Source: Xiphias gladius (Eukaryota; Chordata; Actinopteri; Istiophoriformes; Xiphiidae). Taken from it: a stretch of 64,000 nucleotides of DNA. Both the position numbers and the translations under genes were made by a program. Numbering within the stretch: position 1 is the first letter of the stretch; every line of letters begins with the position of its first letter. The notes under the pieces are model-generated. The model was not told where the DNA came from. It ran no database searches and was given only the letters and a program-made list of their open reading frames with translations. The DNA lies in the NCBI RefSeq assembly GCF_016859285.1, contig NC_053416.1:10042501-10106500 (forward strand). Direction: 5' to 3'. Positions 1-64,000 of the stretch are shown piece after piece.

Positions 1-2106
1 TTTTTTTTCGGCCTGAGCTGTAATTATTGCAGTCAAGATTTAGGAAAGTAACTAACGTGGCATCTGGCTACCTGGTTAGTCCGACAACCTCTCTACTTCA
101 TCCGGCAGGTTTGAGTCACATTATACACCCCGTATCTCCACCTTTTCATTTTCCTTTTTTTTTTTTTTTTTTTTTTTAAAATTCGCTACCACAATAATAT
201 TATTGAATGTTCAATTTTGGAGTGGCTTCCAAGCGTCTGATGCAACTGAAGCATGGGTAACACCCTGAACGCGCAGCATGCTAGTGAACATTACCCGGAA
301 GGATGAGTCACTTTGATGGGAGTCGTGGATGCTGGAAATTAAGGCTGGCGTTAAAGTTAAATTGATCGACTGTTAAAAAAAAATAATAATAATACATATA
401 TGTCCTTACTTACAAGCACGGCCAACCATACTGGGCTATGTTCAGCTGCCCATCTGTTAGGTCCGGGACTACAACACCAGCTACCTACGTGGCTCCGATC
501 GGCTCTGGCGTGGTGCTAATGTTGCCTTCATATTTCTTAGGAAACACGAAATTCCCTACTATGCATGACATACTTCACGTAATCAACCGGTGTTCATCAT
601 TATTTCCCAGTACTTGTATTATGCATAGCGTTAGCAGCCGTAGATGACTGAATTTAAACGTAATGTTGCATTAGAATTTAGTGTTGTAGCTTTAGGGGGA
701 AAAAAAAAACAAACAAAAAAAAAAAAAACCAAAACAAAACAAACAAAACACAAACACACATTCATATGAGTTAACCCAGTGCCGTAGGTTTTTCGGTCCT
801 TGCAGTTGACGCTAAATAAATTTTGCAACATAGTGTGTTTTGATGAAGGATATTTCATTGGAAATTTTTAGAAATTCGGCTCTTTTCGGGGGTCTTTGAA
901 AGCAGCATTCCCAAGCATTGGTAGCTCTCGCTGTGCTACCGGCTAGGACCAAAACAATGAATGAAAACCTGCGGTGATAACACAGAAAACGGTCGAGTCG
1001 TGTGTTTAAAAAAATATATATACAAGAGTTTAAACATTTTCCCACAATTGCCTCCTCTCATTAAGTTACCCGTTTCTACTGTTTCCCTTGTATGCGGTCG
1101 ACTACATCAGCTTATTCCCCCGCTCAAACTACAACTCAAGCCGCCTTTACGAAACGTCAACTAAACCTAATAAACCGAAAACGTGAGTAAAACATTCTTA
1201 TTTTATCCTTAAACATAAAGCACCAAATAAAGATTAGGAACGTTATGTTGTCTTTAAAAAAAAAAAAAAAAAAATTACGCCAATACAGCTGACAAGACAT
1301 GAGGGGAGATTGCATCACTCCACTTCTACGACCAGGTGTGTGAACGTTAAGACCGGAAAGCTGTCGTTACAGCACGACTTAGATAAAGAAGCTGTTTTGC
1401 TGTATCGCTGAAACACAAAGGGGGGTTTACCTTTGCAGTCCTCTTGTTGATAATAGTCAAGGAACACGGATGAAAGGGACAAGAAAGCTGTCGTCCAAGT
1501 CGCCTGATGAAATGACCCGCTCGATGTGTGAGAGGTTTTATGAGCAGCGAGGGGCGGGATGTGTATAAACAAACTGACGCAAGCGGGGGGTGGAGCTTTC
1601 CCCTCATGAATGGAAGGATGAGGCGTCGGCGTCTTTTGGTTTCTGATAAGGCTCTAGTATTATAGGCCGTGATCAATATAAGAGAGAGAGAGCTTCGACG
1701 ACGAATTAAAGGAGTTTCATAAAAAAAAAAGAGAAAAAAAGAGAAAAACAACCTTAAAATCTGAGAGAACGTGAAAGCGCATGCGAGAGGGAACGCGTGC
1801 TGTGTGTGCGCGTGCTTTTCCGTAGTAGACGTGCCCATAAATGGCAACAGCAAGCGTCAACCCCCCCCCCCCCCCCCCCTCCCACCCCACGAAAACTATG
1901 TGACAAGGCTTCTGCATTATATCCGCAGTTGCTTTGTCTTTGCAGATTCAAAGAACAGGAGGGTAAAACTAAACGATTTCTTTCAAGTGTACGTGCACGC
2001 CGGAGGGGTCAGTGTTGGTGTCCAAACCGTGTGATTTTCAACACGTTATCCTCGCGTCGCACACCGACTGACGCCTCATCGCGCAAAGTCCCATGCAAAA
2101 TCTGGC
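1..2106. other. Left-edge non-coding region
   Basis: No exon could be recognised on either strand. It contains several poly-A/T runs (about 157-177, 700-728, 1255-1274), a run of 19 C at 1861-1879, and a stretch from about 1500 to 2100 that is richer in CpG than its surroundings and could be a promoter or CpG island of a gene off the left edge. The longest open frames here are low-complexity and do not resemble a protein family I know. Confidence 0.4.
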
Positions 2107-2818
2107 CAGTGATGGAAGAAGCGCTCAGATCTTTTACTTAAGAAGTAAAAGTACTTACACCACGCCGCAAAAATACGTCCTTACAAGTGCAAGTCTTGTG
2201 TTGAAAATGTTACTTAAGTAAGTATGATCAGGAAAATGAACTTAAAGTGTTAGTATTATAAGTATTTTCTGCAGAAAAATTGTTCCTGTGACTATTGTAC
2301 TTTTATAGAGGCTATTACCTCATAAGATTATTATTTTTTATACAACAATAATAATACATATTATTGTGCGTTAATGTGTAGAGCAGGATTTTAGTGTTTC
2401 ATAATTATTTCATATAAGGCTGCAATAAATGATTATTTTCAGTATGGATTAATCTCCTGATCATTTTCTTGATTAATCAATCAGTTGTTTGGTTTGTAAA
2501 AATTCAGAAAAAACTGAAAAATGCCGTCACAATTACCCAAAAGCCCAAAGAGACATCTTCACAAAGGCTTGTTTTGTCTAACCCATAGTCCAGACCTCAG
2601 AATGAATACAAATACAATTACAAAATGGTGTACAAGCTCTTCATGTTTTGTTTTTACAATCTTCTCTACCAAAGTAACTTGTAACTATTGTAGTCAAATA
2701 CTTCTCTCGGAAATGCAGTGGAGTAGAAGTATAAAGTAGCATAACATGGAAATACTCGAAGAAAGTACAAGTACCTCAAATTTGTACTTAAGTCAATGTA
2801 CTTAGTTACATTCCGCTG
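2107..2818. mobile_element. hAT-like non-autonomous element (relic)
   Basis: The left end begins CAGTGATGGAAGAAG and the right end, read on the other strand, begins CAGCGGAATGTAACTAAG, giving imperfect inverted ends. The interior is the characteristic teleost mix of AAGTAC/ACTTAAGTA motifs (about 2130-2270 and 2690-2800), followed by a segment on 'nnnATGCAGTGGAGTAGAAGT'. It resembles the abundant fish CAGTGGTGGAA-type repeat usually assigned to hAT-like non-autonomous transposons; that assignment is from memory. No clear 8-bp target duplication is visible. A second repeat is nested inside (2420-2640). Confidence 0.65.
2420..2640 (+). repeat. GCTGCAA...GATTAAT dispersed repeat, nested copy
   Basis: It begins with a degenerate 'GGCTGCAATAAATGATTAT', continues with GATTAAT-rich sequence (2450-2485), then AAAATTCAGAAAA...AATGCCGTCACAA and a CCAGACCTCAGAATG segment. 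The same family recurs at 6185-6590, 12480-12625, 36312-36659 and 43312-43603. Its position inside the 2107-2818 element shows a nested insertion. The family looks like a short inverted-repeat DNA transposon; its class cannot be fixed by eye. Confidence 0.55.
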
Positions 2819-5800
2819 CCAAAATGAGGCCCATGTATGATGAAATTCTGTGACAGCATGCATGTAAATGAGGAGGGGGCTCACAAATCCCATAACTGAG
2901 AAACAAAATATTGCCATCTAGTGCAACACCAACGCTATATGGCATCAGTTAATTGTAAATATACTAAATACAGCACCTCACAGTGTCGATAGAATGTCAC
3001 TGCTGACTTGTACTGGAGTCTTGATACAATTATATGAGAGAATAAAAATCTGCCTTTTTTTTTTTTTGCACAAATATAACAAACAAAAATATTTGGAAAT
3101 AAAATTTTTCATTTGGTTTTTAAAGAATTGCGACCAGTTATTTTTGTAAGAACATATACAAATTTTTTTTTAAAGCTCATTTTATTCATGTATCTGGGAA
3201 TAATTAACAAAGGAAATTAACGACAGCCTAATATATTTATAATATATAATTACTTAATTAATTTATTAAGTCAAGAGAAGTTTGATTAACAGTTTTTTGT
3301 TCTTAAGTTTGTGAGTAGGTGTAAAAGTGAAGGATTTTTACTTTTATCTTTCACTGAAGTCCAAAATTTCAGATTTTGCAGTTTGATAAATACGGGCCCA
3401 GGAAATATCAGCAAATGGAGCTGTCTCAGGTTTGTCTGGCACTACAGCCTGTTCTTTCGGTGGCCCAAAGAGTTTTTAAAACTCCCTAAAACATACAGTT
3501 TTCCCCTTTTATTTCCCCTTACATTGCTTTAAAATTTTAAAAACATCTTATTCCTGTGTCTGACTATACATATCCACTATTTGTTTAGTTCAAACTCTTT
3601 ATACTGAGCGAAATATTCAAACCCATGTCTTTTGTGGCTGCTCCATTCTATCAAGTGGATATATTCAAAATGTCTTGTGTATCATTTTATACATGTTTAC
3701 CGTTATTCAGCCTGACATATTTTTGGAAATGGTGGGATGTCTACTAGAATTTAACATTTGAAACATTTATACTGGTGGAAAAAATGGGTTTGTCCGAGGT
3801 CCGAAAATGGTGTAAGACTGGTCGCGTCGATACTGGACTTGCTAACACTGCACAGGGAGTGTCTCCACTGCTTATTTCTAGGTATTACCCAACAGAGGTG
3901 AATAAGTATTATTATTAACTGGTTCAGCCTTGCAGTGATGATTGGAAACGTGCTGCACAACATTGAAATGGAATTTGGAAATGAGTAAAATCCATAAATA
4001 ACCTTCATTTAGGAAATTCAACATTCTTTCTTGTCTGTGATGACAACACAGATAGACAACAGACCGGTAATGAACCTGCCTTGAGGTTCCTAAATGTTTT
4101 AACTAATATTGTGGTTTGGTGTTGCATATTCCCAAACAAAGGGCAGTTGCCCACTTTCCCTGGTTGGCAAATCCAGCCATGCAAAGGAGCACATTTGGAC
4201 TGTAGTTGAGCGATTCATTTTACTTGTAGTACGTTCACACTGCTGACTACGTTTTGATAGAAAGTCACTGTAGTAAAGTATCTGTCTAACACGTTTGTGC
4301 TGACAAGACAGAACTAAGAAGAGAAAACTAAGGGCTGTACTGATTTTAGGAACTGAGTATTCTGTGTGTGAGCGTATGAGTGTGCAAGCCAAGTCATCCG
4401 TGGTCGCGTACACACCAAGACATTGAAATGCTTTCTTTACTGTTCAGTTGTTGATGGTTATTGTGAATTGTCTGTCTCCTTGTGTGCAATGTGTAAAGGT
4501 TTGGAGTACTGTTTTTTACTGGTTCGGCTCCTGGGAAAGACTGAATGTACTGTTTTTCATGCCTTGGACAATAACCCGACAGGTAACTTTAAATAAAATG
4601 GATTTATAAATTGTGTTTTCTCCCTCTCCACCCATCGCTCTCTGTCCGATGGTACTATAGTAGCCACTCGTCTCACCTTTTGTCCTTGCCCAGTCACACT
4701 GCTTTGGGTTGCTCTTTCAATTTACTTCCACTTTATCAAGCTAACCCAACTGGGTGTCTCTGCAAATACAACAAGCGTCATGGCTGCACACTGGGCTCCA
4801 GTGTTAGAACTGCTAACAAAACACCACCTAATCTCTGCCTTGGCCCACTGTGCCCATCCTGTCTGCCCACTTTCATTACTCAGGACAAGGCCAGCACATC
4901 AAAGCTCACTAGTTTTGCAGGTCACAGTCTTTACTGATGAGGAAGGTCAGGGTCGGTGTAGGTATCCCAGGGTTCCTGCACATTTTCTAATTTCATTATT
5001 CATTCTGTTCCTGTTCCACTGGATTTGAAGAAATATGGTTGTGCTCTATGTAATTGATTCGAACAGCAGCTGAGTATCAAAACATTACTGTCTTGTAGTT
5101 TACCAGAGGATTAGTCTTCACAGCCATTTTAAAACCATTTGTGAATGGTGTGCTGTAATTTAAGATGCATTATTACATTTATAGGCACAGAACAGCAGCA
5201 TTTTCCCTACTTTGTTTCTAATTCCAAAACTGTTTAGGATTAAAAATATCATTGGTTGCTCTTCTTGGGGTTTCTTACTCTTTGTCTCCTTAATCTAGGA
5301 ATCTACGAAAGGCTTTATATGTTTTTATACTGTGATTTTGTGGGTGTATAAATAAACAACCAAAGCTAAATATTTTACATTTTTGCTTAGAGGGAGCCAT
5401 GTGTAAGTTTAGTGCACTGTATGAATCTACCGTTTCTAATTCCTTTTTTTAAATATATATCCACGTGGAAGCCACAATTGTGTCCAATTACAGTTATCTC
5501 TAATTTGGATCTCCTCCAGGTCAAGGTCTACATCACAAGATCACTATTCTGGGACAACTTTAATCCACCTGTGGCTAGAATTCCCCTTCCCCTGTTAATC
5601 CCCGCATTCCCTGAAGGTGAACGACAACAAGAAAAAGATTAGAGAAGTTTAAGATTCATGGTTAGTGAAACAAAAAGACCCAGTGTTGCCACTTGAGTGC
5701 CAAAACCAGTACTTATTATGATGCTTCCTTCCTGACTAATAAGCTGTATTTTATTATTTGCCGCATTAGGGCTGTGCTCTGGCTAAAACTTTTTGATTAT

Positions 5801-6184
5801 AAGATGAAGAATTGACCGTGTAATGAACAAATTACAAACTACAAAACCGTAGTTTTGCTTATGGATGTATTTTTACCTGTTTCACAGAGGAAGTTCAGTA
5901 CGTTGTTTAACACACTGCTGCAGAAAGGTGGAGCATGTTGGGTATCACCTAATGTATTGTTCTGTTAGTCAAAGCTGCTGAACAAAGTGCTAAAATATTT
6001 CAGTTTTCTTCAGAACTGTACAAAAATTATTAAGGGGGAAGAGGAGGTCAAAAAAGGCAAGGGCTATGGAATTTTTTCTTTTGGCTGAAGGCAGGAATTT
6101 GCAGTAAAGTCTTTTATTTTTTCTCATCCTGAATTTATACTTTATTTTAGCCTTCCTTTGCAAAATAGTGTGTCTGGAACTAAA
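2819..6184. other. Non-coding stretch, no gene seen
   Basis: AT-rich sequence with no convincing exon. A perfect AATAAA lies near 4593-4598 on the plus strand, followed by a GT/T-rich tract. This could be the poly(A) site of a plus-strand transcript entering from the left, but no coding exon supports it. A segment near 3330-3385 is repeated at about 21138-21195 (see findings). Confidence 0.35.
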
Positions 6185-6590
6185 TTATTTTCATTAGCAA
6201 TTTATCTGTTGGTTATTTTTTTGTCTAAAATGCCAAAAAGTACTTAAGTGTTTAATGAATTTATAAAGAGCATTCTTATCTGTTATTCTGTCAATAAATC
6301 AATTACTCATTTTGTCTATAAAATGCCATAAAGTAGTGAAAAAAGCTGATTATAGTATCTCAGACCCGGAGCTGACATCTTCAAATTGCTTGTTTTACTC
6401 GAGCAACAGTCCAAAACCCAAAGATATTTAGTTTACAATCATACATGTAAAAAAAAAAAAAAGCATTAAATACTGACATTTGAAAAGCTAGAAATAGAAA
6501 ATGTTTAGTATTTTTGCTAAAAAAAAAAAAAGACTGTGTTGATGTGTCAGTTATTTAACTAATTGATCAACGAATAGTTTCAGCTCTAAA
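6185..6590 (+). repeat. GATTAAT-type dispersed repeat, longer copy
   Basis: Same family as 2420-2640. Recognisable blocks are 'GTCTATAAAATGCCATAAAG' (6319-6338), 'CAACAGTCCAAAACCCAAAG' (6404-6423), and the terminal 'CGAATAGTTTCAGCTCTAAA' that matches the usual right end of the family. Poly-A tracts at 6450-6463 and 6519-6531 are internal expansions. Confidence 0.6.
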
Positions 6591-6618
6591 TAGCTACATC
6601 AAAAAAAGTGTACTTTAC

Positions 6619-6886
6619 CAGTGGTGGGAGAAGTACCCCAGTGTTAAATTACTCTGTTACATGTCCTGCATTCAAACGTTTACTTAAATAAAAGTACTTT
6701 GGCCTACTGCTATTACAAATCGTGATATTTTATAAGATGGTCATATGTTTTGTTAACAAATCTTAATCTTCAAAATGACTAGTAACTAAAGCCAGACAAA
6801 TCCGATAAATGTTGTGGCCTAAAAAGTACAATATTTCCCTCTGAAATGCTGCGGAGTAGAATAATAAACTTGCACAAAATGGAAAT
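6619..6886 (+). mobile_element. hAT-like non-autonomous element, truncated copy
   Basis: It starts CAGTGGTGGGAGAAGTACC, a better match to the family terminus than the 2107 copy. It shares the blocks TTACTTAAATAAAAGTAC and 'AATATTTCCCTCTGAAATG' with that copy, but lacks the right terminus. It lies 30 bp downstream of the previous repeat, so the two may have been inserted in tandem. Confidence 0.6.
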
Positions 6887-9800
6887 GGTCAGCACTGTTG
6901 CAGGTGAGGTTGTCTGGTGACTCTACATTGCCCGTAGGTTTGAATGTGGGCATGACTGCTTGTCTCTATATGTCAGCCCTGTGATAGTGACCTGTCCAGA
7001 GTATACCCCGCCTCTTGCCCAATGTCAGCTGGGACTGGCTCCAGCCCCCGGTATGTGCATTGGTGGCACACATTCCAAGTTCCACCAAGGTAATGAGGTT
7101 TAGACACGGTGTACCATTTTAGCGTAGTTATATTATTTTTGAAATGTTGTGTTGAGGTGTTTTTTCTAAGACAAGTGGTGAGTTCAAAGAACATCAAAAA
7201 CAATAATAATGCACGGAAGGGCCTGGGAAGCTTTTTAACAAAGTGAAACATAACTTTTACCTCCTCTCGCTACACCAGCATAAAGTCATACAGTCCCTTA
7301 CTAACCAGGCCATGAGTAAAAACTATGGTTTGACGGTTTTAAACAAACAAAATGTAGTTTGTGTCTTTATGTACATGGTTTAATATTTGTTTCCAACTTC
7401 ATGCTTTTACATTTCATAGTTAAATTAGGTCACCTGCCAATCTTCAGCTGTTCATCCAGCTCCCATGACTCTCTTTGATCCGCCTCACTGGCTCTCAGTG
7501 TGACGCACTAATCGCTAACTGTAAGCTGAGTTTTAGTGATTTTGCTTCCATTTCTCCCCACTAAACTGAAAAGAGACGTGTAGACATGACACAGCAGGCA
7601 GCAGGAAATTTAATTGGAGGACAGAAGTAACAAGGAAGGTCCTTGTCACCCAAGGTGGAACTGCAATGATAACATGTATTAATACACTCCACAATAATAT
7701 TGATAGAAAGAATAAAACAGCTGAAAATAAGCGCAGAATAATCCTTATTTTAGATCAATAAACCAGATGCTGATTATGCCTTTAAACGATGAAATATTGT
7801 TCATATAATGAACCTCTTGTCACAGTGCTTAGATATGGTTATTTTACCTAACTTAACATTCCCAATAGCTGATTTGACAACACACGGCCAAAATGTAGAC
7901 ATGATGATGCAACTAAGACAGCAGAGTTAAAAACAATTAATCGTGAAACTGTCCTGACTAAGAGCATGTCCAGGACATAAACCTCAGGGGAAAATATACG
8001 GACTGGAATGACGAGTCACTGTCTTTTTCATGATGCTACATGTTGCTTGACTTTGGGAGGTTATCATCAAAATCGCATCTCTGCTAGTAAAAGAAAACAC
8101 GAATCAAAGCAAGAAATTACCCTTTTTAAACTTGATCAAATCCATTAAAAAGACATTCAGAAAATATAACCATCATTGTAAAAAAAAAAAAAAAAAAAAA
8201 AAATACAGCTATGATAAAATGACAAAAGGATATATGGAACATGTTTTCGTTTTCACTGATTACTGAATCAAAATAAAGTACATATAGTATGTGGAATGAC
8301 TGAATGGAGACACAACATCAAACGTTTTATACATTGGATCTCTGTTTTGTCCAGGAGCAAGAGTCGTGTTTTTCCTACACCGTTGACACTTATCAGCTCG
8401 GACATTTCCGCCAGCTTTATAATGACGTGATGTAGAAATAAATGTACACGGGGCAGGTGCATCATTCTGTATTGTCTTTGCAATAAAAGAGAAAGAGACA
8501 GACAGTAAACACGAGAAATAATATTCAAACATGTTCAAGCTGTAAGTGGATTTGAGTAATGCTCTTTGAGTAATATTATAATTCACAGAAAATATCAGAA
8601 TATGAGAAATGACTGTGGGCCCATACAGTACAACACAGCCCCCTCTCCCTCTTTTTTTTTAATATATAACTTTTGACCAACTGCTAAACTTTTAAAATAA
8701 TCAAATTCATGTTCTATGAAATTGGATAACACACATTTCTATATGTGTGTAGGAATCCTGTTTTTATTTGTATCATGCATTTTTTGTTAGACGAGGCAGT
8801 TGCTTGCTCTAAATACAATCAAAAACACAACAGGTTCCACATCCACACTGTCTACATGTTTTATATTTGCTTTCCACAGTGGAAAACAAATATACAGACA
8901 AGACTGAACTTTTGGACTTTAGTTTTACACCCATTCAAAAGTACCAGACGTTTTTTGCAAATGTCATTAATTTTTCGGAATTAAAATGGAAATGCTGACT
9001 CCTGCTTTTCGTTGGTGTAACGATGTAGAGTGCAAGCATTGCTCAACACATAATAAAATTTTTCTTAAACGGATCTTGGCCTCTATTAATGTGTTGTATT
9101 TAGATTGAAAACACGTTGTGGACTGAAATGTTATCAACTCATTCAAATCAGGCAGGCAGGTAAAAAAAAAAAAAAAAAAAAAAGTTGTGCTGGCAGCTCT
9201 AATACGATCTAAACATGGTACGTTACACATGTCTGCATGCAGTATGTCATGAAATGGTGACAGAACTGAACAGGTATTTTCCTGAGCTGAGGAATTGCAG
9301 TGCATCAAACTTAACCAGTAAGCCACATGCAGTGCAGATGTTTCCATCACTTATGTGTAACTTCAATTTCATGTGTTTTATTGCCAATACACAGCGTGCC
9401 ATGATTCTCTTCCTGTATTTCAAGGCTTGCAAGTGATCAATACTGTCTGTTGTACGTGGAATGCAATATTTTTATTGCTGCTTTACCTACAGACATTAAA
9501 TGCAACTAATGTCGTTCATTAGACATAAACTGTGTCTAATGAAGTGTAGACAGACTTGAATTGGTAGACTCAGATGCAAGAGGCAGGTGTAACTTGAACA
9601 TAAAAAAGCAGGATATATCAATAACTACTTCATGGTAGAATTGACTGCTTTGTTTTTCAGACACAGATTTATCCATGTTTGAAAAAACTGGATCCAGGTA
9701 AATAAAGATCTGAATCAACAGACTGAACAGCGTGATAGTGATCAGAGGCATGTAGAATAATTTGTCAGCAAGACTAAGACAACAACATATTGCAATGAAA

Positions 9801-11043
9801 GCGTGCAAGTTCGCCATGCAGCCAATGATTAGTGCGGTTGATAGTGGCAGTGTATCAGAATTAGTTTGGAAAGAAATGTTTCAAAAAGAGCTGTAGTCAT
9901 GGGTGATGTACAGTACTTAATCCCTATTAAACAATAGTTCACATAACTCAAAACACTAGTGGTGGTTTGTCTTTCCACTGGCCTGATACTGGTGGACTGA
10001 GAAACCTCTTCAAGCCAGTTTCTGAAGCACAGCTGATTAACACTAGTGCACTCATTGCCAATTAAAAACTTTCAACTGTAAATGAGATTTTACATTAATT
10101 TTTCCCTACATGCTAGATAATGGCTAATGCAAAACTGGCTTGGAGAACGTTCTTCCCTTTCCACACCATGATGACGTTTTTTTTTTTTTTGAATAACTGG
10201 TTGTTTTGTGCAACAACCAGGGACTATGTGTGGCATATTTACATGGTAAAATTACACATTCTTGTCAGATCTCTGTGATGATTTATATATGATACTAGCA
10301 TTGTTTTACTTAAGTATCTGTGAACTATCGCCTTTGGTCTTTACAGTGCCCATGCAACCATCTTTAACTTCCTGAAAGCTCTTAGAGACGGGATAAAGTA
10401 AAGCAAACTTACTTCATTCATACCTAAAAAACAAAAAAACAACAACAAAAACAAAGAGAACAAAACAGGATCAGAACTCTCATTTATAGTCTGCATGCAT
10501 TCCTATGGTACACATTAGTGCCAACACACACATTTTGACATTATTCTACTTTATTCACATTATATTACAATGATGAATATATGACACTCATCAGGGAAAG
10601 ACTGAATGTATCGTACATTATTTTCATTACTGAAAATTGTGATTAAGAACCAAATCTTCACGATACAATCACAAGTAAGGAGGGGTACTTTCCTTGTTGT
10701 ACAATTATAAAACAAATGCACAAGGGAGAGAGAAGCCACAGAGTTGTCTGAAACATTATCAACATGTCCTGATGTATAGTAGAAGAACATACTTCAAGAT
10801 AAAGTGAATAAGACTTTACAATGGTATACACAGAGAGAGAGAGAGAGAGACAGAGAGAGAGAGAGAGAAGGAGAGAGAAAGAAAGAAAGAAAGAGACAGA
10901 TAAAGCAGAAAGAAAGAAAGAGACAGATAAAGCAGACAGAGAGAGAGAAAGATTAAGAGAAGTTGTGAGGGAAGAGAAAGGCAAGTCAGTCCATTCTACA
11001 ACCCCGAGTCTAAACCCCACATGCCCATTTCCCTCAGTAAACC
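6887..11043 (-). other. Probable snx12 3' UTR and flanking non-coding DNA
   Basis: No coding exon is visible. On the minus strand this region follows the snx12 stop codon (11044-11046). Several minus-strand AATAAA signals (TTTATT on the plus strand, for example around 10548 and 8760) could serve as alternative poly(A) sites; which is used cannot be told from sequence alone. Poly-A/T runs occur at 8180-8203, 9163-9182 and 10179-10190. Confidence 0.4.
10830..10965. repeat. (GA)n / (GAAA)n purine-rich microsatellite
   Basis: Plus strand is almost pure purine: long AGAGAG runs, then AGAAAGAAAGAAAGAGACAGATAAAGC repeated in part (about 10883-10935). It lies just downstream of the snx12 stop codon and is probably inside its 3' UTR, where it would read as a CT/TTTC tract. 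Confidence 0.85.
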
Positions 11044-14000
11044 CTAGTGTCGTACTTTTCCAGGAATGTAGTTACGGTCAATGCTTTCCTCTTGCAGAAA
11101 CATGTGAAGACAGCGCTCGTTCTGGGCCAAGGGGTGACCTGCAATTCTACAGAAACATACACACAGACAGACAACATATAAAATTCACTCACTGCTCATT
11201 TAAAATGCTTTTCATGCAGGTCGGTGAAATGCAATTGTGGATTATTTAGTTGACGTGGTGCTGCTTTTCCAGACACAGCTTAGGTTAAGCCTTGTGTAGG
11301 GCTAAACGTTTTTGGCAATGTCTGACTCACACTGAAAATGTGAATTTCTGTTTAGGCCAACACATTTTGTGGCTATAAAACGTACAGGGAGCACAATAAG
11401 AGCTTTGATACACGCTTTACTAGATCTAACCATCCCACAGAGCTCAGTGATAGAATAATACAAAACTGTTCTTGTCTAGTAGCTCCTCTTTCAGCGATCC
11501 ATTACAATTTCAAACACACATTCTCCACATTAACACATTTATATGTGACAAATATGTTTATATGATTTATATCTAAAAACACAAAATATGTAGTTTAATT
11601 TCGGGTCTTTGAACTGGCTCACCTGTTGATGAACTGCTCCAGGCCCGATCGCCGTTCCTCAATGAAGGACTCCTCAAAAAGGCCTTCATCTCCACGGAAT
11701 GGCAACTGTCTCTTCAGGGCTTTGCCCGGCAGGGGTGGTACTACAATCTGAAGGTGTCAGAGGTCGAGGTCAACACAAATGACAGTACAGGTGAAAAATA
11801 TCCAATATAATCTGAAATTTTCATCACTTAATTTGAGCTCCAGTTCCATGGCAGTGTAGAGCCACAGTTAATCCAGGTCACAACAAAACTTACATTTCAC
11901 TTTTTATATCAACGCAGAAGATGACACTTACAGTGTAACTCTAATCCTGATGACAGGTAAGGAACTATGAAAGGATTGGTTTTTCCGCCTGTAACTCTGC
12001 CATTATCAATCATCCGATTATTGTAACTATTATCTTGCACCTGCCAGCCTGTTTAAATTATTAGCCTGAAGCATGCCGCTGTTGCTCACTCACCTTACTG
12101 TCTCTTTCCAGCTCATTCTTTAACCATTCAAAGTCACTGTATCTTCTTCTCACACAGGAATCCTTCAGTTTGAAAATGGGAAGGTTTGTCTACACAGAGA
12201 AGAAGAAAAATACAAAACATAGCAGCCCTTGGTTTATACTAAATTCAATGATTATCACATGGTCGCTGTTGGAAGGAGAGGACAGGGCTTGCTGAACAAC
12301 TGACAACTATCAAGCCTCACTGACAGTGCTGAAGGTATTGTGGAAGTGCCTCAAGAGACGAAGGTGTTATGTAACAAAAACAAATATCTCTTACCACCAT
12401 AATTTGACAATCATCAAATTCATCACAAACTGTGACATTACTAATTCCTAATGTGTAATTTTTCAATAGCTTATGTCCTACCAACAGTTCAAAACCCAAA
12501 GATATTCAATTTAACAACGATATAAAAAAGAGAAATGCGGGAAATTGTTTGCATTTTTGCTTTACTAGGAAATTAAATAATGTCCAGTAATTTTTTCTGA
12601 ATCATTTTATGGATTAATTGTCTTAACGCTAGTTTTATTTGGCCAGAAATTATCTAAAGATCCTTCTAATCGGTGGAAAATTAAATATACAGTTCAACTT
12701 TCTGTACAGTAAAAACTTAAATAAATTTAACCTTATTGTGCCATGTGTTTATTTGAAATGCATGTAAAGATGCCTTGCAAGTGAACCTGCTTCACAGAAT
12801 GCTGAAATGTATGCAGTTTACTTGAAAAGGCAGATTATGACTTTGCGTTTTCAAGGTGTTTTCAAAGTATGTAACTGACATTATCTAATTGACAAATTCA
12901 TCTAATTATCTGTCAGTGTTTCAGTGGCAATAAAATGGGTGATCCTTCTGCATGTTGACAGTCTGTAGGCAGTGAAGGGGGATATGATGAAACACAGTGC
13001 TGAAGGTTGGTGTCTGTTCACTAGACTGATCTGGCTTTGTTCAAGTTTGACTGTAATTGTGAGAAGGTGCTGCTTGGACATGCGAGTTAACAAATACTGC
13101 CTTAAACTAGACGACCCCACCTCTGATGTAAGAAACTATCAAAAATCAATATGCCTGTCTGAGTCTGAGAATGTTGTGTTGAAAAAAAAAAAAAACTATC
13201 CGAAGTGGTCAAAACACTAACTTATTTTTATATTGTGAGGGAAAAACTCTCCCGGGAGACATCCACAACCATCACAAAATGAGAGTCTGTATTCAAGACA
13301 AGCCGAGAAAGTTGCAAATACGCAAATACAGTGTTAGCATAAGCTTCCTGAAAATGTCTGCAAAGTTTGCTGTGTCAGTGATTTTCTCAATCTCACACTA
13401 TTGCACGCCTCACTGCTTTAACTCACTACTCATCTTAATATAACCAATATAGGTTTAATTCGCGTGCTTATTAATTGATATGAATAATATTTTAAATTTA
13501 AGTAACAAACTTTACTGCATGTCATTTCTCCCATTTCCACAAAACCACCGACACTGTTAACGTTCCTCATTTAGCTACGTTGCGTTAACGTTACTCTTCT
13601 CATACGTTTACCGATCAACAGTAGTAACGTCTGTTTTATGTTAACATTATCGACAAACGTACTTGATGTCTGACATCTAGATAGGCAGACAATGTTAAAT
13701 CGGTCCTTATTTTTATGACTGCTAAAGTCTAGCAGTTAGCTACACGGTGTCTGCTGGGACTTAGGTAGCTAAATGGTAGTTAGTTTTAAAAAACATTACA
13801 GTAGAACGTTAACTCTACAATCTAAAACTGTAAATCTGCTTTCTGCATATATGGTGGAAGGCATTGGCATGCTCAAGAAACTTGTACATGCCAGCTTTGC
13901 TAATGCTACACCAAGCAACCTCCAGGTCCACAAGGTAGGCCGTTGAGAATCCCCGGTCCTCGAGTTTTACTGGCGCGACACCTTGAGCTACTCGTGCCGC

Positions 14001-14318
14001 CCAACGTCAACGTCACAGCCCGGTCCGTGTGTTGACATCAGCACAGCAGACAAACATGCTAACGCTAGCAACAACAGTGTAATAACCAGTTAGCTTAGCG
14101 AAGAAATGATCATGCTGCAGCAAGGTGTTTTGGCTTACGGTTCCAACACTTACCCGCATACGAACTTCGTAAGTTGTGTAACGGTTTCGTCCAACTCCAA
14201 CGATTTGTGGATCATAAACGTCTATTTCCAGAAAATTGCTGGGGGGGCCGTAAGCATCGGTCAGGTCCTGGGGCTTGGAATTCAACCGGCGAGTGTCGGC
14301 CACCGCAGACTCTGTCAT
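11044..14318 (-). CDS. snx12: Sorting nexin 12 (PX-domain protein)
   Basis: Four coding exons on the minus strand: 14154-14318, 12094-12189, 11623-11747 and 11044-11146 (stop TAG at 11044-11046). All introns are GT-AG and the phases fit (0, 0, 2). The spliced CDS is 489 nt, 162 aa, the size of vertebrate SNX12. The product starts [19 protein letters not shown] and is almost wholly a PX domain (about residues 28-150), with the PI3P-binding [10 protein letters not shown] motif, the proline loop [13 protein letters not shown] and the distal [12 protein letters not shown] helix. SNX3/SNX12 proteins bind PI3P on early endosomes and assist retromer sorting. NSKPQDL and VRMR favour SNX12 over SNX3. 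An in-frame ATG 12 codons upstream (14352-14354) exists, but the start at 14318 matches the family. The C-terminus ends KVRH. Confidence 0.95.
12480..12625 (+). repeat. GATTAAT-type dispersed repeat fragment in snx12 intron 2 flank
   Basis: Contains 'CAACAGTTCAAAACCCAAAG' (about 12482-12501) and ATTTTTGC/ATGGATTAATTG blocks shared with the copy at 6185-6590. It is a truncated, diverged member lying in the intron between the first two snx12 coding exons. Confidence 0.5.
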
Positions 14319-17179
14319 TTTGTCGGGTTTTAATCTTTGGACGACCAACGGCAAATTAGTGTCAAACCAACTAAGTGCAGGGCAAAATCTTAAATGTCAT
14401 CTGAAGACATCAACCGATTGCGATAGCCGGTCGTTTCAGCTAGGGAAGTAGCTGACTTGTATCTCTCTTCTTGCGGGGGCCAGCCGCCCTGCGCCCTACC
14501 CTTCTTGAATCTGAAAAAATCCGTTGATTCAGTTCCGTGCTGTGCGGGACACCCTGCGCTCCCTCTAACGGACACGGGGGTAACTGGATGGGGCAGATTG
14601 AATTAAAATGAATCGTTGCAGTTCTACAAATCATGGGACAGAGGTTTTATACGGAAATAGACAGGTATGTTTATTTTTTTTTCAAAAAGAGTAGGAGAAT
14701 AATACAACAAGGAATACAGAGCTGAGTCAGATATACAGAATGTGGGAAACCAACAGAAAATATACAAGTAGGTTACAATTAAAACAAAAAAAACAAAAAA
14801 CGTCCAACCAAATTTAAAAAAAACTACATTCAAAGATATTAAGATAGGTGACATTCAAAATTACAGGCATATAATATAAAAATGATGTGGCTAGGACATT
14901 GTGATATTGGTGTTGATATTAACACGACTATCTGGATACTGTAATGTGGTGTCACTTTCTAAACAGGCACTATTTATTACAGGGTTTATAAATTCTATTA
15001 ATGCATAATACTGCATTATAGAGCATTTGGCAGACCTTAATAAGAACATAATTTTGGGTTGCCAGGTTGTGAAAACTTCCTTTGGCTGGTGCTTACTCTT
15101 TCTATTTGGTAATAATGCAGTTATTAATGTATTAATCCATTAATAATTGATTATGGGTTTCTCACTTTTTCAGAAAGCCATCAAGTCTGCAGGTGTAAAT
15201 GTTGACAAGCTGATCAAATAGATTTTGCTCTGGACGCTCTGCAACCTTCTCTAGCTAGCTAAGAAGACAAAACAAGTGTCATGCTGGAGAAGGATGAACA
15301 CCAACCGAAGGCAACCTCTTGAGCTGCCTCTTGGCAACCCCAGAGGTACACATATAGAATTAGTAAGTCTTTTTTTTAACTGATCATTCACTTTTTTTAA
15401 GCATTAGTAAATTATATTCACCTATTAACGAAGCCAAGAGTTTCTAAGTTAAACTTAGAAACCCTTTATTAGGTGCCTTATTAGAAAGTATTACTATGAA
15501 TTTGACTCATAAAGTGAGTTAACAGTGAATGCTGGTTTCTTGGCTGTTATCTAAATCGTGTATTTTTTAAATTTACTTTTATTATTTATTTTATTATAGT
15601 TCACAGTAAATACCAGAAAATAACCCACATAACATGTAAGGTATTTTGTCAAAAAGGAATATAAAAAATTACAGGATATTAAATTTTATTGGGATTTTAA
15701 TTTTTTTTAATAGTTTTTTACACACTGCATTACAAACAAAAGATTTCAGTATTTGCTTCCTGAGCAAGCCATTTTCTCCAAATGTATTGTCCTCTCTTAA
15801 GTCGAACTGAACTTTCAGTCAACCACTGAAATGTTTCCTTGAAACAGTCAAACTCAAAGGGAGTCAAGGTCACATGGTATGAGATCAAAAATATTTAGAA
15901 CTTGGTCTTGAATTGGGCAGTGCCAGAGGCTGGTGCAGTATATAAACTAGTTTATTTGGATGCACACTTTGTGATTTATGCATGTGGATTTGTTTAAATA
16001 GAAAATGTCTCACAAAAGGTTAGATATATGAAAAATGTACACATTTATCACTATACATCAACACCATATAACCAAACTCAATGTAGGAAGAAGAACTTCA
16101 AGGTTGCATATAAAGAAAAATGACCAGACTGAAGCAAACATTTTTACTTTTTTATCATACGGTAAGTTTTGTGAAGAAGAAATTCCCTTTTTGGTGATTT
16201 AGATTTTCAGTGAGTCATTTTAGTGTGGCTTTTCCTCAGGGCCATAGCTGCTCTACTAAAGTTACATTCCCTGTTATCAACATAGTGAAAGCGGGCTTTG
16301 GACTGATAACAGTTTTTAAGAAACACTTTGGATATTGTTTTCCTCATGAGCACTTCAGTCCAAACCTTAAATGTTAACCTCCACTTAACATAACATATGT
16401 TTACTTCTCATAAGGGAATATCTCATAAGTCAACAAAAGGGCTCCATGCATCTGAATTAAACACTCCTCGCACTAAATCCATATTTTCAGTCAGTACAAA
16501 CCTGACACAATCATGGAGCTCAGATGTGTGAAATATTTGTCTCTCATAATAAACTTTAAGCTTTAAGAATAACTTATACTTTTATTGTCCTTAAACTGAC
16601 ATTCAAACTTCAACCAGTTACATTACATACGACAAGGGATTGGATGAAGAAGAATTTTAAAAATAAAAACTTAAATTTGTTGTCCTAGTGTAGTGAAATA
16701 AATGGACCACTGATAAAGTGAAAACTGTAGAGTAAATGATGGAATGTCAGCGCCTCAAAGTGGTGGTTAATGAATACTTAAAATATTTATACCCTAAGTA
16801 TGGAAGTTTTCCTGTCTAACTTTGTAAGAACTTTGAATGGCATTTTATTAATGAAAAATGTTTCAGAGTTTATTTTGTTGTAAAATAAGCTAATAAGATC
16901 AGGCATTTTAAGGGGATTTAAAGTTATGAGTTGTTGTTTTTTAAATCTGTAACTGCTGCATCTGGTGGTTGTTATCCCTAAACACTAATAGCTTTAATGT
17001 AATTGAATGTAATTGTAATTGCTGTATCTGGTTTCTTCTGGTTTCTTCTCATAAGGGAACTATGAGACCATCATTTATCCATTTTCTGATCCTTGCGGTC
17101 AAGCAGGAGATGTGTCTGTAAGAATAAGAATTTCTGAATTGTAAAGTTTTGACAGACCTAACCCTGACTGAGAAGCCTC
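14319..17179. other. snx12 upstream region and il2rg 3' flank
   Basis: The snx12 promoter and 5' UTR must lie just right of 14318; 14400-14580 is comparatively GC- and CpG-rich, but no TATA box stands out. Between about 16500 and 17179 lies the probable 3' UTR of il2rg (minus strand); minus-strand AATAAA signals near 16841 and 16573 are candidate poly(A) sites. The rest is AT-rich with no coding exon. A short stretch at 15175-15250 resembles part of ribosomal protein P1 (see findings). Confidence 0.4.
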
Positions 17180-20100
17180 CTAAACACAGACCTGCTCTTC
17201 CTCCTGGGATAAGACAAGAACTTCAGAGGTGGAAGAGGAGATGGGGTTAGACAGGTCTTCTGATTTGTTCACACCGATGGAGACAGAGCAATCGGTTTGG
17301 TCGGTGGTGACAGAGAAGGTGGAGCCGTCAGAGCTCTCGCTGTCGGACTGGGAGACATGGGAGTACTCGCGGACAGGACAGGCATACTCATTGTAGTTGG
17401 CCTTAAAGTTCCCTTTCAGGCCTTTGGAATATTGAAACCAATCCTTTAAGAAAGATTAAAAAAAAAAGTATGGCTTGATCTGCTGTCACCTCATATAATT
17501 GTACATTTCTGTCACTCACCTTTCTGACCAACGGGCCTTTCATCAGTTAAATATGAGCACTGTGGATAATTAAATCGGGAAATACAGGCTTTGTTATAAG
17601 TCTACAGTGTCTATGTTTCTAACCATACTAGTGGTATGGCACTAGCAGTGGCTATGTCAATGTTGTTGCTTGGTCGATCCACTTCTTTGGTTCAAACTGA
17701 AATATCTCAACAGCTACTGAATGGATTGCCATGGAATATTTTACAGACATTCATGGTACCCAGAGTATATAAACTAGTGACTTTGGTGATTCCCTGATTT
17801 TTCCTCTAGCGCCACCATGAGATTTACTTTTGTGGTTTTTAGTTAAATGTCTCAACAGCTGTTGGAAAGATCGCCATGTAATTTGGTAGAGACACTCATG
17901 TCCTCCTCAAGATGAATTGTAATCCCTTTGGTGATCCCTTATCTTTTCAAGCGCCATCATTGAGACAAAATTCCAATTTGTCTAGTTTGACCAATGAAAT
18001 TCCCATAAACCTCAGCTGTACTTGATGTGTAGTGCTGACTAGCAAATGTTAGCATGCTGATACGCTGAACTAAGATGATTAAAATGGCAAGCCTTATACC
18101 TACTTACAAATACAGCTTCACGTGGCTGCTAGCATGCCTGTAGACTTCTAGTCTTGTAATTTAATTCTTTCAATGACTGCAGTAGTTATTGTCTAGGCAG
18201 AAGACACAGAGCTGCTGCATGCTACTAACCTCAATGTCGTAAAGGACCAGGGATGGCTTGGGAACCACAGGGATGGGGATGATTCTGAGCCTGTATGGGA
18301 GGTAGGCACATTCTTAATATCGGATGTTCATATCAACAACAACTCATCTGCATTACTTTTGTTCCTAACTCCACTCTGTTGCAAGTGAGGTTGGGTTATG
18401 GAAGTGGTTGATATTTCTTGACTGCATGCCCCTGTACTTAACCTCCCTTACATTTACTGCTCCTTTAAACAATTAACATTGTTACTGCACAATACTAACT
18501 GTTAATAACCTAACAAAATCAATGAAAAACAGAAGAAATAAGTACACATTGCTGATACACTACACTACTCGATAATTTACGCTATAATACTATAACTACC
18601 ACAATTTTTACATGACATATGGGCCAACCCACCTCTCATGGTGCAGCAGCATCACAGCCAGTAGGATGAGGATGACAGCACCCGACGCATACAGCAATGG
18701 AGTCCACACAGATATTGAAACATCTTTTTGTTCAGTGTCTGTGTGGGGGAGAGAGAGGTGGATAGCAACTATTTCCTAATCTTGTACCTTTAGTGTTTCG
18801 AGCACATGGAGAACAGCACATGCAGAGTTAGTGTGCTTTGGTGGAAAAGTTATAGAAATTCATAGAGGACATTACATTTGCCTGTTCAAATAACCCAGGT
18901 CTGATTTAAAGGGGAAAAAGTAAAGTTTTTACTGCCCTATCGCCCATACTGCCATTCTTGTACTGTGCATTGTGCTGGTTTTTATGGCCTGAGAAATTTA
19001 TTACTAGTTCCTCAATTATTATTTCTGGCTTCGAAAACTTATTTGCCTACCTGTATTGTGTTTGGACACAAACAAAGAGCACGCACCTCTACCAACACTA
19101 CATTGTCAAAATGCCAATTTTGCATTTTGGAATTAATCAAAAGGTCTTAATTCCTTCATAAAAGGTCTTAATTCTTTTTATGCCAATTTACCGTAGTGTA
19201 TACCAGAATGTACGCTTCTGAAAACTGTATAGAAATAAGTCAAATTTTAGTCTTGTTTACGTGTTGTAGCTGATAATTATTGTGTAATCCAGCCAGTTGC
19301 TCCTCTGTAGCTGAACAATGTTTTTGAAAAATTGCCCACATATAAGCTCTCTGCTTGTTTAGTCTGTGCTTTAAGTCTGTGGTTTCTGTAGATTGCCAGT
19401 AGCAGTCAGTGATTACTTCATTCTTTCAGAATATATAGGCAATTTTACCTGTTCTTTTGTTGGATCCCCAGACCACAGGCTCGCTCCAGTTACTCCAGAA
19501 AACAGACTCTCCACAATTGTTCCCCAATCTGCTTCGCACTTGCAGCTCATACCGGGAACTGCTGGAGGGCAAGTTGATGCAGAAACTCTGCCTCCCAATA
19601 CTGACTTTGGAAGTCTGTGGAAAATAACAAGGAGTTGAGAAAGCAGAAGGGTGGGAAGGGAAGACAAAAAAGATAACGAAGAAAAGAGTGAAGAAGAAGG
19701 ATGAGATTGTTCACTCAAATTGCCTACCTCCCACTTCTTGCTGCTGGTCCTGAAGCGAACCTCATTCTCCACACAGTTTGCAGCAGTCTGGTTCCAGTAA
19801 AACCACAGGTTAAAGTCGGATCCATTCTGGACAGTTATGTTGGTTGGTGGATATAACTTGACTGGAGATGAGACAGGGCATTCAATACAGAATACAACAT
19901 GTGATGTGATGATAAGGTAACAGGGCAGACATGCCAATATATTTTTAGCCTGTTTTTATGTCAAAATACTAGCATTGTTTTCCTTTCCTGCAAAAAAAAA
20001 AAAAAAAAAAAAAGATTTAAGTTACATCTGTGCTGTACCAGTAGGTGTAAAAAAAATCTCTCCCAGTGAATAAAACTCACTCCTTTATTAATTGTTTTTT

Positions 20101-22063
20101 TTTATTTTCAGTAGTACCTCCCAAGGTAATGTTGCACCTCAGTAAGTAAGCTTACCTCTCTTTTTCAGACTGTGTTCCTGCTCAAAAGTCTTGTTGCCAT
20201 GTACCAGGCTGGTGTAAAATTTGCTGAACCTTTTGGACGGGCTGTCATAGGGCTGAGAGCATCCAGTGTTAATTCTGTTCTCTGACACATAGTTGGTGCA
20301 GTTAGTGATTTCTTTGTCATTGTGGAACCTGTGTAGAAATCACTATTTAGTCATTCACACACAAAGCAAAGCAATGTATGCAGCCGTATCAACATCAACT
20401 CTAAATGTAGCACTGAATAATCAAGTCATCCGCAGCAGGAATATCTGATATCGGGAGTTGTTTAATAAGATGTCCAATCATCCTCGGGGCAGAATTAGCT
20501 GAACATATTGGGTTATGATAAGTTGTACTTTTCCAGGTGATGTTTTTCTCTGTATTTTGCTACGTTAAGATATCAGGGTCTGTGTTTATCAAACTTGTAA
20601 GAGTTATGCAAGAGGTAATAATTTGAAGATCCAATCTTGGAGTATAAAAGTTATTTGCTCAGTGTGAAGAATAAGAAACATTTATCAAGCGACTTAATTA
20701 CATTGAAGTCTATCATATCTCAGTTTTAATCACATGCTCTGAGCAGGAATGGCCGATCAGAGACAAGGACTTTCCCTTACAATCCTTACATTTTACTTAG
20801 CGAGGCATTCTGCTATTCTGCAAAAGCATGTGCTTATAAGTTTTTGAAATGTCAATTTCTATTTGTGTGAAATCTTTAATGCTTCTGGTAGCAATTAACA
20901 TGTTGCTTTAGCAACTATCTAATACATTTATGATATATAAATATGGATGAACACATAGGAAACTGGTTGAAATGGAAACAATGACTGTGTGTGGAAAAGT
21001 GATGGTGAACAAAATCAAGCCCCGCTTTATCTTTGTGTTTTGAACCACAGATAAATGCAAAAAAAAAAAAAAAAAAGTGGTACACCTCTGGAGCTCTCTT
21101 AAATTTAAGAGCATTACAGATCAAAACAAGTTGATATGAAAGGATTTTTACTTTTATCTTTCACTCAAGTCCAAAATTTTAGTTTTAGTAAATTGATAAT
21201 TCAGATGACATTTAAAAAAAAATAGTTTTATGGTTGGAGTTTTTTTAAGGGTACTGTCACCAAATTACGAACCTGCTGTAGAAGGTGTAATTGACGTCTG
21301 GAGTCCCCTGCTGATTCCAGGAACATTTAACATATTTCAGATGCAACACGAAACAGTCCACATCTGTCAGAGACACAGGAAGGTTGAGAACAACAGAATA
21401 GTTAAATGAAAACTATAAACCAAATGTCATTAGGGTTACACTCATGCATAGTGTATAAACCTACAGAAAGGACTGTAGACTAATACAGACCCACTCACAC
21501 ACGCACACAGTAAGGAAATGGCAGCAAAATGACGTAAAGGGGAATTTATGCATCAATTCATGATCAAGGAAGTAAGGTTCCACGCTAAACAGACAGTTTA
21601 ATTCATTGTGATAATACAAGTGATTTATTAATTATAATCTTAAGGTCTAATCATATTTCAAGGCAGATGTGCTGTTCCTGCTTTTCTACTATTAGATTTT
21701 TGTTTTGGAAAGTCATCAAAAATATATTTAAAATCACTCATATAACATTTGTAGTAAAGACTTTTGTGTATGGCGGATTAATAACTGATATTATAGATAT
21801 AAACATTCATTAACAAATGAAGCATCCTCACACGATAAAGCCAAATGGCAAACAATGTGATTAGATCTGACAAAAGTCCTTAAGCAAAGTGAATTACTGC
21901 TAACACACATCCATAAAGGCTAAAACAGTTGTTATTAATATCATAAGTTGCCTAGTAATTTATATAATTGAATTGTTAGTCTTCAAAAGTTCTTACCATG
22001 TGCTTCCTTGGCAAACACATCTCCCATCAGACAGAGGAGCAGAAGCAGTTTAGTCAGCATCAT
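17180..22063 (-). CDS. il2rg: Interleukin-2 receptor common gamma chain
   Basis: Eight coding exons on the minus strand: 21997-22063, 21273-21363, 20156-20328, 19728-19861, 19449-19614, 18633-18738, 18230-18290 and 17180-17443 (stop TAG). All are GT-AG with matching phases (1, 2, 1, 0, 1, 2, 0). The CDS is 1062 nt, 353 aa. It is a type I cytokine receptor: signal peptide from MM (Leu-rich, residues 1-17); fibronectin domain D1 with cysteines in DVDCFV, KCSW, TNC and GCSQ; D2 ending in the WSxWS box as WSNWS; a transmembrane segment near residues 190-212 (LLYASGAVILILLAVMLL); then a Pro-rich Box1-like PIPVVPKPSL and an acidic/Ser-rich tail. The shared gamma chain pairs with receptors for IL-2, -4, -7, -9, -15 and -21 and signals through JAK3. 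The domain order and CFV...CSW pattern fit IL2RG. Teleosts can carry two copies; which one this is cannot be decided here. Confidence 0.93.
17670..18156 (+). repeat. Teleost 'AGCGCCACCATGAG' dispersed repeat in il2rg intron 7
   Basis: Contains internal near-duplicates: AATATCTCAACAGCTACTG / AATGTCTCAACAGCTGTTG, and CTAGCGCCACCATGAGATTT / AAGCGCCATCATTGAGACAA, followed by AGCAAATGTTAGCATGCTGA and a terminal GTAGACTTCTAGTCTTG. A second copy with the same 3' half lies at 46706-47006 in the same orientation. It resembles a high-copy fish repeat of uncertain class. Confidence 0.6.
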
Positions 22064-22844
22064 GGCACACAGAAACAGGATACTCAGAGTATCGGCGCAG
22101 ATGTACTTCTACACCACAGTATTGATGTGCTGCGTGTTTCATTTCTGCTATTGCTGCTCCTGACTGTGGGTTTTTGTTTCCTGTCAGCGGAAACTTTAGA
22201 GATAATAGGCTTTCAAAATGACATTTCTGCCGTTAGACATTATGCTTTATTGCTTTAATGTCAAATAACTCACAATCTAATATCATGAAAATTGAATGCG
22301 GATGAAACCACATACAGACTACATTTATTTGGTCATCGTTCCCAGTAAAAGTAATCTTTTCAAATCTTAATCTTGTATAACCAATTTCTTAACTTCCAAA
22401 AACAGCGTATAGTTTTTCAGTGAACAAAGTGGATACCTTTTATGCATTGGTGCATTAGCCATTTGCATTTCAACCTCAGTTTAAACAACATAAAACTTTA
22501 CAAACTGAACTTGAGGAACATTAAATTTCAAAAAATAAAGTGAGAGAATTTTTTTTTAGGATGCTTTTTGAGTAACAAGGTTGTTTTTTTTCAGCTGTCA
22601 AACATCACAGTTATCGTCTATTACATGGTAAGACATAAACCATCTTAACTTTTTAACAAAAGAAAGTAGAACAAAGTAGTGAGAAAGCCAAATCCACCAT
22701 CTCTGCTTGTCATCTGTCAGGTTATATTTTCTGATGAAATTGGAATGCAATGAATTTTTTGGTAACATCAGAGTCCAAGATGTCTGATCTTTCCACCAGC
22801 ATGTGAAAAAAAAAAAAGGCAGTTTTATCCATTTAAAATTAAAT

Positions 22845-22912
22845 CTACAACACAATAGAATGCAAAAAGTGAAGGGGTCTGAATACTTTTTGAAGCCAGT
22901 GTATGTGTAACA
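22845..22912 (+). mobile_element. Tc1-like element 3'-end fragment
   Basis: The sequence 'GAAGGGGTCTGAATACTTTT' followed by 'TGAAGCCAGTGTATGT' is the typical 3' terminal region of one class of fish Tc1-like transposons, including the preceding AATAGAATGCAAAAAG. No transposase remnant is adjacent, so this is a solo terminal fragment. The assignment rests on memory of the family terminus. Confidence 0.5.
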
Positions 22913-23852
22913 TACAACCTGAGATAAAGTGTTGTTTGTGTGTGACAGAAAGGTCATGTGATTCTTGATATGTGTGTCAAGCTGTATCTGCTGTTCCAAA
23001 GTTGAGTTTTGTGGGTTTTGTTTCCTGTTAGAGGAAACTGTTTCAAAAATAAAGATTATAGGTGTAAGGTATATCTACAGCTGAAGTGGTATGTTTTACA
23101 TGTATACCAACACACAGACAAAAGTTGTTAAATCAACTTCATTGAAGAATTACCTCAAACAACTTGTTTACAACTTGTAAGCATGTCAAAATCTAACACA
23201 AAATGGTGATCTAACCCCTTCCTGTCAAAATACATTCAAAGGCAAAATACATTGTACTAATATATTGCAGAAGATCGGAACAGCATTTTGAAATTTAGCT
23301 TGTAATATGTTCCAAAACACGAATAAATTTGCCAGTGATATTTCCCCAATTACCGGTGTTACCAAAAAGGTAAGTATATTATGGTAATTTCAATTAGATC
23401 ATGCACTCAGACAACATTTCTATGAGTCAACAATCAGCTCATCTCAGCTCATTTCCAGTGAATCGGACGTTACTTTGTCTGTGTACATATGTGTAAATCA
23501 CTTTGACCTTAAAGCTCTTTTTCCTGTTTTCACAGAAAAAGGAGAGGCATTTTTTCCTATCTCTGAATTACGCTGTCTTTGTGTAGTCACAGACAGTTGG
23601 TCAGATCTTCCGGCTATAAATTCATCAGTTGTGAAACATCACACGGTCAAATGAAATACTTACTGAAAATTAAAATGATTCAGAAACACAGATACATTAG
23701 AATAATGTACTTCTTATGTTTAAAAATACAACAAAATTGAGACAGACTGTAAGCACATATTGATATTGCATCATAGGTGAATAAGCCTCATGGTGCTAAA
23801 TGCTACCTTCTGACGTACCAGGTGTATGACGGTGCATAATATACTTCTGCTT

Positions 23853-24290
23853 ATTGGAGTGACCCAGTCAGAATCCTGACCTTAACCCAATAGAGATGCC
23901 GTGATGGGATCTCGAGAGAACCGTTTACAGCAGACATCGTAAGAATATGTCTGAGCTGAAGCAGTTCTGTCAGGAAGAATGGTCCAAAATTCCCCATGAA
24001 CATTGTGCAGGTCTGATCTGCAGCACTTGTTTGAGGTCATTGCTACCAAAGGAGGCTTGATCAGTTATTAAATCCAAGGGTTCACTTACCTTTTCCACTA
24101 GGACTGGTAAATGTTTAATGGGTTTGTTCAATAAAGACACTCAGGACTATAATTGTTTGTGTATTATTACCTTAAGCACATTATTTTTGCCTGTACTTGT
24201 GACTTTGATGAAGATTAGATCACATTTTATGATCGATTAATGCAGAAAACCAGCTAATTCCACAGGGTTCACATACTTTTTCTTGCCAGT
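23853..24290 (+). mobile_element. Tc1-like transposon relic (3' part of transposase plus terminal repeat)
   Basis: The plus strand reads NPDLNPIEM (from about 23874), then LKQFCQEEWSKIPHEHCAG in the next frame-compatible stretch, the typical C-terminal end of Tc1 transposase including the last catalytic DDE-region PDLNPIE. There is an in-frame stop shortly after PIEM and the C-terminus is scrambled. The 3' end, GGTTCACATACTTTTTCTTG followed by CCAGT, matches a known class of fish Tc1 inverted terminal repeat. The 5' half is missing, so the copy is dead. Confidence 0.8.
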
Positions 24291-24641
24291 TTCTTTTTCT
24301 ACCTCAGTTTTTATTTAACCTATTTTTTTCTGTTTAATTCTAATTTGTATGATTATTTGTCATTTTCTTGCGTGTGTTCATAGTATATCTTTCTGGTGGA
24401 TTTCATTGCACAGTCATGCGTCGTGTCGAACCTCAACCTTGAAACACCATGAAATGTCGGCGTTGGCCCCTAGACAACCAATCACGGGGTGACTTTTATT
24501 TTGAAGAACCGGAAGTTCCAGTGTTTTGATAACGGCGGCGGAAGAAGCTGTCATTTGCTCTCGTTTCGTCCAAGCGGTAGTTTCCCGACAAAACCGGTAG
24601 GAATTACATGACAAATGTGACCCGTTTCACAGAAAGTCACA

Positions 24642-35406
<10,765 letters not shown>

Positions 35407-38330
35407 GAAGGCTTGCGCTGTCAGGATTCAGTTTGTTTCAGAAATCTCAAATCATCTAAGCTGATTTCACAAAGAAACAATCTGTTAGTTGATTTGTTTG
35501 GATTTGTGATTGAAATGTCAAACTGTTTTTGTCCCACGTTGACGCGGTTACCTCTCTTGTCTAAGGTTTTCAAAATAGTCTGAGTTTTGTGACAAACTTG
35601 AGGTGTGCTTGATTTAACTCACCATTTAGGTGGATTACTTTAATCTTGAATGTGAATGCACTATATGTAAGGCAAGGTACTGTAAATCAAGTGCACCTCA
35701 AGTGTAGTGGTTACTTAAATATCATGCCAGATGCACGTTTAGCTAACATTTAAGGAGGCGGTAGATTTTGCTCCCAAGTTTGTACTAGTACGGCAATATG
35801 CCAGTGCTTTTGTCTGTTCTCTCTAAAACCCCCAAACACACTCTGACTGTGCGCAGCGATCCCTTAAACAGTTTTATATGCAGTTAAGACTTTTCTCTGT
35901 GGTGAGGTTGCTCCTGACAAAAGGTCCTGTATCTGTCTAGCTTCCGTCAAGTATTTGTATGATGACCTACAGTATCTTAACAAATTTAGGGCAGTTCAAA
36001 GCTAACCTGAAACTTTGCGCTGTTACCACTTATTAACACTTATTACGGAGCATTTACACTACAGTTACATTACTAATCTCAATAGTGTATCCACAGACGG
36101 GTTGACCTGACCTCGAGTTATCTTTCCCTGCATTCCGTGTGCTTGCCTCCTGCTCAATGGAGAAGGTTTAAAGAGGTGAAACGAGGGATTTTAATTGGCT
36201 GAAGAGGAAGCCAGTAGGAAAGGATATTGTCATCTGTGATGGGAACAGTAATGGGTTTTTAATTTTAAAAGACAACAAATATTTTCTACAACAAGATTGT
36301 AGGTAAATTAGAGCCACAGCGGTTAGCCGATTAATTGATTAGTTGTTTGATGGAAACTTAATTGGCAACTATTTTAACACTGCAGTCATTCTATCAGTTA
36401 TCTCTTATGTTATCATCATTTTTCAGCTGTTTTGAGTTGAGGATTTGCCACTTTTCTTTAAGACAGTAAATTGAATGTCTCTTTGGTTTTGGACAAAACA
36501 CACTGAAGACATTACCTGGGCTTAGAGAAATTTGAAATGGCATTTTCACAATTTTTTTTTTCTTTTACAGCACCGTATTCTCACAGACTGAACAATTAAT
36601 CAATTATTCAAGAAAATAATTGTGAAATATAATGAAAATAATCTTCAGTTGCAGCCCTAAAGTACTATGGACACTATAAGGCCAACTTTAACTGCTTCCT
36701 CAACAGTGTCCTGAAGCATCTCCTTCATCTTAAATTTTAGCACTGCCTGGCTCTTCTCTTCGTGCTCAGGCTTTTTACATATTGACATATTGATTTATTT
36801 ATTTAACACAAAATGATTTATTTATAAAACAATTTATTTTGTATTTATTTATTTATTGTTTTGTAGTGTGACACTAATAATTATTACCTTGCCCTTTTGT
36901 TAATAGGACTACTTGGTGCACTATGACTCTTCCCATCTAAGGTACACTGTACAGGAGTCATGAGGGAGGTTAATATTCATTCCAGGAATTTGTTTTCCTC
37001 TACAGTGTTCGCATGTTAAAAAATATTTCTTCCCTTTTTGTGCATTTTACAAGTAGGTGTGTGTCTGATTTGGCCAAATCTACTGATGTGGTTATTAGGG
37101 CTAATGTCTGTTTCTGGGTCTTTTTTTTTTTTTTTTAAATTTAACTGCTGTGTCTTTGTGATGTTGTATCATCAAAGATGACTCTGAGGGCTGGCTGAAC
37201 TGTTTTGAATTAAAGTGCCTATTCAGAATTTCAATGACCTAATGTAGATTTGTATATATTTCATTTGCTAATGTGCAGTAAGATGATCTTTTTGGTTTTT
37301 ATATGACACTAAACCCTTTGATGTTAAATATTGTATTGCCGGTATAATTAGGCCATTATGTGACAACTTGCATTTTACGATTTGTTTTTGATGCCCTAAA
37401 GAGTCCAAACTAAAATATTGTACTTACATTAACGGAAAATAGCACTAATATTTTGTCAGATGTAATCATTTTGTCAATAGTGTACTTATGGAAAATGTAC
37501 AATTTGTCAAAAAGTATATGTGGCTTTTTAAATGAAATAATTAGGGCCTGAATTTAAATTCGATGGTCAAGGGAAAGATACTAGTACACAGGAGGATGTC
37601 ACTGACTTTTTACTGATGCACTGTTTGTCTGTTTTGGACCTTTTTTTGGCAACGCAGCTCATCTACTCTGCTCCCATCTCAGTGAGAGATATTTTGCACT
37701 GATGAATCTCTTTAGATCCTTGTTTGTCCTGTTTTCTGCTAAACAGGCCCGTCTAACACAGCAAGGCTGATTTTTATGACAGAGGTTGAAATTAATTCCT
37801 GGTCAAATGTAAAAATGTTTGTTTTAATTGTGTCAAGCTACACAAGTCTTGTCATTCTGATCTTCAAGCAGTATTCCTACTATGAGGTTTGAATAACTGT
37901 ATAATCATCCAGAGATATGGACGAGTTGAATCTGCATGGTTTTTTTTTCCCTTTTCATTAAAGTATCCTTTGATTTTCATTTGTTGCTTAACTGTATCTG
38001 AACCATAAAAAAAACATACTTTGTTTGTATGGAATTTTTGAAGAAACAGTTGCAATCTTACAATAACAATCTTACAACTAAACTTAAAAATCTGAAAATT
38101 TTTGACGATGGTTCTACTGTATGTAGAAACTGTTCACGACAGTTGTTTTGTGACAAGTACACCTGCAATAGGTCTATATGTGAATGCTCTTGAAATGTGA
38201 ATTTATGCTGAGAGGAAAAATAATCTCAGATTGAGATTTTTCCCTGTGTAGTCCTGAAATTGTTAAGTGTCTCCTCAGTCAGACATCTTGCAAGTGTACT
38301 GGAGGTAAATAAAAGCAACTCTTGAAATTG
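35407..38330 (+). other. slc9a6: slc9a6 3' UTR with poly(A) signal
   Basis: Long AT-rich stretch after the stop codon without any exon. A perfect AATAAA at 38308-38313 (GGAGGTAAATAAAAGC) lies about 320 bp before the fhl1 promoter and is the most plausible distal poly(A) signal. Earlier sites may be used too. It includes an inverted copy of the GATTAAT-type repeat (36312-36659). The UTR limit is inferred. Confidence 0.6.
36312..36659 (-). repeat. GATTAAT-type dispersed repeat, reverse orientation
   Basis: Left boundary AGAGCCACAGCGGTTAGCCG and right boundary 'AATAATCTTCAGTTGCAGCC' match the two termini of the family at 6185-6590 in reverse orientation, with GATTAATTGATTAG and CAATTAATCAATTATTC inside. 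It lies in the presumed slc9a6 3' UTR. Confidence 0.65.
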
Positions 38331-38620
38331 ACATGTCTTTGCTCTTTTAAATTATACAGTCCCAAAATGGTAACGCTAACATTAATACAAAACAAGTATA
38401 AGGAGACTGAAGTCTTTTTAGCATGTTCACACAAATTTCTCAAAAGCTGCTGAGAGTGAACGTCACATTTACTGTATTTTCAAAAGGTCACAGACTTTTA
38501 TTTTGAAGGTAAATTCCCCGCTTCTTTTCGAGCGTCACATTTTTTTTATCCCCTTCGAAAACTGAACGACTGTACTTCCGGTCTGAGCCTCGTCGTGTGC
38601 GTCCAACTTGACGCAGCCGC

Positions 38621-38720
38621 AGACTGTGGTATTTAAAACGCGTGAGGGTCTCGTTAAAGCGGAGTTCCGCTGCCTCCAAGGAGCCGCTCATCCACCGCTG
38701 CAGACATCACCCGGAACCCG
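38621..38720 (+). promoter_or_regulatory. fhl1: fhl1 core promoter and non-coding exon 1
   Basis: A TATA-like TATTTAAAA at 38630-38638 lies in a locally GC-rich, CpG-containing stretch (38560-38720). About 30 bp further, transcription would start near 38660, and the exon would end at AACCCG|GTAAGA (donor at 38721-38722). The first coding exon is preceded by an acceptor at 49601-49603, so a 5' UTR exon is expected upstream. A TATA-containing promoter fits a tissue-restricted gene. TSS and exon start are inferred. Confidence 0.65.
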
Positions 38721-38994
38721 GTAAGATGGCTGACGAGGTCCGCCGTTTATTGCTCTGCAGTCCAACCGAACCTCCGTCTCCTAAAACTTGTTCTTAGACA
38801 AAACTCTACTCTAGGTCTGTTTTGCAGTTTCCACTCTGAGCATGCAGCGGTAATGTCACGCCTGGTGAGATTCTCTCCAAACACCTTTTCTTAACCCACC
38901 GTAAAGATGTGGCAATAAAGTTACTGATCTCTGAGCAGATCACCAATACAATATGTCCCACCAGCAAATCGTACAGTAGCATGTTACTCTGCTC

Positions 38995-38995
38995 C

Positions 38996-39062
<67 letters not shown>
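38995..39062. repeat. (CT)n(CA)n microsatellite
   Basis: About 11 CT units run directly into about 23 CA units, 275 bp downstream of the fhl1 non-coding exon. It faces a (GT)n array at 39176. Confidence 0.97.
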
Positions 39063-39063
<1 letters not shown>

Positions 39064-39172
39064 CACATCTTAAGATTTCACAAACACTTCACTTGCAAAG
39101 CAGCATTTTTATATCTGGAGAGGAAACAAGCCTTATAGTTGTCCGGGGCGTTGGCTGAGTGTCTGTCTCTAT

Positions 39173-39175
<3 letters not shown>

Positions 39176-39212
<37 letters not shown>
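39176..39212. repeat. (GT)n microsatellite
   Basis: About 18 perfect GT units, complementary to the CA array 114 bp upstream. Confidence 0.97.
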
Positions 39213-39216
<4 letters not shown>

Positions 39217-39809
39217 TAGAGTTACATGCTGACTTGTGGAAGCCTGGGCAGCTCCTGAAATCTGTTTCCAGTTAGGAGGTCTCCTTTTTTTTTTTTTTTT
39301 TTTTCACCCAATGATGGAACTGCTGAGGCAAAAAAAAAAAAAAAAAAGCATCACAGAGGTCAATTACAATTCCTTTTCACTGTCCTGTGTGTTGTGTGTG
39401 CGTGCTTGCATGCGAGTGTGTGTGTGATTTTTTTTTTTTTTATATGAATTCGAGATCCATATAGGTGCGATTGACCTCTTTCTCCCAAGTTTTTGGGGTT
39501 TTTGAAGTCTTCAGTCTAACTGCAACCCTCAAGTCATAGCAAGGAAACTTGGATTACTCATAAATTTGCTAACGAAAATGTCATTTTTCAGTCCAGTCAA
39601 GACTGAAATGGGGAAGGAGATATTTCCCAGTAAGGTTACAGAAGCAAACACCTTGTTGCACATTGTGAAATACTGCCTTCACAAATGTTGCAACATCTCA
39701 TGATAAAATATTCGGATGTAGGCTTTATAGCGCCGCTGATTCTAACAGTCATATGGAAGTACTTGTAGTATCGCGCTAATTTCTGACTGCACGTACGAGC
39801 ACACATGCA

Positions 39810-39810
<1 letters not shown>

Positions 39811-39868
<58 letters not shown>
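39811..39868. repeat. (AC)n microsatellite
   Basis: About 29 perfect AC units in fhl1 intron 1. Confidence 0.97.
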
Positions 39869-39873
<5 letters not shown>

Positions 39874-40310
39874 GTAAGTAAACCAAGACCCGTGTGTGTG
39901 ACTGACCTTTCGCTGAAGTTTGTAGTTTGGAGTCAAAGCTGGTGCCCGCCTGTTAAAGAAATTACCGTGAGCTCAGTCCCATAAAATACATCACGGGCTC
40001 ATAAAACTTTGTCATAAAACAATTTGTCTGACTTCATGTTATGGTAACTCCCTGTTGTGTCTTGCCTGTTGTGATTTTAATAGCAGAGATTGTAAATGGG
40101 ATACTGGCACACTGTGTTTTTTTTTTTCCTTTTCATTGACCCCCGATAGTAAACTCGCTTTTTTTTTAGTTTTCAAAACGGAGATCTGAATGGATTTATG
40201 CAGTTTTAACGTTCTGGCAACTTGGCAGTCTTTTATCTTTGACCTGCAGCCATTAAAACCTGTTGTAATGTCTTTGGCTGTGCCTACGTTAATCAGAGGG
40301 TGTGATTAAC

Positions 40311-41301
40311 GTGGTTCACTTCTTGCCAAGAGCTACATAACAGCGTCGACACCACTCTCATATCTGCTTGTTAAAGCCACAGTGTGCAACTTTTTTTTCT
40401 AACATTTTTAACTTGACATATGCTCCAAAACACATCTTAAAGTGGAGAGGTGCTGTCTGTGACCCAGACTCATTGAACAGCCTGGCAGCGTTGCAGCGAC
40501 GTTCCCCTCTGGGAAGGCCAGGGTCAGGGGGAGGGAGCTCACGGCTGTCGATCAAGACGTAGGGCTAGTAATCTCGCCGTTCCTGCATCCGCTGAGATGG
40601 CGAACACGTCAAGGATGTAGGTGAGGAGCTAGGTGGAGTGTAACGGGGCAAGGAGAGGGAGGGGATGGGGGAGCAGAGGGGTTTTGCCTTCGAGTCTCCT
40701 GCATATCGGACCTTTGAATATGAAGCTGCAGCCAGGACACGTCAGCTCGGCTCAGCATAAAGACTGGAAACGGGGGAAACAGCTAGCCTGGCTCCATCCA
40801 AAAAAAAAAAAAAAAAAATCAGCATAACAGCAACTCTAAAGGTCACAAAGCAATCCGCCATATCTTGTTTGTTTAATCCGAACAAAAATCCAAAGTGTAA
40901 AAACATCAGGTTTTGGTTTTACAGGGATTTACATGCGGGACTATTTCCTGGCCTGGAGCAGTGAGTCCCTGGAGTCTTGCCGTCACCGTGCAATCGGTGA
41001 AGATTGGTAAACCCACGACTTGTAATTTGTACGCTTCATTTTATGTACAGATTAGACAAATGAGATATAGTGTGTTAATTAGAGAGCTTTAGAGGTGCTA
41101 TTAGGCAGATTTTTTTGTTAACTTTGGACCGAGCCCGGTTAACCGGTTCCCCATTTCCAGTTTAAATGTTAAGTTAAAGCTAAACTAAGCATCTCCCAGC
41201 CGTAGCCTCCTATGTAACAGAGTGGTATTGATCCTCTCATCTAACTCTTAGCAGGAAAGCCATTTAACGTACTTCCCAAAATGTCAAACTGTTCCTTTAA
41301 G
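40311..41301. mobile_element. Long inverted-repeat fold-back element interrupted by another insertion
   Basis: The left arm contains CACTTCTTGCCAAGAGCTAC, ACACCACTCTCATATCTG, then TATGAAGCTGCAGCCAGG, CATAAAGACTGGAAACGGGG, ACAGCTAGCCTGGCTC and ATCTTGTTTGTTTAATCCG. Read on the other strand, the right arm from 41301 shows AAAGGAACAGTTTGACATTT, GCTAAGAGTTAGATGAG, AATACCACTCTGTTACAT, then AACTGGAAATGGGG, GCTCGGTCCAAAG and ATCTCATTTGTCTAATC in the same order. The left arm is split by about 350 bp of unrelated sequence (about 40368-40717), a nested insertion. Confidence 0.75.
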
Positions 41302-42611
41302 CTTATAAATAGTAACAGATGGGCGAAAAAATTTGTCGAAAATCACAATAAATGCGTGGAGAAAGCTTAACACACACAGATTAAATTTGTCAACCATCTG
41401 TGAGTTCCCTCTGCCCTGTGGTTTAACCGTTAAATTGATGGTAAGTGATCTAATGTTTGTTCCCCTGAAAGGAATTTTTTTTTTTTTTTTTTTTTTTAAA
41501 TATTTCAAATGGATTTATATTTCAACACAGAAATTGTTATGTTTGGCATTCGTTTAGAAACGGCTCTGTTCAAGTAAGGGTCTAGTGTGTTCATTGTTAG
41601 GGCAAGAATCTGGAGAAATGGTTAGAAACTGGGATTCGGGGGGATTTTGCTGGATGGAGATTTATGAAGGGAGATTAGAACAGTTCGAAAGCAAACAGGC
41701 CCCCGAGACAGCACTGAGGGCTTAAATGTCCATATCATCATTTTAACATGAAATTTCCCCGTTAGCTTTGAACCTTCAGTAGGGCCAGGACGGACTAGTC
41801 TGATGTGGGAAGGGTTCACACACACACACACACTCTGATGCTGAAGGTTTTTAGTTTTGTCAGCTGCTCTGTTCTGAAAGGCATCTCAGTTACTGAGCTG
41901 AAAACTGAGGGCGATAAAGGAGAGAACAGAAGACTCTGCAGAAACATTGTGTGTAACTCAAGGCAAAGCGAGTTAGGTTGAGTACAGCTAACCAGGAGCC
42001 TCTGGTAAAACCATCATGTCTGTCCTCTTGTAGTGAGACATGCCAGGTTTTTTGACCTCACTCTACACGACTCAGATCTGTTGTATCGGCTCTATTCCAG
42101 TGTCTGGAATGTGGCTCACCAGAGCCAAATTAAACAATTAGATTTCTTTGCAGGCTGTTGCGGAGTAAAAATTGTTTGACCCAACTCGCTTGCTCAATTT
42201 CAAATACTGATTTGTATTTATTTTTGAGATAGCATGATTGGAATTAGGGTTAGGAACTCTCCCAGAGTACTGTTGTTCCAGTTGGACCATGATAAGGAGA
42301 TCCTGTGACCTTTTAAAGCTGCTCGAAGTAACATTTTTATATCAACAATGGATCAAATGACTGTGTGTTGCTCATGACAAACCCACAGACAATCATCACC
42401 CAACTCTACTGTCAACCTCAGCTCTACAGAGCTTTTTAGCGTCTTGAGCCTATTGTTTTGGTTTTATGGCCCCACAGCTTTACTGCTTTGGTTCACTGCT
42501 CTCATCTGCGTCACTTTCATCTGCAGCAGACAGCAGCTTCCAGCAAAAAACAAACAAAAAAACAAACAAAAAAGCTCCGATAAAGTCACTTTATGTTTGT
42601 CGGTGAACATA

Positions 42612-42766
42612 GTTGAGTATTTAGCAGCTAAAAAGCCATATATTTCCCGAGGGAGTTCGTAAAGACTAAAACGGAGCTCAAAGAAGAGTGAATATTCGGT
42701 TGGATGGATAAACGACTCGAAATGAATGCTCATATAGCTCAGTGTCTGCTAAATAGGCAAATAGGC
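42612..42766 (+). repeat. 'TTTAGCAGCTAAA' dispersed repeat, copy 1
   Basis: Contains TATTTAGCAGCTAAAAAGCC, ATATATTTCCCGAGGGAGTT and GAGCTCAAAGAAGAGTGAAT. The same sequence order is found at 56040-56215 in adgrg4. The upstream part of the unit may extend to about 42330. Confidence 0.6.
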
Positions 42767-43311
42767 CGGAAAAAATAAACGATTAAATAAATTAACTAAT
42801 TAATTAAGCCCAAAAAACAAACAGTTAAAGTAGGTTTAAGCAATTTGGTTTTCCATTGAGTCATTTTGTAATTCACGTTAAAACTGCCTTGATTGGAGAA
42901 AGAAAGCATTGCCATTATTTATATTATGAGTCTGGTACATTCTTTTCTGTCATTTCCAACATTTCCCAGAATATTTGACACAACCCAGGGAAGCCATACA
43001 TTATACTTTAAATAAAACCTAGCAACCAACTAGTTTGTGAAAATTTCAGCCTGTTTATGAGGGCAGCTTCTTACTCACAGGTATCGGTGATGCAGTGCAT
43101 TCTGGTCTTTGGAGGCTTTTGCTGGTTCAGACATTGATGCATCTCTTCAGCTTCTCCGATGGATTTCTTTTTCTGGGACCGACGCAGAATTGTGAGTTTT
43201 GTAAAAAGCTCTTGCTGCCTCATTCTGAAAGACAAAAAAAAATGTGAAATTAAGTTTACAATGCAGAATATTTTAAACAAATTTTAAGGTGAGATATGCA
43301 GTAAATATTTT

Positions 43312-43603
43312 AGAGCTGAAACGATTAGTGGTTATAGATTAGTCAAAGTAAAAAGAGGCTTAATCTACATCAAATTTATTATCGCTTAAATCATTTTTAA
43401 TCGCTTAAATCATTTTTCAAAACAACAAGGGCAAAAATCTCCTGGTCCCAGCCTCTAAAATTATGATTTTTGCTGGTTTTTTGGGTTTTTTTGGGGCATT
43501 TTTCACTATTTTCTGACATTTATAGAACAAACAATTAGTTAATTAATTAATTAAGAAATGAAATGATTAATCGATAATGAAAATACATTTTTAGTTGCAG
43601 CCA
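43312..43603 (-). repeat. GATTAAT-type dispersed repeat, reverse orientation
   Basis: Bounded by AGAGCTGAAACGATTAGTGG and 'AAAATACATTTTTAGTTGCA', with an ATTAGTTAATTAATTAATTA run. Same family as the copy at 36312. Inside, GCTTAAATCATTTTTAATC is tandemly duplicated. Confidence 0.65.
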
Positions 43604-44289
43604 TAATTTTGTTATTCAACTGGATCTTTGTGAGATGCTGAAGTTTTGGGTGTATTTTCCCATTAAGTATTATCCCTTAAAGCAGCCGAACGTCCAAACA
43701 CGATCTTGTAACGTCCATTAATAAGTTCCAACCAAAACCCTTTAGACTTCCACAATTTAAAGGCCATTTCTTTCCCAGCCATCACAACATCGCGTCGTCT
43801 CTCATGAGTTGCCTCGACATTTAAGCAATAAGTGACCCGTTACACTGAGGAGGTGAATCCATCTAAAAGCCATTATTCCTTATTTATTCCAAACTTTAAT
43901 TCCGCATTAGTATTAGGGTGGGAGGAAATGTAGATCAAGAGGAACAGACAAGCTGAAGACACATTTTTAAGCATTAAAACAGCTCAGATGGGAATTGCAG
44001 CTCAGTATCAAGATGGACACGAGATGAATATTTTGTACATTCACTGTTCCAACCCGAATCTTTTTTTAAACCAACGGGAAGTCCCACTAAGTGATATCTT
44101 CTACTCGCTGCCATACCGAATCAATGATTAAAGAGTCAGACATTTTTCAGAGGCAAGTCTGCACTGAGGTCACACCTGCAGCACACTGAATGTAATATAA
44201 GTTCAGCCAGGGTGTACGTTGATGCGGATCTGCAGGAACTAATGAGATGTTAATGTAAACTTATTAATAGCCAGTACATGAAGGAATTC

Positions 44290-44290
<1 letters not shown>

Positions 44291-44322
<32 letters not shown>
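44291..44322. repeat. (GT)n microsatellite with opposed CA tract
   Basis: About 16 GT units. An imperfect CA tract with CAGA interruptions follows at 44408-44441. Confidence 0.95.
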
Positions 44323-44324
<2 letters not shown>

Positions 44325-46705
44325 CTGGATGGTGCCAACTTCACCCTTCTGATGGAGACTTCCTGTTTCCCAGTTTTCCACTACATTCTTCCGCGATAAG
44401 CTCATGCCAACACACACAGACACACAGACACACACACACAGGGACATACACAGATGGTTGGTACATGCAGACACTCTAAAATAATACACACAGTTTCAGT
44501 TTGTATGGTCATGTTTGCCCTGGCCGATTTCACCCCCACTCACTTTGTGTTTCTTTGTTTTTATGCCTCCTTCTCATCCCCCCGTGTGTTTTTAAACATG
44601 GGCGTGATTCTCTTCTCGTACACAGGACATGATGTCACCTCTCGGCGCTCTATTTTTACACCATAGATTTCCAACAGCAGCGTGGTAGGTTTGGGGTTTG
44701 TCATCGTTGCAGTCAGGTGGCTGAAACTTAAACTGAGGTGTGAAAGGGTGAACAAAAAACACAGAGAGCAAAAACGGAAAAAAGCAGGAGATGAAGGGAT
44801 TCGGAAGAAATTTCAAGTTAAAAATGCGTGGTAGTTTTGAAATGCTTTAAATTGAGTGGCTGCGGACTGCATGGAGACTTAAATCAACTTACAGGATAAG
44901 GCTGGTGGTTTTTCCCACTGCCAAAAAATTCCACGATTGGACCAAAAGGAACAATAAACTGATCCTAAGGAGTATGACCTATGTATCCTGCTAGCCTGAT
45001 ATAACTTAATCCTCTCGACCATAGACCTCCATTGTTGTCAAAAACTATTTGAAAACACGTCAGTGAGCCACGATGTCCCTTCATTACCATGAACATGGAC
45101 ACCAGTTTATTTTGAGTCATTATCTCTGACTGAAAATAGTCCCAAACAAATATGCAGTTTGCTCCTGTTACTGACGACAGTAAGAAAAATGTAGAATAAC
45201 ATCAGCCTTATCTTTTAACCATAACCAGTACATGCTGCACCCCAACCCTTACATGAACCGAGGAACAAGTCTTAACCATAAGATGTAATGTTTACCCTGG
45301 GGGGGGTGCGCTGGGTTTCGAGTCCCTATGATGTGACTTTATGAACAGATTAACGTCCCCACAGTGTGATTAACACAAGTACACAGAGAGTTTTCCTTGG
45401 CTGCAGCGCTGTCCTCGGCCCTGCCTTCAGCTTCGACTGCATGACGCAGCTTGATTTCCCCCTGAGCTGTTTCCATGGTGATCAAACATTACAGTTTTGT
45501 ATTGGCAGTTTGGAGAGGAGAAAATGATGTATAACGCGGTGTCATGCCACGGTGACATAGCAAGAATATTTACTGCAGAAAAACAAAGTGAAGACATGTA
45601 GCAACACTGTCCTCGGAGGCGCCTGACGTCAGTGAAAGCTGATTTATTTTCTTCCAACCTGTGTGGATACTGGCTCGCTTCCTGTCAGCCATTGTCCGGC
45701 TCCCATCAGATAACATTTTCATGAGGCTGTTAGCCAAACATTCTTACTACCATCATATATCCAACACAGTACTTCATGTAGCTGTGGCCTATATACACAC
45801 GTCGTACCTACTAAGTTTGTCCGTGCACTTTTGAGGAAAAAACAAGCGAAGAAAGTTATAAATTAATTCCTATTAGTTGAGAGGCAGGGAGTAATAGAGC
45901 GAGAAGTGGATGTAGATAGATTATAACAGGTAAATACCAGATGAGTGTCGTCTTTGTCTGGCCCGGACTTGCTGTCTTCCAGTGGAGATGGATGAGTTGC
46001 CCCAGCGAACAAATAAACCAGCCGCAGGTTTTTCATTAATAAGTAACGAATTAGCAGGTCACTGAAAGGAAGACGTATGCCCGCTCCGCACGATGTCGGC
46101 CTCAGTTTGCCGCGGAATTGTCTGTCGGGGAGACGCGACCACAAAAGAAGTTATTTAATCAACTTCATTAACAGTAGCACCTTTAACCTCAAACACAGAT
46201 CTCTGTCAGACTCTGGGTAACAAACTAAAATGTGTGAAAACTGCTTAAGCCTAAGGGGGACTGCTCAGATCTATCTTTTGTTACTGCATGTTGTGCTGTC
46301 AGCTACTGACCACATAAAAACATTGTAAATAACAGAGTAAAATGTTATTTTCTTTGCATATTAACAGTTTCAATTACATACACTTAAAAGAATCAAATTA
46401 AAAGACATGTAAGGCTCATCACTTTCAGTTTTTTTACCACTGTCTCGATGGAAAAAATGAAAGTTTTAAATGAAGCAGTATTTTTAACCAGTTGCTTTTT
46501 TTTTTGTTTCGTTACTGCTGCCAGAGGACACAGTTCAGAGCAATTTAGAGCAAACGAGGTCAGTTAGTCAAATGGGAAAAAAAATACACTAAAGCGCCAC
46601 TGAGTCGCTCTAAGCTTTTCAAAAAGACATTGTTCAACTACGGAATACTTGGGCTGCAAACGGTAGGTATTTTTAGCCACACGAGCATGCATGGGTCTGA
46701 AGATC

Positions 46706-47006
46706 ATGAAATTTGGTGCAGAAATACAAATTTTCATCTAACACCATCATCAGGCCAAAATCTCAATTCGTCCAATACTTTGGTTTGGGACCAAATCTGA
46801 GACATCCCTGTCGGCCTCTACTGTACTTGTTGTGTTTAGTGCAAATGAGTAAATGTCAGCATGCTAACACGCTAAACTACAATGGCAGACATGATAAACG
46901 TTGTTCCTGTTTAGTGCCATGCATGTTAATATTGTCATTATGAGCATGTTAGCACGCTGATGTTAGCCTTTAGCTAAATTTATCTCACAAAGACTGTTAG
47001 TCTTGT
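46706..47006 (+). repeat. Teleost 'AGCGCCACCATGAG' dispersed repeat, copy 2
   Basis: Matches the il2rg-intron copy through GAAATTTGGTGCAGAAATAC, CACCATCATCAGGCCAAAA, TGTCAGCATGCTAACACGC and the end TTAGTCTTGTT. It contains extra sequence (CATGTTAGCACGCTGATGTT) that the copy at 17670 lacks, indicating an internal deletion there. Confidence 0.65.
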
Positions 47007-47652
47007 TAAATCATTAAGAGCAGAGCTGAAAATAATGAGCTCTAAAAGCACTGAATATTAAAAGTCAGAGACCAAAAAAAGGAGAGACAACAGGGACAAA
47101 TATAAAGGTCACAGCTCTAATGTCAATGTGTCACCATCCTCCCAGATCCCTACTCGGACTTTAACCTCTATTTTTAACCTAAAACCTTTAAATAATGATT
47201 TCTAGGCTTAAAAAAAGAAAGTTCAGGGGAAGGGATTTTCAAACTGGAACAACTTGTATTACAAGTTCTTTATTTAAGTTCAAGTTATGGGACCTGACAG
47301 ACGGCCAACAACTACCTCGGCACAGCTGTTACCGATAAAGAGTAAAGACATCCGCGATTTCCCCTCCTAAAGCATCAGAACAGGTATCAGCATAAAAAAA
47401 AAAAAATACCCAATTCCGTCGGGCCTTGTCTATAAAAACTAATCCCTGGCCCATCTCTGGCCTTTTCTGAGAGCTTAAGGAAAGTCACAAGAAAAGGGGG
47501 GATTTGAATGTTTGCAAATGCAAACATTCCGACCCTAAAAAGCAGAACTTCCTCGTGAATCTGTGCTGACATGCTGCTCCAACCAGGAGGCAAACGCTAT
47601 AGTTTGTGGTTTTCATGGTTTCCTAGGGAGTGGTCCATGCATGAGGTTGAAT

Positions 47653-47653
<1 letters not shown>

Positions 47654-47697
<44 letters not shown>

Positions 47698-47720
47698 TAT
47701 GTGTGTGTGTGTGTATGCGC
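47654..47720. repeat. (GT)n microsatellite
   Basis: Two GT runs (about 20 and 10 units) separated by GAGTATGT, then GCGTGCGTGCGTG. Confidence 0.95.
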
Positions 47721-47827
47721 GTGCGTGCGTGTGGAGGTTCTGTCAAAGAGTTGTCGTCGTTCCAGATCTCACCACATTAGTCATACCAGGCATTCCTTCA
47801 TGTGTTCATCTTATTGTGTGGACACAA

Positions 47828-47828
<1 letters not shown>

Positions 47829-47868
<40 letters not shown>

Positions 47869-47871
47869 ACA
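47829..47871. repeat. (CA)n microsatellite
   Basis: About 17 CA units followed by CTCACACACACC, complementary to the GT array 110 bp upstream. Confidence 0.95.
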
Positions 47872-48191
47872 CCCTCAGCTCTCATCCCAGCAGTTTGTGA
47901 GAATACCTCGCGGTCAGCCAGCATGAACTTGATGTGGGAAAAATAACTGACTTTATCCATCTCTTCCTCCACGTTTCTGTGCATTTGTGTAGCCGTGATT
48001 TTGCCATCATGTTGTGTATCATTTACCATCTGAAAATCCGGACCCCGTAATCACAGCTCTGCGATCGGAGTTTGCGTTTGGCGAGCGACGTGGTGATTTT
48101 GGTTCTATGTTTAGGAAGTTTATGTGCGATGTAAGGATGCTGAAGACAAAGCTGTCCAATTTAACTTGAACAGTACCGAGTTGGGCTTGGA

Positions 48192-48490
48192 CAGTGGCTG
48201 AAGAAGTATTCAGATCCTTTACTTAAGTAAAACTACCAATACCACAATGTAAAAATACTCCATTAAAAGTACAGGTCCTGAAGAACAGACGTAATTTAGG
48301 AAAAATTTACTTCATTTATCAATTGTAACACTGCTAATTATTCTGAATTTCAGGCCCCTGTGAGTGTTATACTATTATATATTATATCATTGGATCATAA
48401 ATACCAATATATTGATGTGTAAGCGGCATTTTATTAGTTTATCATATTTTGAATGAAAAATTTAATCTGTAACTATAAAAGAAAATAAAT
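48192..48490 (+). mobile_element. hAT-like non-autonomous element, truncated copy
   Basis: Starts CAGTGGCTGAAGAAGTATTC, continues TTTACTTAAGTAAAAC, ATGTAAAAATACTCCATT and GCCCCTGTGAGTGTTATACT, colinear with the copies at 2107 and 6619. The right terminus is absent. Confidence 0.65.
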
Positions 48491-48877
48491 TACTCATAGC
48501 TTGACCTAAGAACTTGAGTTTTAGTGACTAATAATCAAGTTGGCTTATAGCACAGTGAGAAAATTAGTTTCTGGGACAGGGATTTGTAAATTTAATCTGG
48601 TTTAAAAACCTGAAAAAAGATTTTATATGACAGCAAATTAAAGTTCATTGTTCAAATATGTGTTGTTGGTCATTTTTCTGCCTCTCAAAGCAGCCGTCAG
48701 ACTTTATTGCCCAAGTTATCGGTTGTATGAGCTGTTTTATTGGGAGTAGATAAGATGTGAGGGTGAGGAGGAACATATAACACACTGTACACGAAGGCTG
48801 TACACGTCTGCAAACACACAGGTGGACACACGCAAACAGGGATATGTGCAACTGGTTGCTATGCTCTTACACAGAGC

Positions 48878-49298
48878 AAATATTTCAGTGTCAGAGCAAG
48901 TGACGAGAGGCCTCTAATCTGCTGCAGCAGGAAATATCAGAGTGTTCATTTCTGTGAAATCATTTTCTCTCTCTTCAGTCGCACTAAGTGTACCACCAAC
49001 GCCCCCGTGTGGTGGTCGCCTCCTCACGTTGACATACTTGAATACATGTGAAAGTCATTTCGGGTCAGCCGTTGCCACCGAGAGCAGCTGATTTAGCAGT
49101 AGAAACAACACGGCACCCAAACCGGAGCTGACATGGATGCCTGGGTGCTTGCACTGAACATAAATATTACAGTGTCAGAGGAAGTGAAGGAGAGCAGCCG
49201 ATCAGCAACGATCACCGCACTCGGAGGGACTTCTCTGAAACTCTTTCTTTCTCATCAGTCACACTAAATGTACCACCAGCGGCCCTGGGTGTGGAGGT
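48878..49298 (+). repeat. Diverged direct duplication upstream of fhl1 coding exons
   Basis: Segment 48878-49016 (CAAATATTTCAGTGTCAGAG ... CTTCAGTCGCACTAAGTGTA ... CGTGTGGTGG) is repeated as 49161-49298 (TAAATATTACAGTGTCAGAG ... CATCAGTCACACTAAATGTA ... GGTGTGGAGG). The copies are about 280 bp apart in the same orientation and clearly diverged. Confidence 0.6.
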
Positions 49299-49627
49299 TG
49301 TCGGTGGCCTTCTACGATGTGACAAAGACGCCAAATTCAGCCATCTATGATGTTGAAATGCCAAACATTTGCTGGTCAGAGCTCGACAAATATGAAGTAT
49401 AAAGTGAATACTTTTGGGTTTCGGTTGCCACCTTAGGGAAATTATGATGAGCATTTTTTGACATTTTGTGGACCACAGAATTATTAAAGTCATTATTAGT
49501 TGCAGTCGTCAAATCAGCATCGATTTTAACGTGATCTCTACATGTTGACCTCAGGACGAGCAGGATTTTACCTTGCCTCTCCTCTCCCTCTGTCCGTCTA
49601 CAGGCGAGAGCCTCCCTCGGTGTGACG

Positions 49628-52159
49628 ATGGCAGAGAGCTCGCACTGCTTCTACTGTCGGGAAGACCTCGGGGGGAAGAGGTTCGTTCGCAGTGAGGGCA
49701 GGCCGGTGTGTGTCCGCTGCCACACCAAGTTCTGCGCCAACTCCTGCGCCGAGTGCCATCGACCGATCTCTGTGGAAACGAAGGTGAGATGAGATGCATT
49801 TCTCATTGGGTCCATTCAGTTTCACAGTGTTACGCCCCCCCCCCCTTTTTTCCTTTCCACGTACCTTTGAAGAAAGCCTCCCTCTCTTCCTCCATCAGGA
49901 GCTCAGCCATAAGGGCCGATACTGGCATGAGGAGTGTTTCCGTTGTGCCAAATGTTACAAGCCTCTGGCCAACGAGCCCTTCAGCACCAAGGACGACCGC
50001 ATCATGTGTGGAAAGTGCTGCTCCAGAGAGGATGCTCCGCGCTGCCACTGCTGCTATAAACCCATACTGGCTGGTAAGACCGATGACCTGGAAACCCCGA
50101 TTTTGTAACCTTAACAAAGAAGCACTGTGCTGGAGGGAGACCAGCCCACTGGTCGATGCAATTAGGTGCTTAAAACCAAAGACCCGTGAGTAATCATTTC
50201 CCAGTTGGAAACTACAAATTAAAATCCAAAGAAAAAAAAAAAATCTGACAAAGTCATCAAAACATTGAAGTATATACATGACAGCTGTATCTACGTTTAT
50301 GGCACCAGGCCACTGTTGAAAATATTTATCATATGGAGTTTGAACTGTAGTGGCCATCTGCAGATTGCACTCTGTAGCATCAACCCTTTTTCTTGTCCCC
50401 TGCAGGCACAGAGAGTGTGGAGTACAAAGGCAACTCTTGGCACGATGAATGTTTCACCTGTTGCACCTGTAAGCGACCGATAGCGTCGCAGAGTTTCCTC
50501 TCTAAAGGAAACGACATTTACTGCAGCCCCTGCTATGACAAGAAGTTTGCCAAACACTGCGTCGGCTGCAAAAAGGTAATTTTTTTTCTAACCGGCGACC
50601 GGCCAAACCTCCTCCATCATTCGTCCTTAAAGCAAAAGGATAAAGACAAACAGCCTTAAAGGGATATGACTTTTTTTTTTTTAAATATTATTATTTTGGT
50701 TTTTCCCTGGTATATTGCTTTTTAAATGTTAAAGACTGTGATTGTTAGAGATTAGAATAGTATGTTAGGGGGAGGTTAAAATTCAAGATGGTGGTTGCTG
50801 CGTTATGAACTAACATTTCTTTTCTAACAGTTCTCTAAGGATTACTATATCTCTGTGTTGCCTTGAAAACTGCATTGATTAAAAAAAAAAAAAAAAGAGT
50901 ATTAGAGTAATATTGCTTTTGTTACTTAGCTTTTCTCTTCCATCTGTCTCCAGCCTATCACCTCCGGAGGAGTGAACTACCAGGACCAGCCGTGGCACAG
51001 CCACTGCTTCGTGTGCAGCTCCTGCTCAAAGCCTCTGGCAGGGTCCAGTTTCACCAACCACCAGGACCAGGTCTTCTGTGTCGACTGCTACAAGAGCTCT
51101 GTGGCTAAGAAATGCAGCGGCTGCCAAAACCCCATCACAGGTGAACATAAATTAAAAGTTAAGATTAGGACATTAAAAAATAGCAATGAGTTAACATTGA
51201 CAGGGCAGCACACAATGACTAATTTATGAACACACTGAATTTTTCTCTTAAACACTGTATTCAAAAATATTTTATGCCGGTCAGTTATTAATCTAGTCCA
51301 ATATGTCCAATACTCCAACATGTGCAATGTTCATTTATTGAGGCAAGCTTTTGGTTAACTGATCTTCTTCAAGAACTCATCTATGCACTGTCTCTAAATT
51401 GCTGCCCCAGTTTGAGACTACAATCCCCAGAGATCTCTGGTGTGGTCACACGTTCCAGCGGCTTAAGTGTTTTGCACCAGGACTGCTACTGGCTGTAGCC
51501 TCATTTTTTAACAGGCATATATGAAAGTGGCATCACTTACCAGCCTCTCATCTATCTCTCAAAAAGAGAAAATAAGTGTATTTCCCAAAGTGATGAACTT
51601 TTGCTTTGACAAGTGATGGTTGTGTCCAAATTCAGGGGCTGGAACCTCTGAATGAAGATCGTCGAGGCCACGTTTAACCTGTGGCCCCTCCCGAAATGAG
51701 GGGGTCCAGCGTCACAGAGACAAGACCTAATCTGGACGGTCTCTGTCAGCTCGCAAAGTCAAAAATGGACATGTTTATCACTAAGAAATTTCAACAATGA
51801 GTTTAGAGTACAGTTGTGCCTTTTAAAAATCAACTCATGAGGGAAAATACCGTACCAGGTTAATGGTGTACATATCCACATGTCCACAAAGTTTCTGAGA
51901 TAGCAGTAGCCGAAGTAGAGAAAGATGGAGGAAATAAAAGCTCAGCGGACGGTGCTTACCGGTAAACCAACTGATAAACTCGGTCTCTAACTCTACTCTC
52001 CTCACAGGTTTTGGTAAAGGGGTGAACGTTGTGAACTACGAGGGCAGCTCCTGGCACGAATACTGCTTCAACTGTAAGAGATGCTCCCTCAGTCTGTCCA
52101 ACAAGCCTTTTGTAACCAAGGGGAGAGACATCCTCTGCACCGACTGCGGCAACAAGTAG
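49628..52159 (+). CDS. fhl1: Four and a half LIM domains protein 1
   Basis: Five coding exons: 49628-49783, 49899-50073, 50406-50575, 50954-51140 and 52008-52159 (stop TAG). All introns are GT-AG, with phases 0, 1, 0, 1. The CDS is 840 nt, 279 aa, one residue shorter than human FHL1. The product has an N-terminal half LIM finger ([18 protein letters not shown]) and four full LIM domains, each with paired CxxC fingers, for example CFRCAKC, CFTCCTC, CFVCSSC and CFNCKRC. It also has the FHL1-type motifs [29 protein letters not shown] and NPITGFGKG. FHL1 is a muscle and heart scaffold binding titin, myosin-binding protein and signalling kinases. The coding part follows a 5' UTR start of 24 nt in this exon (49604-49627). 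Location beside slc9a6 matches human Xq26 and favours FHL1 over FHL2/3/5. Confidence 0.94.
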
Positions 52160-52702
52160 TGATGCAGGGCCCGGTCACTGTCTAGCGGCAGTCTAAGCAG
52201 TCATTAAGTTTTCTTTTGTCTCTTGGTTTGTTTTATTTTTGTTTTGCGGCAGTCGATGGTCGTGAGCACAGCGTATGCTCAAGTGTTAGCACAGTGTAAG
52301 AGTTTAGTTTGTAGTTTCAGAAATCGATGCTTGTCTGTTGCTGTTAGATGAGACGTACATTTGACATAAATGTATAAATTGGCATTGTTTTAATTGTGTT
52401 TTTTTCATCTTTTTAGCACAAAAATACTGCTTATGTCAGCACCTTTAATGTCTTGTTCTTCCTACGTTTGAAAGGTGATATTTTGCTATGACCAAAAAGT
52501 GTTTTGTTTTTTTTAAATAATCAAAATTATATCTATAACTGTAACTGCTAATTGCCAGGGGATTATTATGCTTATTGTATTTTTCAAGTAAATAAGCTTA
52601 TATGCACTTTTCTAAACCATTTTCCCCTCAAAGGAAAGATGGAAAATAGATATCAAATTGGAATACATGCAAACTGCATGCCTCAGTGTGTTGCTAAAAT
52701 GA

Positions 52703-52708
52703 AATAAA
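52703..52708 (+). other. fhl1: fhl1 poly(A) signal
   Basis: A perfect AATAAA in ATGAAATAAACTTTCC, about 545 nt after the stop codon, is the first strong signal downstream. The UTR end near 52725 is inferred. Confidence 0.7.
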
Positions 52709-53757
52709 CTTTCCACAAAACTGAGCATTACATTGTTTTCATTGACTGAACATAGATTTTAAGGGTCCATGTTATACAGCAAACTGTGAAACATTTGCAC
52801 ACCATTTGCCGTTACTACCGTGTCACATGTAGGTAAAGACCTTTTGCATGAATTTTGCTCCTTGGGAACTGGGGACTGAACTGTTTAAAATATATTTTCC
52901 CATATAAAAGGAAGCGAAACATCAAAGCTTTTTCTGGAGCCTGTCGACAGAAAACAATTGTGGTTTTACTATAAATTTTGCAAAGATTGATGAAATTTCT
53001 TTATGTTGCTCACTTAACACAGATAGTTACATTACACACAAAGACAGGTACCATCCTACCAAAGGTCAGTACGCAGGTGTGTTTAAAGAAAACAGCGGAT
53101 GTTTGTCAAAAGTAATTACCTCTCAGCTTATGCCTTTGTGTGGGAGTCCATTAAATTTTTTTAGACTTTAATTTGTTTGACTGGTTAGATGATATTCAAT
53201 ATGTACATACCTATTCCATCCCTCCCTCTCCATGTGTCTCACCCGCACGTAGCTGAATACACACATAATTACTCGAGTGGACCAGTCACAGCAGTTGAGA
53301 AACTAGTCTCCACTCCAGACACAGTCCTACCGTCTTTGTTTGCCGGGACCGGTTTGTGGTTCATCTTATTCTCTGTCTCAGAGCTTGTTGGATGAAACCG
53401 GGGCTGTACTTTAAATCCTTTGCAGCGTTACATATCGCTACTGACCAGGATTTACCTTTACAGTTCTACTTTGCTTTAAGGATTATTTTATTCATGCAGG
53501 TAAGTACTTATTCAGATATTTCAGGGCTTGGACAGTGTTTATGATAAAAACTTGATACTTGCACTTTAAAACAAATGTTGGCAAATGTTTAGGTGGTTAA
53601 AACTCAAAATTGAATGGAGGGAGATTGTTATGTTTCCACAGCCCCTTTTTGGCATATTGTAAAACTTGAATGTATTCAGTTAATGCTCAGAGATTTTTCT
53701 TACTGAAAAATAATGAAAAGATAATAAACTTTTTTTCTTTTTTTTTTGAATTTCAGG
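52709..53757 (+). other. adgrg4: fhl1-adgrg4 spacer with adgrg4 5' UTR exon
   Basis: The gap between the two genes is about 1 kb. A donor-like TTCATGCAG|GTAAGTAC at 53500 probably ends a non-coding first exon of adgrg4 (start unknown, perhaps from about 53350). The next acceptor, TTTTGAATTTCAG, ends at 53756, two bases before the start codon. No TATA box is evident. Human MAP7D3, which lies between FHL1 and ADGRG4, has no trace here. Confidence 0.55.
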
Positions 53758-56700
53758 ATGATTTTTGTTCAAAAACTCCAGAATGTATTTCTCTCTCTGT
53801 TTCTGCTGAGCAGCCCTGACTCTACCGTGGGGCGAGGTAGGTCTAAAGGTTTAAATGGCTATAGCTTGCTAGTTTAACAGAAGACTGAGTCACTGTACTT
53901 TAATGTGATCGGAGGAGGGCGTCACAATGAATTTTACAATAATTCCTAGTTGTGTATACACATGAAGAAGACAAGACAACTGAGAATAATTGACACTCAC
54001 TCTCGGAGATAAAAGCCTATTTCTCGTAAAGTAAGTATTCATTATCTTTATGGTTTTTAGATCCTGCATGGCTGAACCCAAAGTTCTGTGAGAAAGTTAC
54101 TGTGTTGATTGTAAATAATATCTAAAACAATCGCAGTTCACAGTAGTTAAACACTGTATGGCTGCGCAGTTACATATGTGGTCTGTCTAAGCTACAGATG
54201 AAAGGTCAAAAGGTTGAAGCCAATATAAGAGGTTAGCAGAGCTGTAATATGTGTACAGGTGTTGTGTCGCATTACATTCAGTCTCTTCCACAGATGGGAA
54301 TTTTAATTTTTCCTACAGGATGATTTACTGTAACTAACTCAATATATATTTTACCCATGAAATTAAGAAAAATAAAACAATTCAATTTTTTAATTAGTTC
54401 TGGTAGATTTAGTGCTGTAAAAATATGTCAATTTATCCATCAACAGGAAATTAATCAATTTTGAAGATTAATCAACCCTCAGTTATCAAGCACATGTCAA
54501 ACATTTGTTGTTTCATGTTTTTCACTTTGAAAAACTTAAACCGTTTTGATTTAGTTTATGTGGTCAGACAAAATGAACAAGTGGAAGAGTTCATGTTGGG
54601 CTCTGAAAAAAAAGTTACAAACGAGTCGACCATCACTATGAAAGAATATTAGTCGCACTTTTATTAAAGTGGTATCAATTGAGGTTTTCCTAAATGCTGA
54701 CATTACTGACTTTAAACTGCAGGGTTTTCCATCCAGTCATGTCAGATTTGTAAATATAAAAAGTAATATGTCTTCAATCCTATAATATGACCCTGGAGTT
54801 GCATGTCACTTGGCTCAAAGTTATATATCATGTGACGTGAAAGTTACGATTAATAATATCTTTAGTCTAAAAGGTTTTATAAAATAAACAAAAAGCAGCT
54901 TCAGAGAGATAACACTTTTTAGCCCACCTTCTCGCTTCTCCACTGCTCTACAGATCTAGTCCTATTTGCTGCATGTTAATGATGTACTGTATACTGTCTG
55001 TGTCTGTTGTCAGTCCGTTGGTTAAGTCTATGGGGGGAGGTGGTTAACTTCAGCTTCGGGAGCAGCCCCTGGAGATTAAGGCATCACATCTCCATCCCTG
55101 CCCTGCAGGAGTTCACTGTTTGCCTCAATCTGAAATTTGAGGTACAGTTGGCGACGGATCTAAGTTACATTTACTCTTTCAGTAACTTTTAAGGGCAAAT
55201 TCAATGGGACTGCACGGTTCAAGTCTTTATGAATCATATTTTGTATAATGTTTCATCAACCATTTCTAGGTCCAGCCCACCTCACCATGGACCGCCTTCA
55301 TGTACCGTCACCCTGAGGTTCAGTATGCTGAGCTGGGCTTGGGGGGGAAGTGGGGTCACTTAGTGGTCTGGCTGTTAGGGACAGAGTGGACAGCCCCTCA
55401 GATCAACCTTCGCCTGTCACAGTGGTACTCGCTGTGCTTGACCTGGTCACATACTAAAGACAGACCTACCCTATACGTCAACGGCAACCTGGTGGACATG
55501 ACGGCAGGTGGGATTTATCTTGTGGTTTAACATTTCATGGTCTGTTCTGCACAGTTATTTTTGCTTCTCACAATTTTGTGTTTTACATTCTGATGTTGCC
55601 CTGTTACCATCTTTGTGTTATATATCAGATGTCTCAAAGCCTAAGTTACCTCGGGGCCACATTTTATTGTCCCTAAGGATATGGAGGCTGAGTCCTGCTG
55701 CTCAGTGTATATGTATATGTACAGTTGTACAGGCATAGATCATGGTGAGGGTATAAAACCACTTCTAAAGCACAGTGGCCTCATAACTTTGAAATGTAGG
55801 ACGTTTGGAACCAGGATTCTTAAGAGAGTTGGCTGCCCAGCCAAACTGAGAAACCACAATCAAGTAGGGCCTTGGTCAGTGGGTTGACCAACAATACAAC
55901 GGTCACTCTAACAGAGCTTCAGAGGTCCTATGCAGAGATGGGAGGGCTTACTGTAAGGAGGACCATCCCAGCAGCACTCCAACAATCAGGCCATTATGGT
56001 AGACTGGCTAGACGGAGTTGCTCTCATAGCATTGTGTTTAGCTGCAGCGGCAGTGGATCGTTTAGCAGCTAAAGAGCCAGATATATTTCCCTCAGGAGTT
56101 GGTACAGACCAAAAACAGAGCTAAAAGAGAGTCAATATTGGACTCACATTCATCAGGTGGCCAGAAACATGATTTCAAATGAGTGGCTGCCGGATGTGTA
56201 AATACTTAATAGTAAATACTTCACTTATTGCCGTTTCAATAAGGTGAGCATTGGGGAGGACCCTCTCTGAAAGCAGGTTAGATTCACAGTTTAGCAAAAG
56301 GATAGGGACACATGACAAGTTCAAATATAACTCTTGTAACAAGCAAACATTTTCTGAGTTAAATCGTGTCAACATTTCAGAGGCAATTACTTGGCAACGA
56401 TGACTGGAGTGTCTTTTGTTTTTACAATGTGTTCTTTTGGCTCTGGGGCGACTGACAACTAAAAGATTTTGCTGTTTCAGGTTTTGTGATCATTTTAGTT
56501 TGTCTTTGACCCCTCTGTGTGTCACACTACCCGCTTTTCTACTCTCCTAGCTCAAACGGTCGACACTTCTCCCTCCTTTTCCCCCTTGTTCCGCAAACTG
56601 TCTCCCAATGGAACGCTCACTCTGGGTGCGGCACACCTCCTGAACGGCGGGAATATCCAGATAATTCCATTTACCGGCATGTTGGGCAAATTATCTCTTT

Positions 56701-59700
56701 TTCGGATGTGGGGGCGAGAGCGGAGCAAACAGGAAGTTACATCAATGATCTGCACAGAGGGGGACCTGGTGAAGTGGGAGAAGGACAACTGGGTTACTCG
56801 GATGGGTACTCTTCTCCCTGATTACAGCCTGCAGTGTGGTGAGACAATGGAAAACATCCTTTACATTAACTAGAATGTTTTCTCTGATTATTTCTACTGT
56901 AGTCAGATGTTTTATTTAAGATACATTTACCACAGCAACTGCAAGCAATACAAATATCGACAAGTTGAATATTTCTCCCCTCTCTGCCTCCCAATGTGTT
57001 CTTCGGAAAGTCAGTGGCTGATTCACTTCTATGCAGTAAATGGTCTGTCAGTTTCATCAAGCGTTTTACAGCTGTTTCCTACCTTACTGGCCGCCACTGT
57101 GGCTGGCTGCCTTTTGTTCATGTCCTCAGCCCTCAGATTAAATATTGACCACCTGTCTTTTTGTCAGATAAGTAAAAATAGAAGCCATTATATGATCAAT
57201 AACATTAAGCTAAGAAACATTAATCATACAGCCATCAGAGGTTGCTATTTTCTCTTTGCAATGTGTAAATGAATTTTCACCTTAAAACTAAAGGTAACTC
57301 TTAGCCTTTAGTAAACCTAAAATTCTTGGTTTGATTGAAAAATCTTTTTTTATGACTCTGTATAACATTTGCTTAATATTGATTTTTTTTTTAACAAAAT
57401 AACTTTTTTAAAATAATAACTTTATAATAGAAATATATTATTAGAATATTATAAATAATTTTTTTGCTAGGCAACAGACATATCCTGTCTGAGTTACACA
57501 AGTCTTAATTATCAATTAATGTCTGTAAAGAGATTAATATCTACACCTCAATGAAAGAAAGAAAGAAAATCTACTGATTTACAGTTTAAATCAAAATATG
57601 TAAGAAGTACATTGATTTTACTTTACATTAAACATATCAAACTTATTTGAATACAGAGTTCAATATTAGGAAACGTCCTTTACAATAATATTAAAATGTT
57701 AGCAGGATGCATGGAAGAAGTGGTTCAACAACATAACAAAATTTTTCAATTTTGTTTTAAAGCAGAGCCCCAGTTTTGGTTTTTACCACAAAAACTGTTT
57801 CCATTATCATCATATTTAACATTTCCTGTTGCTTTTATATCATAATGCATTTGTTTATAACGAAAGATCATTAAAATAAAGCAGAGACAAAACCGCGAAA
57901 TGTTAAACAGAGTTATGCTAAACTGTACTTGGCAGTTATCAGTATTATTTTTATATGTTGTGTTTCTGGATTTCATTGTACTTGCACTCTTTGTTTGCAT
58001 TTACACATATATTTATAGTGTCTCATATTCTCTTTGGTTGTTTGGCAGAATGGTCCTTTTACGAAGTGAGACTGATATTTGCCATCATCTGTTATGATAG
58101 GAACAACACCGAGCCCTACACGGCCAGAGACATCGCACATCACTGGGTAAAAGAAAGGAACAAACAACTATACTAAATTAAAAACAAGATATTATCAATT
58201 GTAAAAACTGACTGGAAAATGTTCCTTCTATTACACTCTGAATATTGAAACTGTTTCTTCTTCCTGTCACTTTCGGCCGCTAAACAGTAGATTATGAAGT
58301 AAGAGCTAGATAATTTCATAACCTGTTGAAATATCATACACCATACTCTGCAAAATGGGTAAAAAGGAAGAAACCCTGCTAAGATAAAACAAGACTTAAG
58401 TCTACAGCCATGCTTGCTGCTTTGTGAGGCCATACCTCAATGCAGCTCAATGCACAGTGGTGCATTGAGCTAAATTTTAGGTTTTGTTATATGGAAAAAG
58501 TAATAAAACCTAAAAATCGAATAATAAAAAAGGTTTGGATACATGCTAAACCTAGTATATTTGGGCAAACATTAATCGTTTATATATTTATAAATTGTCT
58601 GGACAAATTAAAGGGCTGTTGGGTTGGATTGCAGTATACTGTACAATTTTTCCTCTGACTGTGTTCACCTGCAGTAAAGCTCGGCAGTTGTAACTCCGCT
58701 ATTTGCTGTTTGTTGTTCCTGCAGCTCGAAGAAGTGCTGCCGACCAGCATCTATTTACACAGAGTGTCTGTGTTCGAAATACTCAGGTAGGAGAAGCCTC
58801 CCGCTTACAACACTGGCTGACATGATTCAGAGTATATTTCGTAATTAAATACCAATGAATGTCACTTTGTGTGGCATGAATTAAACTGTAGTTTTATAGT
58901 ATATGACGGAGAGAGGGAAGCGATGGGCCATAAGCGCACTGAGTTTCTCTGATCTCTTGAGCAGACCCAGTACAGAAGACAGCTTTGAAAAAACATCACA
59001 CGAAGACAGGCCGGTAAGCAAGCACCTTATAGCCTGACTGATAATTTAACCAGGCCGATGTATATCGGCCGATATTAGCTTATTGCAGGTAAAGCCGCGT
59101 CACAAGAAAGTGCAGTGCAGATACGTCAGATACGATGCATATCTTGGCCACAATTCTTTAACGATCAAATTTAAGGGATCCCTATCAAAAATGTTTGTTA
59201 TGTGTTTATGTAAAATTAAATGTATTGGCCAATATTGGGTAATGGCCTCAATAACTCCGTATTAGGCTCTAAAGACACACACAGACACATATATAATCTC
59301 TCTCGCTAAAGTTTATGTTTTAATTTTAAAAAGAAAAAGAAAAAAAGAAAATTATTTGAAGCGTTATGCAGTGAAGTAATGTGTCTTTTACTCTTCAGGT
59401 GCGGTGGGCTACCCCTAATATTAACAGGTAAACAAGGTTCAGGTTTACTGTTTACAATTTCTAGCACAAAAGATATCCATTCATCATAAAATATAAGTCT
59501 TCATGCAAAAATATAATCATAATTATGTAAAACATGTTTTTGGGACTTTATTTACATTGACAAAACTTTTTAAGACTTAAATTTCCATGCTGGGGCAAGC
59601 TCTGCTGATCTGAGTGCTGTTTATAATTCACATAGTGTAATTCCACAGGGAGGCAGAGCAAAGTATAATAGAGCAGGGATAATATGAAAAATAAGAAAAT

Positions 59701-62700
59701 TACAACTAGGAATGACAGCAAAGAACGGAAGAAAACCTCATCAGTACTTCACATCATTCTTTTATGGAGGGAAAAATCAGTCTTTGGTTGAAATGCTCAC
59801 CACCCATGTACAAACTAAGGCAGCAAAAAAACAGACTTTGCTTCATTTTAAGGGTCACAAGCCAAAATGCCCAGAAACCACTGCTGAAGAGGACAGTAAA
59901 AACACTCTATGCAACCTTTAACTGTCTATCTCCCCTGTAGGTTTCACTGTCTGGTTCATGCAAATGTTATTCCCAGCTTGGATGTGGCAGCTGTGCAAAA
60001 TGAGATGTACATGGACCTTAGGATCCCCTACCGTTACCCCAGACGTCTGCTACAGCTGCTGGCTGATGAGGACAGCATACACACCACACCTGTTGGTAGG
60101 AAATACATGTGTGTTTGGGTAAACTTTTCAGAAAAACAAATTCACAGTAACCTTTTCTGTTTGTAGAAAGCTTCTCCGCTGCCACCACCAGTCCGCCTGA
60201 CGCGGTGACGGAGCCCTGTCCCGTCACAACCACCAGACTTGCAACCACAGCATCAACTTCTACTTTCTCCCCAACCACCACACTTAAAACCACAACCACC
60301 AGCAACACCGCAAGTGCTTCTACTGGTGCGACGGCAGCCACCACCACCACCACCACCACCACCACAACCACCACAATCACCACCACCACCACAACAAGCC
60401 CTACAAATCTCTCTGGTCAGTCTGCTCATTTCCAGTTGAAGAAACATTTTGTGATAATGCCTTAAGGAAAAAGTTTCTTTAAGTTCCGGATCGTTTGTTT
60501 TGTCTCAATCTTCTCTGCAGAGCTTTATTTTGAGGTTAAGATGAACGTTTCCATAACAGGAGACTGTGACCCAGAGCAGATTCTTTCCACCTGGGTAGGT
60601 CTCACAGAATAGCACAGCTCTGTTATTCTTCAGAGATTTGTCTTAACTCATCTGAAACGTGACCAGTTTAGGAGTCTATAAACAGTATAACATTTAATGC
60701 ATGTTGTTACGCTATAGGAAAAGTTTTATAGTCCACTGTTTCCAAACCTACTTGTATCCCAGGGGGTACTCCTGCAGTTGCCATGGAATATGTGGGAAGC
60801 GTAGCACTAACTCAAATAAAAAAAATCTAATTTTAAAAAAACAAAATGTCCGTGATAATGTTAAGATTTATGCCAAGGAGGAAAATAAACTTCAAAATAG
60901 AATAACAAACTGGTGTGATGCTGATTGATTAATTGGAAATTTACAATAGTAGGCTGCCCGTCAACCTCAGTCAGTTGTTTAGCACATGTTACAACTGAAA
61001 TAGGAGTAAAAAGACAGAAGAAATGTTGTAATAGTTAAAGTGACGGATAAACAGTTGAAATATTTAGCTCAATGTAATGAAAAAATAGCATTTAGCTAAG
61101 GTTCATGAAAAATTGTTAAAATAGTTGTTAAAAGTAATGCATAAACAGTTGAAATAGTTAAGTGATGGATAAATAAACATCCTTCTATTGGTCCGAGTTG
61201 GGGTAGTTCTACAATTTTGACCAAAGCAACCGAAACAGACAATCCAACTGTATGGACAAAGTATTGTAGCCATATCCCAGTCATTTAATCCCTAGTGTTA
61301 CATAACATCCAGTTTCCAGTTCATTCATAGGAACACATTTGGAACAGGGAACATGAAGGTTGGTGCTGAGAAAGGAGTACAGTCCTGGGGATAAGTCGGA
61401 CATACGGGTTGGGAACCACTGTACTAGTCTTTCAATTCTTCAGAACTCGTCATGCTGAGATTTCTCTGACTCTTCACAGCTCAACTCTAGTCTACCTGGT
61501 GACACGATGACAGTGCTTGACCTCCAGCTGCTTCTCCCCAAAGCTCCAAGGTGCAGTCGCTGCCGCACCATCAGTTCCACGCACGTTTTTCCAGGAAATG
61601 TCACGCAATCTGTGGAAAACTTAATGTGACCCTGAATTTTTGATTTCACTTTCAGCTATCATCCTGACCGGCAGTCGAACCTCACTACCACTGATGGAGT
61701 AAGTGAACATGAAAAGCTTCCAGATTCAACGTGACACAAATTAAACTCACGCCTTTCACAACTTCAGAACAATTCTGAGATTATTACCGGCGCTGTGAAA
61801 GCCGGCAGATCCAAGATTTGACCGATTTCGGGTTTTGAAAACTGATGCTTATATTCAAATTTTCAAATTTTATTTATTGTAGCGGAGGAAAAACCTTTAC
61901 ACTGAAACACACAATATGGAAATGTTAAAGTAAGGTGAAATTGTTGTTCATTTACAAATATTTAGCTTTTTAAATTAAATGCATACATTTCAATGGATTA
62001 TTAGCCTGATTTCACATTTGGTGGAACTCAGGCTGGAAATTATTTTTTGGATGGCACTGACTAAAACTGGTTTAATCCTTGTTTGCACAGTATCTGTAAG
62101 CTGTGCCAATATTTTCATTATTTTTTTTTTTCCCCCCAGGTGCACATATACAGAGTGGCAAGGTATGAATCATACAGCTCTGCACGATTTCCTTTAGATC
62201 AAGAACCAATTACAGGTAACGATAAGGGAATAGTGAAATGGATCCAGTATTACAGGCTGCTCAACAGGCGTGTTTACTTTTACAAAATGTATTGTAATTT
62301 TAGATTATAATGTCAGACGTGAAATACATCTACTACTGGAAAACTTCTGCTGCCTGAAAATGTAGTATTTTAAAAAACACTTCAATATACTGCATGTGCT
62401 GTGTATGTCAATCCGTTGTATTAAGAGTAACTCATATTAACTCTATTCATGTCTGCAGAGAGAGCTGTATTTTCCAAGTTCAGGTTATGATGTCGCCGTC
62501 AGACACACAGAAAATAGAGGAGCAGATACGACACCTACTGCTACTGCCTTATAACAACGCCTCCATCACTATAGCGACCGAGGACATAAAGATAAGCCGC
62601 ATCTGTGAGTGAGGTTCAGGTTCAGTCAAAAATTCCATGGTATAACATTTAATTTTTTTTAAATTGAAATTAAGTTACTTTTACTAATTGATTTCAAATT

Positions 62701-62924
62701 GTATAGAAAAAAAATACTTGACAAATTAAAAAAATAAATAAAAGTCAGTCTGTCAGTCTCCTTATCCATCTGTGTTGCTGTTAAACTGCCTTAGTGATAT
62801 TAAAGTGCAATGCGGAAACCTGCCAGACGAGGAAAGGCCTGTTTGAGTGGCCCGCCACTTCAGGAGGAAAAAATGCAACACGGCCGTGCCCGAAAAATCC
62901 TCGCCGATATGCCACTCGACACTG
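53758..62924 (+). CDS. adgrg4: Adhesion G protein-coupled receptor G4, N-terminal part
   Basis: Sixteen coding exons: 53758-53836, 55014-55141, 55270-55507, 56551-56838, 58049-58146, 58725-58786, 58965-59013, 59399-59427, 59941-60095, 60167-60415, 60521-60594, 61480-61550, 61656-61698, 62140-62162, 62459-62604, 62795-62924. They are phase-consistent throughout (about 620 residues) and the gene leaves the window with an open codon. Order: signal peptide (MIFVQKLQNVFLSLFLL); a pentraxin/LNS-like domain over exons 2-4 (SLWGEVVNFSFGSS, WYSLCLTWSHTK, NLVDMTA, LSLFRMWGRERS); a first SEA-like unit (exons 5-9); a Thr-rich linker (exon 10); a second SEA-like unit (exons 11-15); and a HormR-like exon (GLFEWPATSGGKNATRPCP). 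GAIN, GPS and the seven helices lie beyond the right edge. Pentraxin at the N-terminus plus the FHL1 neighbour identify GPR112/ADGRG4. Small exons (23-49 nt) in the middle are least certain. Confidence 0.85.
55735..56025 (+). mobile_element. Tc1-like transposon relic (N-terminal part)
   Basis: In shifting frames the plus strand shows VGCPAKLRNHNQVGPWSV (from about 55830), then TVTLTELQRSYAEMGGLTV and RRTIPAALQQSGHYGRLAR, the helix-turn-helix N-terminal region of Tc1-like transposases with frameshifts. No intact ORF remains. It sits in the adgrg4 intron between exons 3 and 4. Confidence 0.65.
56040..56215 (+). repeat. 'TTTAGCAGCTAAA' dispersed repeat, copy 2
   Basis: Contains TCGTTTAGCAGCTAAAGAGC, ATATATTTCCCTCAGGAGTT and ACAGAGCTAAAAGAGAGTCA, then GATTTCAAATGAGTGGCTG. 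Same order as the copy at 42612-42766. It abuts the Tc1-like relic, so the two insertions are adjacent. Confidence 0.6.
59030..59270. repeat. 'ATCGGCCGATAT' dispersed repeat
   Basis: Starts near CAGGCCGATGTATATCGGCC and ends near GTATTGGCCAATATTGG followed by GGCCTCAATAACTCCGTATT. This resembles a common fish short repeat with palindromic CGGCCGATAT cores. It lies in the adgrg4 intron between exons 7 and 8. Confidence 0.5.
60344..60400 (+). repeat. adgrg4: Coding (ACC)n microsatellite in adgrg4 exon 10
   Basis: An almost pure ACC/ACA run encodes about 19 residues that are nearly all threonine. It is part of the mucin-like linker between the two SEA-like units and is probably length-variable. 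Confidence 0.9.
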
Positions 62925-63539
62925 GTGAGAGCGCTAACAGGAAAAACTGAAATTGATAAACACACATTAAATAGTCTTTTTGATAAATTGACACTTTCTG
63001 ATGTTTACAACTCAAGTCCAGGTATGTATTTAAAGCTGGCATCTTTATAGCAGGGGTGCTCAATTACTAGTCGTAGACGCTGACTTGCAAAATTTCCACA
63101 GTGTCACGTAATTAAGGTCTAATGGGTCCAGAACTGTGTACGCAAAACATATTTCTGCATTAACCTTTGCTGTGTAACCAAGTCCTGAAACTTCTGGCAG
63201 ATTCGTCCGCACATTCACAGTTGCAAACGCTGAACCATTACCTGCTCTTGTTGTCCAATTAATTTTCCAATTACTCTGCTGGTAGCTTGATAGGAAAATT
63301 TCAGACGGGTCAGTTTTATGGTTCTTACCTCCGTACTCTGAGGATGGTTTGGTTCATTTTACCTCCCCTCGCAATGACCAGCTCTTTCATTGAAAATTAC
63401 ACACAGTGATCTGGTGTTTCTCTCAGAAAGAACTTTCTCAGTCTACCTGGCATATTTTCAATATCAGATATTCTTTGGATGGCTAGTTTTGAACCCGATA
63501 TTTCACATCTTCAAACTGGGCTCCTACCTTTGACAACAA
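62925..63539 (+). other. adgrg4: adgrg4 intron, no exon recognised
   Basis: Begins with the donor GTGAGAGCG after the HormR-like exon. I could not find the next exon (linker to the GAIN domain) before the right edge; it is expected outside the window. Confidence 0.6.
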
Positions 63540-64000
63540 ACTTGCGAAATGCTGCTACATGCCAGAAAGATGACAGGTGGGGTGATGTGATAGTAATGTG
63601 TCAGGTCTTAGGTCTTTCAGCAGGACAACGACCCAAAGCACACAACCAGCAGCACAAAACACTGGTTGAAAATGAAAGGATGGACCGTTTTAAAATGTCC
63701 AGCAATGAGTTCTGACCTAAATCCCATTGCAAACCTTTGGAGAAAGCTGAAATCTGCCATTGCAAAAAGGACTCCTGCAAACTTAAAAGAGCTTGAACGC
63801 ATAGTAGTGGAAGAGTGGCAGAAACTACCGGAAGACCGGTACTAGAAGCTTCTAGACGGCTTCAAGAAACGTTTAGAGGCTGTCATAGTTTCCAAAGGTT
63901 CTGCAACCAAATATAAGTGAAGGGTGCCAATAATTGTGTCTGAGGGTACATTTTGTGTTTGTATTATTTTGCTATAATGCACGATTTGTTTTTTTTAAAT
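63540..64000 (+). mobile_element. Tc1-like transposon relic (C-terminal part), reaching the right edge
   Basis: In two frames the plus strand reads FQQDNDPKHTTS (about 63617), KGWTVLKCP, SDLNPIANLWRKLKSAIAK (about 63711), and LKELERIVVEEWQKLPEDR. These are the second and third acidic regions and C-terminus of a Tc1 transposase, with a frameshift and the usual E of PNPIE changed to A. The tail AAGGGTGCCAATAATTGTGT is typical of the 3' end of this class. The copy is dead. Confidence 0.82.

Follow-up and report, generated by a model that had tools for sequence, protein, structure and literature searches.

The ectodomain of a fish adgrg4 very probably holds two diverged SEA-like modules of the ADGRG6 type, which would have arisen by an intragenic tandem duplication that preceded the split between this genome's two adgrg4 copies. 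This is our best explanation for a feature in a stretch of 64,000 nucleotides of Xiphias gladius DNA (the window). The parts of it that are directly observed are the exon structure, the intron phases, a weak similarity and a paralogue carrying both blocks; the SEA fold of the modules and their function we infer. A preliminary description had proposed that duplication produced two SEA-like modules, joined by a Thr-rich linker, and this is supported as the best-fitting reading, since each module relates to the SEA domain of ADGRG6 and has a counterpart in the second adgrg4 gene (C23). Throughout, M1 denotes module 1 (exons 5-9), M2 denotes module 2 (exons 11-15), and M1b and M2b are their counterparts in C23.

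Gene identity and exon structure

Its sequence identifies the gene in the window as a fish adgrg4 (GPR112). The best match of its 7TM exon is ADGRG4 (E=9.5e-37), followed by ADGRG6 (2.8e-34) and ADGRG2 (1.2e-31), and the gene also has an ADGRG4-like pentraxin, a GPS (E=2.7e-12) and a hormone-receptor motif (below cut-off). All exons described here lie on the + strand. The last pentraxin-like exon (56551..56838, 288 nt, phase 1-1) matches the ADGRG4 pentraxin structure 8b55 (E=2.9e-5) and adjoins module 1 directly upstream. Directly 3' of module 2 lies the first hormone-receptor-motif exon (62795..62924, 130 nt, phase 1-2); joined to the next exon, it matches PF02793 with E=3.8e-4 and 21.2 bits, under the 26.2-bit cut-off.

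Block 1 (58049-60095) and block 2 (60521-62604) each consist of five exons with phases 1-0, 0-2, 2-0, 0-2 and 2-1. In this order, module 1 comprises exon 5 (58049..58146, 98 nt, ending in ...HHW|), exon 6 (58725..58786, 62 nt), the loop exons 7 (58965..59013, 49 nt) and 8 (59399..59427, 29 nt), and exon 9 (59941..60095, 155 nt). Module 2 comprises exon 11 (60521..60594, 74 nt, ending in ...STW|), exon 12 (61480..61550, 71 nt), the loop exons 13 (61656..61698, 43 nt) and 14 (62140..62162, 23 nt), and exon 15 (62459..62604, 146 nt). Between them sits a linker exon (60167..60415, 249 nt, phase 1-1), recognized by its borders and composition. With 39 Thr among 82 residues, it is Thr-rich as first described.

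Each of the eleven exons (ten module exons and the linker) is preceded by AG and followed by GT. Once they are joined, the reading frame contains 0 stops, vs 11 and 22 for the two alternative frames. All ten exon lengths and phases of the preliminary description are confirmed, along with the 249 nt, phase 1-1 linker. Six boundaries agree in phase between the blocks, for which the probability by chance is ~0.002-0.003 (on assumed phase frequencies). In a MAFFT alignment of the modules, two of the four internal introns fall at an identical column and phase (p=0.0005 under random placement). A furin-like RVAR in module 2 was considered as a cleavage site and rejected, being missing from the C23 module 2 sequence.

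A second adgrg4 gene with both blocks

The C23 adgrg4 carries both blocks in ten exons with the same phases, the small exons having been picked to fit these phases. Exon 5 has a counterpart of the same length with the same W| end, and exons 6, 9, 11 and 15 have counterparts of 59 nt, 149 nt (tblastn E=0.011), 86 nt (tblastn E=0.029) and 143 nt. For exons 7, 8, 12, 13 and 14 there are candidates of 55, 35, 71 (weak acceptor), 28 and 23 nt (weak donor). Equal exon number, equal phases and near lengths fit both copies.

This bears on the reading that the small exons are splice-signal noise which the true gene skips. The exon chain was read from genomic DNA, five of the ten exons are 23-62 nt long, and splice signals are weak in some C23 counterparts. 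Counting against our best explanation, with outer borders fixed the M2 chain was absent from the best six splice-signal chains listed for the window and came fifth in C23; a fixed-phase scan of the window gene did not return the annotated chains, its best matches being mixed chains. Such skipping is nevertheless very unlikely, given the frame that stays open through all eleven exons and the agreement of the two adgrg4 copies in exon number, phases and near lengths. Moreover, with length limits set after seeing the blocks, the five-phase chain occurred in 0/35 overlapping control windows and, among 300 shuffles per region, in 0 for C23 and in 0 and 4 for the regions of two adgrg2 genes (C17b and C5).

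The module pair looks older than both adgrg4 genes because C23 carries both blocks. Likewise, the duplication looks older than the split of the paralogues because the z-scores of M1-M1b (10.0) and M2-M2b (10.5) exceed that of M1-M2 (4.9). The M1b-M2b similarity is weaker (as good in 12/1000 shuffles). A genome search with M2 recovered the exons of M2 itself and, outside them, two weak matches (E=0.27 and 4.9), and the C23 gene was not found by it. A clade of M2 and M2b was not recovered in the module tree (8% of bootstrap trees).

Similarity between the two modules

M1 and M2 show a weak but collinear similarity. Their identity is 26% (MAFFT), and global alignments under three matrices were equalled by 1/2000, 0/2000 and 0/2000 shuffles; local alignments were not clearly above chance (284/2000, 53/2000 and 67/2000). 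When similarity was constrained by exon, 2/5000 shuffles did as well. The W|L and a cysteine in the last exon stand in matching places, and a single hhalign comparison gave E=0.0044 (local) and 0.0095 (global), with low probabilities (2-28%) across the module comparisons (M1-M2 and each module with ADGRG6).

The encoded units had been said to align in order. This holds for the whole module globally and for exon pairs 5-11 (5/1000 shuffles) and 9-15 (4/1000), which are alike on their own. It does not hold for pairs 6-12 (228/1000), 7-13 (941/1000) and 8-14 (149/1000) taken alone, so the three middle exons are alike by position and phase.

Relationship to SEA domains

The SEA fold is a ferredoxin-like beta-alpha-beta-beta-alpha-beta arrangement, and many SEA domains, though not all, contain the autoproteolysis site G-S-[V/I]-V-V. 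GS[VI] is absent from M1 and M2. Pfam searches found no SEA family for M1 and M2 up to E=10, nor for M1b and M2b up to E=1, and no adgrg4 exon is among the genome matches of PF01390 and PF25307. We call the modules SEA-like, rather than members of a Pfam SEA family, because no curated SEA profile reaches M1 or M2. As a query for known PDB chains, M2 had a cadherin as its sole match (E=0.48, chance level), which was rejected. AlphaFold2 of exon 15, half a module, with exon 9 in its alignment, gave strand 5-9, helix 13-27 and strand 43-47 at low confidence (mean pLDDT 59.5, pTM 0.32).

The closest point of reference is the adgrg6 gene of this genome, whose module is detected by PF25307 (E=1.3e-22) and by structure 6v55 (E=4.9e-8). 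Its SEA region likewise has a phase-0 break at ...W|LN and ends in a 2-1 exon. Over the whole module, shuffles matched the similarity to ADGRG6 SEA in 3/1000 (M1), 14/1000 (M2), 2/1000 (M1b) and 0/1000 (M2b) cases, and over the first and last exon in 0/1000 (M1) and 2/1000 (M2). The profile-profile check agrees, with hhalign E-values of 6.4e-4 (local) and 0.0028 (global) for M2, and 0.025 (local) and 0.0052 (global) for M1, again at low probabilities. M1 and M2 bear a weak sequence resemblance to an ADGRG6-type SEA.

Could M2 alone be a true SEA, as in human ADGRG4, with module 1 unrelated and its phases matching by chance? Such a reading can draw on the one SEA domain described in the extract of the human ADGRG4 paper (PMC10687090), on exons 6-8 being unlike 12-14 on their own, and on the ~0.002-0.003 left to chance for equal phases. 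We consider it unlikely: the match of M1 and M1b to the SEA of ADGRG6 is roughly as good as that of M2, the W|L and the last-exon cysteine coincide between M1 and M2, and the pair is found again in C23.

Two related modules also agree with SEA intron positions more widely, in that M1 and M2 both have a phase-0 intron after helix 1 and a phase-2 intron after strand 2. Among 13 classical SEA matches judged SEA-like, 12 have a phase-0 GT at Pfam position 37-38 (donor score >3 in 8 of the 12), and a SEA-like 0-2 second exon was seen in 5/13 loci scanned. The phase-0 position is therefore common across the genome, the phase-2 position being found in those five loci. Direct alignment to the SEA of one such gene (L001), which we read as matriptase/ST14-like, was no better than shuffles (M1 247/1000, M2 734/1000), and for this reason the classical SEA genes back the case by intron position only.

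Apparent paired blocks in adgrg2

The pattern may reach beyond adgrg4, because adgrg2 seems to have paired blocks too. The C17b and C5 genes each show two blocks (A and B) with common cysteine spacing, some inner exons being uncertain. The spacing is C-10-C-12-C in both fish A blocks and C-9-C-12-C in both B blocks; PDB chain 7xke (species of the chain not given) has C-10-C-12-C. In neither gene could the second exon of block A (0-2) be placed with certainty, and in C5 the same applies to the 2-0 exon. Scanning C17b ahead of block A for a last exon of pentraxin type gave none, and a PDB search with a profile of the adgrg2 linker and block B did not recover ADGRG2.

Over its whole length, block B compares with M1 and M2 at 348/1000 and 110/1000 shuffles (C17b) and at 21/1000 and 36/1000 (C5). 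By first and last exon, the A blocks are like M2 (0/1000 and 7/1000) and unlike M1 (191/1000 and 147/1000), while C5 B is like both (1/1000 each) and C17b B like neither (112/1000 and 113/1000). As these similarities are mixed, we do not claim that M1 equals A and M2 equals B.

It stands at about even chances that the blocks are homologous and the doubling was not a single ADGRG4 event, having either predated the ADGRG2/ADGRG4 split or occurred separately in each. Two blocks in each of two adgrg2 genes speak for this, and the module tree groups weakly by gene (ADGRG2 A+B 81/85, ADGRG4 M1+M2 64/58), leaning to separate events. On the other hand, the placed loop exons of adgrg2 share the additional phase-0 border not present in adgrg6, as would be expected from a single ancestor, and the tree, with its long branches and open forks, cannot decide the history.

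Proposed model and its significance

A block lying between phase-1 introns can be copied with the frame left intact. In our preferred reading, duplication within adgrg4, an ancestral block would have been doubled in tandem before the two adgrg4 copies split, giving the order pentraxin, SEA-like module 1, Thr-rich stalk, SEA-like module 2, hormone-receptor motif, GAIN and 7TM. Each module would run from a first strand and helix to W|L (phase 0), through a second strand to the phase-2 intron and a loop cut into two tiny exons, to a last exon read as strand-helix-strand. Both may be small folded units that lack the usual self-cleavage site and flank an O-glycosylated stalk, and a pull on the pentraxin tip could be passed through them to the hormone-receptor/GAIN region with its tethered agonist.

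According to the extracts of PMC6954182 and PMC10687090, the SEA of ADGRG6 was recognized by crystal structure and that of ADGRG4 by structure prediction, these stretches having stayed unassigned by sequence comparison. When profiles miss such modules, exon phase offers an independent and cheap marker for them. Should the pair prove general among fish ADGRG4 and ADGRG2 genes, the ectodomains of both receptors, the first of them gut-expressed, can be redrawn and the effect of a stalk-end module becomes testable in zebrafish, a species in which both gpr112 genes show enrichment in the adult intestine (extract of PMC4335454). Loss of ADGRG2 causes male infertility (extract of PMC8584163).

Comparison with known systems

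The classical SEA gene L001 shares the outer pattern (exons of 131, 71 and 167 nt; phases 1-0, 0-2 and 2-1) and differs in having no extra loop exons and in its GS[VI] motif, which M1 and M2 lack. The SEA of ADGRG6/GPR126 (PF25307, 6v55) shares with the adgrg4 modules the W|LN end of the first exon in phase 0, the 2-1 last exon and, going by the extract of PMC6954182, the place between pentraxin and hormone-receptor motif. In contrast, adgrg6 has a single module and one loop exon (39 nt, 2-2) vs two in adgrg4.

For human ADGRG4, the extract of PMC10687090 describes, by ColabFold prediction, a single SEA domain without the usual autoproteolysis site. Like module 2, it follows a mucin-like stalk; like module 2 and the SEA of ADGRG6, it directly precedes the hormone-receptor motif. 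Unlike in the fish gene, that extract describes no module between pentraxin and stalk, and its mucin stretch spans residues 279-2244 vs 83 residues in the fish linker exon. Because one SEA domain is described there, module 1 may have been lost in mammals. Pentraxin plus two SEA-like modules could equally well be, or not be, an old plan common to fish ADGRG4 and ADGRG2; in mammals, going by parts of these papers and one PDB chain (7xke), the mucin stalk would have replaced module 1 in ADGRG4, and ADGRG2 would have shed its pentraxin together with one module, keeping a cryptic, cysteine-marked SEA remnant at its N-terminal end.

Domain order and the doubled block in adgrg4

The nearest relative of the window gene's 7TM is ADGRG4, and the pentraxin exon upstream of the first module matches ADGRG4 structure 8b55. 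The hormone-receptor motif, GPS and 7TM were found in the window end together with downstream DNA (L002, whose base 1 is window position 63501). GAIN was identified by visual inspection of the open frames (C23 counterpart, E=6.8e-9); the piece of it that was searched gave no Pfam GAIN match. The order is pentraxin, module 1 (M1; exons 5-9, 58049-60095), Thr-rich linker (60167-60415), module 2 (M2; exons 11-15, 60521-62604), hormone-receptor motif, GAIN and 7TM. A transposase fragment (63612-63845; Pfam DDE_3, E=6.8e-9), presumably Tc1/mariner-like, lies in the intron that follows the first exon of the hormone-receptor motif.

The preliminary description had proposed that M1 and M2 arose by tandem duplication of a five-exon block with identical intron phases. 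Reading of the window sequence and a script bore out the ten exons with their splice borders and phases, as well as the linker exon, and the doubled block holds. The joined exon chain has no in-frame stop. Equal phases at six borders would arise by chance with a probability of about 0.002-0.003, given general phase frequencies, and two internal introns matching in both alignment column and phase with about 0.0005 under random placement.

At the protein level, M1 and M2 are 26% identical (MAFFT). With BLOSUM62, 1 of 2000 shuffles equalled their global alignment score, and with BLOSUM45 and PAM250 none of 2000 did; local scores were not outstanding against shuffles. In an exon-to-exon alignment, 2 of 5000 shuffles reached the total, and the signal comes from the exon pairs 5-11 and 9-15.

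A second adgrg4 gene

A second adgrg4 gene lies on C23 of the same genome, with a 7TM exon 78% identical to that of the window gene and a pentraxin exon at E=2.3e-15. Its modules, sought with the block phases imposed, have exons of 98/59/55/35/149 nt (M1b) and 86/71/28/23/143 nt (M2b) in the phases of window M1 and M2, with two short linker exons between them. Kinship to the window gene is visible by eye in exons 5, 6, 9, 11, 12 and 15, and absent in the small loop exons, the two tiny inner exons of each block. In M2b, the acceptor or donor is weak at two exons; when only the outer borders are fixed, the M1b chain ranks first and that of M2b fifth.

M1-M1b (z 10.0) and M2-M2b (z 10.5) are far more alike than M1-M2 (z 4.9), so the module pair looks older than the separation into two adgrg4 genes. 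In a small, long-branched tree of first and last exons, M1+M1b was retained (97/97), and M2+M2b was joined in 8% of bootstrap trees. Zebrafish gpr112a/b are likely counterparts of the two swordfish genes, judging from the accessible part of PMC4335454. The portion available of PMC8584163 gives at least two zebrafish sequences each of GPR64/ADGRG2 and GPR112/ADGRG4, and connects fish paralogues of this kind with the genome duplication of teleosts.

Relation to SEA domains

In this genome, the SEA domain of adgrg6 (minus strand of C4) is spread over four exons of 89/53/39/146 nt, with phases 1-0, 0-2, 2-2 and 2-1. With its outer borders fixed, the splice-signal chain ranks both inner exons first, and the joined peptide matches PF25307 SEA_Gpr126 (E=1.3e-22) and structure 6v55 (E=4.9e-8). 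Its first exon ends at a tryptophan (W|LNQTF), as do those of M2 (W|LNSSLP) and M1 (W|LEEVLP).

Across the genome, Pfam SEA (PF01390) has 26 matches; 21 first-half matches were examined and 8 left out by eye as not SEA-like, giving 13 loci. A phase-0 GT stands at profile position 37-38 in 12 of these 13, L015 being the locus where none was seen. Eight of the 12 have a donor score >3 (one with a stop in the matched stretch); the other four are the bare dinucleotide or lie outside the donor-scored part. A 0-2 second exon was offered in six of the 13 (SEA-like by look in five), other phases only in two and none in five. In the stretch L001 (C7:24454182-24457298), a SEA gene that we take to be ST14/matriptase-like has SEA exon phases 1-0, 0-2 and 2-1. 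The adgrg4 blocks therefore share their outer phases with some SEA genes and have the two tiny loop exons in addition.

Pfam recognises neither M1 nor M2. Fish adgrg4 very probably carries a duplicated SEA-like block that profiles miss; our confidence is slightly reduced because a genome search with M2, which gave no convincing E-value at any other place, missed the C23 copy, and because the tree does not unite M2 with M2b.

Paired blocks in adgrg2

Two further genes, on C17 (minus strand) and C5, have 7TM exons nearest ADGRG2. Their paired blocks, A and B (C17:16292632-16296611, minus; C5:18953306-18960170), have the adgrg4 phases where exons are placeable. Block B measures 68/41/40/35/128 nt on C17 and 68/44/43/35/128 nt on C5; block A measures 71/-/37/38/131 and 74/-/-/38/140 nt respectively, a dash marking an exon without confident placement. 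Upstream of B, both genes have a 48-nt 1-1 linker exon with CxCxAxCN. Cysteine spacing is conserved (C-10-C-12-C in A, C-9-C-12-C in B), and a C-10-C-12-C spacing occurs in ADGRG2 chain 7xke, in the part after what resembles the linker by eye. A and B resemble each other in first plus last exons, the score of each of the four A-B pairs being reached by at most 1 in 1000 shuffles.

A five-phase chain scan, whose length limits were set after the blocks were known and which thus serves as a check rather than a blind test, gave two chains in each of the adgrg2 regions and three in C23, where module 1 ranked first; adgrg6 and 35 overlapping control windows gave none. The window gene gave eight, the best ones mixed and not the annotated chains. 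Among 300 shuffles, chains appeared in 0 for C23, 0 for C17 (region C17b) and 4 for C5, where the best shuffled score was 22.5 against 34.0 and 28.0 for the real chains. Block A of C5 is the least certain block, because there the scan preferred inner exons other than the listed 38-nt one.

Upstream of the C5 blocks lies a pentraxin-like exon (C5:18949843-18950059) that ends in phase 1 and matches the adgrg4 one at E=0.017; a scan found none in the C17 gene. The accessible text of PMC10687090 lists pentraxin domains for ADGRD1, ADGRD2, ADGRG4 and ADGRG6 only. The doubled block of adgrg4 may belong to a wider plan common to ADGRG2 and ADGRG4.

Possible function and known architectures

Each block would encode one folded SEA-like unit, and a 1-1 block could be copied or skipped with the frame kept. 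Self-cleavage of M1 and M2 is improbable, because both are without a GS[VI] site. Most likely, the two modules would serve as folded units, one at each end of a glycosylated stalk, with force passed to the GAIN region; this accords with the shear sensing proposed for human ADGRG4 in the available part of PMC10687090.

Among the papers listed from the open literature, no title or abstract opening mentions two SEA modules in ADGRG4 or any in ADGRG2. The accessible part of a 2026 review (PMC13197933) gives ADGRG4 as a pentraxin, a flexible region of ~2000 residues and then SEA-HormR-GAIN. The doubled SEA-like block is not a new type of system; it is a good lead for specialists.
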